Below are positions 1 to 64,000 of a stretch of 64,000 nucleotides of DNA, piece by piece. Within the stretch, counting starts at the first letter, position 1. Each line of letters opens with the position of its first letter. Where the stretch lies: NCBI RefSeq assembly GCF_028561275.1, contig NZ_JAQQTF010000019.1:248001-312000 (forward strand), written 5' to 3'. The notes below the pieces were generated by a model. That model was not told the DNA's origin and did not search any database. It was given only the letters and a program-made list of their open reading frames with translations. The stretch comes from Aureisphaera galaxeae. GTDB lineage: Bacteria > Bacteroidota > Bacteroidia > Flavobacteriales > Flavobacteriaceae. A program made the position numbers and the translations under genes.

Positions 1-147
1 TGGGTGCTACATAAAATTGCAAAGCGACTTCTTAGGTACGCTGTTTTTCAATGGAAACGTATCCATCCCGAAAAGTCTCTGAAAATCCCTAAGTTTACTG
101 CATATTTTAGACCCTATTACTGTCTAAAAACCTATTTTAACTCCTAA
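1..147 (+). CDS. C-terminal end of a truncated gene, function unknown
   Basis: An open frame enters from the left edge in frame 1 and stops with TAA at 145-147, giving the last 48 residues of a protein. The fragment is basic and aromatic (it contains KRLLRYAVFQWKR) and shows no recognisable motif. The stop lies two bases before the ATG of the next gene, which argues that this is a real gene in the same operon rather than chance reading. By context it is probably another polysaccharide gene, for example a glycosyltransferase tail, but the fragment itself cannot show this. Confidence 0.6.
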   Translation, partial: WVLHKIAKRLLRYAVFQWKRIHPEKSLKIPKFTAYFRPYYCLKTYFNS

Positions 148-149
148 GC

Positions 150-1166
150 ATGCGTATAGGCAGAAATCCGGAAAAGGATAAGGAAATTCAAGGCGATGCC
201 TACCATCGTGTCATCATTCCTGTCTATGTGCCCCATTTAGAAGAATACTTTGAAAAGGGATTGGATTTTACTCAGCTTTGCATCGATTCGTGCAATGCAA
301 CGCGCCATTCAAAAAGTTTTTTAACGGTTGTGAATAATGGCTGTTGTACGGAGGTAACCGAATACCTTCAGAAGTTGTATGAAGAAGGTAAAATAGATCA
401 ACTCATTCATTACAAAAACAATGTAGGAAAGATCGATGCCGTGATTCCCTTGGCCAAGTCAAGTCAGGAGCCTTTGGTGACAATTAGTGATGGCGATGTA
501 TTATTCACTCAGGGTTGGATGCAAGCTGTGGAAGAAGTCTATGAACATTTTCCAGAAGCTGGTATGGTCTCGCCCGTCCCTCACGGAACTATGTTTGCCA
601 ATCATACGGTGAATACCATCTATGGAGCCTTTTTCAAAGGGCAATTGCAATTTCAAAGCCTTTGCAATCCGGAAGACATGCAGCGGTTTGCCAAAAGCAT
701 CGGGAGGGAAGACAGCATGTATGCCAACGAACTTCGGTTAAAGTATCAGATGACTGTAAAACGCAAGGATTTATCAGCTGTGGTGGGTTGCGGGCATTTT
801 GTCTCTACCCTACGTCGCGAAGTATTTCAGAAATCTCCAGATACCTTCAGTAACATGGCCTATTCCAGTAAGGCAGACAAAGACTATATAGATGTTCCCA
901 ATGATGCATCTGGGTTTTGGCGCTTAGCCACGATAGGCAATTATGCCTATCACATGGGGAATCAACCCGAACCTTGGATGTACGAATTGGCGGCCTCCCA
1001 AGCCGAAGGCAATGATGATAAAACCATTGAAGTGCCTGCTCCAAAAAGAGGAACGATGTCTTTCGGTTTTAAATCGTTTGTGGTAAAGCGTCTCTTAATG
1101 AACCGATGGATGCGTCCTACATTCTATAAATGGTTAAAGCTTCCCGAGGGACATAAGAACTATTAA
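150..1166 (+). CDS. GT2-like (GT-A fold) glycosyltransferase
   Basis: The 338-residue protein looks like a cytoplasmic GT-A fold sugar transferase. Residues 20-34 (RVIIPVYVPHLEEYF) form the first beta strand and loop typical of GT2 enzymes, and ISDGDVLF at 112-119 supplies the DxD-type metal and nucleotide-sugar site. The middle part differs from the most common GT2 families, so donor and acceptor cannot be named. No membrane segment is visible. It begins two bases after the preceding stop and is followed 41 bases later by an O-acetyltransferase, in a polysaccharide locus. It is one of the few non-GT4 transferases here and therefore a candidate for the nonulosonate-adding step, though that is only inference. 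Confidence 0.72.
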   Translation: MRIGRNPEKDKEIQGDAYHRVIIPVYVPHLEEYFEKGLDFTQLCIDSCNATRHSKSFLTVVNNGCCTEVTEYLQKLYEEGKIDQLIHYKNNVGKIDAVIPLAKSSQEPLVTISDGDVLFTQGWMQAVEEVYEHFPEAGMVSPVPHGTMFANHTVNTIYGAFFKGQLQFQSLCNPEDMQRFAKSIGREDSMYANELRLKYQMTVKRKDLSAVVGCGHFVSTLRREVFQKSPDTFSNMAYSSKADKDYIDVPNDASGFWRLATIGNYAYHMGNQPEPWMYELAASQAEGNDDKTIEVPAPKRGTMSFGFKSFVVKRLLMNRWMRPTFYKWLKLPEGHKNY

Positions 1167-1207
1167 TTGGAAAAGACCTATTTTTAGCTACGTATTCAAC
1201 CAACCCT

Positions 1208-1840
1208 ATGCGCCGATTCATTAGAAAAGTATTGTATTATTTTTTGAATGCTCCGCAAGCCTCCGATAAAGTGAGTTTGTCCGGTTTTTCACGAGGTGTT
1301 CAAAATGTGACTTTTGAAGGCGCCAACAAAGTGCCAGATCGTTGTAATTTCTCTGGAACCATAAAGTTGGGGTATGCCACTACACTTGGATACAATAACT
1401 TCCTGCATGGTGATATTGAGATTGGTAAGTACTGTCAGTTAGGAGCTGATGTTGCCATACATACTACAAATCATCCCATTCAGTACCTATCCACTTATAT
1501 TAACAAAAATCTATTCGACGGTGAACTTTCCCAATTGAAAGAAGTTAAAAAAGTGGTAATTGGCCATGACGTTTGGATTGGTCATAACGCTATTATTGTA
1601 GGCGAAGTTACCGTAGGAAATGGAGCCATTATTGCCAGTGGAAGTGTAGTTACGAAAGATGTAGCTCCGTACAGTATCGTTGGTGGTGTTCCTGCAAAGG
1701 AATTGAAAAAACGCTTTTCGGATGCTGTTATCAAAGAAATAGAAACCTTGCAGTGGTGGAATCTACCGTCGGAAGAATTGGAAAAGATAAAACCATTGTT
1801 TTTTAAGAACTTAAGCGAAGTCGAAAGCTTGTACGATTAA
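1208..1840 (+). CDS. CatB/WbbJ-type hexapeptide-repeat O-acetyltransferase
   Basis: The 210-residue protein belongs to the left-handed beta-helix acyltransferases that move acetyl from acetyl-CoA to sugar hydroxyls. Hexapeptide turns run from about residue 50 to 160. HTTNHP at 85-90 carries the probable catalytic histidine, IGHDVWIGHNAII at 118-130 is the characteristic coil, and VGGVPAK at 158-164 is the CoA-site closing motif of the family. The size fits the CatB/xenobiotic acetyltransferase branch. In this locus it most likely O-acetylates a sugar of the surface glycan; the exact acceptor is unknown. The following sulfotransferase suggests several decorations on the same polymer. Confidence 0.85.
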   Translation: MRRFIRKVLYYFLNAPQASDKVSLSGFSRGVQNVTFEGANKVPDRCNFSGTIKLGYATTLGYNNFLHGDIEIGKYCQLGADVAIHTTNHPIQYLSTYINKNLFDGELSQLKEVKKVVIGHDVWIGHNAIIVGEVTVGNGAIIASGSVVTKDVAPYSIVGGVPAKELKKRFSDAVIKEIETLQWWNLPSEELEKIKPLFFKNLSEVESLYD

Positions 1841-1870
1841 TCCTTTCGATCTTCGATTCTTTTGTACCCC

Positions 1871-2758
1871 ATGAAGGAAAAGAAGTCTATATTGATTACC
1901 GGTGCTCATCGGTCCGGTTCTACTTGGGCGGGCAAAATTGTGAGTGCCTCCCCCAAGGTGCGTTACGTGCACGAACCCTTTAATCCGGGGCGCACCGGCG
2001 TAAAACCACCCTTTACCACATGGTTTCAGCATCTAAGTGCACATACACAGGAAGAAGATCAATTAAGCATTCACAAATACCTCTCGTCTTTTATTAGTAC
2101 GGCTTTTACGGATATAAAGACAACCGGTACTACTGGAGGTTTTAAATTGCTTCGGGAATGGCGTTCCCGGAAAACCCGTCGAACGGTATACAAAGATCCC
2201 ATTGCATTACTTTCGGCACCATGGATGTACGATAATTTGGGGTGCGATGTTGTAATAGTCATTCGACATCCGGCAGCTTTTATTGCGAGTTTAAAGGTGA
2301 AAGATTGGCAATTCAATTTTGATAATTTTCGAAGACAGAACAAGCTAGTTGAGACATACATGAAGGAATATGCCACTGAAATAGAGGCGTATTGTGAAGA
2401 ACCGAAAGATATCATTCGGCAAGGAATATTGCTATGGAATTGCCTGTATAATACGGTGAAGCAGTATCAGTCCCAATATCAGGGGACATGGCATTTTGTG
2501 ACCCATGAAGACCTTTCAAAAGAACCCATCAAGGAATTCAAGGAAATCTTTACTTTTTTGAACCTTCCATGGTCGAAAGAAGTAACTGATGAGATTGAAA
2601 ATTCTACCCAGGGAAAGCAAAAGGATGACAAGCACAAGCGCGATTCCAAAAAGAACATTCATACTTGGAAGCAGCGACTTACAGAGGACGAGATATCCAA
2701 TATTAAAGAGGGAACCCGTGAGGTGTGGAAATATTTTTATTCCGAAACCGATTGGTAG
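1871..2758 (+). CDS. PAPS-dependent sulfotransferase family protein
   Basis: This 295-residue protein resembles the Sulfotransfer_1/3 families, which move a sulfo group from PAPS to a hydroxyl. ITGAHRSGSTW at residues 9-19 is the 5'-phosphosulfate loop, and IRHPAAFIASL near 131-141 gives the 3'-phosphate-binding Arg/Ser pair. Near residues 264-275 there is a Trp-x4-Leu-Thr segment of the kind that closes over PAPS. I chose the ATG at 1871 rather than the in-frame TTG at 1862 because it starts right before the P-loop strand. Between an acetyltransferase and the neu genes, it probably sulfates the surface glycan, as is common in marine bacteria. No PAPS-synthesis gene is in view. Confidence 0.82.
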   Translation: MKEKKSILITGAHRSGSTWAGKIVSASPKVRYVHEPFNPGRTGVKPPFTTWFQHLSAHTQEEDQLSIHKYLSSFISTAFTDIKTTGTTGGFKLLREWRSRKTRRTVYKDPIALLSAPWMYDNLGCDVVIVIRHPAAFIASLKVKDWQFNFDNFRRQNKLVETYMKEYATEIEAYCEEPKDIIRQGILLWNCLYNTVKQYQSQYQGTWHFVTHEDLSKEPIKEFKEIFTFLNLPWSKEVTDEIENSTQGKQKDDKHKRDSKKNIHTWKQRLTEDEISNIKEGTREVWKYFYSETDW

Positions 2759-2784
2759 GGCATTCCCAAAAAATAGTACCTTTG
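2752..2784 (+). promoter_or_regulatory. Putative Bacteroidota promoter before neuB
   Basis: TTG at 2752-2754, then 22 bases, then TACCTTTG at 2777-2784, a full match to the TAnnTTTG -7 element. Transcription would start near 2790, about 20 bases before the neuB start. It overlaps the end of the sulfotransferase gene and would let the neuBCA cassette be expressed separately from upstream genes. It is a pattern match only, and the spacing is at the long end. Confidence 0.5.
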
Positions 2785-2809
2785 AGAACCTAATCAACGA
2801 TAACTTTCT

Positions 2810-3808
2810 TTGATCACAACCATTGCAGAAATAGGACAGGCCCACGAAGGTAGTTTAGGGATGCTACATGCGTATATTGATGCAGTAGCAAAGACGGGAG
2901 CCTCCGCCATTAAATTCCAAACCCATATTGCAGAAGCTGAGAGTAGTATTCATGAACCCTTTCGGGTGAAATTTTCCGAACAGGATGCTACCCGTTTCGA
3001 TTATTGGAAGCGGATGGAATTTACCCAAGAGCAATGGATAGGTATTGGGGAGCATTGCAAGGAAGTAGGGCTAACTTTTATAAGCAGTCCCTTTAGCAAT
3101 ACTGCGGTAGATGTGCTGGAGAAAGCTGGGGTTGAGGTTTATAAAATAGGGAGTGGCGAAGTGACCAACTTTCTGTTGCTTGAGAAAGTGGCTGAAACGG
3201 GCAAACCTATTATTATTTCGAGCGGGATGAGCTCCTTTGATGAATTGGATGGTGCCATTGCATTTTTGAATGAACGCAAGGCCCATTTTTCCATTTTGCA
3301 ATGTACGACCAGTTATCCTACCCAACCAGAGCAGTTTGGGCTAAACGTAATTGCCCAGATGAAGGCAAGATATGATGTCCCCATTGGCTTTTCCGATCAT
3401 TCGGGAACCGTAGCAGCAGGAGTGGCTGCAGCTGCCTTGGGAGCCGAGATTTTGGAGTTTCATGTGGTTTTCAGCAAAGATATGTTCGGTCCAGATGTAA
3501 GTTCTTCGCTCACTATTGAAGAAACCAAGGAGTTGGTAGAAAGTGCGAATGCCATCGCTACTGCTTTACAACATCCCATAAATAAGACCGATAATAGTAC
3601 GTTTACGGATTTGAAACGTATTTTCGAAAAGTCCTTGGCTGTAAACAAAGCATTACCCAAAGGACATATATTGACCTTTCATGACCTTGAAGCCAAAAAA
3701 CCGAAAGGCTATGGCTTGGATGCTTCCCGATTTCAGGAAGTCATTGGGAAAGCGTTGGCAAGACCACTTGATCAATGGGATTTTTTAAATGAAGCCGATA
3801 TTGAATAA
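2810..3808 (+). CDS. neuB: N-acetylneuraminate (nonulosonate) synthase NeuB
   Basis: The enzyme condenses phosphoenolpyruvate with N-acetylmannosamine or a related hexose to make a nine-carbon sialic acid. The 332-residue protein has the NeuB TIM barrel (AEIGQAHEG at 6-14, IKFQTH at 34-39, an SSPFSN segment near 90 and GFSDHSG near 195). A C-terminal SAF/antifreeze-like domain follows from about residue 270 (LAVNKALPKGHILTFHDLE). Translation begins with TTG at 2810; no upstream ATG fits. The stop abuts the neuC ATG with no gap. The N-terminal motif departs from the AEIGxNHxG of classical Neu5Ac synthases, so legionaminic acid or another nonulosonate remains possible. Confidence 0.86.
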   Translation: MITTIAEIGQAHEGSLGMLHAYIDAVAKTGASAIKFQTHIAEAESSIHEPFRVKFSEQDATRFDYWKRMEFTQEQWIGIGEHCKEVGLTFISSPFSNTAVDVLEKAGVEVYKIGSGEVTNFLLLEKVAETGKPIIISSGMSSFDELDGAIAFLNERKAHFSILQCTTSYPTQPEQFGLNVIAQMKARYDVPIGFSDHSGTVAAGVAAAALGAEILEFHVVFSKDMFGPDVSSSLTIEETKELVESANAIATALQHPINKTDNSTFTDLKRIFEKSLAVNKALPKGHILTFHDLEAKKPKGYGLDASRFQEVIGKALARPLDQWDFLNEADIE

Positions 3809-4969
3809 ATGAGTGAAACGAGAAAAATATGCGCCGTTATTACCGCAAGACCTTCGTACAGTAGGGTAAAGACGGTCTTACAGGCGATCAAAGAGCATCC
3901 TAAGCTTGAATTACAATTGGTTGTTGCCGGTTCTGCTTTGCTGGACCGTTACGGGAATGCAGTCAACTTTATTGAAAAGGATGGATTTACCATTCATGAA
4001 AAGGTGTTCATGGTACTCGAAGGTGAAAATAAAACAGCCATGGCCAAAACTACAGGATTGGGCGTTATGGAACTGTCTAACGTGTTTTATAACCTGCAAC
4101 CGGATGCAGTATTGACCATTGCCGATCGATTCGAAACCATTGCTACTTCCATTGCTGCAGCCTATCAAAATATTCCCTTAATTCATTTACAAGGAGGTGA
4201 GGTTACTGGAAACATAGACGAAAAAGTACGACATGCCAATACCAAATTGGCCGATATCCATTTTGTGACTTCCGAAGATGCTAAAAATCGTGTTATTAAG
4301 ATGGGCGAAGATGAGCGCTATGTGTTCAATACCGGTTGTCCCTCTATTGATTTGGCGGCCGAGGTACAAAACCGTCCTGGACTGGATTTTGACCCCTTCG
4401 GAAAATATGGTGGGGTAGGAGCTACCTTTCCTTTAGACGATGGTTATATCGTGGTGATGCAACATCCCGTTACTACAGAATACCATCAGGCAAAGGAAGA
4501 CGTAATTAAAACATTAGAGGTCATCGACGAAATTGGCGTACCAACGTTTTGGTTCTGGCCCAATGTAGATGCGGGAGCCGACGGTACCTCTAACGGAATT
4601 CGTTCCTATCGGGAAAAGCACAATCCCAAGAACATCCGATTCTTTAAGAATATGGAACCCAATGATTTCCTTCGGCTATTGGTCAATGGGAAATGTCTCA
4701 TCGGAAACAGCAGTGTCGGGATACGAGAATGTTCCTTTTTGGGAGTACCCGTAGTAAATATTGGGACGCGTCAGAACCGTCGACTGCGAGGGGAGAATGT
4801 GCTGGATGTTAGCTACGATAAAAAGGAGATTTACGATGCGATTACCCTTCAGCTAAAGGACCCAAAAAATACCCGTAGTACGATTTATGGCGAAGGGGAT
4901 AGCGGTAAGAAAATCGCAGACATTCTTTCAGATATAGAACTCCGTTTTCATAAAACGATCAGTTACTAA
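3809..4969 (+). CDS. neuC: UDP-N-acetylglucosamine 2-epimerase (hydrolysing) NeuC
   Basis: NeuC converts UDP-GlcNAc to N-acetylmannosamine plus UDP, feeding NeuB. The 386-residue protein has a GT-B-like fold with the hydrolysing-epimerase signatures: ITARPSYSR at 11-19, ADRFE at 105-109 and HLQGGEVTGNIDEKVRH at 126-142, with E131 and D137 as likely catalytic acids. Further on it has MQHPVT and, in the C-terminal half, GNSSVGIRE for nucleotide binding. The ATG directly follows the neuB stop and the end overlaps neuA by one base, so the three are surely co-transcribed. A LegG-type activity on UDP-diNAcBac is the main alternative, but no dehydratase or aminotransferase for that route is seen beside it. 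Confidence 0.87.
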   Translation: MSETRKICAVITARPSYSRVKTVLQAIKEHPKLELQLVVAGSALLDRYGNAVNFIEKDGFTIHEKVFMVLEGENKTAMAKTTGLGVMELSNVFYNLQPDAVLTIADRFETIATSIAAAYQNIPLIHLQGGEVTGNIDEKVRHANTKLADIHFVTSEDAKNRVIKMGEDERYVFNTGCPSIDLAAEVQNRPGLDFDPFGKYGGVGATFPLDDGYIVVMQHPVTTEYHQAKEDVIKTLEVIDEIGVPTFWFWPNVDAGADGTSNGIRSYREKHNPKNIRFFKNMEPNDFLRLLVNGKCLIGNSSVGIRECSFLGVPVVNIGTRQNRRLRGENVLDVSYDKKEIYDAITLQLKDPKNTRSTIYGEGDSGKKIADILSDIELRFHKTISY

Positions 4970-5649
4970 TGAAAATCCTAGGACTCATACCTGCCCGTGC
5001 GGGAAGCAAGGGGATTCCTCATAAAAACAAAAAAAAACTGGGAGGCAAGCCTCTTCTTCAATATACCATAGAAGCTGCTTTGGGGGCTTCTTCGTTGGCA
5101 TCGGTGGTTTTCTCTTCAGAAGATGACGAGCTCATGGAACTGGCAGAACGCATGGGAGCCAAGGTTCCCTTCAAACGTCCAGATCATTTGGCGACAGATG
5201 CGGCAGGCTCGCTAGAAGTGGTTCAACATGCTTTGCAAAGCTTGGAAGATGATTATGATGCTGTTTGTTTATTGCAAGTAACGACACCGTTTCGTACTTC
5301 CGAAGACATTGACAATGCTATTGAAAGATTTAAAGCACTGGGGACCGATAGTTTGGTTTCCGTTCAAGAAGTACCCCATCAATACAATCCACATTGGGTT
5401 TTCGAAGAAAAAGAAGGGGTGCTACATATCGCCACGGGAGAGCAACAGATCATTAAGAGGCGCCAGGAATTGCCCAAGGCATATATTCGTGATGGAGCTA
5501 TTTACATTACCAAGACCGAGGTTTTGTTGAAGGAACATTCCTTTTTCGGAGCGCGTATGGGGGCTATTGAATTGGATTCCAAAAGACATGTGAATATAGA
5601 TACCCTAGAAGACTGGAAAAAAGCCGAAGCCCTTTTAAGAGAGCTATAA
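4969..5649 (+). CDS. neuA: Acylneuraminate cytidylyltransferase NeuA
   Basis: NeuA activates the nonulosonate with CTP to give the CMP-sugar used by sialyltransferases. The 226-residue protein is the usual size for the stand-alone form. LIPARAGSKG at residues 6-15 is the CTP-binding motif with its Arg, Ser and Lys. LLQVTTPFR near 101-109 and the C-terminal HVNIDTLEDW also match the family. There is no C-terminal hydrolase or esterase extension of the kind found in some bifunctional NeuA proteins. The start overlaps the neuC stop by one base (TAATG). With NeuB and NeuC this completes a minimal UDP-GlcNAc to CMP-sialic acid route. Confidence 0.9.
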   Translation: MKILGLIPARAGSKGIPHKNKKKLGGKPLLQYTIEAALGASSLASVVFSSEDDELMELAERMGAKVPFKRPDHLATDAAGSLEVVQHALQSLEDDYDAVCLLQVTTPFRTSEDIDNAIERFKALGTDSLVSVQEVPHQYNPHWVFEEKEGVLHIATGEQQIIKRRQELPKAYIRDGAIYITKTEVLLKEHSFFGARMGAIELDSKRHVNIDTLEDWKKAEALLREL

Positions 5650-5674
5650 ACCCTAATTGTTAGAAGATAAAACG

Positions 5675-6865
5675 ATGAACTTTTTAAAAAGAAATTTTTA
5701 CAGATACTTCGATTTCATCTTTCTCTTCGTATTTAGCGTCCTTTTATTTACCTACCTCCTCAAATATGTTGCTACCGATATTCAGGCACATTTACTATTT
5801 GTGGAAAGGATAAACGCAGGAATTACTGCTTACCCTGCCAATTTTCTATTCTATGTACTTATAAACGTATTATCTGGGTTTAGTAGCAATGCGCTTTTTA
5901 CCTATCCCGCAGTCGTTTTGCTGCTCTCTTTGGCAGTGGTTTTTAAATATGGTATTTCTAAGAAGATCCTGAAGTCCTTCGTGAAGGTGAACAATGTAAG
6001 TTCGCTTGGGTTGAAAATTACACTCATCACCTTAGCGTTATTTTTCTGTTTCGCCATTCCCGAACCGGTTTCGTTTGTATTCCTTAAAAAGATGTACTTG
6101 GGTAAAATTGTACCTCATGTATGGCATAATTCTACTTCCATCCTGTTATTCCCCTTTGCCATTCTACTCTTTTGGAAACAATTGGAACTATTTTCTTCAG
6201 AGAAACCATTAACATTCAAAAAGATGGCCGTTGTTGTTCTTTTGGTGTTAATTAATATAGCTATTAAGCCCTCTTTCCTTTTTTGCTATCTACCTGTAAC
6301 TTTCCTCTTTCTGGTATGGGAATTTAAAGGGAAAAACATAAAATGGTTGACTGTAAGACTGCTTCCTCTTTTTGTGGGAGGAGCGCTGATTTTGCTTCAA
6401 TATTATTTAATTTACCAATTGGGTCAGGGATCCATTCAAGGTGGGGAAAGTGGTGTCGCATTAAGCGCTCCTTTCAAGACGTACAGCTTTTTTATCCCCT
6501 ACTGGCTTATACCTTTTTCTTTTATCCTATCATTTGCCTTACCCATAGGTGCCATTGTTCTGTATCGGGAGATTTTGAAGTTTAAACCCTTCCTTTATGC
6601 ATTGATGCTGATGATTATGGGATTGTTGATTTCCGGTTTCATCATGGAAACGGGACCAAGGGCAGCACATGGTAATTTTACGTGGCAGAACATTATTTGT
6701 TGCTATTTAGTATTCTTAAGCATCGTTGCTTTTTTTACCCCCAAGTTCCTTTCCGATTTTTCTTGGAAAAGAAAGGAATTGATCATCTTAGGATTGTTCC
6801 TTGTCCACGTTTTTTCTGGAGTGCTGTATGTTTTTAAACTAATTTTATTGAACAGTTATACGTAA
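5675..6865 (+). CDS. Polytopic membrane protein of the polysaccharide locus, function unknown
   Basis: The 396-residue product is strongly hydrophobic with roughly ten membrane segments; the first lies at about residues 12-30. I see no flippase (Wzx) signature and no ligase motif. The periplasmic-side DIQAHLLFVERI soon after the first segment recalls the first acidic loop of GT-C glycosyltransferases. I chose ATG at 5675 over the in-frame TTG at 5657 because it gives a basic N-terminus (MNFLKRNFYRY) before the first helix. It sits between neuA and a polyprenyl-type GT2, so a GT-C transferase working in the periplasm from a lipid-linked sugar is plausible. A Wzy-type polymerase is the alternative. 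Confidence 0.6.
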   Translation: MNFLKRNFYRYFDFIFLFVFSVLLFTYLLKYVATDIQAHLLFVERINAGITAYPANFLFYVLINVLSGFSSNALFTYPAVVLLLSLAVVFKYGISKKILKSFVKVNNVSSLGLKITLITLALFFCFAIPEPVSFVFLKKMYLGKIVPHVWHNSTSILLFPFAILLFWKQLELFSSEKPLTFKKMAVVVLLVLINIAIKPSFLFCYLPVTFLFLVWEFKGKNIKWLTVRLLPLFVGGALILLQYYLIYQLGQGSIQGGESGVALSAPFKTYSFFIPYWLIPFSFILSFALPIGAIVLYREILKFKPFLYALMLMIMGLLISGFIMETGPRAAHGNFTWQNIICCYLVFLSIVAFFTPKFLSDFSWKRKELIILGLFLVHVFSGVLYVFKLILLNSYT

Positions 6866-6915
6866 AAGTATTCTTATATTGACCTCGTTTTTGAGATACT
6901 CCTAACCATTCAATT

Positions 6916-7845
6916 TTGAAGAATCCTACTGAAAAAATAAGCGTTGTTGTTCCCATTTATAGAAATGAGGCCACCTTAGTGGATTTGGTGGAAAGACTGC
7001 AACAGGTGTTTGTACAATTGGGGGTAGATGGTGAAATACTTTTGGTAAACGACTCCAGTCCGGACGATTCGTGGACGGTTATAAAAAAAATGGCCAACGA
7101 TAAGGATGGAGTGGTAGGGCTCAATTTGAGTCGAAATTTCGGCCAGCATTATGCAATTTCGGCGGGCTTGGCAAATGCCACCGGAGATTGGGTTGTAGTT
7201 ATGGATGCCGACCTTCAAGATGTTCCCGAAGAAATTGAAAAACTACATGCAAAGGCACAGGAAGGATTCGAAATTGTATTGGCACAAAGAAGCGAGCGAA
7301 AGGACGGATGGTTCAAAAAACTATTGTCTTCGTGGTTCTATGGCATACTTTCCTATTTATCTGGCACGCCCTATGATGGAAGTGTGGCCAACTTCGGTAT
7401 TTATAACAAAAAGGTAATCGATACTATCGTAGACCTACCCGAAAAGAATCGGTTTTTTCCCTCTATGATCAAATGGGTAGGGTATACAAGTACCTCTATT
7501 CCCGTTCGGCATAGTGGTAGGGAAGAAGGGAGTTCTTCCTATAATTTCAGAAGACGTATGAATCTTGCGTTGGATATTATTCTTTCTTATTCCGATAAAC
7601 CTTTACGACTGGCCATAAAATTGGGAATTCTATTTGTTGGGATGTCATCCATTTTTGCCATCATCATTCTAATAAAGTGGCTCAACGGAAGTATTGAAGT
7701 AATGGGATACACCTCACTTATTTTAAGTGTTTGGTTCCTGTCGGGCATTATCATTTTGGTGTTGGGTGTCTCTGGCCTTTACATTGGAAAGATATTCGAA
7801 AATGTGAAGGACCGCCCCACCTACATCATTAAAGAAAAGGTATGA
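6916..7845 (+). CDS. GtrB/DPM1-like family 2 glycosyltransferase with C-terminal membrane segments
   Basis: The enzyme probably transfers a sugar from a nucleotide donor to undecaprenyl phosphate at the inner membrane. In the 309-residue protein, VVPIYRNEATL at 11-21, LVNDSSPDDS at 43-52 and MDADLQDVP at 96-104 are the GT2 nucleotide and metal sites of the dolichol-phosphate mannosyltransferase/GtrB branch. Two membrane helices follow at about 231-253 and 264-291. Translation starts at TTG 6916, the only start that keeps the first beta strand whole. The end overlaps the wecD-like gene by four bases. Such enzymes usually feed GT-C transferases, and GT-C-like membrane proteins are encoded on both sides. 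Confidence 0.85.
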   Translation: MKNPTEKISVVVPIYRNEATLVDLVERLQQVFVQLGVDGEILLVNDSSPDDSWTVIKKMANDKDGVVGLNLSRNFGQHYAISAGLANATGDWVVVMDADLQDVPEEIEKLHAKAQEGFEIVLAQRSERKDGWFKKLLSSWFYGILSYLSGTPYDGSVANFGIYNKKVIDTIVDLPEKNRFFPSMIKWVGYTSTSIPVRHSGREEGSSSYNFRRRMNLALDIILSYSDKPLRLAIKLGILFVGMSSIFAIIILIKWLNGSIEVMGYTSLILSVWFLSGIIILVLGVSGLYIGKIFENVKDRPTYIIKEKV

Positions 7846-8534
7846 GTATACAACGCCTCGATTGGGACTCGAATTTTTTTGAATTCGAAGTCGGGAGATG
7901 GGAAGGATGCAATGCAGCCTCTGTCGAAGGCACGAATATAAACTCCTTTCGGTTGTTGTATCAAATATCCGATGAACCCTGTATGATCACACTGGTTAAC
8001 TTTACCGAAGGTCATGCCGAAGTAAAAATGAACTTCAAAAAAGACCTTCACAGACATACCATTCCCTTCGAAGATATTCATGACGCAAAGAGCCTTGATT
8101 TGGATCGAAATGCATTGTACGAACTAGCGTATGAGAGCGGTAAATACAGCCGGTTTAAGCTAGATCCCAAAATGAAGAATGCACATTTTGAAGCCTTGTA
8201 TCGACTATGGATAGACAATTCCATCGATGCCGATTTTTCGGACGGGTTTTTAGTGAAAATAATAGAAGAGATGCCCGCAGGAATGGTTACCTATCGATCT
8301 TCCCTAGACGTAGCAACCATTGGCTTAATTGCTGTATCACCTCAGTTTCAAGGAAGGGGAATAGGAAGGGAACTATTGGCCGCTGCCGAAAATCACGCGA
8401 TGGATGCGGGAATGAAATCCATGGTGATCCCAACACAAAAAAGTAACGAAATCGCGTGCAAATTCTATGAAAAAAGTGGATATTCACTCGCGGAAGCAAA
8501 ACACATAAAACATCTTTGGCGTGATTCCTTTTAA
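7842..8534 (+). CDS. wecD: WecD-like dTDP-4-amino-4,6-dideoxygalactose N-acetyltransferase (GNAT)
   Basis: The 230-residue protein has an N-terminal WDSNFFEF motif at residues 8-15, found in the TDP-fucosamine acetyltransferase branch. A GNAT domain fills its second half, with FQGRGIGRELL near 165-175 forming the acetyl-CoA pyrophosphate loop. YRLWIDNSID in the middle also matches WecD/RffC proteins. It would acetylate the 4-amino group of dTDP-Fuc4N. The start overlaps the preceding gene by four bases and the end overlaps wecE by 14, which ties it to the aminotransferase that makes its substrate. Substrate specificity is inferred from this pairing; another amino sugar is possible. Confidence 0.78.
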   Translation: MSIQRLDWDSNFFEFEVGRWEGCNAASVEGTNINSFRLLYQISDEPCMITLVNFTEGHAEVKMNFKKDLHRHTIPFEDIHDAKSLDLDRNALYELAYESGKYSRFKLDPKMKNAHFEALYRLWIDNSIDADFSDGFLVKIIEEMPAGMVTYRSSLDVATIGLIAVSPQFQGRGIGRELLAAAENHAMDAGMKSMVIPTQKSNEIACKFYEKSGYSLAEAKHIKHLWRDSF

Positions 8535-9636
8535 TAAACCCTATATTTCTGGAAACGAGTTACTCTATATACGAGATGCCATTGCTAAAGGAAAGATCTC
8601 AGGAAATGGATACTACACCAAAAAATGTCAGTCGTATTTCGAGGATAGGTTTGGATTTCACAAAGTACTACTAACGACCAGTTGCACCGATGCCTTAGAG
8701 ATGGCTGCCTTGTTGTTGGACATACAAGAAGGGGATGAGGTCATCGTTCCTTCGTACACTTTTGTTTCTACGGCCAATGCTTTTGTGCTACGGGGAGCGA
8801 AGATCGTCTTTGCCGATTCGCGGGAGGATCATCCCGGAATTGATGAAAAGGCCATCGAATCCCTAATCACTCCAAAGACCAAAGCCATTGTAGTGGTTCA
8901 CTATGCGGGTGTTGCTTGCGATATGGATACCATCATGGATCTGGCCAACAAACACGGTCTTTTTGTGGTTGAAGATGCTGCTCAAGCCGTTCAGAGTTTT
9001 TACAAAGGAAAACCCTTGGGAAGTATTGGGCACCTGTCGGCTTTTTCATTTCACGAAACCAAAAATATTCAATGTGGGGAAGGAGGGATGTTGGTCATTA
9101 ACGACGAGCAGTTTGCGGCCCGAGCGGAGATTATTTGGGAAAAGGGGACCAATAGGAGCGCCTTTTTTAGAGGCGAGATAGATAAATACGGTTGGGTCGA
9201 TGTGGGATCTTCTTTTTTACCCAGTGAGCTTAATGCAGCCTATCTGTATGCGCAGTTGGAGGAGATGGAAGACATTCAGGAGAAAAGAGCACAGATTTGC
9301 CAAGAATACAAAGAAGCACTTTCCGGTTGGGCGGAAGGCCTTGGAATCCAAATTCCCTTTATTCCGGAATTTGCTACTCAAAACGGACACATGTTTTACC
9401 TACTGTGTAAAGATGTGGCTCAAAGATCATCTATAATAGCTCATTTAAAGTCCAAAGATATTCTTTCTGTGTTCCATTATCTCAGTTTGCATAAGAGTGA
9501 TTTCTTTCGGGAAAAACACCATGGTCCAGAACTGCCCCAAAGTGATCGCTACACCAATACGTTATTGCGATTGCCGCTATTTTATGAGTTGGATCCTAAA
9601 GCAGTAATTTCAGCCTTACTAGCATATGATAGCTAA
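8521..9636 (+). CDS. wecE: dTDP-4-amino-4,6-dideoxygalactose transaminase WecE
   Basis: This PLP enzyme of the DegT/DnrJ/EryC1 family transfers an amino group from glutamate to dTDP-4-keto-6-deoxyglucose. The 371-residue protein resembles E. coli WecE along its whole length by recall: it shares MIPFNKP at the start, GDEVIVPSYTFVSTANAFVL at 71-90, VHYAGVACDMDTIM near 126-139, EDAAQAV near 151 and the PLP lysine K181 in FSFHETKN. GTG at 8521 is the start because it gives the standard family N-terminus. No dTDP-glucose synthesis genes (rmlA/rmlB) are in the window, so the substrate must come from elsewhere in the genome. Confidence 0.9.
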   Translation: MIPFNKPYISGNELLYIRDAIAKGKISGNGYYTKKCQSYFEDRFGFHKVLLTTSCTDALEMAALLLDIQEGDEVIVPSYTFVSTANAFVLRGAKIVFADSREDHPGIDEKAIESLITPKTKAIVVVHYAGVACDMDTIMDLANKHGLFVVEDAAQAVQSFYKGKPLGSIGHLSAFSFHETKNIQCGEGGMLVINDEQFAARAEIIWEKGTNRSAFFRGEIDKYGWVDVGSSFLPSELNAAYLYAQLEEMEDIQEKRAQICQEYKEALSGWAEGLGIQIPFIPEFATQNGHMFYLLCKDVAQRSSIIAHLKSKDILSVFHYLSLHKSDFFREKHHGPELPQSDRYTNTLLRLPLFYELDPKAVISALLAYDS

Positions 9637-10837
9637 AATAATATCTTATGTATTTAGGGCTGCGGTTGCAGCCTACACCTTGCTTTCTGGCTATTACTTT
9701 TTGCGTAAACCTGGAGGTGGGGGCGATGAGGCACTTTTCATGTCCGATCTAGCACTCATTGCCTCTCAAGGATGGTGGGCGGCCATAGAAAAGGGGATTT
9801 CCATTCCCTATATGATACTGTCGTATCCTCTCTCAACCTTTTTAGAACCGCATATCGCCTTACGTACGGTCAATGTACTATTATTTGGCGGTTTGCTCTT
9901 TTACTTTTACAAGCGACTTAGCATTAGCAACTTAAATTTTTACGGCTTAGTACTTTTTTTCTTTAGCACGGTAGGATATTTCATGGCAGGAACCAATGAT
10001 ACCTTGTTTGTTGTTTCCCTTATTATTTTTATGGTAGAGACCTATGTATTGCTTAAGGAGGAAAATAGAACCTCTTTGCTATGGTGGGGTGTTGCATTGG
10101 TTATGGCATTGCTCACGAGAAAAGTCATCTTTATCTATTTACCTGTTGTACTACTGTCCATTCTATTCCTTTGGAAGTACAAGAAAGGACGTGTAAAAAC
10201 CTTATTGATTCCTGCCCTAGTTTTGGCACTTGGATTGGGATTGAACGCACCTTCTTTAAAGGCAGGAAAAGGACTTTCCTACGATCAGAAATTGCCTCCC
10301 GAAGGGATCACAGCTACTTGGCCACAACGGCAGTATTTGGCGCAGTTGATGGTAAACGAAGGCGCCCTGCCCAACTATAATCACCCCAATTGGAAACAAA
10401 CCGATGCTTATTTGAACAAGCATGGGAAAGAGGCCTTGCCAAGTACTATTTTGGAAGGTATGTTACACGATCCTATGCTCACGGTTAAAGAATTTTTCAA
10501 GGATTTTATATACAGTGTCACCTATGGTTCTAGGCAGTTGGGACTCATATTACCTACACTTTTGGTCCTATCACTATTGGGCTTATATCGAATACGCAAG
10601 TTTTCCAAAGATGATTACATTCCGTGGTCACTATTGTTGATGCTATGTGTGTTTTCCCTGATTATTATTTCTTTTGTTGAATTACGCTGGTTGGCGCCTA
10701 TTTTTATAGTTTCTATTTTCTATTTTTACAGGCTTTCAGAGACCCCAAAAATTCCCAAAGCATTGGTGTTGGCCAACTATGCCTTTATGGTATTATTGAG
10801 TGGGTATGGAATGTACGGTTTGATAGGTAAATTATAA
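9626..10837 (+). CDS. Polytopic GT-C-like membrane protein
   Basis: The 403-residue protein has about ten predicted membrane helices. A short GGGGDEALFMSD segment follows the first helix (residues about 31-42); an acidic DE pair at this place is typical of GT39/PMT-like GT-C transferases that use lipid-linked sugars in the periplasm. A larger soluble loop with GITATWPQRQYLAQLM lies between helices in the second half. It overlaps wecE by 11 bases and the next gene by one, so it is translated as part of the operon. Assignment to GT-C rests on the acidic loop and topology alone; a polymerase or other membrane role cannot be excluded. Confidence 0.62.
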   Translation: MIAKIISYVFRAAVAAYTLLSGYYFLRKPGGGGDEALFMSDLALIASQGWWAAIEKGISIPYMILSYPLSTFLEPHIALRTVNVLLFGGLLFYFYKRLSISNLNFYGLVLFFFSTVGYFMAGTNDTLFVVSLIIFMVETYVLLKEENRTSLLWWGVALVMALLTRKVIFIYLPVVLLSILFLWKYKKGRVKTLLIPALVLALGLGLNAPSLKAGKGLSYDQKLPPEGITATWPQRQYLAQLMVNEGALPNYNHPNWKQTDAYLNKHGKEALPSTILEGMLHDPMLTVKEFFKDFIYSVTYGSRQLGLILPTLLVLSLLGLYRIRKFSKDDYIPWSLLLMLCVFSLIIISFVELRWLAPIFIVSIFYFYRLSETPKIPKALVLANYAFMVLLSGYGMYGLIGKL

Positions 10838-12207
10838 TGCAGATCCCCAAACACATACTTGTTTTTACACCCGACGGAACGGGCATCAAGAATTATCTGT
10901 ATTCCGATGTATTTAAAAATTCGGAAGCCAAAATCAGTCTCTTTCATAATTTTGACGACGATACCCTTTCCCAGATTTCCTCAAATATAGAAGTGCACGG
11001 TTCACACGAAATTCCGTCTTACGGAGAATCTGTGAAGGAAAAGTTTTTGCGGGAGCTTATCCATGCGGTTCGCATTCGGGAAAATGCCAAACGGGAAAAG
11101 AATCCTACTATTTTTGCTTTTCGAAAGAAAAAGCACAAAGGTTGGAAATTGAAACTGTTCTTTGCTTTGATAGACCTCCGTGCAAAGTTCGTAGGAGGGG
11201 AACGCAGCCTTCAGAAATTGGAGGCCAAATACGAGAAAGCCCTCACTCAAAATCCATTCTACCATAAAATAACGAAGCTCCTTGGCGAAATTAAACCGGA
11301 TACCGTCTTCTGTACCCATCAGCGTGCCCTTAAAGCGCCTACCGTATTCAAAGCGGCTCGGGATATGGGAATAAAAACAGTAACCGTGATATACTCTTGG
11401 GACAACATTCCCAAAGCCCGACTGGCCTTACGTTCGGACAGTTATTTGTTGTGGTCCGACTATATGAAGGAGGAAATGATGCGGTTTTATCCGGAGATTC
11501 CATCCGAGCGGTTGATCGTTACCGGAACCCCCCAATTCGAATTCTATAAAGATGAAACCAATATTATTCCTAAGGATGAATTTTACCGGCGCTACGGATT
11601 GGACCCTTCCAAAAAGATCATTTGTTTTTCCGGGGATGATGTAAAAACATCACCTTATGATCCTTATTACCTAAGGGATTTGGCTAAAGGCATTACCGAA
11701 GCAGGTATGACAGATCAATGTCAGATAGTATTTAGACGTTGTCCGGTAGATGTATCGGGTAGATACGATTGGGTGTTGAAAGAATATCCAGATTTGATCA
11801 TAGACATGCCACCATTGTGGAATTTCAATAGTGCGATTTGGACCGCTATATATCCTCAATACGAAGATGTAAAACTCTTGGCGAGTTTGGCCTATTATGG
11901 GGATGTAGTGCTCAATGTGGGATCTACTATGGCCTTCGATTTCGGAATGTTCCAAAAACCCTGTATTTACATCAATTATGACCATACAATCGATCCCAAT
12001 TGGTCGGTAGAAACCATTTATAACTATCAGCATTTCAGAAGTATGCCGGATAAAAAAGCGGTATATTGGTGGAATGAGCGGGAAGCTATTGGTTCGATTG
12101 TTCAACAAGCATTGAACGAACCTGAAACGAAGATACAGACCTGGTTCGAGATCGTGGTAAATCATGCCGAAAGGGCATCCAAAAACGTAAAAAAAGCACT
12201 TCTATAA
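10837..12207 (+). CDS. Unusual GT-B-like glycosyltransferase, family not identified
   Basis: A soluble 456-residue protein with two apparent Rossmann halves. The first half contains HILVFTPDGTGIKNYLYSD near the start and IKPDTVFCTHQRALKAPTVF near 150-170. The second half has ITGTPQFEFY-like and ICFSGDDVKTSPYD segments and a late NVGSTMAFDFGMF motif that resembles the nucleotide-binding C-terminal part of CDP-glycerol transferase and capsule synthesis proteins. No family match can be claimed firmly. One-base overlaps with both neighbours (TAATG junctions) show tight coupling. Since no GT42, GT52 or GT80 sialyltransferase is recognisable in the locus, this GT-B-like protein is a candidate user of the CMP-nonulosonate; this is inference. 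Confidence 0.6.
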   Translation: MQIPKHILVFTPDGTGIKNYLYSDVFKNSEAKISLFHNFDDDTLSQISSNIEVHGSHEIPSYGESVKEKFLRELIHAVRIRENAKREKNPTIFAFRKKKHKGWKLKLFFALIDLRAKFVGGERSLQKLEAKYEKALTQNPFYHKITKLLGEIKPDTVFCTHQRALKAPTVFKAARDMGIKTVTVIYSWDNIPKARLALRSDSYLLWSDYMKEEMMRFYPEIPSERLIVTGTPQFEFYKDETNIIPKDEFYRRYGLDPSKKIICFSGDDVKTSPYDPYYLRDLAKGITEAGMTDQCQIVFRRCPVDVSGRYDWVLKEYPDLIIDMPPLWNFNSAIWTAIYPQYEDVKLLASLAYYGDVVLNVGSTMAFDFGMFQKPCIYINYDHTIDPNWSVETIYNYQHFRSMPDKKAVYWWNEREAIGSIVQQALNEPETKIQTWFEIVVNHAERASKNVKKALL

Positions 12208-13340
12208 TGCATATCCTTTTTCTTTCTGGCGAATACCCTTTATGGACTTCGGGAGGTGTGGGGACCTTTATCCAGACCTTGGGAAGGGCTTTGGTAAAGG
12301 CAGGTCATTCGGTCACCGTTTTGGGTCAGGGAAAGGAAAAAGAAGAAGTGTATTTGGAAGATGAGGGTGTAAAGATTTATCGATTGCCAAAGAATACGGG
12401 CAAACTCCCCAACTTTGTGTTTAATGCAATGCAGCTCAACAGAAAGCTGAAAACCCTTCAGAAACAACAACCTATTTCCATTATAGAATCTGCCGAAGGA
12501 GGCTTGGCATTTCTTTCCAAAAAACATCCTGCCAAGAAGGTCATCCGTCTGCATGGCGGACATCATTTCTTCGCGGAAGCAGAAAAGCGGGCTATTAATT
12601 GGAGAAAAGGCAAGTTGGAAAAATTGTCGTTTGCAAAAGCCAATGGGTTCATAGCCATTTCCAATTATGTGAAAAATCATACGGAGAAGTATTTATCATA
12701 CCGAAATAAGCCTGTAACCATCATTAATTTGCCTGTTGGAGTGCCTTCCCAGCAACAAGAATGCCATGTGAATCCCGACCGTATTTTGTTTGCTGGCACC
12801 ATTTGCGAAAAGAAAGGAGTGAAGGAGCTTATTGAAGCGTTTCAACTAGTAAAGGCAAAATACCCAGAAAAGCAGTTGGATCTCTTTGGAAGGGAATGGT
12901 TTTATCCCGATGGAACTACTTTTGAAGCAGAACTTAGAAATAAATTTCCGAAGGAGTATTTCGAAAATGTCCACTTTCATGGTGCTATTCCTAGAGCGGA
13001 ATTGGACCAAAAATATGCCGAAGCTGCGTTTTGTGTATTTCCATCGCATATGGAAACCCAAGGACTGGTTTCGGTAGAGGCTATGGCATTGGCAAAACCC
13101 GTAATATTCTCTCAATACGGCCCCGGACCTGAAACTATAGAACATGGTGAAAACGGATTGCTTTGCGATGTATACAATCCGAAAGACATTGCCGACAATA
13201 TAATATGGTGCATTGAACATTCTGAAGAGGCTAAAACATTGGGTGAAAAGGGACGTACGGTGGTAGCCGAAAAGTACGATCCCTCGTCTATCTTACAGCA
13301 GAATCTCGATTTTTATCAATCCCTATTGGATACGAACTAA
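12207..13340 (+). CDS. GT4 family glycosyltransferase
   Basis: A 377-residue retaining transferase with GT-B fold. The N-terminal glycine-rich acceptor loop reads SGGVGTF at about 15-21. ILFAGTICEKKGVKELIEAF near 193-212 is the junction strand and helix of GT4 enzymes, and the EX7E motif is in METQGLVSVEAMALAKPV near 277-294. The start overlaps the previous stop by one base and the next gene begins two bases after its stop. It adds one sugar of the repeat unit or core, with a nucleotide-sugar donor that the sequence does not reveal. Confidence 0.85.
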   Translation: MHILFLSGEYPLWTSGGVGTFIQTLGRALVKAGHSVTVLGQGKEKEEVYLEDEGVKIYRLPKNTGKLPNFVFNAMQLNRKLKTLQKQQPISIIESAEGGLAFLSKKHPAKKVIRLHGGHHFFAEAEKRAINWRKGKLEKLSFAKANGFIAISNYVKNHTEKYLSYRNKPVTIINLPVGVPSQQQECHVNPDRILFAGTICEKKGVKELIEAFQLVKAKYPEKQLDLFGREWFYPDGTTFEAELRNKFPKEYFENVHFHGAIPRAELDQKYAEAAFCVFPSHMETQGLVSVEAMALAKPVIFSQYGPGPETIEHGENGLLCDVYNPKDIADNIIWCIEHSEEAKTLGEKGRTVVAEKYDPSSILQQNLDFYQSLLDTN

Positions 13341-13341
13341 T

Positions 13342-14415
13342 ATGACAACGAAGCAAACGGTTTTCTTGGCATTTTCCATAGGCGATTCCTCCGTTTCGGC
13401 CTTGTTTTCATTATTGGCGAAGCAGTTATCCCAAAAGTTTCATGTAGTCATATTTTCAGATAAGAGAAGGGAATTTGCATACCCATCGGATGCTATTGAA
13501 GTGTTTTATTGGCCATCTCCAAGACCAACCCGTGTAAAGGACTTCCGGTTTCTTCTTCAAAAAATTAAAACCTACCAACCACAATTAATGTTATCCGTTT
13601 TCGGTGCCAATAATGTCTTTGCGGTTTGTGGTAGTTGGAAAGGAGTACCACACAGGATCATGACCCACAGAACCATTTCGAGTCATTTTAAGACTACCGC
13701 CTTCAAGAAATGGAGAAAACGTTGGGTATTTGGAAAAGCGACTGAAATCATTGCCAATTCTCAAGCAACGAAACTCGATTTGATAGCCTCCTTTGGTGTT
13801 TCAGATCACAAGATTGAAGTGGTCCCTAATGGTGTTCCCGATCCGAGCATTGATAATGAAAGGGATGAACACCTTATTGCCTATGTGGGTCGATTATCTG
13901 AAAAGAAAGGAGTTGACGTATTATTAAAGGCTCTAAAGCTCGTGATACAAGAAAGACCGGAAATGAAACTACACCTCATGGGAGGAAGTAAAGAAGATGT
14001 GGAGAAATATCAGCGCATTGCTACAGAACTTGGATTGAAAGAGTCCACTGTTTTCCATGGTTCCCAACCTAAAGAAAAAGTACTAGAATTATTTTCTAGG
14101 GCACAATTTGCCGTGGTTCCCTCCTTATCTGAAGGATTCGGTTTCGTGGTTATTGAAGCATTTTCCACCAAAACCCCTGTAATTGGATCTAAAACTGGAG
14201 GCATTAAGGAGATTGTACGTGAAGGAAAGGACGGTTTACTGGTTCCTCCTGGGAATGCTGAAGCATTGGGGCAGACCATGTTGAAATTCTTAAATATAGA
14301 AAATGCCACCTCCCAGTTTGGAAGACAAGCCTATCAACGTTTTTTAGATCGTTTCGAGATTCAACATGTGGTTCATACATTTGCCGAACACCTCACCCAT
14401 AAAATTAACGCTTAG
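13342..14415 (+). CDS. GT4 family glycosyltransferase
   Basis: A 357-residue GT-B transferase. VPNGVPDP near 158-165, YVGRLSEKKGVDVLLKAL near 174-191 and SEGFGFVVIEAFSTKTPV near 263-280 (the EX7E nucleotide-sugar site) are the standard GT4 features. SKTGGIKEIV follows the site and completes the donor pocket. It differs clearly in sequence from the GT4 genes on either side, so it is not a recent duplicate. The donor and acceptor are unknown. Gaps of two bases to each neighbour indicate one transcript. Confidence 0.87.
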   Translation: MTTKQTVFLAFSIGDSSVSALFSLLAKQLSQKFHVVIFSDKRREFAYPSDAIEVFYWPSPRPTRVKDFRFLLQKIKTYQPQLMLSVFGANNVFAVCGSWKGVPHRIMTHRTISSHFKTTAFKKWRKRWVFGKATEIIANSQATKLDLIASFGVSDHKIEVVPNGVPDPSIDNERDEHLIAYVGRLSEKKGVDVLLKALKLVIQERPEMKLHLMGGSKEDVEKYQRIATELGLKESTVFHGSQPKEKVLELFSRAQFAVVPSLSEGFGFVVIEAFSTKTPVIGSKTGGIKEIVREGKDGLLVPPGNAEALGQTMLKFLNIENATSQFGRQAYQRFLDRFEIQHVVHTFAEHLTHKINA

Positions 14416-14417
14416 CT

Positions 14418-15335
14418 ATGAACCGAATCTATTGGGTGCGCTTTATCTGCGCTTTTTTTCCGCCTATCATGACACAGACCATTAGGGATCGGTTAATGAG
14501 TGTTCGTGAAGCTGAAAAAATGGCTTTACCTTTCAGAAGGCGCGCTTTTACCGGGAGTTATTTTCAAGGGAATACGAGCGACTTTCATGCGTTCAAATTC
14601 TTAATCCATGGGTATTTCGATTGGCGCAATGTGGTATTAGCCAAAAAGATCATTCGTTTCAAAAAAGGAGATTTGGTCGAAGTAGGGGCCAATATAGGAA
14701 CAGAAACCATAGGTTTGGCAGATTTGGACCCTAACCGAGCCGTATATGCATTCGAACCCTTGCCCAGTAATTTTGAAAGCCTTCAACAGATCAAAGAACA
14801 CAATGGACTGGGAAACCTACGGCTATTCAATACCTTGGTTTCAAAAGAGAGGGGAGAGGCCTTCTTCAAAATTCCCGCCCAAAATAGTTCAGGTTCTGGA
14901 CATATTACAAGCGATACCAATAAGGAAACCCAACGCTTCGAGGTGGTTACCTTAGATGATACCCTAGAAGATGCCAAGGACGTAGCTGCCGTTATTGCCG
15001 ATGTGGAGGGTTATGAACCCCAAGTGTTAGCGGGTGCTGAAACGATATTGAAAAAATACAATCCCTTTTTAATACTTGAAGTGAATGAACGTTTTCTTCG
15101 AGAAAGGGGGCAAACAAGTGTGGAAGAATTTTATACCTATCTTGAAGATCGAGGATACCATTGTTATTATATAGAGCGAATGGGATTGAAGAAAGTGAAT
15201 GCTCCCCACTTTGAAACAAAAACGAACAAAAATTGGCTTTGTATACCTACTGAATTTCACAAAAAGAAATCCAAACTTTCCAGAGCCATTAGACACAATG
15301 CATTGAATCCTTTTATACGATATTTCGTTATCTAA
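14418..15335 (+). CDS. FkbM family methyltransferase
   Basis: A 305-residue S-adenosylmethionine-dependent methyltransferase. VGANIGTETIG at about 89-99 is the SAM-binding loop, YAFEPLPSNFE near 110-120 carries the acidic ribose-binding residue, and DVEGYEPQVLAG near 195-206 is the FkbM family signature. FkbM-type enzymes O-methylate hydroxyls, and those in polysaccharide loci are thought to methylate sugars. The gene lies between GT4 genes with very short spacers, so methylation of a glycan residue is the likely role. No membrane segment or signal peptide is seen. Confidence 0.84.
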   Translation: MNRIYWVRFICAFFPPIMTQTIRDRLMSVREAEKMALPFRRRAFTGSYFQGNTSDFHAFKFLIHGYFDWRNVVLAKKIIRFKKGDLVEVGANIGTETIGLADLDPNRAVYAFEPLPSNFESLQQIKEHNGLGNLRLFNTLVSKERGEAFFKIPAQNSSGSGHITSDTNKETQRFEVVTLDDTLEDAKDVAAVIADVEGYEPQVLAGAETILKKYNPFLILEVNERFLRERGQTSVEEFYTYLEDRGYHCYYIERMGLKKVNAPHFETKTNKNWLCIPTEFHKKKSKLSRAIRHNALNPFIRYFVI

Positions 15336-15347
15336 AACTTCTAGGAT

Positions 15348-16463
15348 ATGAAATTGGCCATTATAACCCATGTTCCGCACATACCGCAGGGTGATACCTA
15401 TGCAGGGTATGGACCCTATGTGCGGGAAATGAATCTTTGGGCCAAATATGCGGACTCTCTGGAGATTGCTGCACCTATAGCGAAGGGATCACCAGACAAT
15501 ATTCACTTGCCTTATGATCACACTAATGTAAGGGTGTTCCATGTGCCTTCCATGGCTTTTACTTCATTGGGAAAGGGAATCATGACTTTACTGAATCTTC
15601 CCGTTATTCTGTTTCAGTTATGGCGGGTTATGAGAAGGGCCGATCATATTCATTTGCGTTGTCCAGGTACTTTGGGACTCATGGGATGTTTTGTGCAAAT
15701 ACTCTTCCCAAGGAAACCGAAAACCGCCAAATATGCTGGAAATTGGGATCCCAATGCGAAACAACCTTTCAGTTATCGGCTTCAGAAAAAATTACTTTCC
15801 AATACCTTCCTTACGCGCAATATGAAGGTGTTGGTATATGGTGAATGGCCCAACCAGACCAAGAACATTGTTCCTTTTTTTACAGCTACTTATCGAGAAT
15901 CTAAAATTGAAGTAGGCACGAAAAGACACTTTGTATCCTCATTCAAGTTTATGTTTGTGGGAACGCTTTCCCCAGGAAAACAACCAGAATACGCAGTGCA
16001 ATTGATCAAGGACTTGCACGAAAAAGGAATTCCATGTCAATTGGATTTCTACGGTGATGGTGTGGAGGCGGAGAACGTAAGAAGCATAGTAGAAAAGCTT
16101 CAATTGGATGAAATTGTTACCTTACATGGAAATCAAACATCTGAAACAGTGGAGATTGCCTATAAAACATCCGATTTTATGGTGTTGCCTTCCCGGTCCG
16201 AAGGATGGCCCAAAGTGGTAGCAGAAGCCATGTTTTGGGGATGTATTCCTATTGCAAGCCAAGTTTCCTGTGTCCCTTGGATGTTAGGGTTTGGAGAACG
16301 GGGTGTTTTACTGGAGCCAGATCATAGTGAGAACGTAAAACAGCTTGGGGAACTTTTAGGGGATAGCGATCGTATGTTGCAGATGTCAGAAACTGGTCAA
16401 CAATGGTCGCATGCGTACACCTTAGACCGGTTTGAAGGGGAAATAAAATCACTACTTCAATGA
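15348..16463 (+). CDS. GT4 family glycosyltransferase
   Basis: A 371-residue GT-B transferase. The N-terminal domain has a PYVREMNLW acceptor-side helix and an HLRCPGTLGLMG strand. FMFVGTLSPGKQPEYAVQLI near 201-220 starts the C-terminal domain. SRSEGWPKVVAEAMFWGCI near 282-300 gives the EX7E donor site, followed by SQVSCVPWML. The end overlaps the next gene by four bases (ATGA), a translational-coupling arrangement. Donor sugar unknown. Confidence 0.85.
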   Translation: MKLAIITHVPHIPQGDTYAGYGPYVREMNLWAKYADSLEIAAPIAKGSPDNIHLPYDHTNVRVFHVPSMAFTSLGKGIMTLLNLPVILFQLWRVMRRADHIHLRCPGTLGLMGCFVQILFPRKPKTAKYAGNWDPNAKQPFSYRLQKKLLSNTFLTRNMKVLVYGEWPNQTKNIVPFFTATYRESKIEVGTKRHFVSSFKFMFVGTLSPGKQPEYAVQLIKDLHEKGIPCQLDFYGDGVEAENVRSIVEKLQLDEIVTLHGNQTSETVEIAYKTSDFMVLPSRSEGWPKVVAEAMFWGCIPIASQVSCVPWMLGFGERGVLLEPDHSENVKQLGELLGDSDRMLQMSETGQQWSHAYTLDRFEGEIKSLLQ

Positions 16464-17509
16464 AGGTATTACAGCTCATAGATTCTTTAGAAGCCGGCGG
16501 AGCCGAGAGAGTTGCCGTGAGCTTGGCGAATGCCCTTTCCAGAGAGATAGACAAGTCGTATCTGTGTGCCACCCGTAAAGAGGGATTATTAAAAAGTTCC
16601 CTCCACGAAGATGTAGGATATCTTTTTTTGAGTCGAAAACGCACTGTGGACCCTAGCGCAGTACTGCGACTTCGATCGTTTATTAAGCGAAATGGAATCG
16701 ATGTAGTCCATGCGCATTCGACTTCTTTCTTTTTGGCTACCCAACTAAAAATGGTGTATCCCAAATTCCGATTGGTCTGGCATACGCACTATGGGAATCG
16801 GGTTACCACAACTCGTGAACAAAATAAACCGTTGTACTATAGTTCGCGTTATTTTGAAAGCATCGTGGCTGTTAACGAACCCCTACGGGATTGGTGTTTA
16901 AAAACACTAAAGACACAAAATGTACATTACTTGCCAAATTTCGTTCCGGCAGAAAAAGTTGTGCAGGGCCCTATTTCGGAAAGGGAAAAACAGGTGATTT
17001 GTGTGGCTAATTTGAAAGAACCGAAGAATCACATGAACCTGCTAAAGGCTTTTAAAAAAGTGCATGTCCAATTTCCAGATTGGAAGTTACTATTGGTGGG
17101 AAAGGATTTTGAAGATGAATATTCGACAGAATTGAACAATTATCTGGATGCAAATGACCTCAATCCAGCAGTTCAGAAATTAGGACAACGGGATGATGTA
17201 GCTACTTTATTGTCTACAGCGGCCATTGGAGTGCTCTCTTCAGATCATGAAGGATTGCCCATGGCACTTCTGGAGTATGGAGCTGCCGGACTGGCTGTTA
17301 TTACTACGAATGTTGGGCAGTGCGCTGAGGTCCTGAACGGAAATGGACGAGTGGTTTTTACTAATGATTCCGATACCTTGGCAACGGCCCTAATTGCGTA
17401 TATTTCGGACGAAAATATGAGGAAAACAAAAGCGGAATCATTTCGCCAGCATATTTCCGAAAACTACACAACAAAAGCAGTCATTCCTAAGTTGTTAGCT
17501 ATGTATTAA
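16460..17509 (+). CDS. GT4 family glycosyltransferase
   Basis: A 349-residue GT-B transferase. IDSLEAGGAERVAVSLANAL near 7-26 is the typical GT4 start with its glycine-rich acceptor loop, VVHAHSTSF lies near 83-91, and SSDHEGLPMALLEYGAAGLA near 253-272 is the EX7E region. It overlaps the preceding GT4 by four bases and ends three bases before the Wzy-like gene. The last residues lack the long C-terminal helix seen in some relatives, but length is within the family range. Its sugar specificity is not visible. Confidence 0.86.
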   Translation: MKVLQLIDSLEAGGAERVAVSLANALSREIDKSYLCATRKEGLLKSSLHEDVGYLFLSRKRTVDPSAVLRLRSFIKRNGIDVVHAHSTSFFLATQLKMVYPKFRLVWHTHYGNRVTTTREQNKPLYYSSRYFESIVAVNEPLRDWCLKTLKTQNVHYLPNFVPAEKVVQGPISEREKQVICVANLKEPKNHMNLLKAFKKVHVQFPDWKLLLVGKDFEDEYSTELNNYLDANDLNPAVQKLGQRDDVATLLSTAAIGVLSSDHEGLPMALLEYGAAGLAVITTNVGQCAEVLNGNGRVVFTNDSDTLATALIAYISDENMRKTKAESFRQHISENYTTKAVIPKLLAMY

Positions 17510-17512
17510 TCT

Positions 17513-18877
17513 ATGGCAGTAAAAGGAATTAAAAAGATTACCTATCTCCAATTGTTGGCGTTGCATGCCCTATTTGCCTTTGTGGTCTATTTCTTTGGGT
17601 TTGCGGCCAAATTCCTTTTGATTGCCATTGTACTCTATTTTCTGGTTAAAATACTCTCTACGAACAATCGCAACGATGAGGTACTCATTGCAGCTGCATA
17701 CATGACAGGTATTGAAGTATTTGCGCGTATGACAGGAGGGGCTATCTCCTATGAGTTTTCCAAATATTCGGTGACGGGCTTTCTTGTTATAGGAATGTTC
17801 TACCGCGGATTTAACCGAAATTCATGGCCCTATGTCATTTATCTCGTCTTTCTCGTACCGGGAATATTGTTTTCGGCCATCAATCTAAACTACGACACCA
17901 GTATCGTGAAAGCCTTGGCTGGAAATCTAACGGGACCCATTTGTGTGGGTATTTCGGCATTGTATTGTTACAATAGGAAAATCTCTACGGAACGATTGCA
18001 GCATATTCTGTTAGCGGTATTGTTTCCGGTAGTTACTACCACACTTTATCTGTATTTGTATACACCTTCGGTTCAGGATGTGGTTACAGGGACACAATCC
18101 AATTTTGCAACATCAGGAGGATTTGGGCCAAATCAGGTAGCCACCATTCTCGGATTGGGGATGTTCATTTTATTTGCGCGCTTGCTGCAATACAGGAATC
18201 TGTTATTGAATCTTGTAGATGTAGGTATATTGGGCTTAATGAGCTATCGTGCCATTGTTACCTTTTCGAGGGGAGGAGTACTTACAGCTGCCTTGTGTGC
18301 GGCTGCATTCTTGGCAATTTACTATTGGTATTCTCGGGGTAGTACCCGTGTAGTTTTGGTTCCAAAGATTGGTGTCATCGTAGTCGCGTTGCTTTTGGCG
18401 TGGGGATATTCTTCTATATCCACAAGAGGGCTAATCGATAAGCGTTATGCGAATCAAGATGCCGCAGGAAGGGAGAAGCAAGATCTCACTACGGGACGAA
18501 TAGACCTTCTTAATTCTGAGTTGGAAGCCTTTTATTCGAATCCATTCACGGGAATTGGAGTTGGAAAGATCAAGGAATACCGTTTAGAAACTACGGGAAG
18601 GGAATCGGCCACGCACAATGAGGTAAGCCGTATTTTGTCGGAACATGGAATGTTTGGCTTGTTGGCACTATCCATATTGCTTTTTAAACCTTTAATGAGA
18701 CGATTTAGGGATAGATCGAACTTGTTCCTGTATTCCTTTGTTATCTTTTGGTTCTTAACGATCAACCATTCGTCCATGCGTTTAGTGGCTCCTGCCTTTA
18801 TCTATGGCTTGGCTCTTTTAACCATCATAAGTGAAAAAAAGAAGAATACTATACGTAGGCAACAACTTACGGGGTGA
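17513..18877 (+). CDS. O-antigen ligase/polymerase-like (Wzy/WaaL) membrane protein
   Basis: The 454-residue protein has about eleven to twelve membrane helices. A large hydrophilic loop in its second half (TGRIDLLNSELEAFYSNPF near 328-346, then IGVGK and ATHNEVSRILSEHG) matches the Wzy_C/O-antigen ligase family, where this loop binds the lipid-linked glycan and its His is essential. The enzyme would either polymerise undecaprenyl-linked repeat units or ligate the finished chain to an acceptor; the two families cannot be separated by sequence alone. Position inside the glycosyltransferase block, beside the initiating transferase, favours polymerase. The next gene starts inside its 3' end. Confidence 0.8.
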   Translation: MAVKGIKKITYLQLLALHALFAFVVYFFGFAAKFLLIAIVLYFLVKILSTNNRNDEVLIAAAYMTGIEVFARMTGGAISYEFSKYSVTGFLVIGMFYRGFNRNSWPYVIYLVFLVPGILFSAINLNYDTSIVKALAGNLTGPICVGISALYCYNRKISTERLQHILLAVLFPVVTTTLYLYLYTPSVQDVVTGTQSNFATSGGFGPNQVATILGLGMFILFARLLQYRNLLLNLVDVGILGLMSYRAIVTFSRGGVLTAALCAAAFLAIYYWYSRGSTRVVLVPKIGVIVVALLLAWGYSSISTRGLIDKRYANQDAAGREKQDLTTGRIDLLNSELEAFYSNPFTGIGVGKIKEYRLETTGRESATHNEVSRILSEHGMFGLLALSILLFKPLMRRFRDRSNLFLYSFVIFWFLTINHSSMRLVAPAFIYGLALLTIISEKKKNTIRRQQLTG

Positions 18878-19850
18878 TACAACCAACATCACTACCATAG
18901 AGACCCTGTCCCAACAACTGCGCGGAGAAGGATATGAGGTCGTGACCACCTCTTCCAAAAAGAATAAGGTATTGAGGATTTTGGATATGCTTGTAACGGT
19001 CTTTAGGCACAGAAGAACTGTGGATAGCGTATTGATCGACACCTACAGCACGCAAAATTTTTATTACGCCGTAGCTGTGGGTTATCTATGTCGATGGTAT
19101 AAAATTCACTACATCCCCATCCTTCATGGCGGTAATTTGCCCCATCGATTGAAAAAGAACAAGTCCTTATCCCAAACGTTATTTCATGGTGCCAAGACAA
19201 ACGTAGCGCCCTCTCAATATTTGGAGTATGAGTTTTCTAAGGAAGGATATACCAACCTTACCTATATTCCGAATACCATTTCCATTTCGGAATATCCCTT
19301 TAAAGATCGAGCCCACTTTCGGCCCAAGTTATTATGGGTGCGTTCCTTTGCCGAAATATACAATCCCATGCTCGCGGTCGAACTGATAGAGCGACTTATG
19401 GCATCCATTCCTGAGATTGAACTATGTATGGTGGGACCGGATAAAGATGGTAGTTTAGAAAAGTGCAAATCGTATGCGGAAAGCAAGAAACTACCCGTTA
19501 GGTTTACAGGAAAATTGACGAAAAGGGAGTGGCGAGTACTTTCTCAGGAATACGATCTCTTCATTAACACTACGAACTTCGACAATACCCCTGTAAGTGT
19601 TATTGAAGCAATGGCGTTGGGCTTACCCATTGTTTCCACAAATGTAGGCGGTATGCCCTATCTCATAGTAGATGGAAAGGATGGAAAACTGGTTCCACCC
19701 AATGATTTAAATCGCTTGGCCCAAGGTGTGATGGAAGTATTGGAGAATCCCACTCAAGCTCAGGAATTAGCGCAGCAAGCGAGAAGCAAAGCCGAAAGTT
19801 TTGATTGGGAAAAAGTGAAACTAGCGTGGGGAGAACTTTTAAAGGAGTAA
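18831..19850 (+). CDS. GT4 family glycosyltransferase
   Basis: A 339-residue GT-B transferase with RRILYVGNN at residues 4-12, LHGGNLPHRL near 98-107, LLWVRSFAEIYNPMLAVELI near 168-187 and the EX-type site in DNTPVSVIEAMALGLPIVST near 250-269. The first glutamate of the EX7E pair is replaced by a Thr/Pro context (FDNTPVSVIEAMA), a variation seen in some GT4 members. It starts with GTG at 18831 inside the Wzy-like gene, a 47-base overlap; a later start would lose the first beta strand. Donor and acceptor unknown. Confidence 0.82.
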   Translation: MKKRRILYVGNNLRGDTTNITTIETLSQQLRGEGYEVVTTSSKKNKVLRILDMLVTVFRHRRTVDSVLIDTYSTQNFYYAVAVGYLCRWYKIHYIPILHGGNLPHRLKKNKSLSQTLFHGAKTNVAPSQYLEYEFSKEGYTNLTYIPNTISISEYPFKDRAHFRPKLLWVRSFAEIYNPMLAVELIERLMASIPEIELCMVGPDKDGSLEKCKSYAESKKLPVRFTGKLTKREWRVLSQEYDLFINTTNFDNTPVSVIEAMALGLPIVSTNVGGMPYLIVDGKDGKLVPPNDLNRLAQGVMEVLENPTQAQELAQQARSKAESFDWEKVKLAWGELLKE

Positions 19851-19886
19851 ATAAATAGCTACTTTTAACCACTTAAACCGACCCTA

Positions 19887-21281
19887 ATGTCCCAAAAATC
19901 AAATATACATTTTGATATTTCGGAACGAAAAGTACTATTACGCATATTCGATATCGCGTGTGTTTTAGGAGCATTGTATCTAGTTGGGATCCTATTCGAC
20001 TTCGATTATTTCCTTATCAATTCACAGCATTGGGTTTGGTCCATTGTTCTAGGCTTGTACCTTACCGTTTTTGCGACGATTTTCGAATTATACAACCTTC
20101 AAAAGGCGAGTAAGTTCGAAGTTGTGATACAGAATATTATCCTTACAGCTTCAGTTACCGTACTCTTTTATTTACTTACGCCTTTCTTTACCCCAGAGCT
20201 TCCAGAGAATCGTTTACAGATCGTATATTTCTATATATCTATTAATCTATCCTTGTTTATATGGCGGTATGCCTATATCGTTTTGATCTCGGCTCCAAGA
20301 TTCTTTAAGCGTGTATTATTGGTTACGGGAGGATCTAACGTAAATTCCGTGATCTCTACCCTTCAGAAAAACGACCCCAATTATCGGGTGATTGGATTTA
20401 TAAATACCGATAAAACCGAATATGAACCAGAAGAAGATCGAGCGCTGGAGGAATTCAATCTTACCAATGTTTCCGAAACGGTTACAGAGCATCAAATATC
20501 GGAGATCGTAGTGGCTACTTCCCAAGACAAGGGAATTACATTGCATTTGTACAATCAGCTTATCGACCTTCTCGAGAATGGGGTGTCCATTCGGGAATAT
20601 ACGCAGGTGTATGAGGAGATTACGCATCGGGTTCCGGTGCAGCATGTTGAGAAGGATTTTTATCGATATTTCCCATTTAGCCGAAGTAATCAGAATAAAT
20701 TATACCTCTTTTTCCATCGTATTTTGGATTTGTTTTTTTCCGTCTTGGGACTAACTTTCGGTTTGCTCATAAGCCCTATTGTTATTATTGGAAATCTTTT
20801 CTGGAATCGGGGTCCTATGTTCTATACGCAAATTCGAGTGGGAAGAAACGGGAAGCATTTCAGAATTTACAAGTTGCGTAGTATGATCCCTGATGCTGAA
20901 AAGCACGGAGCACAATTTGCACAGAAGAAAGACTGGCGGATTACCAAGTTTGGAAAATTCCTTCGAAAAACCCGATTCGATGAAATTCCACAGTTTATTA
21001 ATGTAATAAAAGGGGATATGAGTGTGATAGGTCCACGACCGGAGCGTCCTGTCTTCGTGAAAGAGCTTTCAGAAAAAATACCTTTTTATGAAATTCGGCA
21101 TATCGTTAAGCCTGGGGTAACAGGCTGGGCACAGGTAAATGCCGATTATGGAGCCTCTGAGGCCGATGCTTTGGAAAAGCTACAGTACGATTTATATTAC
21201 ATCAAAAAACGAAGCTTATTTCTGGACATCAGCATCGTGATAAAAACCCTGAGTACCATTATCTTCTACAGGGGGCAATAG
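19887..21281 (+). CDS. Polyprenyl-phosphate sugar-1-phosphate transferase (WcaJ/PHPT type)
   Basis: The enzyme starts glycan synthesis by moving a sugar-1-phosphate from a UDP-sugar to undecaprenyl phosphate at the inner membrane. The 464-residue protein has four N-terminal membrane helices (to about residue 135), then a CoA-binding-like Rossmann domain (LLVTGGSNVNSVI near 141-153). A C-terminal bacterial sugar transferase domain follows. This holds the reentrant helix near 275-300, YKLRSM, TRFDEIPQFINVIKGDMS near 366-383 with the catalytic Asp-Glu, and GPRPERP. It is the last gene of the plus-strand polysaccharide block, and a minus-strand gene ends three bases further. Whether it transfers glucose, galactose or an amino sugar is not visible. 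Confidence 0.9.
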   Translation: MSQKSNIHFDISERKVLLRIFDIACVLGALYLVGILFDFDYFLINSQHWVWSIVLGLYLTVFATIFELYNLQKASKFEVVIQNIILTASVTVLFYLLTPFFTPELPENRLQIVYFYISINLSLFIWRYAYIVLISAPRFFKRVLLVTGGSNVNSVISTLQKNDPNYRVIGFINTDKTEYEPEEDRALEEFNLTNVSETVTEHQISEIVVATSQDKGITLHLYNQLIDLLENGVSIREYTQVYEEITHRVPVQHVEKDFYRYFPFSRSNQNKLYLFFHRILDLFFSVLGLTFGLLISPIVIIGNLFWNRGPMFYTQIRVGRNGKHFRIYKLRSMIPDAEKHGAQFAQKKDWRITKFGKFLRKTRFDEIPQFINVIKGDMSVIGPRPERPVFVKELSEKIPFYEIRHIVKPGVTGWAQVNADYGASEADALEKLQYDLYYIKKRSLFLDISIVIKTLSTIIFYRGQ

Positions 21282-21283
21282 GT

Positions 21284-22465
21284 CTAGCTTAATTTTTTAA
21301 GATAAGAGGCCACATAGAGGTATCGAACTCCCAAAGCGATAAAGAGCGGAACAAATCCAATAGCAAATCGTTGTACTCCAGTTACAGAATGAAGGGCTAA
21401 CAATAGCAACATAAGGATAAGCAGCACCATATAGCGGTATAGCCACTTTTTGGGTTGTTTTTTACCAATGGCAAATGCAAACAGTATAGAAGGGGCGAAG
21501 GCCCACAAAAGATTGTAGTTGTTGGCTGTAGTAGAATGGTCTGTACCGAACCATAGGAGCAAAAGGATGATGCCTATAAGGCCGGAGATGGCAAAAATTC
21601 CGGAATCTAGAAAACGACTACGTGACGCACTTCTATAATCACGGAATGTGACCCAAAGAATTAAAAGGGCCAATACCCCAAAAACAAATAAAGGACTGCT
21701 AAAGAAGGCTACTTCTTCCTTAGCGGGGTCATTCTCAAATAGGGTGCGACTTTCGTTCACCAAAGGAACCGAATTGCCATTCCGGTTCAAACGCGCCTTT
21801 GCGGCAGCTTCGTACACATAATTGGGCAAGAATTGGTGTTCCCAGGGAGAAGCAGTCCTGTCGGTCACCGCTCCAATGGCAACGTCCATCCCCAAACTCC
21901 CCCAAGTATTGTAATGTACATTCTGTTGAATGAGCTCTCGGAAGGTAGCGGGATTTTTGACAAAGGATTCATCAAATTCATAGGCATCTCCTAGAACACT
22001 ACTTAACACATCCCTTGGTTTGGTAGCACAATTATCGAAAAGGAAATCGTATAAATAGGCCCTGTTTTCTACCTTGGCATTATTCTCCAAGAAGTCATAG
22101 AATTCCTGTTTTTCCGAAAACGAAAGATCCAAGACCTGTTCCTTTACCCATCGGTTTTGTCGCTTGTACACGTTTACGAACTGATCGAAACGTCGTACAT
22201 CCAATATGTACAACAGCTTTCCTCGGGCAAATTTGGTGTAGAAATTAGGCGTACTAAAATCATACACCCCATAGTTAAAAGCGATATCGAAAAGGCTGTC
22301 TTTTACGCGAATGGCTGTATGTCCAAACTTGTCATACAGGTTTTTACCCGGACCAATGGTAATGATGCTTATTTCAGCATTTTCAGATAGTTCGGGAAGT
22401 TGACATTTTACAGCAGTAGGCCAAAATAGGGCCAATACGAAGAGGATGGGAAAAAGTCGTTTCAC
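21284..22465 (-). CDS. DUF4105 (Lnb N-terminal-like) periplasmic/membrane protein
   Basis: The 393-residue protein begins with a signal peptide (cut near residues 20-22). It has a DUF4105 domain at about 25-190: GPGKNLYDKFGHTAIRV near 38-54 carries a conserved His, and FDNCATKPRDVL near 143-154 a conserved Cys. About five hydrophobic segments follow in the C-terminal third (from about 258). DUF4105 corresponds to the N-terminal domain of lacto-N-biosidase-like/NlpC-P60-related proteins and is common in Bacteroidota, where its role is undefined. It ends three bases from the polysaccharide operon end in convergent orientation, without an obvious hairpin between them. Confidence 0.78.
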   Translation of the reverse strand: MKRLFPILFVLALFWPTAVKCQLPELSENAEISIITIGPGKNLYDKFGHTAIRVKDSLFDIAFNYGVYDFSTPNFYTKFARGKLLYILDVRRFDQFVNVYKRQNRWVKEQVLDLSFSEKQEFYDFLENNAKVENRAYLYDFLFDNCATKPRDVLSSVLGDAYEFDESFVKNPATFRELIQQNVHYNTWGSLGMDVAIGAVTDRTASPWEHQFLPNYVYEAAAKARLNRNGNSVPLVNESRTLFENDPAKEEVAFFSSPLFVFGVLALLILWVTFRDYRSASRSRFLDSGIFAISGLIGIILLLLWFGTDHSTTANNYNLLWAFAPSILFAFAIGKKQPKKWLYRYMVLLILMLLLLALHSVTGVQRFAIGFVPLFIALGVRYLYVASYLKKLS

Positions 22466-22538
22466 GGACGCAAAAATTGGTGTTGTTAAATTTCAGAATT
22501 AAAACCAATACTCACAACTTTTGCAAGTAAAATAAATC

Positions 22539-23609
22539 TTATCGGAATAAAGACCAGTCCAGTGTAAGGGAAAAAACGTTAGAATATAAGGCTGCACTTT
22601 GGTCCCCAATATCGGTCAAAGCATAATCCACTTTAATGCCTTTGTATTCGAAACCAACACCAATATTAGGTTGAAATCCAATCGAATCACTACCATCCAA
22701 TTGGGTAATGTTTTGGAAGTTACCAACTCCAGCTCTTACATACACCAAATCGACATAACCCGCTTCAATACCTAGGGCAGGAGTGATACTGGTGAAAGAG
22801 GAAGATATGATATCATTTGTCTCGGCAAAGCGGAAGTTAAGGTCGGCTTCTGCCATAAGTGAAAAATCGGAATGAAGGTCGAACTCCTTGGCCATTCCAA
22901 ATTGAACTTTGGGAATGGTAATCTCGGTAGTTTCCGGAAGCTCTTGATTTTGTCCTTCTACCGCTCCCTGAATGGTTGCAAACTCGTCTTCATCTATGCT
23001 CCACGCATTAAAAGTGGTAGTGATGTCCCGCACCATAAGTCCGAACATCCATTTCTTCTTGCTTTCAAATTGTATCGCGGCATCCAATCCAAATCCCCAA
23101 GATGAAGCGAAGTCACCTATAATCCTGCGAATCACTTTGGCATTAACCCCTAGTTTTAAGCCATCTAAGGGTAGGTGGCGGGCATAGGAAAAGGTGACGC
23201 CATAATCGGCCGTGGAGAAAAGGCTGATACGGTTAAAGTCAATATTCCCTTGATCGTCGATAAGTTGTGTGGTATTTAGGATGTCATCTACCCCAAATCG
23301 GATAATGGACAATCCTACGGCACTTTTATCATCCAACGGCATCGCAAAGGCCGCATAGTCATAATTGGCTATGTTTGCGAAATAGGAAGCGTGCATGAGG
23401 GACAATTGCTTGTCCTCCAGCTTTAGTAATCCAGCTGGGTTCCAATACCCCGAATTTACATCTCCCGTAGAAGCCACAACGGCATTGGCCATCCCAAAGG
23501 AAGCGGCATCAACCCCAATATTCATGAATTCATTGGAGTATTTCCGCGTGGTCTGGGCCAGCAGGGTAGAAGATACCAGCAAAAAAATGATAAGAGTCGT
23601 CTTTTTCAA
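22539..23609 (-). CDS. PorV/PorQ family outer-membrane beta-barrel protein
   Basis: A 356-residue outer-membrane protein of the FadL-like PorV/PorQ family. PorV helps the type IX secretion system release cargo, and several paralogues exist in each flavobacterium. Features are a signal peptide ending in LAQ, then NEFMNIGVDAASFGMANAVV, the family's N-terminal hatch motif with STGDVNSGYWNPAGL. Alternating beta strands lead to a terminal aromatic residue (SLTLDWSLFR). I chose TTG at 23609-23607 because it gives a compact MKKTTLIIF signal peptide; the frame stays open upstream to another TTG at 23648. No other T9SS machinery gene lies nearby. Confidence 0.8.
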   Translation of the reverse strand: MKKTTLIIFLLVSSTLLAQTTRKYSNEFMNIGVDAASFGMANAVVASTGDVNSGYWNPAGLLKLEDKQLSLMHASYFANIANYDYAAFAMPLDDKSAVGLSIIRFGVDDILNTTQLIDDQGNIDFNRISLFSTADYGVTFSYARHLPLDGLKLGVNAKVIRRIIGDFASSWGFGLDAAIQFESKKKWMFGLMVRDITTTFNAWSIDEDEFATIQGAVEGQNQELPETTEITIPKVQFGMAKEFDLHSDFSLMAEADLNFRFAETNDIISSSFTSITPALGIEAGYVDLVYVRAGVGNFQNITQLDGSDSIGFQPNIGVGFEYKGIKVDYALTDIGDQSAALYSNVFSLTLDWSLFR

Positions 23610-23739
23610 GCAATTAATTTTGAACAAATATCTCACTATTTTCCACAATAGTAAACTATATTTTTAAATACATATTGTGTCCACAAAGATGTAGACGGAA
23701 ATACTTTGCTATTTTTACAAAAACCAATCGAAAAAATTC

Positions 23740-24489
23740 ATGCTGAAGCAAATCCCTAATGTCATTACCTCATTAAATCTACTTTCTGGCTCTGTTGCCG
23801 TTATGTTTGCCCTTTCTGGGGACTTGGTAAGTGCTGCCTTTTTTGCTTTTGCGGGGATCTTTTTCGACTTTTTCGACGGACTGGCGGCCCGGTTATTGAA
23901 AGCCGAAAGTGCCGTAGGTCTGGAGCTGGATTCTTTGGCCGATATGGTTACCAGCGGATTGGTGCCAGGAGTGATTATGGTACAGATGATAAGCAAGGCG
24001 GTAAGCGGTGATTATTTTGTGATCACCGAAATCTTTGCCGACAATGCTTGGAATAATGCCGGGTCTTACATTCCTTTGGTAGGACTTCTAATCACAGTAG
24101 CATCTGCATACCGACTGGCAAAGTTTAATGTGGATACGCGACAGACTCTGGGTTTTATTGGTCTACCCACGCCCGCCAATACATTGCTCATCCTAAGTTT
24201 ACCGCTCATACTTCATTTTCAGTATTCGGATGCTTTAAAGGATCTGATTCTCAATAAGTGGGTGCTTGTGGGTTTGACCGTTTTGAGCAGTATTCTATTG
24301 AATGCTGAAATTCGACTTTTTGGATTGAAATTCAAGAATTGGGACTTTAAATCGAACGCCAAGCGTTACATTTTTCTGTTGATTTCCTTAATTTTATTGA
24401 TAGTGTTTCAATTCCTCGCCATTCCTATGGTGATTCTCATCTATATAGTGATGTCTTTTTTATGGAAAGAAAATCTGGTAACGCAGTAA
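23740..24489 (+). CDS. pssA: CDP-diacylglycerol-serine O-phosphatidyltransferase PssA
   Basis: An integral membrane enzyme that makes phosphatidylserine, the precursor of phosphatidylethanolamine, from CDP-diacylglycerol and serine. The 249-residue protein carries the complete CDP-alcohol phosphatidyltransferase motif at residues 43-68: D43-x2-D46-G47-x2-A50-R51-x8-G60-x3-D64-x3-D68, all catalytic aspartates present. About eight membrane helices fill the rest. PssA is favoured over PgsA because of the N-terminal IPNVITSLNLLSG motif and the length typical of Bacteroidota PssA. It is transcribed alone and converges on lptB with nine bases between the stops. Confidence 0.9.
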   Translation: MLKQIPNVITSLNLLSGSVAVMFALSGDLVSAAFFAFAGIFFDFFDGLAARLLKAESAVGLELDSLADMVTSGLVPGVIMVQMISKAVSGDYFVITEIFADNAWNNAGSYIPLVGLLITVASAYRLAKFNVDTRQTLGFIGLPTPANTLLILSLPLILHFQYSDALKDLILNKWVLVGLTVLSSILLNAEIRLFGLKFKNWDFKSNAKRYIFLLISLILLIVFQFLAIPMVILIYIVMSFLWKENLVTQ

Positions 24490-24498
24490 AGTTCAAAA

Positions 24499-25239
24499 TT
24501 AAAACTCCAACTTCTTCTTTCTAAGTTCGAAGTTTTGCCCTAGGTATACCTTACGCACCATCTCGTCGTTAGCCAATTCTTCGGGTTCTCCATGTTTCAA
24601 AATACTTCCTTCAAACATGAGATAGGTTCTATCGGTAATGGCAAGGGTTTCCTGTACGTTGTGATCGGTAATAAGGATACCGATGTTTTTGTTTTTTAAC
24701 TGCGCTACAATACGCTGAATGTCCTCCACTGCTACCGGATCTACCCCAGCAAAAGGCTCATCCAATAGAATGAAATTAGGATCGGTAGCCAAGGCGCGTG
24801 CAATTTCAGTACGACGACGCTCCCCACCACTCAATAAATCCCCACGGTTCTTTCGGATGTGTCCCAAACCGAATTCCTCGATCAAGGATTCCATTTTCAT
24901 ATGTTGCTCCTTTTTGGAAAGGTCGGTAAGCTGCAAAACACTTAAAATATTGTCTTCAATGCTCAATTTCCGGAACACCGATGCTTCCTGTGCCAGATAG
25001 CCAATTCCGTTCTGAGCCCTTTTGTACATAGGGAAGGAGGTAATTTCGGTTTCGTCCAAGAAGATGCGTCCACCATTCGGTTTAATAAGCCCTACGATCA
25101 TATAAAATGAGGTGGTTTTTCCAGCCCCATTGGGTCCAAGTAGTCCCACGATTTCCCCGCGGTTTACTTCCACAGAAATACCCTTTACCACTTTTCGGCC
25201 CTTGTAGGATTTTATAAGATTATCGGCTCTTAATTTCAT
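24499..25239 (-). CDS. lptB: LPS export ABC transporter ATP-binding protein LptB
   Basis: LptB is the cytoplasmic ATPase that powers lipopolysaccharide extraction by LptFG. In the 246-residue protein the Walker A loop is [10 protein letters not shown] at 35-44, the Q-loop region reads [14 protein letters not shown], the signature is [17 protein letters not shown] near 136-152 and Walker B is [13 protein letters not shown] near 157-169. [10 protein letters not shown] and GERRR are hallmarks of LptB rather than other ABC proteins. It is the last gene of the minus-strand run kdsD-tatC-CMD-lptB, linking it by context with Kdo synthesis and envelope assembly. Confidence 0.94.
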
Positions 25240-25287
25240 GTTATGGCAATACTACAACAAATGATGGATTCTTTTCTTAAGAATTCG

Positions 25288-25635
25288 CTAAACTTGGTTT
25301 TCCAATGCTTCCCAATATTCGTAAGCCCTTCGTAAATGGGGGATCACAATGGTACCACCAATGAGCAATGAGATGCTCATGCCTTCTACCACTTCCTCTT
25401 TACTTAGGCCCAATTTATGACATTCTTCCAAATGATAGCGTACACAATCATCGCATCGCAATACCAAGGAATTGCCCAATCCCAATAACTCTTTGGTTTT
25501 CTTGTCCAGAGCTCCTTCGGTAAAGGCATTGGTATCTAGATTAAAAATTCGCTTTAGGATTTTGTTGTTATCCTCCAGCAATTTTTCGTTCATTTTAGAA
25601 CGATAGGCGTTAAATTCTTCTACAATGTTTCCCAT
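25288..25635 (-). CDS. Carboxymuconolactone decarboxylase/AhpD-like protein
   Basis: A 115-residue all-helical protein of the CMD family. LRCDDCVRYHLEECHKLG near 58-75 contains the CxxC pair and following His that serve in AhpD-type peroxidase reduction. GMSISLLIGGTIVIPHLRRA near 82-101 completes the domain. Proteins like this often work as small alkylhydroperoxidase-like reductases; true carboxymuconolactone decarboxylase activity is unlikely without aromatic catabolism genes. It lies five bases downstream of tatC and 48 bases upstream of lptB in the same direction, so co-transcription is likely. Confidence 0.85.
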   Translation of the reverse strand: MGNIVEEFNAYRSKMNEKLLEDNNKILKRIFNLDTNAFTEGALDKKTKELLGLGNSLVLRCDDCVRYHLEECHKLGLSKEEVVEGMSISLLIGGTIVIPHLRRAYEYWEALENQV

Positions 25636-25640
25636 AGTTG

Positions 25641-26471
25641 TTAAGCTTTGGAAGCGAGTTTCCGATTTTGCCGCTTCACTACGGCTTTCGAAATGTAAAT
25701 ACTTATTTCATACAGAATGATCACGGGGATGGCCACAATTACCTGACTTGCAATATCAGGAGGGGTAATGATGGCTGATAGGATCAAGACAATCACTAAG
25801 GCGAACTTTCTATACTTTCTTAGGAACTCCGGGGTTACCAGTCCTATTTTGGTTAAAATGTATATGATAATTGGGAGTTCGAAAATGATCCCACTGGAAA
25901 GCGCACAGGCTCTTACCAATCCTATAAAACTACTTATATCGAATTCGTTCAGTACTTCCGCACTTACTTGATAACTCCCTAAAAAGTTAATCGAGAGCGG
26001 AGTAACAATAAAGTATCCGAACAATACCCCAATAAAGAAAAGTAGGGAGGCAATGAAAATAAAACCTCGCGCCGATTTCCGTTCGTTGACATGCAATCCA
26101 GGGCTAACAAATTTCCAGAATTCATACAGTACGTAAGGAAAGGCAACGATAAATCCTGCGGTAATAGAGGTCCAGATATGCGCCGAGAATTGCCCGGCCA
26201 TGGTTCTACTTTGTATCACGAAAGGTAATTCTGTAAAACAAAAACTATCCAACCCTATGGCTTGGGCCGATTTGCATAATAGTTTGTAGGTGGGGAAGGC
26301 AGCGTCCTTGGGCCAGAAAATGATACCATCGAATATAATGCCCTTAAAGACGAAAGCCAATGTAGCCACTAAAACAACTGCCCCGGTAGATCGAATAAGA
26401 TGCCAACGTAGTTCCTCTAGGTGATCGAGGAAAGACATTTCCTTTTCGGCATTCGCGTTTTTTGCTGTCAT
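25641..26471 (-). CDS. tatC: Sec-independent translocase subunit TatC
   Basis: TatC is the inner-membrane receptor for twin-arginine signal peptides. The 276-residue protein has the conserved N-terminal cytoplasmic motif EMSFLDHLEELRWHLIRS at 11-28, then six membrane helices. The first periplasmic loop is larger than in E. coli (about residues 50-90) and carries two Cys (CKSAQ and SFCF), a common feature of Bacteroidota TatC. FSPGLHVNERK-type loop residues and a late IVVAIPVIILYEISIY helix also fit. The start overlaps kdsD by one base. No tatA is adjacent, as is normal in this phylum. Confidence 0.95.
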   Translation of the reverse strand: MTAKNANAEKEMSFLDHLEELRWHLIRSTGAVVLVATLAFVFKGIIFDGIIFWPKDAAFPTYKLLCKSAQAIGLDSFCFTELPFVIQSRTMAGQFSAHIWTSITAGFIVAFPYVLYEFWKFVSPGLHVNERKSARGFIFIASLLFFIGVLFGYFIVTPLSINFLGSYQVSAEVLNEFDISSFIGLVRACALSSGIIFELPIIIYILTKIGLVTPEFLRKYRKFALVIVLILSAIITPPDIASQVIVAIPVIILYEISIYISKAVVKRQNRKLASKA

Positions 26472-27436
26472 TAAATAATACCTTCCTTGCTTAAATTATG
26501 AATGTGAACCACTCCAGCATATTTACCATTCTTTTCGGCTAAAATCTGGGTGATTCCATGTTTGTCCATAAGTTCCATAGCTTCTATGGCCATGGCATCG
26601 TTATCCACTTTCTTTGGGTTTTGCGTCATGATATCCTTAGCCGTAAGCCCAGCAATATTATCCACTTTGGTCAACATCCTACGCAAATCACCATCGGTTA
26701 TGATTCCTACGATTTCGTCATTTTCGACTACTGCGGTCACCCCTAATAGTTTTTCAGAAATCTCCATGATAACCCTTTTAATGCCCATGTCGGGAGTTAC
26801 TTGGGGTTTTTCGTTAAGAGAAGTAAGATCACTCACGCGAAGGTATAGCTTTTTGCCCAAGGAGCCTCCAGGATGAAATTTGGCAAAATCCCTACTGGAG
26901 AACCCTCTTAGTTCCAATAATGACATCGCCAAGGCGTCACCCATAACCAACTGTGCTGTAGTACTGGTGGTAGGTGCCAAGTTATTGGGACAGGCTTCCT
27001 TTTCCACATAGGCATGAAGCACATAGTCGCTCTGTTGCCCAAGGAAAGAATCCTTATGAGAAGTAATGCCGATAAGCTTATTACCACTTCCTTTAATGAG
27101 CGGGACCAATACCTTGATTTCGGGTGTGTTTCCACTTTTCGAAATACAGATGACTGTATCGTTTTCCTGAATAATTCCCAAATCCCCATGAATGGCGTCG
27201 GCCGCGTGCATGAAGATGGAAGGCGTACCCGTTGAATTGAGCGTGGCCACAATTTTAGTGGCTATGTTGGCGCTTTTACCAATTCCTGTTACTATAACCC
27301 TTCCTTTGGATTGAAATATGTATTGCGTTGCCTCTGCGAACTCCGAAGAGATCAAGTTAGAAAGATTTAAAATAGCGTTTCCTTCAGTTTCGATCGTCTT
27401 CTTAGCGACAGAGATTATTTTATCCTCGTAGTTCAA
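26471..27436 (-). CDS. kdsD: Arabinose-5-phosphate isomerase KdsD (KpsF/GutQ family)
   Basis: KdsD converts ribulose-5-phosphate to arabinose-5-phosphate, the first committed step of Kdo synthesis for LPS. The 321-residue protein has a SIS sugar-isomerase domain at about 35-170 (VTGIGKSANIATKIVATLNS near 49-68, CISKSGNTPE near 95-104) and two CBS domains at about 205-320. The key Lys and His/Glu of the active site are present (GIGKS, HAADAIHGDLG). The reading frame begins with TTG at 27436; no ATG fits better. One-base overlap with tatC shows coupling. Linkage to lptB in the same cluster agrees with a role in LPS. Confidence 0.93.
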   Translation of the reverse strand: MNYEDKIISVAKKTIETEGNAILNLSNLISSEFAEATQYIFQSKGRVIVTGIGKSANIATKIVATLNSTGTPSIFMHAADAIHGDLGIIQENDTVICISKSGNTPEIKVLVPLIKGSGNKLIGITSHKDSFLGQQSDYVLHAYVEKEACPNNLAPTTSTTAQLVMGDALAMSLLELRGFSSRDFAKFHPGGSLGKKLYLRVSDLTSLNEKPQVTPDMGIKRVIMEISEKLLGVTAVVENDEIVGIITDGDLRRMLTKVDNIAGLTAKDIMTQNPKKVDNDAMAIEAMELMDKHGITQILAEKNGKYAGVVHIHNLSKEGII

Positions 27437-27566
27437 AATGTTACCTTTTCTTTATTTTGTAGCTGTACAACTTTTTATTATATTTAGTTACGCAAAGCAG
27501 AAATCTGCTTGCCCCCAAGCACAACAATTAGATACAACTTAACCAAATAGGTTGCAAAATTACAAT

Positions 27567-27596
27567 TGTTCCCTAGTTCACACAATTTTAATTTTG
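27567..27596 (+). promoter_or_regulatory. Promoter for recQ
   Basis: TTG at 27567-27569, then exactly 19 bases, then TAATTTTG at 27589-27596, a close fit to the Bacteroidota -33/-7 consensus. Transcription would start near 27602. This falls inside the longest possible recQ frame and leaves about 24 bases of leader before the GTG at 27627, so it decides the start codon choice. Confidence 0.65.
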
Positions 27597-27626
27597 ACCA
27601 GAATTATTGAAATAAACGAGTATAGC

Positions 27627-29822
27627 GTGAACGAATTAGACTTATACGCATCCCTCAAAAAGTACTTTGGGTTTACGCAATTTAAAGGCCTTCAGGAGGA
27701 CGTTATAAGAAGCATCCTGAGCGATAAGAATACCTTCGTGATCATGCCTACGGGCGGAGGTAAATCCCTTTGTTATCAGTTACCCGCTTTAATGAAAGAA
27801 GGAACGGCCATTGTCGTTTCCCCTCTTATTGCATTGATGAAGAACCAAGTGGATGCCCTGCGTTCGCTTTCTTCAGAAGAAGGTATCGCCCATGTACTGA
27901 ATTCCTCTTTGAATAAAACCGAAGTTAAAAAGGTAAAAAGCGATATTGTTTCTGGAGTAACCAAATTGCTCTATGTGGCACCCGAGTCACTTACAAAGGA
28001 AGAGAACGTAGATTTCCTGAATTCCGTAACCATTTCCTTTGTTGCGATAGATGAAGCCCACTGTATTAGTGAGTGGGGCCATGATTTTAGACCAGAATAC
28101 AGGAACCTTCGCAAGATCATTCAACGTATTGGTGATCAAATCCCTATCATTGGACTCACGGCTACAGCTACCCCTAAGGTACAGGAAGATATCCTGAAGA
28201 ATTTGGGAATTCAGGACGCCAATACCTTTAAGGCTTCTTTTAATAGGCCGAATTTATATTACGAAATACGACCCAAAACCAAGAATGTAGATACGGATAT
28301 TACTCGTTTTGTAAAGCAGAACGAAGGCAAAAGTGGGATTATCTATTGCCTAAGTAGAAAACGGGTTGAGGAGTTAGCCCAGACGCTACAGGTGAATGGT
28401 GTAAAGGCCGTTCCCTACCATGCGGGATTGGATGCCAAAACACGGGTAAAGCATCAGGATATGTTCCTAATGGAAGACGCCGATGTGGTGGTAGCAACCA
28501 TTGCCTTTGGAATGGGAATAGACAAACCCGATGTACGTTTTGTGGTGCATAATGATATTCCGAAAAGTATTGAAAGCTACTATCAGGAAACCGGTCGAGC
28601 TGGGCGCGATGGTGGTGAAGGACATTGTCTGGCTTTCTACAGTTATAAGGACATTGAAAAGCTGGAGAAATTCATGAGTGGTAAGCCTGTGGCCGAACAA
28701 GAAATTGGCCATGCGCTTTTACAGGAAGTTGTGGCTTTTGCCGAAACTTCCATTTCACGAAGAAAGTTTATCCTTCACTATTTTGGTGAAGAATTCGATA
28801 ATGAAACCGGCGAAGGAGGGGATATGGACGACAATATGCGTCACCCAAAGAAGAAATACGAAGCCACGGACGAGGCCGTCACTATATTAAAAGTAATTAA
28901 GGATACCAATCAGCAATACAAATCAAAGGAGGTAGTGAATGTTTTGGTAGGGAATGTAAATGCCTTGATAAAATCCCATAGGACAGATACCCAACCTTTT
29001 TTCGGTGTGGGAAGCAGTCAGGAACCAACCTATTGGATGGCATTGCTGCGTCAATTGCTGGTGGCTGGATATCTTAGAAAGGATATTGAAACGTACGGGG
29101 TCATTAAGCTTACAGAAGGTGGGTTGAATTTTCTGAATGCCCCTTCTTCCTTCATGATGACCGAAGACCACAGCTATAAGGAAGCCAATGACGATACGAT
29201 CGTGGTGAATCAGAAAGGTAGTGCCAATGCGGCAGATCAGAATCTCTTTGCTCTTTTGAAAGCTGAACGGAAAAAAGTGGCCGACAAGCTCAGTTTGCCA
29301 CCCTTCGTAATTTTTCAAGATCCTTCGTTAGAGGATATGTCCTTAAAATATCCCATCAGTTTGGAAGAACTTTCCAATGTTCATGGTGTGGGTGAAGGGA
29401 AGGCAAAAAAATACGGCACCTCTTTCGTCGCACTGATTAAGCAGTACGTTGAAGAGCATGATATTACCCGTCCAGACGATTTCGTGGTGAAATCCACTGG
29501 TACCAATAGTGCTTTGAAATTATACATCATTCAAAGTGTGGATCGTAAGTTGCCACTGAGCGATATCGCCGATGCCAAAGGACTGGAGATGCCCGAATTC
29601 ATCAAGGAGATGGAAGCCATTGTCTACAGTGGTACCAAACTGAACATCGATTATTGGATTGATGAAGTGTTGGATGAAGATCAGCAGGAAGAAATCCATG
29701 AGTATTTCTTGGAGGCCGAAACCGATCGAATTGATGAGGCCATGGAAGAGTTCGATGGTGATTACGATGATGAAGAACTACGACTGTATCGCATTAAATT
29801 CATTAGTCAGGTAGCCAATTAA
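27627..29822 (+). CDS. recQ: ATP-dependent DNA helicase RecQ
   Basis: A 3'-5' DNA helicase of recombination and fork repair. The 731-residue protein has helicase motif 0/I (KGLQEDVI, then MPTGGGKSLCYQLPA near 40-54) and motif II DEAHCISEWGHDFRPEY near 143-159. Motif VI is YQETGRAGRDG near 316-326, followed by winged-helix (RQC) and HRDC-like segments (LFALLKAERKKVADKL and LSNVHGVGEGKAKKYG). An acidic C-terminal extension follows, as usual in Bacteroidota RecQ. The zinc-binding cysteines of E. coli RecQ are not obvious in the RQC part. I place the start at GTG 27627 because a promoter lies downstream of the TTG at 27552 and family members begin with this ELDL-x-LKKYFG segment. Confidence 0.93.
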   Translation: MNELDLYASLKKYFGFTQFKGLQEDVIRSILSDKNTFVIMPTGGGKSLCYQLPALMKEGTAIVVSPLIALMKNQVDALRSLSSEEGIAHVLNSSLNKTEVKKVKSDIVSGVTKLLYVAPESLTKEENVDFLNSVTISFVAIDEAHCISEWGHDFRPEYRNLRKIIQRIGDQIPIIGLTATATPKVQEDILKNLGIQDANTFKASFNRPNLYYEIRPKTKNVDTDITRFVKQNEGKSGIIYCLSRKRVEELAQTLQVNGVKAVPYHAGLDAKTRVKHQDMFLMEDADVVVATIAFGMGIDKPDVRFVVHNDIPKSIESYYQETGRAGRDGGEGHCLAFYSYKDIEKLEKFMSGKPVAEQEIGHALLQEVVAFAETSISRRKFILHYFGEEFDNETGEGGDMDDNMRHPKKKYEATDEAVTILKVIKDTNQQYKSKEVVNVLVGNVNALIKSHRTDTQPFFGVGSSQEPTYWMALLRQLLVAGYLRKDIETYGVIKLTEGGLNFLNAPSSFMMTEDHSYKEANDDTIVVNQKGSANAADQNLFALLKAERKKVADKLSLPPFVIFQDPSLEDMSLKYPISLEELSNVHGVGEGKAKKYGTSFVALIKQYVEEHDITRPDDFVVKSTGTNSALKLYIIQSVDRKLPLSDIADAKGLEMPEFIKEMEAIVYSGTKLNIDYWIDEVLDEDQQEEIHEYFLEAETDRIDEAMEEFDGDYDDEELRLYRIKFISQVAN

Positions 29823-29916
29823 TTGGTATTTCAACAGCCAGAAAGGAATTCCAAAATTCTTTTGTAACTTTCATCAAAGTCGCGTTAACACTATATCCAA
29901 CTGCTCAACCGGTACT

Positions 29917-30990
29917 ATGAGATACCTTTTCCTATTCCTTTTTTTGATCCTTTTTTCACTTCCGATAGTTTCACAAACCTATACGGATACCCTGAAAGTA
30001 GCGTATACCCAAGCACCTCCGTTTATCATTCCGAATAAAGGAAACCTCGAAGGGGTCAACATCTGGTTATGGGAGCAAGTGGCCGAAGATTTGAACCTAT
30101 CCTACGAAATGGTTCCCATGAATTTTTCTGAAATGCTCGTCGCTTTGGAGAAAGGAGAGGTGGATGTTTGTATCAATCCCTTAACCATCACCAGTGAACG
30201 AAGTAGGGGGATGGATTTTACGCATTCTTTTTTCGCAAGTAATTCGACAATAGCCGTGGCGCGGAAAACCTCCCTTCGGAAGTTTTTGGATTTTCTAGGC
30301 GCATTTTTTAACGTGAACTTCCTTCGTGGACTGTTCATATTGCTTTTTATCATTTTCCTCTTCGGGACTTTGGCGTGGCTGTTCGAACGCAAGAAAAACC
30401 CTGATCATTTTCGGCATGGACCCAGAGGAATTTGGGATGGTGTTTGGTGGTCTGCCGTTACGTTAACTACCGTAGGATACGGAGACAAAGCTCCGAAATC
30501 GAAACGGGGGAAGGCTACCGCTTTACTGCTTATGTTTGGTGGTTTGCTTTTTATTTCTGGGTTAACAGCGAGTATTGCTTCCAGTCTCACGGTAAACGAA
30601 CTGAGCAATAATCCCGATGGATTTCACGAGTTTAAGGATGCCAAAGTAGGTACCATTGGCAATTCGGGTGCATATAACTTTTTGAAAGAGAATTTTTTCA
30701 AAGACGTGAGCACCTACAATGGATTGGTTCCAGGCCTTCGCGCCTTAAAGGATGGTGAGATTAAAGCCTTCATCTACGATGAACCCATTATGAAATACCG
30801 CATTCATACCGATCCCGAATTCAAAAAGATCGAATTGTTGCCCATTAAATTCGATGTTCAGTTTTATGCCTTTGCTTTTTCCCAAGACAAAGAAGAAGTA
30901 GAGAAGATTATTTCTCAAAAAATCCTCGAAATTATGGAGACGGCTGAATGGGAAATTGTGCTAAACGAATTTGGTCTTTCCGAGATATAA
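29917..30990 (+). CDS. GluR0-like ionotropic glutamate receptor/potassium channel
   Basis: A ligand-gated ion channel with a periplasmic amino-acid-binding domain. The 357-residue protein has a signal peptide (1-19) and binding lobe S1 (about 25-115) with LTITSERS at 89-96, whose R95 corresponds to the arginine that grips the ligand alpha-carboxylate in this family. Membrane helix M1 (about 132-153), a pore loop with TTVGYGD at 184-190 and M2 (about 198-220) follow. Lobe S2 (about 230-350) has YDEP at 277-280, whose Asp would contact the amino group. TVGYGD is the potassium selectivity filter, so K+ conduction is expected, as in GluR0 of Synechocystis. A plain solute-binding protein is excluded by the pore. 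The ligand is not proven. Confidence 0.85.
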   Translation: MRYLFLFLFLILFSLPIVSQTYTDTLKVAYTQAPPFIIPNKGNLEGVNIWLWEQVAEDLNLSYEMVPMNFSEMLVALEKGEVDVCINPLTITSERSRGMDFTHSFFASNSTIAVARKTSLRKFLDFLGAFFNVNFLRGLFILLFIIFLFGTLAWLFERKKNPDHFRHGPRGIWDGVWWSAVTLTTVGYGDKAPKSKRGKATALLLMFGGLLFISGLTASIASSLTVNELSNNPDGFHEFKDAKVGTIGNSGAYNFLKENFFKDVSTYNGLVPGLRALKDGEIKAFIYDEPIMKYRIHTDPEFKKIELLPIKFDVQFYAFAFSQDKEEVEKIISQKILEIMETAEWEIVLNEFGLSEI

Positions 30991-31082
30991 TTCAAAGTAA
31001 AAAAATACCTTTTCAATTACAAACCTGAAATGAAATGCGCTTGAGGTTACATAACGTAGTTCATGTTCATCGTCTGTAAATA

Positions 31083-32762
31083 ATGACTAACTTATACGTC
31101 CAAGTTATTAATTCTGAGAAGAAACCACTAAACCACCCAATTATGTCCAAAGACCTTGTAGAAATTGCCAAGATCTCCCAACTCCAAGAAAAAGAACCTG
31201 CCCACGCCCTTGTTAGTAATACCGATTTAGTCATCATAAAATATGGTGATAGCGTTTCCGTACTGTACGGACGTTGCCTGCATCGCGGTGCTTTGCTATC
31301 CGATGGTTATGTTGATGGCCACAACCTGATTTGCGGTGTCCATCATTGGGATTATCGTTACGATACAGGAGTAAGTGAATATAATAATGAAGAAGCCCTG
31401 CATAAGTTTCAGGAATATACAGATGGCGATTCGTTATTGGTAGATCAAAACGATATCAAGGCTTTCGAAAAAGAACACCCACAACCCTTTAATCGCGATG
31501 AATATTTGGGGGCTTATGCCGATACCCATCCCGAAGATACAGAACCCTATACAGGTTATATAAAAGAGTTGGCGAAGAATGGTCTTTCCAAAATTGGCCA
31601 TCATGGGTTTTCGGCTTCCATGGGAGTCGATAGGAACACCTTGCCGAAATGGAACGATATTCAATTTTTACCAGCTCAATTATCTCGAAGGCCTTTATTG
31701 GATCATGAAGCAGTGGCTACCAAAGTGATTATTGGTCCATTGGCCAAAAAGCCGTTGGAATTGGATATTCCCCTTTTCGTAAGTGATATGAGTTTTGGGG
31801 CTTTGTCCCGTGAAGCCAAAATAGCACTATCTAAAGGAGCGGAAATGGCGGGTACGGGGATTTGTTCGGGAGAAGGAGGAATGCTACCACAGGAACAAGC
31901 GAACAATTCCAGGTATTTTTATGAATTGGCCTCGGCACAGTTTGGTTTCTCTTGGGACAAGTTGGAAAACGTACAAGCTTTCCATTTTAAAGGAGGTCAG
32001 GGAGCAAAGACAGGAACTGGAGGGCATTTGCCGGGGAATAAGGTGAGCAAAGAAATAGCTGAGGTACGTGGCTTGAATGAAGGAGAAAGTGCTATTTCAC
32101 CTGCGACCTTTCCAGACTTTCATGGCGTAGAAGATTTCAGAAAATTTGCTGAAGAAGTACGAGAACGCACTGGAGGCATTCCTATTGGTTTTAAGATCGC
32201 TGCAAGCCATATAGAAGAAGACATTCAATTTGCCTTAGATGTAGGCGTAGATTATATCATCCTCGACGGACGGGGAGGAGGAACGGGTTCTGCCCCTACC
32301 ATTCTTAGGGATAATATCAATGTACCTACCATTCCTGCTTTGGCCAGGGCTAGAAAATATTTGGATGAAGTAGGCGCTACCGACATTACATTGGTCATTA
32401 CGGGTGGATTGCGAATTGCAGAAGACTTTGCCAAGGCGATGATGTTGGGTGCCGATGCCATTGCTGTTTCCAATTCGGCAATCCAGGCTATTGGTTGTTT
32501 GGGAATGCGTGCTTGTGGCACCAACAATTGTCCCGTAGGGATTGCTACCCAAAAAGAATCGTTGCGAAGTAGACTTATTGTGGATTCATCGGCCAAGCAG
32601 TTGTACAATTATTTTACGGCTACCAATGATCTTATTAGGGTGATTGCAAGGGCCTGTGGTTACGATGATATTTCAAAATTCAACAAAGGGGATCTTTCCA
32701 CTTTCAATCAAGATATATATAAACTTACCGGTATAAAATACGCTGGGATAATCACAGACTGA
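31083..32762 (+). CDS. Rieske domain fused to glutamate-synthase-type FMN/[3Fe-4S] domain
   Basis: A 559-residue soluble redox enzyme with an unusual architecture. Residues about 25-130 form a Rieske [2Fe-2S] domain: C65-x-H67 in GRCLHRGALL and C84-x2-H87 in CGVHHWDY. Residues about 190-545 form a glutamate-synthase domain: FVSDMSFGALS near 232-242, KGGQGAKTGTGGHLPG near 303-318, DGRGGGTGSAP near 395-405, and an intact [3Fe-4S] motif C472-x5-C478-x4-C483 (GCLGMRACGTNNCPVG). There is no glutamine amidotransferase domain and no C-terminal beta-helix domain, so it is not normal GltB. It may make or oxidise an amino or N-alkylated acid using electrons from the Rieske centre; this is inference. 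The next gene starts two bases after its stop. A start at ATG 31143 is the alternative. Confidence 0.85.
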   Translation: MTNLYVQVINSEKKPLNHPIMSKDLVEIAKISQLQEKEPAHALVSNTDLVIIKYGDSVSVLYGRCLHRGALLSDGYVDGHNLICGVHHWDYRYDTGVSEYNNEEALHKFQEYTDGDSLLVDQNDIKAFEKEHPQPFNRDEYLGAYADTHPEDTEPYTGYIKELAKNGLSKIGHHGFSASMGVDRNTLPKWNDIQFLPAQLSRRPLLDHEAVATKVIIGPLAKKPLELDIPLFVSDMSFGALSREAKIALSKGAEMAGTGICSGEGGMLPQEQANNSRYFYELASAQFGFSWDKLENVQAFHFKGGQGAKTGTGGHLPGNKVSKEIAEVRGLNEGESAISPATFPDFHGVEDFRKFAEEVRERTGGIPIGFKIAASHIEEDIQFALDVGVDYIILDGRGGGTGSAPTILRDNINVPTIPALARARKYLDEVGATDITLVITGGLRIAEDFAKAMMLGADAIAVSNSAIQAIGCLGMRACGTNNCPVGIATQKESLRSRLIVDSSAKQLYNYFTATNDLIRVIARACGYDDISKFNKGDLSTFNQDIYKLTGIKYAGIITD

Positions 32763-32764
32763 CC

Positions 32765-33511
32765 ATGGAACAAATCATGCACAGGGCAGCGCAGTACTTA
32801 GCTACAGCGGCCATTAGCTTTTTGGAAAAGAAGGAAGACGACAGCCATACCAATCTAGGCTGGATCGATTCCCTTCCCGGATTGGTAACTCATCCCTTAA
32901 CTGCTGAAGGAGATATGCTAGCACTTAATTATGAAACCTTCTCTTTGGAATGGAGGAAAGGCGATAGCTCAATTCATACACTTTGGCTAGAAGGGAAGAC
33001 GCATGATGAAGTGATTGAGTGGATTGCCGAAATAAGCAAACAACAAGTCCTACAGAAGGCCTATGAATATGCACTTCACTACGATTTACCGTATCCGGTT
33101 ATCACAGACGATTACACCTATTCCATGGGTAATCCGGAACGATTGAAAGGACTGGTTCAGAATAGAACCCGAGTGAATCACGCCTTGGTCAGAACCTTGG
33201 CCGCCAATGGACTTACCTCCGATGTACGCATTTGGCCACATCACTTCGATTCTGGAGGGTTTGCCATGGCCAATGAAACTTTGGGGATAGGGCTCGGAAT
33301 GGCAGTACCCGATAGTATGATAGACGATTTTTATCTCTACGTAAGTGGATATCACGGCCATGATTTTGTAGATACCACCTCTTTCGAACCTTTGTCAACC
33401 GGAACTGTTTATTCTGAAGGATGGAAGGGAATTGCCCTTCCTGTGCAAGGACTGTCGGAAGAAGACATGCTTTCCTTTTTCAATGAAGCCATCTCTCGAT
33501 ATACCAATTGA
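32765..33511 (+). CDS. Conserved hypothetical protein of the Rieske-fusion operon
   Basis: I do not recognise this 248-residue soluble protein. It has no signal peptide or membrane segment. A notable cluster is VRIWPHHFDSGGFAM near 157-171, with two adjacent His and an Asp that could bind metal, followed by GMAVPDSMIDDFYLYVSGYHG near 178-198 with further Asp and His residues. The C-terminal half therefore looks like a possible metal-dependent active site. It starts two bases after the Rieske-glutamate-synthase gene and ends four bases before the antiporter gene, so it belongs to the operon and probably acts on the same substrate or small molecule. No known domain name is claimed. Confidence 0.7.
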   Translation: MEQIMHRAAQYLATAAISFLEKKEDDSHTNLGWIDSLPGLVTHPLTAEGDMLALNYETFSLEWRKGDSSIHTLWLEGKTHDEVIEWIAEISKQQVLQKAYEYALHYDLPYPVITDDYTYSMGNPERLKGLVQNRTRVNHALVRTLAANGLTSDVRIWPHHFDSGGFAMANETLGIGLGMAVPDSMIDDFYLYVSGYHGHDFVDTTSFEPLSTGTVYSEGWKGIALPVQGLSEEDMLSFFNEAISRYTN

Positions 33512-33515
33512 TGGA

Positions 33516-34751
33516 ATGGATACCTTTCAGCTTTTTATAGCAATTATTTCCCTAGCGGCTGTCTTCAGCATTATCAATAGAAAACTGCTGAAGTTACCCG
33601 ATACGATTGGCGTGATGCTATTGGCTATTCTCACTGCCGGAGGATTTGGGTTGTATTCCTTTGTGGATAAAGAAACCTTTATGAATGCCTGCCAATTGGT
33701 AGAGCAAATCGACTTCAAGGAGATCGTTTTCGATTTTTTACTGGGGTTTTTACTCTTTGCTGGAGCCATTCATGTAAATCTTACGGCACTGCTCAAGGAA
33801 CGCGGTCCGGTCATTATTTATGCATCCTTTGGTGTCTTAATATCTACACTTCTTATCGGAACTGCCCTTTATGGGATCGTTACCTTGCTTTCCTTGAATA
33901 TTAATTACCTGTATTGCTTGGTCTTTGGAGCTTTAATTTCACCTACGGATCCCGTGGCAGTATTGGCTTTGCTCAAAAAGGCAGGGGCCCCCAAAGATCT
34001 TGAGATTAAAATAGTGGGCGAATCCCTTTTTAATGATGGGGTGGGAATTGTGGTATTCTTGTCCATCTTCTCCCTCGCCACTATGATGGAAGAGTTTAGT
34101 ATGTCCCATATAGGATTGGAATTTTTGCAAGAAGCTGGAGGTGGTTTGGCAATGGGAGCGTTGTTAGGGTATGTGGGAAGTCGACTTATTCAGAACTTAA
34201 GGAAACAGCCTATCCTAGCCGTTCATGTATCCTTGGCGATTGTCATGGGCGGATACAGTCTATCCTCCCTTTTACATGTATCTGGTGCTTTGGCCATGGT
34301 GATGGCCGGTCTCATGGTTGGCAATACCTTGCGAAAGGAATCGGCCTGCAAAGAACTGCAAGTACATATGAATGTATTCTGGAAAGTGATCGATGAAATC
34401 CTCAATTCGGTACTCTTTGTACTCATAGGGGTCGAAATCATTGCATTAGACTTCAATCTTAACTATCTTATTGTCGGATTATTGGCCATTGTAATAGTGC
34501 TCGTTTCCCGATTTATTTCGGTGGTGATGGCGAATGTTTTCCTAAGAAAGGAGCATCGATCCGATCTAATGCAGATGTACATACTTACTTGGGCGGGATT
34601 GCGTGGCGGTATTTCCATAGCCTTGGCCTTGAGCTTGCCCGAAGGAGAGATACGGGATGCTTTATTATTTACAACGTACGTGGTGGTGGTCTTTTCCATT
34701 ATTGTGCAAGGGTTGACCATAGAAAGACTCATTCTAAAACTGTTGAAATAA
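33516..34751 (+). CDS. CPA1-family Na+/H+ antiporter (NhaP/NhaK type)
   Basis: A 411-residue cation/proton antiporter of the inner membrane with twelve or so helices. ISPTDPVAVLALLKKAGAP near 134-152 and GESLFNDGVGIVVF near 162-175 are the CPA1 signatures, including the ND pair in the ion-binding helix; LTWAGLRGGISIALALSLP near 357-375 is the conserved late helix. Family length is usual; no C-terminal regulatory domain follows. I chose ATG 33516, four bases after the preceding stop, because an earlier in-frame ATG at 33432 adds a cysteine-rich segment that lies inside the previous gene. Its place between two Rieske-fusion enzymes suggests pH or sodium homeostasis tied to them, by context only. 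Confidence 0.87.
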   Translation: MDTFQLFIAIISLAAVFSIINRKLLKLPDTIGVMLLAILTAGGFGLYSFVDKETFMNACQLVEQIDFKEIVFDFLLGFLLFAGAIHVNLTALLKERGPVIIYASFGVLISTLLIGTALYGIVTLLSLNINYLYCLVFGALISPTDPVAVLALLKKAGAPKDLEIKIVGESLFNDGVGIVVFLSIFSLATMMEEFSMSHIGLEFLQEAGGGLAMGALLGYVGSRLIQNLRKQPILAVHVSLAIVMGGYSLSSLLHVSGALAMVMAGLMVGNTLRKESACKELQVHMNVFWKVIDEILNSVLFVLIGVEIIALDFNLNYLIVGLLAIVIVLVSRFISVVMANVFLRKEHRSDLMQMYILTWAGLRGGISIALALSLPEGEIRDALLFTTYVVVVFSIIVQGLTIERLILKLLK

Positions 34752-34763
34752 AAATCAATTAAT

Positions 34764-36716
34764 ATGGGGGAAAAGAAGAAAGTTTGGTACAAAGTACTCA
34801 GTAATAAGAAAGACCTTCCTGAGGGAAGGGTCAAGACCGTTACAGCCGCCCATCAAGGAATCTGCCTCACGCATTTCGAAGGAAAATTTTCGGCGCTCGA
34901 TAATAAATGTCCTCATCAAGGTGGCCCCCTGGGCGAGGGATCTATAGAAAATGGAATGTTGCGTTGTCCGTGGCATGGTTGGGATTTTCATCCTTGTACA
35001 GGATTGCCTCCGGGAGGATATGACGATGGTGTAAAGACCTTCGAAGTAAAAGAAGAAGGCGATGCTGTATACGTTGCTTTGGAAGAAGAAGCGCCACACG
35101 TAGACACCATTTCGGATGTCATGATGGAAACTATGGTCAATTGGGGTGTGGATACGGTCTTCGGAATGGTGGGCCACAGTAATTTAGGAGTGGCCGATGC
35201 CATGCGCAGGCTAGAAGAAAAAGGAAAACTTCAGTACTTCGGAATAAGACATGAAGGAGCCGCTGCTTTTGCGGCTTCAGGCTACGCTAAACTTACTGGA
35301 AAGCCAGCCGTTTGTTTTGGGATTGCAGGACCCGGAGCCACCAATATGTTTACGGGCATGTGGGATGCCAAAGTGGATCGTGTTCCCCTATTGGCACTTT
35401 CTGGACAGGTAGATACCCATGTGTTGGGAACGGGTGCTTTTCAGGAAGTGGACTTGGTGAAAGCCTTTCAGACAGTGGCCGATTTCAATCATGCGGTTCA
35501 GGAGCATTCCCGTCATAGCGAATTGATGTCTTTGGCTATAAAACATGCCTTGGTGAAAAGGGATGTTTCCCACATCACCTTTCCCGATGAGGTGGCTTTT
35601 ACTCCTAAGCGTACATGGGAAAAACCAAAGACTCCAGAAAATAGAATTACCCCAATGAATATCGCACCGCCTCAGCAAATGCTGGATAAAGCGATACAAA
35701 TGATTTTGAAAGCCAAGCGACCAGCGATTATAGTAGGTCACGGAGCGCGATTCCATATGGAAGCCATCATTTCGTTTGCACAAAAAATGAATTGTCCGGT
35801 CATTACGACATTCAAAGGAAAAGGCCTTATTCCCGATGCCCACGAATTGGGCTGTGGAGTACTGGGTAGGAGTGGAACCCCAATTGCTTCCTGGTTTATG
35901 AACGAAAGTGATTTATTAATCGTCTTCGGAGCTTCCTTCTCCAATCACACTGGAATCACTCCCAAGAAACCCATTATACAAGTGGATTTCGACCCTATGG
36001 CATTGAGTAAGTTCCATAAAGTAGATGCCGCACTTTGGGGTGAGATTTCAGAAACATTACATAGAATTGAAGCTGCCACGAATGGGAAGTTGGACACCAT
36101 TGATCAAAGGGACGAAATTGCAAATCGTTGGAGCATTTGGAAGGCAGAAAAGGAAAGTCGACTTAAAGATCAAGGGGAGGATGGAATTAGTTCCATCGCT
36201 GTGTTCGACGTTATGAATCGGGTAACCCCAGAAAACGCTGTCATTGCTGTCGATGTAGGGAACAATACCTATTCCTTTGGGCGCTATTTCGAACCCAAAC
36301 ACCAATCCATTATTATGTCTGGTTATCTGGGCTCCATCGGATTTGCCTTACCTGCTGCCATGGGAGCGTGGGCAGCTCAAGGAAAGGAGCGACCTATTTG
36401 GTCTGTTTCGGGAGATGGAGGCATGGGGCAATATTTAGGAGAATGGATGACCTTGGTGAAATACAATATGAACATCAAACACGTGCTCTTGAACAATTCA
36501 GAATTGGGTAAAATCTCGAAAGAACAACGCGGTGCTGAACTAGATGTTTGGCAAACCAGCTTACACAATCCCAATTTTGCCGATTTCGCCAATAATTGTG
36601 GCGCATTGGGAATCCGAGTGGAAGATGTTGCCGATTTGGAAGCCGCTATGATCCGATTACGGGATCATGATGGACCAGCGCTGCTGGATATTGTTTGTGA
36701 TGTTAACCTTATCTAG
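34764..36716 (+). CDS. Rieske domain fused to pyruvate-oxidase-like thiamine-diphosphate enzyme
   Basis: A 650-residue fusion protein. Residues about 7-107 form a Rieske [2Fe-2S] domain (C49-x-H51 in NKCPHQGGPLG, C68-x2-H71 in RCPWHGWDFHP). Residues about 112-650 form a complete ThDP enzyme of the pyruvate oxidase/acetohydroxyacid synthase superfamily. E164 in IRHEGAAAFAASGYAKLTGK activates the cofactor, GPGATNMFTGMWDAK lies near 189-203, a central domain covers about 300-435, and the ThDP motif GDGGMGQYLGE starts near 550 with the NN at 577-578. FQEVDLVKAF near 226-235 favours the pyruvate oxidase branch. A Rieske centre could pass electrons from 2-keto acid decarboxylation to a carrier; this is inference. 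It starts 12 bases after the antiporter gene. Confidence 0.88.
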   Translation: MGEKKKVWYKVLSNKKDLPEGRVKTVTAAHQGICLTHFEGKFSALDNKCPHQGGPLGEGSIENGMLRCPWHGWDFHPCTGLPPGGYDDGVKTFEVKEEGDAVYVALEEEAPHVDTISDVMMETMVNWGVDTVFGMVGHSNLGVADAMRRLEEKGKLQYFGIRHEGAAAFAASGYAKLTGKPAVCFGIAGPGATNMFTGMWDAKVDRVPLLALSGQVDTHVLGTGAFQEVDLVKAFQTVADFNHAVQEHSRHSELMSLAIKHALVKRDVSHITFPDEVAFTPKRTWEKPKTPENRITPMNIAPPQQMLDKAIQMILKAKRPAIIVGHGARFHMEAIISFAQKMNCPVITTFKGKGLIPDAHELGCGVLGRSGTPIASWFMNESDLLIVFGASFSNHTGITPKKPIIQVDFDPMALSKFHKVDAALWGEISETLHRIEAATNGKLDTIDQRDEIANRWSIWKAEKESRLKDQGEDGISSIAVFDVMNRVTPENAVIAVDVGNNTYSFGRYFEPKHQSIIMSGYLGSIGFALPAAMGAWAAQGKERPIWSVSGDGGMGQYLGEWMTLVKYNMNIKHVLLNNSELGKISKEQRGAELDVWQTSLHNPNFADFANNCGALGIRVEDVADLEAAMIRLRDHDGPALLDIVCDVNLI

Positions 36717-36726
36717 GAAACCTGCG

Positions 36727-37056
36727 TTAGGATTCGGACTTACCAATATCGTCGATAAGATCTTCGTCTACTTTTTTGTCCTTTTTCCACATGCGTTTCA
36801 ATAGGAAGTAGAAACCGGCACAGGTGAGCAATCCGAAAGGAACTGCCATTAAGCCCAATCCTATATCGCTATAATCATAGATAGAGGAGTTGCTCCATAT
36901 CTCGATATAGAAAGCGAACAAAACTCCGAAGATGAAGGTGCCTGCATAGTAGGAGAGTACTCCAGCGATAGCAAATCCCCACTTGCTTTTGTTGTGGTCT
37001 TCGGCAAGGTTGTAGAAGTACTTACCGATAAAATAGATGAGAATTATTCCAAGCAT
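36727..37056 (-). CDS. Small membrane protein, function unknown
   Basis: A 109-residue protein with an N-terminal helix (about 1-16) and two further hydrophobic segments (about 25-50 and 65-87), ending in a charged tail (KRMWKKDKKVDEDLIDD). No family is recognised, though short proteins with this GKYFYNLAEDHNKSKWGFAI-type start occur widely in flavobacteria by recall. It converges on the ThDP-enzyme gene with ten bases between the stops, and its 5' side faces the promoter of the immunophilin gene. The coding frame and typical composition make it a likely real gene. Confidence 0.62.
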   Translation of the reverse strand: MLGIILIYFIGKYFYNLAEDHNKSKWGFAIAGVLSYYAGTFIFGVLFAFYIEIWSNSSIYDYSDIGLGLMAVPFGLLTCAGFYFLLKRMWKKDKKVDEDLIDDIGKSES

Positions 37057-37123
37057 AATAAAAGGTCGATTAATTGCTGCAATTTAACTTTAATTTTCAT
37101 TTCTGCCTTCACTTTCAAAAACG

Positions 37124-37131
37124 TACCTTTG
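37124..37131 (+). promoter_or_regulatory. Promoter -7 element before the immunophilin gene
   Basis: TACCTTTG at 37124-37131, a perfect TAnnTTTG, lies 22 bases before the ATG at 37154. No clear TTG is found at the expected -33 distance. It sits in the gap between divergent genes. Confidence 0.5.
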
Positions 37132-37153
37132 CGGCTCACTAAATTGAAACAAA

Positions 37154-38086
37154 ATGCAAGACGGTATTTACGCTAAAATTACCACTGAAAAAGGAGAAAT
37201 TCTTATTAAACTAACTCATGACAAGACCCCAGGAACCGTTGGGAACTTTGTAGGTCTTGCCGAAGGGAATTTAGAGAATGGTGCCCAACCTCAAGGAACA
37301 CCTTACTACGATGGATTGAAATTCCACCGAGTGATTCCAGATTTTATGATTCAAGGGGGTGACCCCAATGGAACGGGAGCAGGTGGTCCAGGGTATAACT
37401 TTGATGATGAATTTCACCCAGAATTGAAGCACGATCGTCCTGGTGTACTTTCTATGGCAAATGCTGGGCCTGGCACCAACGGAAGTCAGTTTTTTATTAC
37501 CCACGTCCCTACCGATTGGTTGGACAACAAGCACACTGTGTTTGGACATGTGGTTGAAGGACAAGACGTGGTAGATAGCGTTGCTCAGGGTGATTCTATG
37601 CAAAAAGTAGAGATTATCCGTGTGGGTGAAGAGGCTGAAAAGTGGAATGCAGTGGAAACATTCCGTCAATTTAATGGAGCAAAAGCCGAACGAGAAGCTG
37701 CGGCTAAGAGAGCACAAGAGGAATTACTTACTTCTATTTCTGAAGGTTTCGAGAAAACCGAGAGTGGATTGCGCTATCAGATCATTCAAAAGGGAGATGG
37801 TGCGAAAGCCGAACAAGGAAAAACCGTTGCTGTTCACTATAAAGGAATGTTCCCAGATGGTAGGGAATTCGATAACTCCTTCAAACGCGGAAATCCGATC
37901 GAGTTTCCTGTAGGAATGGGAAATGTGATTCCTGGCTGGGACGAAGGTATTCAGTTATTGCAAGTAGGTGATAAAGCCCGTTTTGTGATCCCTTCCCATT
38001 TGGCCTACGGAAGCCGTGGAGCTGGTGGAGTTATTCCTCCCAATGCCACTTTGGTTTTCGATGTAGAGCTAATGAATGTAAAATAA
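37154..38086 (+). CDS. Dual-family immunophilin: cyclophilin-FKBP fusion prolyl isomerase
   Basis: A 310-residue cytoplasmic protein (no signal peptide) that joins two unrelated peptidyl-prolyl cis-trans isomerases. Residues about 5-155 are cyclophilin: [15 protein letters not shown] near 56-70 with the catalytic Arg, [11 protein letters not shown] near 110-120 and W near 126. A charged linker rich in Ala, Lys and Glu (about 175-200) leads to an FKBP domain at about 207-310: [29 protein letters not shown] and [19 protein letters not shown]. Both active sites look intact. Fusions of this order are known from flavobacteria. It is a single-gene unit with its own promoter and a strong terminator. 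Confidence 0.93.
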
Positions 38087-38172
38087 GGACTTCTCGATAC
38101 AGTTTTTCTTCGAAAAACGACTCGAAGTACTACACTAAAAATAGTTCATAAACTGTTTATATCAATACAGAA

Positions 38173-38207
38173 AAAACGTCTTCCACTCGGAGGACGTTTT
38201 TTATTTT
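38173..38207 (+). terminator. Rho-independent terminator after the immunophilin gene
   Basis: AAAACGTCTTCC at 38173-38184 pairs with GGAGGACGTTTT at 38189-38200 (12 pairs, one G-T), loop ACTC, followed by a T-rich run to 38207. It lies 87 bases after the stop and separates this gene from the DinB-like gene. Confidence 0.88.
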
Positions 38208-38229
38208 TATGCAAACCTTTTCAAGCCTT

Positions 38230-38766
38230 ATGAATTTAGAAAAACAACGTTATCCCATTGGCCGATTTGCGGCTCCAGAAACCGTATCGGATTCCCTATT
38301 GAATGAAGCCATTACTATTTTGGAAATCTTTCCCGAAAATCTTAAAGAGTTACTTCAGGGGATTACCAAAGAAGAATTGAATACACCCTACCGAGAAGGA
38401 GGTTGGACGGTTCGTCAGGTAGTGCACCATTTGGCCGATAGCCATCACAATAGCTACATTCGTTTTAAATGGACGCTTACCGAGGATAACCCAACCATTA
38501 AGGCTTATAATGAGGCTGCTTGGGCGGCATTGGGCGATTATGCTACTGCTCCTATAGCTTGGTCCATAGACCATTTGGAAAATATTCACCACAAATTAGT
38601 ACACCTACTCCGAATGTTAACAACCGATCAGTGGGAGCGTACTTTTGTGCATCCCGAAACAGGAGCAACCATGAACCTAAGGACTTTGGCTCTAATGTAT
38701 TCTTGGCATAGTATGCACCATTACACGCATATTAAGAATGCCTTATCAAAGGAAGCAGTAGGGTAA
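38230..38766 (+). CDS. YfiT/DinB-family putative bacillithiol S-transferase
   Basis: A 178-residue helical-bundle protein of the DinB/YfiT (BstA) group, whose members transfer thiols such as bacillithiol to electrophiles using a metal bound by three His. VRQVVHHLADSHHNSYIRFK near 58-77 and YSWHSMHHYTHI near 157-168 supply the histidine ligands. TEDNPTIKAYNEAAWA between them is typical of YfiT. I chose ATG 38230 because relatives start with MNLE-x-x-YPIG; the ATG at 38209 would place the start inside the terminator T-run. Bacteroidota make bacillithiol, which fits, but an unrelated metal hydrolase role is possible. It converges on the DUF1028 gene. Confidence 0.84.
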   Translation: MNLEKQRYPIGRFAAPETVSDSLLNEAITILEIFPENLKELLQGITKEELNTPYREGGWTVRQVVHHLADSHHNSYIRFKWTLTEDNPTIKAYNEAAWAALGDYATAPIAWSIDHLENIHHKLVHLLRMLTTDQWERTFVHPETGATMNLRTLALMYSWHSMHHYTHIKNALSKEAVG

Positions 38767-38776
38767 TCTTCTTTTT

Positions 38777-39757
38777 TTATTGCACAATTAATTTTTCGGT
38801 GGCCAATGGTTTTCCGTTTTCGAAAAGGGAAATGAAATAGATACCACTGTTGTAATTCAAAACATCCAGGTATAAATGGTTTTTGGGTGAGGAAACAGAT
38901 CGTTCCGCTACTGTTTTACCTGCGATATCCACGATTTTGTATTCGGTAATCATGCGATCCTGCGTTCTAATAACTACTTGTTCATGTGCTGGATTCGGCA
39001 CCACAGTCATACTCACAGCTTCGAAAGATTCGTTGCTTAGTGTCGCATCGTAAGCATCCTGTAAGGCATCTATAGGTTCGAAAACAGTCGAGGTAACCCA
39101 AACGTTTAAATCCAACGACAGATTTCCATAGCTACTATCCGTATCCGATGGATCAGCTACCCTAAGGAAAGCGGACAAGGAACTCACTCCGTCACTAAGG
39201 CATCGCTCATCTGCTCCCGGTCTTTTGGCACCTTGCAGGGAAGCCATTAGCTTATCGGCCAGGGTTCCTTCCGTATTCAAAAAGGCTGTTTCCATATCGT
39301 TAACGACATCTTGAGAAATAAGAATATTACCAGCAATCGCATAGTTAGGACCTGCGATATGGATAAATTCCTCAAAGCAATTTTCACCCGTGTAGGCGGC
39401 GCTTCTAGGATTTCCCGAATTCAGGTCCACAATATTGTATTGACGTGTCGTAGGATTGTTACTTACGTCATTGGCAATTAACCAATCTATAATTTCCTCT
39501 GGGGAATCTCCAGCTTCCATACGGGCACGGGCATTCGCTTGGTTTACAGGGCTCCAAAAAGACTGGGTGTGAATGGCACCAACGCCTAAAACAATGTCGC
39601 TAATGGCTAAAGCTCCATCTTCGAAAGCCAAACAGGTGGCGCCTGCACTTCCAATTTCACCCGTATCGGGATCCACGGCTACGATAGAAAAGGTGTGTTG
39701 AGCGGTTGCTAGCGCAACTGAAAACAGTAATGCTAAAAGTAAGTATGGCTTTTTCAT
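38777..39757 (-). CDS. Secreted DUF1028 protein with T9SS sorting domain
   Basis: A 326-residue exported protein. Residues 1-19 are a signal peptide (ends ATAQ). Residues about 21-225 form a DUF1028 domain, an Ntn-hydrolase-like fold: TFSIVAVDPDTGEIGSAGAT near its start and a conserved AYTGENCFE segment. The last 75 residues are a type A T9SS sorting domain (VVPNPAHEQVVI, then YNSGIYFISL and a terminal KLIVQ). It is thus expected to cross the outer membrane through T9SS. DUF1028 proteins are of unknown function; a peptidase or amidohydrolase role has been suggested by fold. ATG 39757 is used because the signal peptide starts there; an in-frame start at 39787 would put ten extra residues before it. 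Confidence 0.83.
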   Translation of the reverse strand: MKKPYLLLALLFSVALATAQHTFSIVAVDPDTGEIGSAGATCLAFEDGALAISDIVLGVGAIHTQSFWSPVNQANARARMEAGDSPEEIIDWLIANDVSNNPTTRQYNIVDLNSGNPRSAAYTGENCFEEFIHIAGPNYAIAGNILISQDVVNDMETAFLNTEGTLADKLMASLQGAKRPGADERCLSDGVSSLSAFLRVADPSDTDSSYGNLSLDLNVWVTSTVFEPIDALQDAYDATLSNESFEAVSMTVVPNPAHEQVVIRTQDRMITEYKIVDIAGKTVAERSVSSPKNHLYLDVLNYNSGIYFISLFENGKPLATEKLIVQ

Positions 39758-39845
39758 CTCATGGTTTTTGGTCTTATAAAGATACAAAATACCAGGGGTG
39801 GAAACTACCGTAATGAGTATTTAGTGAGATAAGAAAGAGAACCTA

Positions 39846-40400
39846 TTACTTCCACTTAATATTGCAGCCAATACTAGGCTTTTGGTCTTTTCGTTGCGGA
39901 CTATTGTTAAGAATGTTGTCAATAGCCTCTCTAAGATCCCTACCGTTCACAGGGATACTATTTCCCGGTCGGGAGTTGTCCAATTGACCGCGATAGACCA
40001 GTTTATGTTCAGCGTCGAATAGATAAAAATCTGGAGTGCAAGCAGCGTCATAGGCTTTGGCGACTTCTTGTGTTTCATCGTATAGATATGGGAAAGGATA
40101 GCTGTTATCCCTTGCTACTTCCCACATTTTATCGGGAGCGTCCTGCGGGTATTTTTCCACATCATTACTGCTAATGGCTACGAATCCAAATCCAGTTACA
40201 CGATAGTCGTTGGCTACGCGAACGATTTCTTCATTCACATGAATTACAAAAGGGCAGTGGTTGCAAATAAACATCACAACGGTTCCTTTTTTACCGGCAA
40301 TGTCATGGAAGGTAAAAGTATCTCCACTCACGGAGTCTACCAAGGAAAAGTCGGGCGCTTGCGTTCCCAATGGAAGCATATTGGATTCAGTTCTTGCCAT
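39846..40400 (-). CDS. Thioredoxin-fold AhpC/TSA-like redox protein
   Basis: A 184-residue cytoplasmic protein with thioredoxin/peroxiredoxin fold. LGTQAPDFSLVDSVSG near 11-26 is the AhpC/TSA start, and VVMFICNHCPFV near 41-52 holds a CxxC-type pair in a peroxiredoxin-like position. The pattern CNHCPFVIHVNEE, FVAISSNDVEKYPQDAP and CTPDFYLFD is that of the thioredoxin-family proteins called resA-like or PRX_like1. Two Cys in CxxC form favour thiol reductase over peroxidase activity. The partner and substrate are unknown. It is a single gene upstream of, and divergent from, the LVIVD-repeat protein. Confidence 0.85.
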   Translation of the reverse strand: MARTESNMLPLGTQAPDFSLVDSVSGDTFTFHDIAGKKGTVVMFICNHCPFVIHVNEEIVRVANDYRVTGFGFVAISSNDVEKYPQDAPDKMWEVARDNSYPFPYLYDETQEVAKAYDAACTPDFYLFDAEHKLVYRGQLDNSRPGNSIPVNGRDLREAIDNILNNSPQRKDQKPSIGCNIKWK

Positions 40401-40543
40401 AGTAATTCGAAATTAAAAAATTGATCTTCACGAATGTACAACATAGGTCGCAAATGGTATATTTTGGTTACATTTTTTAAGAAGTACGACCCTTAAGAAT
40501 CTCATAATTTTCTTAATTAAGACAATTAAGTACCCTAATTAGT

Positions 40544-40551
40544 TATATTTG
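40544..40551 (+). promoter_or_regulatory. Promoter -7 element before the LVIVD-repeat gene
   Basis: TATATTTG at 40544-40551 matches TAnnTTTG and lies 36 bases before the ATG at 40588. The 187-base gap between the divergent genes is A+T-rich. No good TTG is seen at -33. Confidence 0.45.
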
Positions 40552-40587
40552 ATGCTATTATACCTAATAAATCAAAAAAACTAACAA

Positions 40588-41817
40588 ATGAAAAAGATTA
40601 CTTTTCTTTTATTATTGACCCCATTATTCTGCTTTGGGCAGATTGAGTTGAAAGGGGTTTTGACCTCCGGTAACTCGGGTACCGATGTCTGGGAATACAT
40701 AGATGATGCCACTGGAAATGTATATGCCATTGTTGGGGGTAACGGGATGTCTGTAGTAGATGTAACCGATCCTACCAACCCTACTCAAATAGCACATTTA
40801 ACCAGTGTTCCTGGTTTCGATGTTAAAGTATGGCAAAACTATGCGTATTGTGGTACTTCGGGAGGAGGTACTGCTGCGGTGGTAGATTTAACAGATCCTG
40901 CCAATCCTGTACAAGTAGGAGGCTTCCCATCTCCTCATAACATTCATATCGACGAAAGAGGATACATGTATAACTCTTCGCCGGGAGTAAGAATCTACGA
41001 CCTAAATCCAGATCCTACCAATCCTACCTTCTTAACACAAGTAGGTAGCGAAGGGCATGATGTTACGGTACGTGGAAATATCATGATCGACTGTCACGGA
41101 TTCGCTGGAACTTTTATTTATGATGTAACCGATCCAGCAAGTCCTACCTTGATTACGGCGATCGATGATTCTACCATCACCTATCACCACCAAGGGGATA
41201 TTTCTACCGATGGAAACTATGTGTACATCTGTGATGAGCTAGGAAACCATCCGCAAGCCGACATTTCTGTTTGGGATATTTCGACTCCAACCAATCCGGT
41301 TCGTGTAAGTGATGTAGCCGATGCTACGGCAACTCCACACAATCTATACGTAATCGATGATTTCGCCTATACTTCATACTATTCTGCTGGATTTAAGGTA
41401 TTCGATATTTCAGATCCTTCTGTACTAAACTTGGCAGATGCGTATGATACCAGTTCATCTTCAGGGGAAGGCTTCTCTGGAGCCTTTGGAGTATATCCAT
41501 CTCCAGAAACTGGAAATATCTATATCAACGATGGTAGTGGGGTATATGTATTTGGATTTGGAGATGTAGCCAGCGTTGAAGACCTAAAAAACAGTCCATT
41601 TTCTATCTATCCAAATCCCGCTCAAGGTGCAGTTAACCTTTCCAGTGAAGGTGAGCCTATAGAAAATGTAAAAGTTTTCTCAATGCTAGGAAAGCAAGTT
41701 ATGGATGTAAATATGACTTCGGTACAGGACTACCGTTTGAATATCGCTGCGCTAAAGACTGGAGTTTACTTTGTGAAAGTTAATGATCATAAAGCACAAA
41801 AATTATTAGTGAAGTAA
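40588..41817 (+). CDS. Secreted LVIVD-repeat (choice-of-anchor B) protein with T9SS sorting domain
   Basis: A 409-residue exported beta-propeller-like protein. The signal peptide ends near residue 17 (CFGQ). The body has repeated blades with the pattern V-x-D-(V/L/I)-(T/S)-DP-x-NP (VVDVTDPTNPTQIAHL, VVDLTDPANPVQVGGF, YDVTDPASPTLITAI, VWDISTPTNPVRVSDV), typical of LVIVD repeats. The C-terminal 70 residues are a T9SS type A sorting domain (FSIYPNPAQGAVNLSS, ending QKLLVK). It is likely a cell-surface or released binding protein of unknown ligand. Its own promoter and terminator make it a single unit. Confidence 0.87.
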   Translation: MKKITFLLLLTPLFCFGQIELKGVLTSGNSGTDVWEYIDDATGNVYAIVGGNGMSVVDVTDPTNPTQIAHLTSVPGFDVKVWQNYAYCGTSGGGTAAVVDLTDPANPVQVGGFPSPHNIHIDERGYMYNSSPGVRIYDLNPDPTNPTFLTQVGSEGHDVTVRGNIMIDCHGFAGTFIYDVTDPASPTLITAIDDSTITYHHQGDISTDGNYVYICDELGNHPQADISVWDISTPTNPVRVSDVADATATPHNLYVIDDFAYTSYYSAGFKVFDISDPSVLNLADAYDTSSSSGEGFSGAFGVYPSPETGNIYINDGSGVYVFGFGDVASVEDLKNSPFSIYPNPAQGAVNLSSEGEPIENVKVFSMLGKQVMDVNMTSVQDYRLNIAALKTGVYFVKVNDHKAQKLLVK

Positions 41818-41837
41818 TAGCAACTTCATGCAAAAGA

Positions 41838-41868
41838 AAAGCCTTTCGTTTCCGAAAGGCTTTTTTTA
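41838..41868. terminator. Bidirectional terminator between LVIVD and SulP genes
   Basis: AAAGCCTTTCG at 41838-41848 pairs with CGAAAGGCTTT at 41853-41863 around a TTTC loop, followed by T's on the plus strand. It lies between two convergent genes and carries A's on the other side, so it can serve both. Confidence 0.88.
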
Positions 41869-43485
41869 TTATACTTCACTGTCCATAACATCCGTCACCA
41901 CATAATACCGTGGGTCGTCCACGTTATTCTGTATGATGGTTTCAAACTCCGGATTCCATTTAAGCAATAGATGTTTACAATCCGGGCTTAAATGGGTAAG
42001 GGTTACTTTCTTACCCTCCGCTATGTATTTGTTGGCAATATTTCGAAGCGCTTCCACACCCGAATGATCACTTACTTTAGATTCTATAAAATCGATCTCT
42101 ACGTTATCTGGATCGTTCTTTACATCGAACTTGCTATTAAACGTCTGGGTAGATCCAAAAAACAAAGGTCCCCAAATTTCATATACCTTGGTTCCGTCTT
42201 CTTTTAGGCGCTTACGCGCACGAATTCTAGTGGCATTCTTCCAGGCAAAAGTCAATGCACTCATAATTACCCCAGCAATTACCGCAATTGCTAAGTCCTG
42301 CCAAACGGTAATGGCCGAAACAGCAATTAGAACAAAGGCATCGCTTTTCGGGATTTTATGAAGAATCCGGAAACTACTCCAAGCAAAGGTTCCAATCACT
42401 ACCATAAACATCACACCCACTAAGGCAGCGATAGGAATCTGCTCGATAAGGGGTGCTCCAAACAGCACAAAACAAAGTAGACCTATAGCCGCAATGGTTC
42501 CTGAAAGACGTCCACGTCCCCCAGAATTGATATTAATGATCGATTGCCCGATCATGGCACAACCTCCCATACCTCCAAAAAGTCCATTGATGATGTTCGC
42601 CCCTCCTTGGGCTACACATTCACGATTTCCACTTCCACGGGTTTCTGTCATTTCATCGATGAGGTTAAGTGTCATCAAGGACTCAATAAGTCCAATGGCG
42701 GCTAATATTCCCGCATAGGATAGCACTTCCCAGATATGTCCGCTCATGGTATGGAATAAGGTAAAGATCTGATCCTGAAATGTAGGAAGCCCTCCTTGTA
42801 AGCCTTGACCTCCACCGTCGCGAATAAAGGAACCTACTGTGCTTACATCAATTTTTCCGAAGATGGCAATCGCAGCCACAACTACAATAGCTGTTAAGGC
42901 AGCTGGAACTTTCTTAGTCAACTTGGGCAATAGAAACATGATTGCCATGGTAAGTCCCACGAGGCCTAGCATGAGCCAAAGGGAAGCACCTTGCATCCAT
43001 TGCATTTCACCGTTTACTTTTTCTTTGAATAACCCGAGCTGGGAGAGAAAGATCACAATGGCCAGCCCGTTTACAAATCCCATCATTACAGGGTGAGGAA
43101 TGAGTCTCACAAATTTTCCCAGGCGTAGTACCCCAGCCAGAATCTGAATTCCACCCACAATGAGCAGCGTTATGAATAACCACTGTAGCCCTAAATTTTC
43201 AACGGGTTGGGCCAGTTCCATTCCTACTTCATTTCCTTTTTTGATTAAGTGAACCATCACTACCGCCATGGCTCCTGTGGCACCGCTAATCATTCCTGGG
43301 CGTCCTCCAAATAGGGCGGTAATAATCCCCATCATAAAAGCTCCGTAGAGTCCTACAAGCGGATCGATCCCTGCAACAAAGGCAAAGGCAACAGCTTCAG
43401 GTACAAGGGCTAGGGCAACAGTAAGCCCGGATAAGATGTCATTCTTTGGGTTCTGGGTAAAGTTCTTGATGGTCTTTTGTAACAT
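41869..43485 (-). CDS. SulP (SLC26) family anion transporter with STAS domain
   Basis: A 538-residue inner-membrane anion transporter. NDILSGLTVALALVPEAVAF near 14-33 is the SulP signature, and FGGRPGMISGATGAMAVV near 59-76 the second. Then come GFVNGLAIVIFLSQLGLF near 135-152 and GGMGGCAMIGQSIININSGG near 305-324, followed by more helices. A C-terminal STAS domain covers about 440-535. Substrate may be sulfate, bicarbonate or another anion; the sequence does not decide. No cysteine or PAPS genes lie beside it, and a bicarbonate role like BicA is equally likely. A TATCTTTG -7 element lies just upstream. Confidence 0.88.
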   Translation of the reverse strand: MLQKTIKNFTQNPKNDILSGLTVALALVPEAVAFAFVAGIDPLVGLYGAFMMGIITALFGGRPGMISGATGAMAVVMVHLIKKGNEVGMELAQPVENLGLQWLFITLLIVGGIQILAGVLRLGKFVRLIPHPVMMGFVNGLAIVIFLSQLGLFKEKVNGEMQWMQGASLWLMLGLVGLTMAIMFLLPKLTKKVPAALTAIVVVAAIAIFGKIDVSTVGSFIRDGGGQGLQGGLPTFQDQIFTLFHTMSGHIWEVLSYAGILAAIGLIESLMTLNLIDEMTETRGSGNRECVAQGGANIINGLFGGMGGCAMIGQSIININSGGRGRLSGTIAAIGLLCFVLFGAPLIEQIPIAALVGVMFMVVIGTFAWSSFRILHKIPKSDAFVLIAVSAITVWQDLAIAVIAGVIMSALTFAWKNATRIRARKRLKEDGTKVYEIWGPLFFGSTQTFNSKFDVKNDPDNVEIDFIESKVSDHSGVEALRNIANKYIAEGKKVTLTHLSPDCKHLLLKWNPEFETIIQNNVDDPRYYVVTDVMDSEV

Positions 43486-43504
43486 AGCGCCAAATTAAAG
43501 GGCG

Positions 43505-43512
43505 CAAAGATA
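43505..43512 (-). promoter_or_regulatory. Promoter -7 element for the SulP gene
   Basis: On the minus strand TATCTTTG (plus-strand CAAAGATA at 43505-43512) matches TAnnTTTG, about 20 bases before the SulP start at 43485. No TTG is found at ideal spacing. Confidence 0.5.
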
Positions 43513-43545
43513 GTTTTTTGGAAGGGATTTTAGATGAGGACAAGG

Positions 43546-44751
43546 TTATTTCTTATACCATTCGGAATTTTCATAATCACCCCTTCTCGAAGCCACCTCA
43601 CGATTCTTCATAATAAGATGGTTTCTGTCCACTTTTTTGCTTCTATACCCCAATAAATGAAAGAAGTCCTTTGTGAAAAAACGTGCTAACTTAAGGTTTA
43701 CAATGAGCGAATCTTTCCGTTCCGATTTCCAACGTACCCCAGGCAAAAGGGTTAAATACCTGTCGAAACCCATTTTGCGAAGAAAGGCCGAAAGACGAAG
43801 GAATACCTTTGGAATCGTACGAATAATAAAAAAACCGTCAGTACCCTGACTTTGGTATAAAGGCATAAATATATGCCCACTTTGAGGCGCATGTACTTTT
43901 TCACCCTGGTAGTTGGCCAATTCTTGCCCTTTCCTAATCTTCTGAAAATTCACATAGCCAGGATTCATTGTAAAGTCATGTCCCCGCGGTAGGCCGAAAT
44001 GATCGAAAATCTCGTAAAAAGAAGGACTAAAAGGAGTGTTTTTGGCCAATACCTGCAGATAATGATGATAGTCGATATCTTCTCTTGAAACCGATTGGGT
44101 AAATACCAAACTTAAATACGAAAATGCAAGGTGATTTTCTACCGAAGCTTTGTTGTCATGTTGCCCCCCTTCAAACCCAAACGCCACATAACCCAATTCG
44201 TTCACATAGCTAAGAATGGGCCCTTCCAGATATTCTTCTATACCCAAAATAATGGGAACGGGGTATTGAGAAGTGAATTTTCGATTCAGCAGATTGTCGT
44301 TTACCGTAATAAAAGGAAGTGTCTCGCTGGACGTGGTATGTAAATCGAAAAAATAATAGGGACCTGTTTCAGATTCCAATATAGTCTCGAAACACCGATA
44401 TAGATCCACTTGTTCCTCCCTGTCCATATTCAATGGAGTGCCATTGGAATTCAAAAATTGCTTCACTTGATCGAAAGACCATAAACGATTTAGGTCCTCT
44501 TTTTCAAATCTTTTTCCATTTCGAAGGGCTCCAAGATTTCCAGCTATGGCATAAATACTTCCTCGCACTGAAATCTGTTTTGATTTCAATTCATCCATAA
44601 GCTGATGCAGCGCAAAGACACCGGCCGGTTCATTGCCATGGATTCCTCCAAGAAATACAATGGTAGGACCAGGAAGCGATCCCTTTACCTTGCCAATAAC
44701 GCGCTGTACTTCTATAGAACGGTCCAGCGGTTTACTATACAGTTGCACCAT
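43546..44751 (-). CDS. Succinylglutamate desuccinylase/aspartoacylase-like zinc hydrolase
   Basis: A 401-residue zinc amidohydrolase of the AstE/AspA branch of the M14-like fold. FLGGIHGNEPAGVFALHQL near 33-51 contains the zinc ligands His38 and Glu41; DLHTTSSE near 140-147 holds the third His, and GFEGGQHDN near 194-202 the catalytic Glu. The last 100 residues are basic and lack known motifs. It removes an acyl group from an amide; the real substrate is unknown. I start it at ATG 44751 rather than TTG 44757. The start lies within the 3' end of the GCS2-CBS gene, a coupled arrangement that suggests it acts on the product of that ligase. Confidence 0.84.
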   Translation of the reverse strand: MVQLYSKPLDRSIEVQRVIGKVKGSLPGPTIVFLGGIHGNEPAGVFALHQLMDELKSKQISVRGSIYAIAGNLGALRNGKRFEKEDLNRLWSFDQVKQFLNSNGTPLNMDREEQVDLYRCFETILESETGPYYFFDLHTTSSETLPFITVNDNLLNRKFTSQYPVPIILGIEEYLEGPILSYVNELGYVAFGFEGGQHDNKASVENHLAFSYLSLVFTQSVSREDIDYHHYLQVLAKNTPFSPSFYEIFDHFGLPRGHDFTMNPGYVNFQKIRKGQELANYQGEKVHAPQSGHIFMPLYQSQGTDGFFIIRTIPKVFLRLSAFLRKMGFDRYLTLLPGVRWKSERKDSLIVNLKLARFFTKDFFHLLGYRSKKVDRNHLIMKNREVASRRGDYENSEWYKK

Positions 44752-46612
44752 GGTCAAATTGAATTACATCCTTTATGGTTATGATACCCACCAATTCTTT
44801 TTCGCGTACTACGGGAAGGCAACCAAATTCATTTTGTTTCATGATTCCAATGGCTTCAGAAATTGGAGTTTCCGGGACAACGGTTGTCACATTTTTTTCC
44901 ATGATTTCTTCCACGGTTTTTAGGGAGTTTTCGGCGGGTTCGGCCTCGTGTCTTTTCATATGGGTCCAAGTGAGTATGCCCGAAATTTCATTGTCCTGAT
45001 TTTTTACGGGGACATGATGTATGTTTTTCCATTGCATGATACGGACTGCAAGATTGGCCAGATCGTTCTCTTGCACCGTGAATAATTGGGTAGACATGAT
45101 GTGCCCTACCAGATGGGAAGATTTGGCCAAATCGTTTTCTATAGGTACGCTAGGCCAATCATTGACGGGCTTTCCACTTTCTTGATTCTGGTACAAAGCT
45201 TTGGTCAACATTCTAAGGGCATCGTCTTTCTTCATTATTTGATTGAGTTTACGGTAGTTGGTAATGATCCATTGTGAGCCTGTTATTCCTCGCGCCCGAT
45301 TCTCAATAATTCTCAGGTATTTTTGAATACTACCCTTATCAATCCCCATCTTTTCCAAACCTTGGTAGGCGATGGGCAAAAGTTCAATAAGAATAAGGTC
45401 TTTCACCGAAATGGGCCTTCCCATCCAACTTAATACCGAATACTTTCCGGTTCTAGCAGCTTTTATAAAATTTGCCTTAGCCTCCCTAAAATCCATAACC
45501 GAAGGCATATCATCAAACTTTTTGGGACGTCCCATCATTAGTCCTACCCAAAAAGCAAACGTCGCCATCTCGTCCAAAGTCGTAGGGCCCGAAGGGATGT
45601 GCCTATTTTCTATCCGGATATGCGGTTTACCACCACCTACACCATAACAGGGTCTGTTCCATTTATAAATGGTTCCATTGTGAATGTTTAGTGCATGAAG
45701 CTTCGGGATATGACCATTTTTGATCATTTCCAAAGAATTGGTTTCAATTTCACGGGAAAGTATTACCTCGTGTTGTGCCACATCGTTTTTAAAGATTTCC
45801 GCAATGGAGCCCTTTTCCCAATCCGTTCCGAATGAAACACGGGCTTGTTGGTTTTTCAGGGCATAGGAGGAATGCCTCGTGTCTATACTTTGCTGAAACA
45901 GAGCCACACGGGTCTCATGCCATAGCTCTCTGCCCAATAATAATGGGGAGTTGGTACTAATCCCCAAAATGGGTCCTGAGATGGCCTGCGCCCAATTAAA
46001 GCTTGAAATGAAATCATGGGGAGGCACCTGCAAGTGCATCTGAAAACTTGTGTTGCAAGCTTCAAACAACACAGAGTCGTGAATTAAGGTAAGATCGTCC
46101 ACTCCCTTAATATGGAGCGTAAAATCATCCCCTCGCAGCTCTTTCAGCATATCGTTCAGTGCCCAATAACGCTGATGTGGGGTCATATAGTGGAACTCCA
46201 ATTCCTTCTTACTTATGGTAGGTAGAATCCCCGTAAGTAACACCTTTGCATCGTATTCCTTTGCCGCTTCGGCGGCCTTTTGGAGCAGGTTTTTTAATTG
46301 ACTTTCAACCTTTTCAAAACAATCCCCTTTCAGTTCTATAGGATCTAGGTTGATTTCCAAGTTAAAAAGGGCCAGTTCGGTTGTGAAGTGAGGATCGTTA
46401 ATGGCACTTAATATTTCCTCCGCCTTATTGGAAGGTCGCCAATGTCTGGTAACCAAACAGAATTCTTGTTCGGAACCAATACGGACAATATCATCTTCAA
46501 TCAGTCCCTTTTCCAACATCAGTTCCAGCGCATCAATATCGCTTAGAAGATGTTTAATAAATTCCGCGCGGCCTTTATCGTGAAGGCCTGTCTTTACTTT
46601 TTGTTCTCCCAT
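44735..46612 (-). CDS. GCS2-type glutamate-cysteine ligase domain fused to CBS pair
   Basis: A 625-residue fusion. Residues about 40-420 form a GCS2 carboxylate-amine ligase domain: RIGSEQEFCLV near 45-55 provides acidic metal ligands, FNLEINLDPIEL near 84-95 follows, and GGGKPHIRIENRHIPSGPTT near 325-344 closes the ATP site. Residues about 505-620 carry two CBS motifs (IMSTQLFTVQENDLA, then IMEKNVTTVVPETPISEAIG and a final LVGIITIKDVIQF). CBS pairs usually sense adenylates. The enzyme would ligate Glu or another carboxylate to an amine; glutathione synthesis is doubtful because Bacteroidota usually use bacillithiol. The next gene overlaps it by 17 bases. Confidence 0.82.
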   Translation of the reverse strand: MGEQKVKTGLHDKGRAEFIKHLLSDIDALELMLEKGLIEDDIVRIGSEQEFCLVTRHWRPSNKAEEILSAINDPHFTTELALFNLEINLDPIELKGDCFEKVESQLKNLLQKAAEAAKEYDAKVLLTGILPTISKKELEFHYMTPHQRYWALNDMLKELRGDDFTLHIKGVDDLTLIHDSVLFEACNTSFQMHLQVPPHDFISSFNWAQAISGPILGISTNSPLLLGRELWHETRVALFQQSIDTRHSSYALKNQQARVSFGTDWEKGSIAEIFKNDVAQHEVILSREIETNSLEMIKNGHIPKLHALNIHNGTIYKWNRPCYGVGGGKPHIRIENRHIPSGPTTLDEMATFAFWVGLMMGRPKKFDDMPSVMDFREAKANFIKAARTGKYSVLSWMGRPISVKDLILIELLPIAYQGLEKMGIDKGSIQKYLRIIENRARGITGSQWIITNYRKLNQIMKKDDALRMLTKALYQNQESGKPVNDWPSVPIENDLAKSSHLVGHIMSTQLFTVQENDLANLAVRIMQWKNIHHVPVKNQDNEISGILTWTHMKRHEAEPAENSLKTVEEIMEKNVTTVVPETPISEAIGIMKQNEFGCLPVVREKELVGIITIKDVIQFDHGATV

Positions 46613-46717
46613 AATAGTGCATCATGCTTACTATGGGAAAAAGATATGGGTATTACGAAACCCAAAATATGACAAAAAGCAGTTTTCGGATGGTACGTTC
46701 GAATCTAAACGGGAAGT

Positions 46718-47710
46718 CTATTTTAAACAGCGGTCTATGGTTTTTCTGAAAATATTAATTCTAATACGCATATTGAGAAGAATGTCATCCAATATCTTTT
46801 GGTATAAGTTTTCATCGAACACCTCCAAAACCTTATCCGTAGGTTTTAGCGGTAATTGCCCTACAGAAGCATAGCTGGAATCGCCTTGTTGATGATCGAA
46901 ATGGGTGTATGCATAATCAATGCTGTCCTCATGCATCGTGTATTTTATTTGATACTGGATATTACCAGTGGATTCACCATTATAGGTATACCAGTACTCC
47001 CAAGCGCCTTGAGCGAAGGTTTCCCCTCCGGTTGCACTTGAGTCCTCCCGTACCTCGATCCCGATGGACGCTGGAATGGTGTTGGTGCAATCGAGTATTT
47101 CACTTTTGCTTGCCGAAGTGTTTTTAATGGGAATACTTCCCTTCACTTCAAGGTAGCCTAATTCGTCTTCCGAGAACTCGATGGCTTGCATAATTTTGCG
47201 TTTTGCAAAAGCATTTTCTTCAGAAATGCTAATCATTTCGCTAAAGAGATACCACTTTTCTTCGAAGGGATATGCATAGAAGGTAAAGTGCTTAAATTTA
47301 TCGTGAGGTATAGCGGCATGAACACCAACCACTTTGGGTAATTCCTTGGATTCTGGAACAGCAACTTTCTCAAACTTCAGGTTTTCCAATCGAAGATCGA
47401 ATATATCCAGTTTGTTAACTTGGTTGAAATAGGGGATCGCGTACATGAGCGGAATGGCCTCTTTATATCGAGCTTTAACACTTTCTATATCTGCTGTGCT
47501 TTGTTTTTGAGCTTCTTCTGGAAGGGTTTCCTTATAGGCCTCGGCAACCTCCATAAAACCTTCCGCAGGTAGAACCAAGGAATACAGTTTCAGACTGTCC
47601 CTGGACATAAACGCCTTGCTTAACGCTTCTCCCAACTCTTGAATGGAATTCGATTGGGCATGTAAAGGAATGATGATGAAAAAAAGAATAATCGCTACAA
47701 AGCTTCTCAT
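46718..47710 (-). CDS. Exported protein of unknown function
   Basis: A 330-residue protein with a signal peptide (1-19, ending LHAQ) and no membrane anchor or lipobox. The N-terminal third is helical and charged (AYKETLPEEAQKQSTADIE). The middle holds HDKFKHFTFYAYPFEEKWYL, then a beta-rich part with EYWYTYNGESTG near 238-249. I do not recognise the family; it reminds of flavobacterial proteins predicted to have a SnoaL/NTF2-like or DUF-type fold, but this cannot be supported here. It ends a three-gene minus-strand run with the 183-residue membrane protein (its ATG lies one base past that gene's stop) and the M14 peptidase upstream. Confidence 0.6.
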   Translation of the reverse strand: MRSFVAIILFFIIIPLHAQSNSIQELGEALSKAFMSRDSLKLYSLVLPAEGFMEVAEAYKETLPEEAQKQSTADIESVKARYKEAIPLMYAIPYFNQVNKLDIFDLRLENLKFEKVAVPESKELPKVVGVHAAIPHDKFKHFTFYAYPFEEKWYLFSEMISISEENAFAKRKIMQAIEFSEDELGYLEVKGSIPIKNTSASKSEILDCTNTIPASIGIEVREDSSATGGETFAQGAWEYWYTYNGESTGNIQYQIKYTMHEDSIDYAYTHFDHQQGDSSYASVGQLPLKPTDKVLEVFDENLYQKILDDILLNMRIRINIFRKTIDRCLK

Positions 47711-48262
47711 TTATATAGTCGAATTATTGGTTTTCGTAAAATAGTGCAACTCACGCTCTAGCTCATATTTCAGTTTTTTAACCGAACGACGCATCATAAA
47801 TCGGAAAAGAACCAAGAAGATAACCGCGTGAAAGACGATAAAGGGTAACGCAATGAGGGCAGGCCTAAGGGTGTCATCGGCTGCCGAAAGGATGATCATG
47901 GCAATGATGCCCAAAGCATAGAAGACGAAAAGCATATAGTGCGAGAATCTGATAACACCCCTGAATGCTGTAAGTTCCATTGAGACTGAAATACCGTTCA
48001 TGGTTTCTTTGAATTTGCCATGGGCAACAGCAAGTCCTTGATTGGGAGAAAACATACGTCTAAGTCGTTTTATTTTGAATTCATTGCCCCATAATTTCCC
48101 CTTCAGTTCTTTTTGCGTAGAAGTAAAGGGTTCAAAAAAATCCGACATTGTGCTGATTTCGCCTATAAGAACATTACGGTGAAAACCTTCAACGAAATCA
48201 TCGCGAGTTATTGGTAATTCTACCTCAAGAGTATCTCTGGGAATCCAGCTTTTTAGACTCAT
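47711..48262 (-). CDS. Two-helix membrane protein, function unknown
   Basis: A 183-residue protein with a soluble N-terminal half (about 1-105) followed by two hydrophobic helices at about 108-127 and 133-153 and a basic tail rich in Lys/Arg (RRSVKKLKYELERELHYF). No family is recognised. MSLKSWIPRDTLEVELPITR at the start suggests a beta-rich domain before the helices. It directly abuts the exported protein (stop-start with no gap) and lies ten bases after the M14 peptidase stop, so the three are probably one transcript. Confidence 0.58.
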   Translation of the reverse strand: MSLKSWIPRDTLEVELPITRDDFVEGFHRNVLIGEISTMSDFFEPFTSTQKELKGKLWGNEFKIKRLRRMFSPNQGLAVAHGKFKETMNGISVSMELTAFRGVIRFSHYMLFVFYALGIIAMIILSAADDTLRPALIALPFIVFHAVIFLVLFRFMMRRSVKKLKYELERELHYFTKTNNSTI

Positions 48263-48272
48263 CTACAGTGTA

Positions 48273-50789
48273 TTACATTTCGTCCCCAAAAAATATCGCA
48301 TTCATCAACAATTTGTTGGTGCCATACCAAAACGCTCGGAAGTTAGTGTTATCGGTAAAATAAATGACTTTTCCCCTTCCTTTACGCCCTGTTTTAAAGG
48401 CGGAGGTATTTGCTAATTCCTCCAAGTTTCCTTTCGAAATATATCCACTTAAAAGGGGAGTGGCAGTATACAAAACAGGGTTGTCATAACTCTGAGCTTC
48501 GGCTTCCAAGAAAATGGTGCTGTTCCTAAAAATAGGAAGGCGATCATTTTTATAACCAAAGGCTACAGGATGGGAACGATCCAATTTAGTTTCGAAAATA
48601 GCACCTCCTATGACCTTGGCACCAAAATAATTTCCGCGATTTTCAAAAGAAATGTTCTTTGCGGTATCCTTTACACTTTTGAACTTCATTTTTAGCAGCT
48701 CATTGCTGTTAAACCATCTTCCGGCGTTTTTATAACCGATAAGTGTACCTCCTTTTTGTACCCAAGTCTTGAGTTTTTCGGCATCTTCTTTATCCAAAGC
48801 ACTTCCCCAACTATTGGGTAAAATAATATCGGTATATCGGCTTAAATCGGTACTTCCAAAACTCTGGGTGTCGAGTTTGGTGATGTGCATGCCATAGCGC
48901 GTATCGAACAAATGCCAAATTTCACCCGCGTCATAAGGATTAATTCCTTCGCCCACCACTAGGGCAACTTTTGGTTGTTCCAAAGCCCTAAATTGGCTAC
49001 TTCCTAAGTCGATTCCCTCGGTTAAACCCGTATTAACTGCAGTGACGGTTACTCCTGTTTCTGAAGCAACGCTATTTAGGAAGGTCCCCAATTCGGAAGC
49101 ATTCAATTCCTGATTTTGTACGGGAATTAAAATCGTTCCATAGTCGTAGTCCTTTCCATTTAAGTTGAATTGCTTCATTCCTACCTTAGCGCGAAGCCCT
49201 TTCCCTAGAATTTTGTTCAAAGCCTTAGGACTATAGTACTCATGCCATTCCATGAGATAGGCATATTGAGAAGTGCTTACCGCCGGAGCTTTGGGCATGG
49301 CTAGATTTGTAACCGCATCCCCAGCTCGCGAAATAGCTACTTCTTCATAGTCCAGGTTAAATGCCAATGGGAAGGTCCAAGCACTCACATCATAAAAGAG
49401 ACTGTCTTGGAAGGAAGTTCGTTTTTCGAACATGGCATTTATCAAACGATGTTGTTTCTGGTTTTTCGGAACGATATAGGCATGTCCCTTTTTATAGTTT
49501 TTTCCATTGGAAGTGAAATCACTTTTCAATTCATGGAATTGAATCTTATGTCGATTCAATATTTCTGCCAAATGATAGGTTTTGGCAGCATCCTTTTCAT
49601 CCCCAAACACAATAGCTCCGCCTTGAGAGGCTTCCCTTCGCGCGTTGGCATAAAAGGTTCTTTGGTAATTGAGCAATTCTTCCCGCATGTTAACGGCAGC
49701 TTCCAAAGTGGACAGGGCGGCTGTAAACTGATTCCGAATGGTAAATGGGAACGTAAGTATGCCATTATCGCTTTCTTGAGCATGTCCACGGGATGAAGCC
49801 TGTTCGAACAATATCCCAATAGCGCCATTGATGTCCGGGAAGGTAGATCCTTTACCGTAGTAGAAATCGTCGAAACTTTCTTCGGTATAATAGAAGCTCC
49901 CTAATTTATTGAATGCATTCGCATGAAATTGTGCAATCATCCCAGTTAGATCCTGATTGCGCTGAGGCGTTAGGGGATGGGTTCGTGACGGAATCCCTGG
50001 TTGAAAAAAGAATGTAGCATTGGTTCCCATTTCATGATGATCTGTTAGAATGTTGGGATACCACTGATGGAAACTGGCAATTCGTGCACGACTTTCGGGC
50101 AACTGCACAGGAAGCCAATCCCGGTTCATGTCGAACCAATAATGATTGGTACGCCCACCCGGCCAAACCTCGTCGTATTCCCGATCATTGGGGTCTGGAT
50201 TAACATTCTTGCTTTTATGAATATTGGCCCAATAGGCAAATCGCTGCAATCCGTCAGGATTCATAGAAGGATCCAAAAGGATAATGGTATTGTTGAGTAA
50301 TTCGTCAATTTTAGACCCTTGGGCGGCGGCCAAATAATAGGCGGCAGCCAAGGCAGCATTGGATCCGCTGGATTCGTTACCGTGAATGGAGAAGCCTTGA
50401 TAGACTACCACTGGCATTGTGGCCGTATTAAGCCCTGCTGAGTTGCCTTCCGTTAAGCTTACATGTTCTTGTCTAATACGATCCAAATTTGCCAAATTGG
50501 AAGGGGACGAAATAGTAAGCAGCCATAAAGGTCGCCCCTCGAAGGTGGTTCCCCGATTTTCGATGTTGATACGATCACTGGCTTCTGCCAATGCTACCAT
50601 GTATTGGGAGAGCTTATCGTGGGTAATATGCCAATCGCCCACTTCATGCCCAATAACCGACTTGGGTGTAGGGATGCTCGGGTTGTACAATACGTCGTTT
50701 GGTAGATAATAATCAAGGTTAACTTGATAGTCTTGGGCGAAAATTACAGAGGTCACCAAGAACAATAATAGATAGGCTTGTTTCATCAT
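48273..50789 (-). CDS. M14-family zinc metallopeptidase with C-terminal GATase1-like domain
   Basis: An 838-residue exported peptidase. The signal peptide is residues 1-18. The M14 zinc-carboxypeptidase domain (about 50-380) has the HxxE ligands H136 and E139 in GFSIHGNESSGSN, then LDPSMNPDGLQRF, WFDMNRDWLP, and LTDHHEMGTN with the third His. The catalytic Glu is probably in ILFEQASSRG. The C-terminal part (about 600-740) looks like a class I glutamine amidotransferase-like domain (DIILPNSWGSALD, LKTWVQKGGTLIGYKN). There is no T9SS tail or lipobox, so it may stay in the periplasm. Large M14 proteins of this build are frequent in flavobacteria and are thought to degrade peptides. Confidence 0.86.
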   Translation of the reverse strand: MMKQAYLLLFLVTSVIFAQDYQVNLDYYLPNDVLYNPSIPTPKSVIGHEVGDWHITHDKLSQYMVALAEASDRINIENRGTTFEGRPLWLLTISSPSNLANLDRIRQEHVSLTEGNSAGLNTATMPVVVYQGFSIHGNESSGSNAALAAAYYLAAAQGSKIDELLNNTIILLDPSMNPDGLQRFAYWANIHKSKNVNPDPNDREYDEVWPGGRTNHYWFDMNRDWLPVQLPESRARIASFHQWYPNILTDHHEMGTNATFFFQPGIPSRTHPLTPQRNQDLTGMIAQFHANAFNKLGSFYYTEESFDDFYYGKGSTFPDINGAIGILFEQASSRGHAQESDNGILTFPFTIRNQFTAALSTLEAAVNMREELLNYQRTFYANARREASQGGAIVFGDEKDAAKTYHLAEILNRHKIQFHELKSDFTSNGKNYKKGHAYIVPKNQKQHRLINAMFEKRTSFQDSLFYDVSAWTFPLAFNLDYEEVAISRAGDAVTNLAMPKAPAVSTSQYAYLMEWHEYYSPKALNKILGKGLRAKVGMKQFNLNGKDYDYGTILIPVQNQELNASELGTFLNSVASETGVTVTAVNTGLTEGIDLGSSQFRALEQPKVALVVGEGINPYDAGEIWHLFDTRYGMHITKLDTQSFGSTDLSRYTDIILPNSWGSALDKEDAEKLKTWVQKGGTLIGYKNAGRWFNSNELLKMKFKSVKDTAKNISFENRGNYFGAKVIGGAIFETKLDRSHPVAFGYKNDRLPIFRNSTIFLEAEAQSYDNPVLYTATPLLSGYISKGNLEELANTSAFKTGRKGRGKVIYFTDNTNFRAFWYGTNKLLMNAIFFGDEM

Positions 50790-50810
50790 AGGAAAATGTA
50801 AGGATTTAAA

Positions 50811-50845
50811 TATAAAAAAACCGCTTCAATTTTTTGAAGCGGTTT
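50811..50845 (-). terminator. Terminator of the DUF3276 gene
   Basis: AAACCGCTTCAA (50818-50829) and TTGAAGCGGTTT (50834-50845) form a 12-base-pair stem around a TTTT loop. On the minus strand the stem is followed by a T-run (plus-strand A's at 50814-50820). It lies just downstream of the PUR-protein gene. Confidence 0.88.
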
Positions 50846-50869
50846 CCATATTTTAAGAGTATTTAGCCA

Positions 50870-51238
50870 TTAAATATCGTCAAAATCGATATCGGTGAAA
50901 CTGGAGGTTTCTGTAGTTTCTTGTGCCGCTACGGCTTCACCATTCTGCTCTTCTCTTTTGTAATCACTCTGATGACGTTCGCTGATAACTTCTTCACCTT
51001 TCTCGTCAATGATGTATTGGATCATTTCGTTAAGGTTGTCCCTGAAGTCCACAAAATCTTCTTTGTACAAATAAATTTTGTGCTTTTTGTAATGAAAAGA
51101 ACCGTCATCATTGGTAAACTTCTTACTTTCTGTAATCGTTAAGTAATAGTCGCCGGCCTTGGTTTCACGTACATCAAAAAAGTAGGTACGTCTCCCAGCT
51201 CGCATTACTTTTGAATATATTTCTTCTTTCTCCATCAT
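50870..51238 (-). CDS. DUF3276 protein (PUR-alpha-like nucleic-acid-binding)
   Basis: A 122-residue protein of the DUF3276/PUR family, the bacterial relatives of PUR-alpha that bind single-stranded DNA or RNA. KEEIYSKVMRAGRRTYFFDV near 3-22, then KAGDYYLTITESKKFT near 27-42 and HKIYLYKEDFVDFRDNLNEM near 53-72 make the PUR repeat. An acidic low-complexity tail follows (TDIDFDDI). BpuR of Borrelia is a studied member. The role in Bacteroidota is not established, but the protein is broadly conserved in the phylum and likely acts in RNA or DNA regulation. A start at the second Met (51235) is equally possible. It has its own terminator. Confidence 0.87.
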   Translation of the reverse strand: MMEKEEIYSKVMRAGRRTYFFDVRETKAGDYYLTITESKKFTNDDGSFHYKKHKIYLYKEDFVDFRDNLNEMIQYIIDEKGEEVISERHQSDYKREEQNGEAVAAQETTETSSFTDIDFDDI

Positions 51239-51318
51239 TTGACTGTCTCTAAATGGTTAATTTTTTGTAAACGTAGAGCCAAAAATCTAAAAAAAAACCT
51301 AATCGGCAAAAGGAAAGA

Positions 51319-53070
51319 CTACATTTCTTTTTCCTGAAGTTGCTTGTTATAAAGCTCTTTGTAGTAGCCATTGGTGTTTATAAGCTCAGCATGAGAGCCT
51401 TGTTGGATGATTTTTCCTTCTTCCAGAACAATGATCTTATCAGCGTTTTTGGCGGATGAAACCCTGTGACTTACAATGAAAGTAGTACAGTTTTTGGACA
51501 CTTTCTGAAGGTTTTGTAGGATTTCTTCTTCGGTTTCGGTGTCTACTGCGCTTAGGCAATCATCCAATAGTAATACTTTCGGATCTTTTATAATAGCCCT
51601 TGCTATAGAAACCCGTTGTTTTTGCCCACCACTCAAGGTAATACCGCGTTCTCCCAATACGGTTTCGTAGCCATTTGTGAAATTGACGATGTTGGCATGC
51701 ACCGCTGCGTTCTTGGCCGCTTCGATTACCATGTCGTCTGTGGCTTCCCGATTTCCGAATTTAATGTTGTTTCTAATTGTATCGCTGAACAAGAAGGCAT
51801 CCTGGGGTACATAGCCCATACTGCTTCGCAGATCGTCCAAGTGCACATCCTTGGCCACATGCCCATCAAGGGTGTAGGATCCTTCCTCAATATCATACAG
51901 TCTAGAAATTAGTTCTAATATGGTGGACTTACCAGATCCCGTATTCCCCACAATCGCCAAGGTTTCTCCTGGGGAAACGGTAAAAGAGACCCCTTTAAGT
52001 GCCTGTATGCCTGTATCGGGATAAGTGAAACTCACATTGTTGAATTGAATTGCACCTTCCACATCTATACGCTGTGTGGCGGTATTGGTAATATCCGGTT
52101 CAACTTTTAAGAATTCATTGATCCTTTTCTGAGACGCCTCGGCCTGTTGCACCATAGAAGATACCCATCCTACAATGGCTACCGGCCAAGTAAGCATGTT
52201 CACGTAGATAAGGAACTCTACGATGGTACCGAATTCAATTTTCCCTTCGATAAACTGATTTCCCCCCACATATACCACCAAGAGATTACTTGCTCCAATA
52301 AGCAGTATCATTAAAGGGAAGAACAAGGCCTGCACCTTAGTTAGGTCAATGTTTTTTTGCTTGCTTCCATTGGCCAACTCTTCAAAATCGATCTGTGTTC
52401 TGCCTTCAATTCCGTAGGCTTTAATCACCGAGATACCACTAAAACTCTCTTGTGTGAATGTGGTGAGTTTGGCCAAATACTGCTGTACGATCGTACTTCT
52501 TTTGTGAATGGCAATGCTCAGTTTGTATATACTGATAGATAAAATAGGAAGGGGGGCAATGGCGTATAACGTAAGTAGGGGTGCCGTGTATATCATATAA
52601 CTAATGGCAACCACAAAAAGCGTTACCGTGGTGGTACTGTACATAAGTGCCGGTCCAGCATACATTCGCACCTTTCCTACATCTTCGCTTATGCGGCTCA
52701 TGAGGTCGCCCGTTCGGTTATTCTTGTAAAAGTTTAGGGAGAGTTTTTGGTACTGCTCGAAAACGACATTTTTAAGGTCATATTCAATATAACGGGACAC
52801 CACAATGATGGTCTGGCGCATGAGGAATGTAAAGAATCCCGAAAGGAGTGCCGCACCCACAATGAGAAGGATGTTCTCCAGTAGCATTCCGTTTAGCGTT
52901 TCTTGGGTTATTTCCCCACTGAATTTCATCCGAACCGCATCCATAGAATCCCCGATTTTGGCCGGAACCACGATCCGGAAGATGGTGGCAATGGCCGTAA
53001 TTACCAATCCCAACAGCAAGCGCCATTTGTATTTTAGGAAAAACTGATTGAGGAAACGAAGTTCTTTCAT
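51319..53070 (-). CDS. ABC exporter (permease-ATPase fusion), degenerate Walker B glutamate
   Basis: A 583-residue type IV ABC exporter half-transporter. Six membrane helices lie in residues about 15-310, then the ATPase domain: Walker A GNTGSGKST at 375-383, Q-loop GYVPQDAFL near 419-427, signature LSGGQKQR at 479-486, Walker B with LLLDDCLSAVD at 500-510, and H-loop H535. The residue after the Walker B Asp is Asp504 instead of the usual catalytic Glu, as in one half of heterodimeric exporters. Its substrate (lipid, drug or peptide) is unknown, and no partner half is adjacent. The gene is single, divergent from the leucine dehydrogenase gene. Confidence 0.88.
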   Translation of the reverse strand: MKELRFLNQFFLKYKWRLLLGLVITAIATIFRIVVPAKIGDSMDAVRMKFSGEITQETLNGMLLENILLIVGAALLSGFFTFLMRQTIIVVSRYIEYDLKNVVFEQYQKLSLNFYKNNRTGDLMSRISEDVGKVRMYAGPALMYSTTTVTLFVVAISYMIYTAPLLTLYAIAPLPILSISIYKLSIAIHKRSTIVQQYLAKLTTFTQESFSGISVIKAYGIEGRTQIDFEELANGSKQKNIDLTKVQALFFPLMILLIGASNLLVVYVGGNQFIEGKIEFGTIVEFLIYVNMLTWPVAIVGWVSSMVQQAEASQKRINEFLKVEPDITNTATQRIDVEGAIQFNNVSFTYPDTGIQALKGVSFTVSPGETLAIVGNTGSGKSTILELISRLYDIEEGSYTLDGHVAKDVHLDDLRSSMGYVPQDAFLFSDTIRNNIKFGNREATDDMVIEAAKNAAVHANIVNFTNGYETVLGERGITLSGGQKQRVSIARAIIKDPKVLLLDDCLSAVDTETEEEILQNLQKVSKNCTTFIVSHRVSSAKNADKIIVLEEGKIIQQGSHAELINTNGYYKELYNKQLQEKEM

Positions 53071-53140
53071 AAACCGCTTACTACGATATAAAAATGTAAT
53101 CTAAAACTTATTAACAAATTCTTAAATTTAAGATATTTTT

Positions 53141-53171
53141 TTGCGAAATCTTCAATAATCCCCTAATTTTG
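53141..53171 (+). promoter_or_regulatory. Strong Bacteroidota promoter before the Leu/Val dehydrogenase gene
   Basis: TTG at 53141-53143 (within TTTG), 20 bases, then TAATTTTG at 53164-53171; both elements and the spacing match the consensus. Transcription would start near 53177, leaving about 30 bases of leader before ATG 53208. This rules out the in-frame upstream start at 53169. Confidence 0.72.
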
Positions 53172-53207
53172 CACACCCATTTTACGGGATTAACAAAAAT
53201 ACAATGT

Positions 53208-54305
53208 ATGGTGACTGAGGTAGTTAAAGCAAAAGAACTTCAAAAATTAGACCCTGTTTTTGGACAGTTATCCTTCGATAACCATGAACAAATCGTTTTT
53301 TGCAACGACAAAGATACAGGATTAAAAGCAATAATAGGAATTCATAATACCGTTTTGGGACCTGCCTTGGGAGGTACCAGAATGTGGCAATATAACTCTG
53401 AGTGGGACGCTCTAAATGACGTACTACGTCTTTCCCGTGGAATGACTTTTAAAAGCGCCATCACAGGTTTGAACCTAGGTGGTGGAAAAGCCGTAATCAT
53501 CGGAGATGCCAAAACCCAAAAAACTCCAGAACTCATGCTTCGTTTTGGAGAGTTTGTACACTCCTTGGGAGGAAGATACATTACCGCAGAAGATGTTGGG
53601 ATGATGACCAGCGACATGGACTTGGTAAGAACAGTGACTCCTTATGTTACAGGTATTTCTGAAGAAAAGGGAGGAGCCGGAAATCCTTCCCCGATTACTG
53701 CTTATGGCGTATTCATGGGAATGAAAGCTGCTGCCAAGTACAAATTCGGAAATGACAACCTAGAAGATAAAGTAATCTACGTAGAAGGGATCGGAAACGT
53801 AGGAGAGGCTCTGGTAGAGCACTTGAGTAATGAAGGTGCTAAGGTATTCATTAGTGACCTGAGCCAAGATCGTTTGGAAGAAGTACGCGATAAGTACGGA
53901 GTATCCATTTACGAAGGGAACAACCTATATGCGGAGGACATGGACATTTATGCTCCTTGTGCCTTGGGTGCGACAGTGAATAATAAGACAATTAATACCC
54001 TAAAAGCAAAAGTAATCGCTGGTGCTGCCAATAACCAATTGGCAGATGAGCACATTCACGGGACGCAACTTCGTGAGCGTGGTATCGTATATGCTCCAGA
54101 CTTTTTAATCAATGCTGGAGGGATCATTAACGTGTATGCCGAATTGGAAAACTACGGTAAGCAAGAGATCATGCGTAAGACAGAAAATATCTACAACACA
54201 ACGCTAGAGATTTTGTCGAATGCAGAAACCAATGAGATCACCACACATGAAGCTGCTTTCCACATTGCACAATCTCGAATCGATACACGAAAAAAAGAGC
54301 GTTAA
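53208..54305 (+). CDS. Leucine dehydrogenase-type amino-acid dehydrogenase
   Basis: An NAD-dependent oxidative deaminase of the Glu/Leu/Phe/Val family, 365 residues. MTFKSAITGLNLGGGKAVII at 79-98 carries the two catalytic lysines K82 and K94 of leucine dehydrogenase. GPALGGTRMWQY at 51-62 lines the substrate pocket, and YVEGIGNVGEALVEHL near 191-206 is the NAD-binding fold. In flavobacteria it converts branched-chain amino acids to keto acids, feeding branched-chain fatty acids. The start at 53208 follows from the promoter at 53141-53171. HMG-CoA lyase for leucine breakdown is 7 kb downstream but not in the same operon. It ends with a hairpin terminator. Confidence 0.9.
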   Translation: MVTEVVKAKELQKLDPVFGQLSFDNHEQIVFCNDKDTGLKAIIGIHNTVLGPALGGTRMWQYNSEWDALNDVLRLSRGMTFKSAITGLNLGGGKAVIIGDAKTQKTPELMLRFGEFVHSLGGRYITAEDVGMMTSDMDLVRTVTPYVTGISEEKGGAGNPSPITAYGVFMGMKAAAKYKFGNDNLEDKVIYVEGIGNVGEALVEHLSNEGAKVFISDLSQDRLEEVRDKYGVSIYEGNNLYAEDMDIYAPCALGATVNNKTINTLKAKVIAGAANNQLADEHIHGTQLRERGIVYAPDFLINAGGIINVYAELENYGKQEIMRKTENIYNTTLEILSNAETNEITTHEAAFHIAQSRIDTRKKER

Positions 54306-54330
54306 TTTTAGATAGAATGCATATCTTTAC

Positions 54331-54366
54331 AGCGCATTTCCATGAGGGGATGCGCTTTATTTTTAA
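54331..54366 (+). terminator. Terminator after the Leu dehydrogenase gene
   Basis: AGCGCATTTCC (54331-54341) pairs with GGGGATGCGCT (54346-54356) around an ATGA loop, with two G-T pairs, followed by TTATTTTT. It lies 26 bases after the stop codon. Confidence 0.82.
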
Positions 54367-54387
54367 TCCCTTAGTAAGTTCTTTTTA

Positions 54388-55335
54388 ATGATGCTAACCA
54401 GAAGACATATAAGAGTAAAAGTTTTACAATCGTTATATGCATTTTATCAATCCGAAGATCAAGATCTAGATAAACAAAAAAAATTCCTGGCTTATAGCAT
54501 CTCACAAATGCAAGATCTCAATGCATTGCTACTAAAATTGATGGTGGCCATTCGGGATCATGCCAATGACTATTTGCAGAAGTCGCAAAAGAAACACCTT
54601 GCCACATCCGAGGAAAAGAACCCAAGCCTTGCTTTTGTTAACAACAAGGTCATCCAGCTTATCGAAAAACATGAAGGGCTGTCCGAATACTTGAAAAACA
54701 GAAAGTTGGACAATTGGGAAAACGATGATGAGTATGTTGCCATACTTTTCAATGAGTTGAAAAAGCAGGATTGGTATGGGGAATACTTGAGGGAAATCAG
54801 TACCGATTTCAAAACAGATAAATTACTCGTAAGCAAGCTATACAAGGAGGTGATCGCCCCTAATGACAAATTGTACGAGTACCTCGAAGACCATCGATTA
54901 ACGTGGTTGGACGACTTCCCATTGGTGAATACTTCCATCGCCAAAATGCTGGATAAAATCGCCGAGAAGAAAGCCGATACGGTCTTTTCACCTCAATTGT
55001 ATAAGAATGAGGAAGACCGTGAATTCAGTGCTGCGCTGCTTCAAAAAGTGATACTGAATGACGATAAATTGGCCGAATGGATCGATGGTAAAACCCCTAA
55101 TTGGGATAAGGAACGGATTGCCGAAATAGACATGATCATTCTGAAGATGGGAATTGCTGAATTCCTTTATTTTCCTAGTATTCCCGTGAAAGTAAGTATC
55201 AATGAATACTTAGAGATTTCTAAAGAATATTCCACTCCAAAAAGTAGCCTTTTTATTAATGGAATCTTAGATAAATTAGTGAAGGAACTGACCAAGAATG
55301 GCGATTTGAATAAAATAGGCCGGGGTCTTCGCTAG
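54388..55335 (+). CDS. nusB: Transcription antitermination factor NusB (long Bacteroidota form)
   Basis: NusB works with NusE in rRNA antitermination. TRRHIRVKVLQSLYAFYQSE near 4-23 is the NusB N-terminal helix pair. The conserved C-terminal half (about 200-310) has ADTVFSPQLYKNEEDREFSA and RIAEIDMIILKMGIAEFLYF near 251-270, then VSINEYLEISKEYSTPKSSL-FINGILDKLV. At 315 residues it is about twice the E. coli protein because of a long charged helical insert between the two ends; this long form is usual in Bacteroidota. ATG ATG at 54388 gives two equivalent starts. It leads a short run with the DUF1573 lipoprotein and yajC. Confidence 0.9.
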   Translation: MMLTRRHIRVKVLQSLYAFYQSEDQDLDKQKKFLAYSISQMQDLNALLLKLMVAIRDHANDYLQKSQKKHLATSEEKNPSLAFVNNKVIQLIEKHEGLSEYLKNRKLDNWENDDEYVAILFNELKKQDWYGEYLREISTDFKTDKLLVSKLYKEVIAPNDKLYEYLEDHRLTWLDDFPLVNTSIAKMLDKIAEKKADTVFSPQLYKNEEDREFSAALLQKVILNDDKLAEWIDGKTPNWDKERIAEIDMIILKMGIAEFLYFPSIPVKVSINEYLEISKEYSTPKSSLFINGILDKLVKELTKNGDLNKIGRGLR

Positions 55336-55385
55336 AAATAAAAAAATGGTTACTTTAGCGATTCCTATAACTTAAATAAAAAATA

Positions 55386-55865
55386 ATGAAAAAATCAATT
55401 TTATTACTAGCAGCAATTGCAATGGTTGCTTTTACTTCTTGTAAGGATAAAGCAGCTGACAAAGTAAGTGAAGAAAACGTTGCTGCTGCGGCAGAGAGAG
55501 ATGCTGAGGCAGGAAAGTTTCCAGTAATGACTTTTGACGAAACTGAGTTCGATTTCGGAACTATCGATCAGGGAACTCCCCAGGAGCATATGTTTAAGTT
55601 TACCAATACTGGTGAAGCAGACTTAGTAATTGTTGATGCTAAAAGTAGCTGTGGATGTACTGTTCCAGAATATCCAAAAACTCCAATTGCTCCAGGAGCA
55701 ACAGGAGAGATGTTGGTGAAGTTTAACGGAAGTGGTAAAAACCAAGTTAGCAAAACCGTTACCATTACTGCCAACACAGAAAAAGGAAAAGAGACTATCA
55801 AGATCAAAGCCTTCGTAAATCCTAAAGAAGGTGCTGCTCAAGGATCTCCAATCCAAACGCAATAA
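55386..55865 (+). CDS. DUF1573 lipoprotein
   Basis: A 159-residue lipoprotein: the signal peptide ends in a lipobox, VAFTSC with Cys19 as the lipidation site. After a short Ala/Glu-rich linker the DUF1573 domain (about 50-145), an immunoglobulin-like beta fold, has FDFGTIDQGTPQEHMFKFTN near 57-76 and SSCGCTVPEYPK near 89-100, with a conserved Cys pair. The function of DUF1573 is unknown; it is frequent in Bacteroidota at the envelope. It sits 50 bases after nusB and 23 bases before yajC on the same strand. The imperfect -7 element TACTTTAG lies at 55351-55358. Confidence 0.87.
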   Translation: MKKSILLLAAIAMVAFTSCKDKAADKVSEENVAAAAERDAEAGKFPVMTFDETEFDFGTIDQGTPQEHMFKFTNTGEADLVIVDAKSSCGCTVPEYPKTPIAPGATGEMLVKFNGSGKNQVSKTVTITANTEKGKETIKIKAFVNPKEGAAQGSPIQTQ

Positions 55866-55888
55866 TATTTAGATATAATATATTTTAG

Positions 55889-56167
55889 ATGGATCAATCG
55901 TTTTTAGGCCCATTACTCTTATTTAGTGTTTTTATCATCTTCTTTATGGTACTACCACAAAGGAAGAGAATGAAGCAAGAAAAGAAGTTTTTTAGCGAAT
56001 TGAAAAAGGGTATGAAAGTGGTCATGGGTAGTGGTCTTCATGGAAAGGTTTTAGAACTGAACGACGATGGCACCTGTATCATTGAAACAGGAGCTGGAAG
56101 AATGAAGTTCGATAAAACGGCCATTTCTGTTGAAAAAACCACCAAGCTCAACGCTCCAGCTAAGTAA
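55889..56167 (+). CDS. yajC: Preprotein translocase subunit YajC
   Basis: YajC is a small SecDF-associated inner-membrane protein. The 92-residue product has one N-terminal helix (about 6-22, LLLFSVFIIFFMVLPQRKR), then a conserved cytoplasmic domain with FFSELKKGMKVVMGSGLHG near 34-52 and CIIETGAGRMKFDKTAI near 66-82. Length and motif order match YajC from other bacteria. It is downstream of the DUF1573 lipoprotein gene and ends just before a strong bidirectional hairpin. Confidence 0.93.
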   Translation: MDQSFLGPLLLFSVFIIFFMVLPQRKRMKQEKKFFSELKKGMKVVMGSGLHGKVLELNDDGTCIIETGAGRMKFDKTAISVEKTTKLNAPAK

Positions 56168-56185
56168 TTATATACGATATAGCAT

Positions 56186-56219
56186 AAAAAAACCTTCAGT
56201 TTTCACTGAAGGTTTTTTT
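56186..56219. terminator. Bidirectional terminator between yajC and the outer-membrane protein gene
   Basis: AAAAAAACCTTCAGT (56186-56200) and ACTGAAGGTTTTTTT (56205-56219) form a perfect 15-base-pair stem around TTTC, with T-runs on both strands. It separates two convergent genes. Confidence 0.92.
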
Positions 56220-56237
56220 ATATTCTGTACTAAGGGA

Positions 56238-56786
56238 TTAGAAGCGATATCCTACCGAAGCTCCGCCCCTAAAGAAACCTTCTGGCCCAGCATCATCGTC
56301 GCCAAAGTAACGTCCACCTCCAATAGAAAGTTCCACAACGAATCCATTACGGCTTACCCATTTTTGACCAATCGCAAAACCGATTCCAAATTTGGTCCAA
56401 TCCTCTTCAACGACACGTTCGGGCTCAAAGAGATACAGTGTGTCGGTTCCACCACCTACTTGCAATAGTCCCTCGGCAAAGAACCCTTTGGCTCCATAGT
56501 CTTGCCTGTTGAAAAAGTACTGACGATAATAAGGAGTTACCGCCCATTCTTGATAACCGTCTGTATCCTCATCTTGGAAACCGAAAAAAGCCGATACCCC
56601 GGCTCCAGAGAACTTGCTAATAATGTACTCATAGCTTACATCGATAGCGGGAACGATAAGCCCTTCCAAAGCATCGATTCTAAATTCATGTTTTGGATCG
56701 GAATCTAAGTGGTACGTTTCGGTTTCTTGCGCCATAGCAAAGGCGGTCATACCCATAAGAAATAGGGTGAGGATTTTCTTTTTCAT
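56238..56786 (-). CDS. Small outer-membrane beta-barrel-like protein (DUF3575-like)
   Basis: A 182-residue exported protein: signal peptide 1-19 (FAMAQ), then alternating hydrophobic/polar strands ending in an aromatic C-terminus (GGASVGYRF), the usual sign of an outer-membrane barrel. ALEGLIVPAIDVSYEYIIS near 39-57 resembles the DUF3575 family start, and YGAKGFFAEGLLQVGGG near 97-113 another strand pair. An eight-strand barrel would fit this length. The function is unknown. It is a single gene next to a shared terminator. Confidence 0.75.
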   Translation of the reverse strand: MKKKILTLFLMGMTAFAMAQETETYHLDSDPKHEFRIDALEGLIVPAIDVSYEYIISKFSGAGVSAFFGFQDEDTDGYQEWAVTPYYRQYFFNRQDYGAKGFFAEGLLQVGGGTDTLYLFEPERVVEEDWTKFGIGFAIGQKWVSRNGFVVELSIGGGRYFGDDDAGPEGFFRGGASVGYRF

Positions 56787-56840
56787 AAATATTGGTTTTA
56801 GATTTTAATGGGAAGACAGTTCACAAGAACCATTCCATTA

Positions 56841-58070
56841 TCACTTCGCAACGTTTACGGCTATGTTAACAATTACTTCGATAGCTTTTTGCATGCTTTC
56901 TACGGGCACATATTCGTAACGTCCGTGGAAATTATGGCCACCTGCAAAGATATTAGGGCAGGGAAGTCCCATAAAACTTAATTGAGATCCATCGGTTCCA
57001 CCGCGAATGGGCTTTATGATAGGAGTGATGTCGGCCTGCTTCATGGCTTCTTCGGCAATATCTACAATGTGCATTACAGGTTCCACCTTCTCGCGCATAT
57101 TGAAATACTGATCTTTTATATCGATACTTACACGCTCTCCTGGGTATTTTCCGTTAAGTTCGTCCACGATGCGCTGCATTTCTGCTTTGCGTGCTTCAAA
57201 TTTGGTTCGATCGTGATCTCGGATGATATACTGTAGCTCCGTACCATCTACTTCACCATTTACACTGTACAAATGATAGAATCCTTCACGTCCTTCTGTT
57301 TGTTCTGGAGTTTCAGTACGGGGCAATGCATTTATAAACTCTGTTGCGATATACATACTGTTCACCATTTTTCCTTTGGCGTACCCAGGGTGCACAATTT
57401 TACCTTTTACCTTCACCACAGCACCGGCTGCATTGAAATTCTCATATTCCAATTCCCCGATCTGACTTCCATCCATGGTATAGGCCCAGTCCGCCCCGAA
57501 CTTCTCCACATCGAATTTATGTGCGCCACGACCAATTTCTTCATCTGGAGTAAATCCTACACGGATTTTCCCATGCTTGATTTCAGGATGCTGAATGAGG
57601 TATTCCATGGCCGAAACGATTTCGGCAATGCCCGCCTTGTCATCAGCTCCTAAAAGCGTAGTACCGTCTGTGGTGATCAAGGTATTTCCTTTGTACAATA
57701 ATAGGTCTTCAAATTCTGAAGGGGAAAGGACCAAGTCGGTTCCTTTTAAAGGAATGTCCTGCCCATCATAATTCTCAATAATTTGAGGGGTTACATTGGC
57801 TCCCGTAAAATCCGGAGTGGTATCAAAATGGGAGATGAACCCAATCACTGGAACTTCCTTATCAATATTACTGGGTAAGGTAGCCATGATATAAGCATTC
57901 TCATCGATGGTGACGTCTTCCATACCGATGGCTTTCAATTCTTCGGCCAAAGCATTGGCCAAATCCCATTGTTTCTCACTACTTGGAGTGGTATCGCTAT
58001 TGGGGTCACTTTCGGTATCTACGGTTACGTATCCAATAAATCTATCGATGAGGTGTTGCTTGTCTATCAT
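56841..58070 (-). CDS. pepT: Peptidase T (tripeptidase) PepT
   Basis: PepT removes the N-terminal residue of tripeptides in the cytoplasm. The 409-residue M20 enzyme shows all zinc ligands: [12 protein letters not shown] near 76-87, [13 protein letters not shown] near 138-150, TPDEEIGRG near 172-180 with the catalytic Glu pair, an Asp in YTMDGSQIG near 195-203, and [10 protein letters not shown] near 378-387 with the last His. The lid domain sits between. Start and length agree with E. coli PepT. It is a single minus-strand gene with its start facing pyrD, so the 90-base gap holds both promoters. Confidence 0.95.
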
Positions 58071-58133
58071 GCTTTAAAATTTAGTTCTACAAAATAAAGG
58101 AATACCTCCCTAAAAATTCTGCCGTTTTAGTAC

Positions 58134-58141
58134 TATTTTTG
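58134..58141 (+). promoter_or_regulatory. Promoter -7 element before pyrD
   Basis: TATTTTTG at 58134-58141 matches TAnnTTTG, 19 bases before the ATG at 58161. No TTG at -33 is seen at ideal spacing. Confidence 0.5.
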
Positions 58142-58160
58142 CAGCACATTTTCAACAACT

Positions 58161-59174
58161 ATGTACAAAGCTATTCTGCGACCACTGCTTTTCTGTTTCG
58201 ATCCCGAAAAAGTACACCATTTTACCTTCTCACTTGTCCGGTTCTGCCACCGATTGGGAATGGGCGGATTGTTCAAGAGCATCTATAAAGTGAATGACCC
58301 ACGATTGGAACGAAAGCTGTTCGGACTTACCTTCCCAAATCCCGTGGGATTGGCCGCTGGTTTCGACAAGGATGCCAAATTGTACAAGGAACTTTCCAAT
58401 TTCGGATTTGGTTTTATTGAAATTGGTACTGTAACACCCAAACCTCAAGGAGGGAATCCAAAAAAACGATTGTTCCGATTAAAAAGTGATAGCGCTATCA
58501 TTAATAGAATGGGGTTCAATAACGGCGGTGTGGAAGAGGCTGTTGAGCGCCTTAAAAAAAACAAGAATGTACTTGTTGGTGGAAATATAGGGAAGAACAA
58601 GGTAACACCCAATGAAGAAGCAGTGAACGATTATGTGATCTGTTTCGAAGCCCTTTTTGATTATGTGGATTACTTTGTGGTAAATGTGAGTTCTCCCAAT
58701 ACGCCCAATCTAAGGGAGCTTCAGGATAAGAAGCCCCTTACCGATTTGCTGAATACCCTTCAGCAAAAGAATGCGTCCAAACCCCAACGCAAACCCATCT
58801 TGCTTAAAATCGCTCCCGATCTAACAGACGAGCAGTTGTTGGATATCATCGATATCGTAAATGATACCAAAATTGATGGAGTGATAGCCACCAATACCAC
58901 CATTTCCCGTGACGGGCTTACTTCAGAAAATAAAAAGGAAATGGGTGGGCTTAGCGGAAAACCGTTAACCCAACGCTCTACAGAAGTCATTCGATTTTTA
59001 TCCGAAAAAAGCAACAAAGCCTTTCCTATTATTGGAGTAGGAGGGATTCATACCGTGGAAGATGCTTTGGAAAAAATCGAAGCCGGCGCAAGTTTAGTTC
59101 AACTGTACACCGGCTTCATTTATGAAGGCCCTACTCTGATAAAGGCCATCAATAAGGGGATGCTTACAATTTAA
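58161..59174 (+). CDS. pyrD: Dihydroorotate dehydrogenase (quinone), class 2, PyrD
   Basis: PyrD oxidises dihydroorotate to orotate in pyrimidine synthesis, passing electrons from FMN to menaquinone at the inner membrane. The 337-residue protein has the N-terminal membrane-associating helices of class 2 ([18 protein letters not shown] near 6-23). FMN-barrel motifs are [16 protein letters not shown] near 60-75 and [20 protein letters not shown] near 86-105. The catalytic Ser pair of [12 protein letters not shown] lies at 174-185; class 1 would have Cys here. It is a single gene whose stop overlaps the convergent Spondin_N-like gene by 11 bases. Confidence 0.95.
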
Positions 59175-60075
59175 TAAGTCGCGACACCGATTCCTGTTTG
59201 GAATCGCTTATGGTCTTTACGAGATAAGCACCACTTGGTAGGGCACTAATATCTACTTCAACCGTCTGCGCATTTATATTTTCCTTTTTCAATACTTGGG
59301 CCCCTAGAACATTGTATACGCTTATGCTTTGCAATGAATTTGTATGGGACACAGTAAAACGGTTTTGAGCCGGATTGGGATACAATGTGATCTTGTTTTC
59401 GGCAAGATCATTGGTTCCCAAAACCGATTCTAATGTTATTGTCAACGTTCCTATGATTTCCGAAGAGAAAGGAGTTATCCCTTGCAAACTAGAAATAGGC
59501 TCTTGCGGGTTGGTGTTCATATTACTTGAATCGTAATCCACACCACTGTCTGTACCAGCATCGATAGGATAGAGTTCGATTATGATTTCATCTTTCCAGT
59601 CGCCATTGCCATCCAAAAGGTCAATGCTGTTTACACCAATCATCCAGTCAGGACTGGGTGCTATCATAGAAAGCAGTGTTAGATAAGGATATTCTTCAGT
59701 GGTAACTAGATTATTTATTACCATTTGCCCGAGCGCTGTGCCCAAATTAGGCCCATTGATAGCCTGATTGGAGTATCCGTTTGAGATGGCAGCATCCACT
59801 TCATTAAAAAAGGCTGTATTGCTTCCTAATTCTGCGACGTCCTCAACACCTTCGGTTGCCAATCCGCCCATTTCCCAAAATACGACCCCGTCATTGTGGG
59901 TGGCGCCTACCAATCGCGACCAATGCGCATTGCTGGGAAGACTACCGCTGGAATGTGGGTGTGCTGCTTGGGACCAATTACTGTCGAAAACTACTGTATA
60001 GGTGGCCTCCGACTGCCCAAAGGAAAGTTGGGTGAAGGATATTAATAAGCTTAAAAAGAGTAATTTAATTTTCAT
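59164..60075 (-). CDS. Secreted Spondin_N-like domain protein with T9SS sorting domain
   Basis: A 303-residue exported protein. Signal peptide 1-20 (LSFGQ). Residues about 24-215 resemble the Spondin_N domain known from animal F-spondin and found in some bacteria. The segments are [19 protein letters not shown] near 26-44, [20 protein letters not shown] near 49-68, [20 protein letters not shown] near 132-151 and [12 protein letters not shown] near 173-184. The last 75 residues form a T9SS type A sorting domain ([26 protein letters not shown], ending RLIKL). It is likely displayed or released at the cell surface; ligand unknown. The gene is convergent with pyrD. Confidence 0.84.
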
Positions 60076-60135
60076 AATAGTTGGGTTATAATGGGTATGT
60101 CGTTTTCATTGCTGTTCACTTACAACAAAAACATA

Positions 60136-60143
60136 TATTTTTG
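60136..60143 (+). promoter_or_regulatory. Promoter -7 element before the LysE-like gene
   Basis: TATTTTTG at 60136-60143 matches TAnnTTTG and ends only four bases before the ATG at 60148. The transcript would start at about the start codon, so it would be nearly leaderless. It also supports 60148 over the upstream in-frame ATG at 60091. Confidence 0.45.
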
Positions 60144-60147
60144 GTGT

Positions 60148-60765
60148 ATGCTTGAAAAACTTTACCTCTTTATTCCTGCTACTCTCGCTTTGGCGTTATC
60201 CCCTGGACCTGACAATATTTATGTACTTGCGCAATCCTTGGTGCATGGTACCAAGAGCGGTGTGGCTACTACGGCTGGACTTATAAGCGGGTGTATTGTT
60301 CATACGGCTTTATTGGCTTTTGGGGTTTCGGCCATTATTACCAGCTCCGATTCCCTGTTCTATGGAATTAAGGTGGCAGGTGCTCTATACCTATTTTACC
60401 TAGCCTATAAAGTGTTTAAAAGCCCAGCTTCTATTTCCTTAGCTACAAATAGCGTACCTAAAAAGAGTCATGGTCAACTTTTTAAGACTGGAGTGGTGAT
60501 GAATTTGCTCAATCCGAAGGTGATGATCTTTTTTCTGGCGTTCTTCCCAGGGTTTTTATGGGACCCGAACGAAGGAACCGTAACCCAATTCTTTATTTTA
60601 GGAATTGTATTCATGGTCATTTCGTTTATTGCATTTAGCCTTGTAGCGTTGTTGGCTGGGAAAATTTCTACCTATTTAATGAAGAATCAATATGTAGGGG
60701 TGGTATTGAAGTGGCTTCAGATTGTTGTTTTTATAGGGATTGCCGTGTATATTTTGTTGCCATAA
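60148..60765 (+). CDS. LysE/RhtB family amino-acid exporter
   Basis: A 205-residue inner-membrane exporter with six helices. LALALSPGPDNIYVLAQSLV near 13-32 is the LysE-family signature, with helix 1 around it; GLISGCIVHTALLAFGVSAI near 42-61 and FKTGVVMNLLNPKVMIFFLA near 111-130 are the further conserved blocks. Members export Lys, Arg, Thr, homoserine or Leu; specificity is not visible. I use ATG 60148 because the additional 19 residues of the upstream frame lie within the promoter. It is probably a single gene: the next gene begins 54 bases after its stop with its own -7 element. Confidence 0.87.
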   Translation: MLEKLYLFIPATLALALSPGPDNIYVLAQSLVHGTKSGVATTAGLISGCIVHTALLAFGVSAIITSSDSLFYGIKVAGALYLFYLAYKVFKSPASISLATNSVPKKSHGQLFKTGVVMNLLNPKVMIFFLAFFPGFLWDPNEGTVTQFFILGIVFMVISFIAFSLVALLAGKISTYLMKNQYVGVVLKWLQIVVFIGIAVYILLP

Positions 60766-60806
60766 ATTTCTTCTTTTTGGCATCACTTAACCTTGAGGGG
60801 ATATTG

Positions 60807-60814
60807 TATATTTG
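60807..60814 (+). promoter_or_regulatory. Promoter -7 element before the HMG-CoA lyase gene
   Basis: TATATTTG at 60807-60814 matches TAnnTTTG and ends five bases before ATG 60820. As for the LysE gene this implies a very short or absent leader. The -33 match is poor (TTG at 60777 is too distant). Confidence 0.42.
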
Positions 60815-60819
60815 ATACA

Positions 60820-61683
60820 ATGCAAAAAGTGAAAATTATAGAGTGCCCAAGGGATGCTATGCAAGGAATCAAAGATTGGATTCCTACCGACGCTAAAGTA
60901 CAGTACATTCAGTCCTTGTTGCGCTGTGGGTTCGATACCATCGATTTTGGAAGTTTTGTATCCCCAAAAGCCATTCCTCAAATGGTCGATACTCGAGAAG
61001 TTTTGGCTGCCTTGGATTTAAGTCAGACGGAAAGTAAACTATTGGCCATTGTTGCCAATGTACGGGGAGCGCAGGATGCTGTGGTGCATCCCGAAATAGA
61101 TTATTTGGGATATCCCTTTTCCATTTCGGAAAACTTTCAGATGCGTAACACCCATAAAACCATTGACCAATCCATCGATGTGCTGAAACAGATTTTGGAA
61201 TTGGCCGAAGCTCATGACAAAGAAGTGGTCACCTATTTATCCATGGGCTTTGGGAATCCATATGGAGATCCTTGGAATGTGGATATTGTGGGCGATTGGG
61301 CCGAAAAACTTTCCGGCATGGGGGTGAAGATTTTATCTTTGAGCGATACCGTGGGAACCTCAACGCCCGAAGTGATCGAGTATCTGTATTCCAATCTAAT
61401 TCCTAAATATCCTGAAATTGAATTTGGAGCTCATTTACATACCACACCTACTTCGTGGCACGAAAAGGTAGATGCCGCCTATAAAAGTGGATGCAGACGT
61501 TTTGATGGGGCGATTCAAGGATTTGGAGGTTGTCCCATGGCCAAGGATGAGCTTACCGGAAACATGCCTACGGAAAAAATGTTAAGCTATTTTACGGCGG
61601 CTAAAGTAGACACCAATATTAATACGATGTCTTTTGAAAGTGCCCACAATGAGGCTACCAAGATATTCAGTAAATACCACTAG
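60820..61683 (+). CDS. Hydroxymethylglutaryl-CoA lyase
   Basis: HMG-CoA lyase splits 3-hydroxy-3-methylglutaryl-CoA into acetyl-CoA and acetoacetate, the last step of leucine breakdown. The 287-residue TIM-barrel protein has ECPRDAMQG at 8-16 with the catalytic Arg11 and Asp12, IDFGSFVSPKAIPQMVDT near 41-58, the metal-binding GAHLHTTPTSW near 206-216, and GGCPMAKDELTGNMPTEKML near 242-261 with the active-site Cys. The family usually has EVGPRDGLQNE; the change to ECPRDAMQG keeps Arg-Asp. Start ATG 60820 is chosen because the extra upstream residues overlap the promoter. The lipoprotein nucleotidase gene begins two bases after its stop. Confidence 0.9.
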   Translation: MQKVKIIECPRDAMQGIKDWIPTDAKVQYIQSLLRCGFDTIDFGSFVSPKAIPQMVDTREVLAALDLSQTESKLLAIVANVRGAQDAVVHPEIDYLGYPFSISENFQMRNTHKTIDQSIDVLKQILELAEAHDKEVVTYLSMGFGNPYGDPWNVDIVGDWAEKLSGMGVKILSLSDTVGTSTPEVIEYLYSNLIPKYPEIEFGAHLHTTPTSWHEKVDAAYKSGCRRFDGAIQGFGGCPMAKDELTGNMPTEKMLSYFTAAKVDTNINTMSFESAHNEATKIFSKYH

Positions 61684-61684
61684 G

Positions 61685-63223
61685 ATGAAACGAACACAAT
61701 ACATTTGGTTGCTAAGCCTGTTATGGGTGTTCTCCTGTAAGACGGTAGAAAAAGTGCCGCAAAAAAAGGAGGACGATGGTAAGATCAGTTTCAAATTCGT
61801 GCAGGTAAACGATGTCTATGAAATTGCCCCTTTAAGCGGAGGGAAGTACGGAGGTATGGCGCGGGTAGCACATGTAGTAGATTCCATTAAAAAAGAAGAA
61901 CCCAACACCTACTTATTTATGGCAGGGGATTTCCTGAACCCTTCTTTATTGGGAACCTTAAAGATGGATGGCGAACGTATCGCAGGAAGGCAGATGATTG
62001 ACGTGATGAATGCCATGGATTTTGAATTGGTGACTTTTGGAAATCATGAGTTCGACTTATCGGAGGAAGTATTGCAAAAGCGAATGAACGAGTCCAATTT
62101 CTATTGGATGAGCGCCAATGTCTTTCAGCAATTGGAAGACGGTCCTAGATCCTTCAATTTTGTTCGGAATGGTGATTCCATTCCGGTTCCGGAAACCTAT
62201 ACAATAGCTCTTTCCGATAGTGATGGGACAACCATCGATGTTGGAATTTTCGGGGTCACTCTAGATTCCAACCCGCAAGACTTTGTGTTTTATGCAGATC
62301 ACGTTTTGGAGGCCGAAAGTGCCGTAAGTAAATTAAAGTATCAGCAAAGCGATATTATTGTAGGCCTTACCCATTTAACGGTGGAGGACGATGTGGCTTT
62401 GGCCAATAAGTTCCCGAGCATTTCCTTGATCATGGGAGGACACGAACATAATAATATGCTAGTTCCTTCCAACAACGCAAAAGTGGCCAAGGCAGATGCC
62501 AATGCGAAGTCGCTGTACGTGCATACTTTTCAATATGATAAGAAGAAGGTCGCTTTGGAAATAGATTCTAAATTGGTTCCCATAGACGAAACCATTGCTT
62601 CCAAACCTTCCGTTCAGGTGGTGGTAGATAAATGGAACAAGATATTGGACGAACAAGTAAGGGAGGTCATCGCCGATCCTTATGAAGTTATTTTTCATGC
62701 TGATCCACCTTTGGATGGTACCGATAGCGCGAGTAGGGGAGTGCAGACTAATTTGGGTGGCTATATTACCAATGCAATGGCATTGAGTTTCGATGAGCCT
62801 ACAGAAGGTGCTTTGGTCAATGGTGGATCCATACGAATAGACGATATGTTGGTGGGTGATGTTGTAAGCATGGATATTTTTAGGGTACTTCCTTTCGGAG
62901 GTGAGGTAATTAAGGTAGACATAAAAGGAGCCCTCTTAAAAGAGGTGTTGGACTATGGAAAATCCAAAGGAGGAACGGGAGCCTATTTGCAGCGATATGG
63001 TTTTGAGCAAAACCAACAAGGCGAATGGTTACTAAGTAAGAGAGATATTGAAGATACCGAAGTATATAAAATTGCCTTTAGCGACTTTTTGTTAAAAGGA
63101 TTCGATATTCCTTTCTTAACTCCAGATAATGAAGGAGTCATTAAGGTGTATGAACCCAAGGATACAGAGGCCGCTGCCGATATTAGAAAAGCTGTTATCG
63201 AACATTTAAAAAGTATACGATGA
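61685..63223 (+). CDS. Lipoprotein 5'-nucleotidase/metallophosphoesterase
   Basis: A 512-residue outer-envelope enzyme that hydrolyses nucleoside 5'-phosphates or UDP-sugars. The signal peptide ends in the lipobox LLWVFSC with Cys18. The metallophosphoesterase domain (about 35-300) shows VNDVYEI near 41-47 in place of the more usual DxH context, AGDFLNPS near 80-87, FGNHEFDLSEE near 119-129 and GGHEHNN near 253-259. The C-terminal 5_nucleotid_C domain (about 340-490) has NLGGYITNAMA and GALVNGGSIRIDD. The first metal motif is altered but the GNHE and GGHEH ligands are intact. It starts two bases after HMG-CoA lyase and overlaps the haem-domain gene by four bases. Confidence 0.86.
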   Translation: MKRTQYIWLLSLLWVFSCKTVEKVPQKKEDDGKISFKFVQVNDVYEIAPLSGGKYGGMARVAHVVDSIKKEEPNTYLFMAGDFLNPSLLGTLKMDGERIAGRQMIDVMNAMDFELVTFGNHEFDLSEEVLQKRMNESNFYWMSANVFQQLEDGPRSFNFVRNGDSIPVPETYTIALSDSDGTTIDVGIFGVTLDSNPQDFVFYADHVLEAESAVSKLKYQQSDIIVGLTHLTVEDDVALANKFPSISLIMGGHEHNNMLVPSNNAKVAKADANAKSLYVHTFQYDKKKVALEIDSKLVPIDETIASKPSVQVVVDKWNKILDEQVREVIADPYEVIFHADPPLDGTDSASRGVQTNLGGYITNAMALSFDEPTEGALVNGGSIRIDDMLVGDVVSMDIFRVLPFGGEVIKVDIKGALLKEVLDYGKSKGGTGAYLQRYGFEQNQQGEWLLSKRDIEDTEVYKIAFSDFLLKGFDIPFLTPDNEGVIKVYEPKDTEAAADIRKAVIEHLKSIR

Positions 63224-63696
63224 AACGAATCATTAAATGGATCTTACGAATTGCCTTACTGGCATTGATCGTCATTCAGTTTATTCGACCTGAAAAGAAC
63301 AACGGAGGGTATGATAGCCTATCTGCTTTCGAAGCAGAAACCAAACCCTCTACCCAAGTGGTGGAGATATTGAAAACCAATTGCTATGATTGCCATAGCG
63401 ATCAGACCCAGTATCCTTGGTACGCCGAAATAGCACCTGTTTCCTATTGGCTAGATGACCATATTCGGCATGGGAAAGGAGATTTCAACATGTCCGATTG
63501 GGAGAGCTACTCTGTTAAGAAAAAGGACCATAAATTGGAAGAAGTCATCGAAGAAGTAAAAGAAGGACACATGCCTTTGGATTCCTACACATGGATACAT
63601 GGCGACCTTTCCGAAGAAGATAAAAAAGCACTGCTACTTTGGGCCGATCTGGCCCGCATGAGCTATAGGGATGAGCTAAAAGTATCTGCTAACTAG
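63220..63696 (+). CDS. Haem-binding-domain (c-type) membrane-anchored protein
   Basis: A 158-residue protein with an N-terminal membrane anchor (residues about 6-22) and a periplasmic haem-binding domain. NCYDCHSDQTQYPWYAEIAP at 54-73 contains the CxxCH motif (C55, C58, H59), and VSYWLDDHIRHGKGDFNMSDW near 74-94 completes the Haem_bd family. It may carry a covalently bound haem and serve as an electron carrier or haem sensor; the partner is unknown. The start overlaps the nucleotidase by four bases (ATGA), which suggests coupling, though a functional link is not obvious. Confidence 0.85.
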   Translation: MKRIIKWILRIALLALIVIQFIRPEKNNGGYDSLSAFEAETKPSTQVVEILKTNCYDCHSDQTQYPWYAEIAPVSYWLDDHIRHGKGDFNMSDWESYSVKKKDHKLEEVIEEVKEGHMPLDSYTWIHGDLSEEDKKALLLWADLARMSYRDELKVSAN

Positions 63697-63756
63697 CTTT
63701 AAAATAAAGTATTATAGAATTAACATAAAGTTTATTTAAAATTAATCTAAATAAAC

Positions 63757-63787
63757 TTGTGTAAATGGTTTTCCAGATTTATTTTTG
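63757..63787 (+). promoter_or_regulatory. Strong promoter before the truncated last gene
   Basis: TTG at 63757-63759, 20 bases, then TATTTTTG at 63780-63787: both elements match the Bacteroidota consensus at ideal spacing. Transcription would start near 63793, leaving about 40 bases of leader before ATG 63833. Confidence 0.7.
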
Positions 63788-63832
63788 CGGCTGAAATAAC
63801 AAACTATTTATATTCAGTCTAAATAACAATAA

Positions 63833-64000
63833 ATGAAAAACCTAATCGCCTTTTTTGCCCTTTTAATTTGTGGAAGTACCCTGGCACAGACCGTTCAGGA
63901 CTCCATAACATTCGATCCCCAAAAACAATTGAATGCTGCTCAGCGTATCCTTTCTGGAAACTATGGGAAGGCAGTAACTGTGGGGGCTTATGGTGAAATG
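63833..64000 (+). CDS. N-terminus of an exported protein, possibly an outer-membrane porin, cut by the window end
   Basis: The frame from ATG 63833 stays open to the last base, giving 56 residues. MKNLIAFFALLICGSTLAQ is a clear signal peptide (cut after Ala18-Gln19). The following part (LNAAQRILSGNYGKAVTVGAYGEM) resembles the start of flavobacterial porin-like barrel proteins, in which a GAYGE/GGYGE strand opens the barrel; this is by recall and not firm. The gene has a strong promoter and lies 136 bases after the haem-domain gene. Length and function cannot be known from the fragment. Confidence 0.6.
   Translation, partial: MKNLIAFFALLICGSTLAQTVQDSITFDPQKQLNAAQRILSGNYGKAVTVGAYGEM

Follow-up and report, generated by a model that had tools for sequence, protein, structure and literature searches.

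Two Rieske fusion enzymes form a conserved gene pair in Aureisphaera galaxeae: a possible redox module fed by keto acids, with exchangeable FMN partners

The window analyzed here (the whole stretch of 64,000 nucleotides of DNA from the marine bacterium Aureisphaera galaxeae) holds four genes, A to D, which all lie on the forward strand with gaps of 2, 4 and 12 bases, and the first-pass annotation was right in reading them as one operon. Its account of the contents of A to D was also borne out, but it missed the K+-channel gene E upstream.

29917-30990, + strand: gene E, ligand-gated K+ channel of the prokaryotic glutamate-receptor type, upstream of A (Pfam, PDB matches)
31083-32762, + strand: gene A, Rieske [2Fe-2S] domain plus FMN/[3Fe-4S] glutamate-synthase-like domain (Pfam Rieske and Glu_synthase)
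31158-31379, + strand: Rieske domain of A, with C65, H67, C84 and H87 (PF00355, alignment)
32496-32531, + strand: [3Fe-4S] motif of A, C472-x5-C478-x4-C483 (invariant in 81 rows)
32765-33511, + strand: gene B, orphan family, 248 aa (no Pfam match)
33516-34751, + strand: gene C, CPA1-type Na+/H+ exchanger family protein (Pfam Na_H_Exchanger)
34764-36716, + strand: gene D, Rieske [2Fe-2S] domain plus pyruvate-oxidase-like ThDP enzyme (Pfam Rieske and TPP_enzyme N/M/C)
34785-35003, + strand: Rieske domain of D, with C49, H51, C68 and H71 (PF00355, alignment)
36411-36419, + strand: ThDP GDG motif of D, residues 550-552 (alignment)

The earlier family assignments (a GltB FMN domain, a POX-like ThDP enzyme and Rieske domains) were matched by Pfam, and the metal ligands of A (C65/H67/C84/H87 and C472/C478/C483) as well as the ligands and ThDP residues of D (C49/H51/C68/H71, E164 and the GDG at 550) were located exactly as had been reported. 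Both sets of A ligands are invariant among 81 aligned A proteins, and the Rieske pattern C-x-H ... C-x2-H is present in these 81 rows and in the 75 rows of D. Since most A relatives begin near residue 21-23 of the window protein, A probably starts at 31143, which would lower its residue numbers by 20. Promoter and terminator scans of the operon returned counts near or below those of shuffled sequences. A phage-defence reading was rejected, because a PADLOC search with A, B, C, D and two proteins from related loci, c24 and c7, gave no match at E <= 0.001; a PycTM match was restricted to c10, a neighbor near some loci.

Protein A matches PF01645 (Glu_synthase) with an E-value of 9.7e-88, and its best PDB matches are 7mfm, 2vdc, 1ea0, 6s6s and 1llw. 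Similarly to ferredoxin- or NADPH-dependent glutamate synthase (GltS, with the GltB FMN domain), it has a Glu_synthase FMN domain with the [3Fe-4S] motif C-x5-C-x4-C, but it differs in its N-terminal Rieske domain, in that no GATase_2 domain or subunit was found, and in being exchanged for FMN_red proteins. Pfam detected only Rieske and Glu_synthase-type domains in A and no amidotransferase domains; moreover, the genome, which is 99.88% complete, gave 0 matches to GATase_2 (class II glutaminase), as compared with matches in 12 of 14 control genomes. N-methylglutamate synthase (MgsABC) is described as resembling an FMN-binding glutamate synthase protein together with a glutamine amidotransferase (PMC6237917); it has FMN and glutamine-amidotransferase-like subunits, whereas the genome that encodes A gave no GATase_2 match. 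A was hence dismissed as a glutamate or N-methylglutamate synthase, since the partner glutaminase domain was not found in the genome. Lys and Arg are kept in A where GltS has K-x5-Q...R, residues that we take to have a role in 2-oxoglutarate binding, so that A may still bind this compound.

In D, the Rieske ligands, E164 and a GKI-x-KEQ stretch are invariant among 75 aligned proteins, and the TPP_enzyme N, M and C domains with the catalytic Glu and GDG are all present. D thus shares the full ThDP fold with pyruvate oxidase (PoxB), and E. coli PoxB (3ey9/3eya) is its best PDB match, but it carries an extra N-terminal Rieske domain. Its best NCBIfam model is PRK08611, and its scores stay below the pyruvate oxidase equivalog cut-offs (390.7 bits versus 742 for PRK08611; 302.3 versus 792 for PRK09124). 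Where PoxB has the Phe of its 'LGFV' stretch, which presumably lines the pyruvate site, D has Lys583, and this Lys is invariant in the 75 rows. The alignment ends at PoxB residue 527 of 572; hence the PoxB tail is absent from D.

The AF2 model of B has a pLDDT of 94.6, with no significant PDB match in Foldseek; for its C-terminal half, VIA Z values were at most 7.7, inside the noise of the tool, and a cyanobacterial relative of B compared with DUF5996 gave an E-value of 0.0064, short of the cut-off. B is the usual neighbor of A or c24. Protein C has a Na_H_Exchanger domain across most of its length (E = 5e-63); because it stays below the NCBIfam equivalog cut-offs (155/279.6 bits), we call it a putative Na+/H+ antiporter, the ion being assigned by sequence only. 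Of the B loci, 38 of the 44 that include D also have C, versus 9 of the 36 that lack D; in the family sample, C is present in 15 of 21 stretches with A and D versus none of 18 with A and no D. The generalization that the antiporter goes with D and not with A was dropped, given the 9/36 B loci that have C without D. C was seen next to A and B without D at nine loci, and also in G037. In E, SBP_bac_3 is split by Ion_trans_2 with the filter TVGYGD, which is the GluR0-type architecture, and Slr1257 and an iGluR homologue from bacteria are among its PDB matches; a channel of this type also lies directly 5' of A at L033 and L295 (same genus) and at L213 and L277 (distant family f31). Mirror-tree correlations among A, B, C and D (0.60-0.79, 26 loci) were unspecific.

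Our survey of 299 genomes of the family found D in 27 and A in 39. Both occur in 21 of the 27 D genomes, on one contig in all 21 and within 2.5 kb in 20, with A-D gaps of 169-8961 bases (hypergeometric P ~1e-16, phylogeny ignored); far from being scattered or separately distributed, the two fusions are a real conserved pair. In one of the 21 genomes (G412), A is split into three frames. A is found without D in 18 of 39 A genomes of the family and 35 of 41 of the phylum, and hence has a D-independent job; the phylum genomes G213, G220 and G276 have the two genes on separate contigs. The passage of electrons from D to A is hence not obligatory. As to the carrier suggested earlier, a PF00355 search of the genome found no stand-alone Rieske ferredoxin that could fill this role; the third Rieske domain belongs to an oxygenase-like protein. 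In agreement with the first-pass annotation, which knew of no described system with this pair, our searches found no description of the pair, of either fusion or of the membrane protein c7 in the literature covered, which leaves out most subscription journals.

The six D genomes without A all carry a close FMN_red flavoprotein, c24-proper, that none of the A genomes has. Every D genome of the family sample thus has A (21) or c24-proper (6), never both and never neither, and, since no D stands without one of them, D and A/c24 are plausibly redox-coupled. Among 112 B/D loci, 78 have A only, 18 c24 only, none both and 16 neither, and c24 directly precedes B in 13 of its 18 loci. On the D tree, the A/c24 state switches 9-11 times, at least 6-7 of them on supported branches; as rows in which neither gene is visible were dropped (L068, L091 and L102, which end before A, and L116, plasmid only), we use only the number of switches and do not count the sign test as independent evidence. 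Six genomes with A (G019, G329, G342, G460, G498 and G507) also have a c24 paralogue (~50% identity), so that the exclusivity is limited to the c24-proper clade, which does not include the c24-like proteins found in G166 and Mycobacteroides. In G166, the sole phylum genome with D and no A, the predicted c24 was found only as a wider-family copy on another contig. In G509, c24 and D are on different contigs. The only PDB match of c24 at E <= 0.01 is 5mji/5mld, deposited as a BRAMP domain protein; literature searches found neither an explanation of this name nor a description of a ThDP/Rieske system containing the protein. The repeated replacement of A by c24 suggests that the operon serves a redox system not described so far, and not an amino-acid pathway.

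The membrane Rieske/ferric-reductase protein c7 occurs in 16 of the 299 family genomes, 15 of which have D (15 of 27 D genomes) and the 16th a D remnant; it is absent from the window genome. Its membrane part matches the MsrQ and Ferric_reduct models, like MsrQ, the haem subunit of methionine-sulfoxide reductase, but it differs in its C-terminal Rieske domain and its location in D loci. In the distant genomes G037 (L238) and G228 (L219), c7 lies beside A and no D was found; hence the c7-D rule is valid only in the family sample, and the idea that c7 occurs solely with D was dropped. On a Rhizobium plasmid, a ThDP gene lies near genes resembling c14, c6, c7 and c8; the predicted c8 structure has a mean pLDDT of 65.6. 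A and D are both found on three haloarchaeal plasmids, in the order D, exchanger, K+ channel, A in Halorarius and 17 kb apart in Halorubrum, and a Mycobacteroides plasmid has an exchanger and a c24-like flavoprotein near D. In Haloferax larsenii, D is on a plasmid that gave no match to A. Peroxiredoxin, pirin, DsrE and merA-type reductases are encoded near haloarchaeal copies.

Several explanations may account for these associations. The pathway proposed by the first-pass annotation, in which keto-acid electrons from D would serve A for reductive amination to glutamate or an N-substituted amino acid, appears quite unlikely: the GltS FMN and [3Fe-4S] signature kept in A and the tight linkage of A to D speak for it, as does the glutamate-receptor type of channel E, whose ligand could be the amino-acid product, but the nearly complete genome lacks GATase_2, A has no amidotransferase domains and is replaced by an FMN_red flavoprotein, and 18/39 A genomes do without D. 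We therefore do not retain the synthesis or cleavage of an amino or N-substituted acid as the role of the FMN enzyme, in which only Glu_synthase and Rieske domains were detected. Alternatively, A or c24 could act mainly as a redox sensor or activator for the antiporter and K+ channels against electrophiles or oxidants, as KefF activates KefC. In favor of such gating, FMN oxidoreductase genes have exchangers and K+ channels as neighbors in Flavobacteriaceae and on the plasmid of Halorarius, and an exchanger on that of Mycobacteroides; the nine loci with A, B and C but no D and the peroxiredoxin, pirin, DsrE and merA-type reductases by the haloarchaeal copies would fit it too. However, the retrieved stretches of 24/39 A genomes, several of them short, hold no antiporter, C is found more often where D is present, and the complete catalytic motifs favor turnover, so we regard this explanation as unlikely. 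It is also unlikely that the genes are functionally uncoupled stress genes sharing a mobile island. The locus is indeed a mosaic, since the window D resembles the Aquimarina type and the window C the Winogradskyella type, the archaeal copies sit on plasmids, three genomes of the phylum have A and D on separate contigs, and c7 and C are found without D too; against this stand the presence of A or c24 with D in 27/27 family genomes and the at least 6-7 exchanges on the D tree.

We tentatively favor reading the operon as a redox module that is fed by keto acids and can use either of two FMN partners, possibly tied to cation transport and not to glutamate synthesis. D would oxidatively decarboxylate a 2-oxo acid, and the electrons released would pass to the Rieske cluster within D, from which they could reach A or c24, unrelated FMN oxidoreductases that replace each other among the D genomes of the family sample. 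The D-associated c7, with its small partners, may provide a second exit for these electrons across the membrane, and the CPA1 antiporter and K+ channels often found beside D or A may balance the protons and charge left by electron transfer. In such a module with interchangeable FMN forms, A would most probably work as a reductase or as an electron-transfer flavoprotein rather than as a glutamate synthase. The annotation names of neighbors weakly suggest accessory redox and ion stress tolerance as the setting. It is conceivable, though doubtful, that Bacteroidota and haloarchaea have in common an undescribed two-component oxidoreductase, composed of a Rieske-fused keto-acid oxidase and either FMN protein, with an optional c14-c6-c7-c8 Rieske-haem b complex and with K+ channels and the antiporter balancing charge and pH.

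The two Rieske fusions, for which the literature searched holds no description, are tied to a neighborhood conserved across two domains of life. The recurrent swap between A and c24 offers a testable handle on the function of the widespread 'FMN-binding glutamate synthase-like' proteins. If our reading is true, many glutamate synthase-related or ThDP-binding annotations would need renaming, and keto-acid electrons would have a new route into flavoproteins and membranes.

In the 4.59 Mb genome of A. galaxeae, the operon consists of four genes (here A to D), separated by gaps of 2, 4 and 12 bases, with a channel gene (E) upstream:

31083-32762, + strand: A, Rieske domain fused to a Glu_synthase FMN/[3Fe-4S] domain
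32765-33511, + strand: B, protein of no known family
33516-34751, + strand: C, Na_H_Exchanger (CPA1-type) protein
34764-36716, + strand: D, Rieske domain fused to the N, M and C domains of TPP (ThDP) enzymes
29917-30990, upstream of A: E, K+ channel of the prokaryotic glutamate-receptor type

Since most relatives start about 20 residues after the beginning of the longest A frame, the likely start of A is 31143. Translated reading frames and alignments confirmed the positions of the cluster ligands and ThDP-site residues that the first-pass annotation had named in A and D; moreover, 81 A and 75 D proteins, haloarchaeal copies included, show no substitution at the eight Rieske ligands, the three [3Fe-4S] cysteines or E164. 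B is an orphan family whose closest named relatives are from Flavobacteriaceae, and its confident predicted model (pLDDT 94.6) gave no significant match in the PDB. Relatives of B are encoded in 252 stretches of the genome_contigs collection, and among the best 80 of these, all Bacteroidota judging by their titles, plus the window, clustered reading frames included A in 54/81, C in 48/81 and D in 45/81.

The association of A with D was also seen in 299 family genomes sampled independently of B, where presence was scored at E <= 1e-100. D was found in 27 and A in 39; both occurred in 21 genomes, in every case on the same contig, with gaps of 169-8961 bases (at most 2489 in 20 of the 21). Three of the 39 A matches (G316, G507, G548) lack the Rieske part, the query aligning from residue ~146-153, and in G412 A is split into several frames. 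In the phylum sample (247 genomes), A was present in 41 genomes and D in seven, six of which carry both; the two are linked in the window genome, G126 and G115, and lie on separate contigs in G213, G220 and G276. Searching 72,556 plasmid records turned up three from haloarchaea that have full-length A (56-59% identity) as well as D (57-58%); D was also detected on plasmids of Haloferax larsenii (55.5%) and Mycobacteroides abscessus (52.5%). Gene order in Halorarius halobius runs from D through a Na+/H+ exchanger, a K+-channel protein (opposite strand) and two small genes to A; a single gene separates D from A in Salinirubellus, and about 17 kb in Halorubrum. Hence, linkage and shared distribution across the family, phylum and plasmid samples uphold the pairing proposed in the first-pass annotation: rather than being far apart or unrelated in occurrence, A accompanies D on one contig in 21 of 27 family D genomes.

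All six family D genomes that lack A encode an FMN_red flavoprotein, c24 (86-91% identity to the query), although in G509 it lies on a different contig from D. At an identity of at least 84%, c24 occurs in 12/299 family genomes, and the 39 with A are not among them. Thus, in the family sample D is found only with A (21 genomes) or c24 (six), never with both or neither (Fisher 3.4e-6, counted per genome and ignoring phylogeny). Among 112 loci bearing B or D, 78 have A only, 18 c24 only, none both and 16 neither, several of the last ending at contig or locus edges and a few genomes being counted twice under two locus identifiers. Of the 18 loci with c24, 13 have it in the place otherwise held by A, upstream of B and on its strand, either adjacent or with a single gene intervening. 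The exchange has been repeated: the D tree shows 11 switches of A/c24 state, at least seven on supported branches, or nine (at least six supported) after removal of two doubtful rows and four duplicates. Exclusivity is limited to the close c24 clade, since six of the A genomes also encode a paralogue of ~50% identity; in the c24 tree, the proteins resembling c24 in G166 and Mycobacteroides branch on the paralogue's side.

C was present in 38 of the 44 B loci that include D versus 9 of the 36 that do not, and in 15/21 family-sample stretches with A and D versus 0/18 with A only, several stretches being short; C therefore favours D, yet is also found without it. A reading frame with the K+-channel filter motif occurs in 12 of 80 B loci; 11 belong to one cluster (c29), all 11 with D. 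Of 122 A-bearing loci examined, E directly precedes A in three genomes from the same genus as the window (the window itself, L033, L295) and, within family f31, in two of 12 retrieved loci with A (G101, G074; 76-79 bases away, 37-38% identity).

A further Rieske protein, c7, combines a Ferric_reduct/MsrQ-like membrane part with a C-terminal Rieske domain and is accompanied by small membrane genes (c14, c6) and c8. It is not present in the window genome. Of the 299 family genomes, 16 encode c7; 15 of these have D, and the remaining one (G001; L072 10758-11012) retains A, B and the c7 module with an 85-residue D remnant. This rule fails beyond the family sample, where c7 adjoins A with no D found in G037 (L238) and G228 (L219). 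On Rhizobium plasmid NZ_CP104042 (L267 5899-8856), an SDR gene is followed by c14-, c6- (weak), c7- and c8-like genes, near genes for a Rieske-free ThDP enzyme and an OpgC-type protein; the membrane module is therefore present beyond Bacteroidota. In the c8 protein (L081 14784-15578), which matched nothing in Pfam or NCBIfam, a single N-terminal helix is accompanied by the conserved motif KCYFGVMKPG-x-GKIHRSCA-x2-CISGG-x-PP.

Other neighbours recur. Two Winogradskyella loci carry a nucleotide cyclase-2Fe-2S ferredoxin fusion between C and D (L051 11982-12896, by Pfam; L063 11981-12901, by membership of the same cluster). NAD(P)H-hydrate epimerase (YjeF_N) genes adjoin B or D in Maribacter and Zobellia and lie near D or A in haloarchaea (L034 10737-11390; L116 15098-15829; L115 10753-11493). 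An Acaryochloris plasmid (L270 6962-9212) carries a distant B relative followed by FMN reductase and NAD(P)H-hydrate epimerase genes, echoing the B-c24 and YjeF_N neighbourhoods. In Flagellimonas (L068 11120-17560), a conserved run of TANGO2/NRDE, LysE-type, secreted YHS-domain and weak ATP-grasp genes lies beside the D module.

The first-pass annotation had A building or cleaving an amino or N-substituted acid. GATase_2 gave no match in the window genome, which is 99.88% complete, as opposed to 12 of 14 control genomes, and Pfam detected no amidotransferase domain in A; a glutamate-synthase or N-methylglutamate-synthase role would therefore be without its partner and seems unlikely. A PF00355 search of the genome returned three Rieske domains, namely those of A and D and one in a protein of 362 residues whose sequence suggests a Rieske oxygenase, with no stand-alone Rieske ferredoxin among the matches. 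The closest match of D is PoxB; D, however, invariably carries Lys at a position that is Phe in PoxB, and scores under the cut-offs of pyruvate oxidase models. Possibly, its substrate is other than pyruvate.

The individual parts belong to known families. We found no description of the A-D pair, or of either fusion, in the literature searched, whose coverage excludes most subscription journals. We suggest that D would oxidise a 2-oxo acid via ThDP and flavin, passing electrons to its own Rieske cluster, and that the FMN partner, A or c24, would take up or provide electrons; c7 might form a membrane branch, while C, c29 and E may serve ion balance. It is a real possibility that the system as a whole, a keto-acid oxidase with an FMN oxidoreductase, is new.
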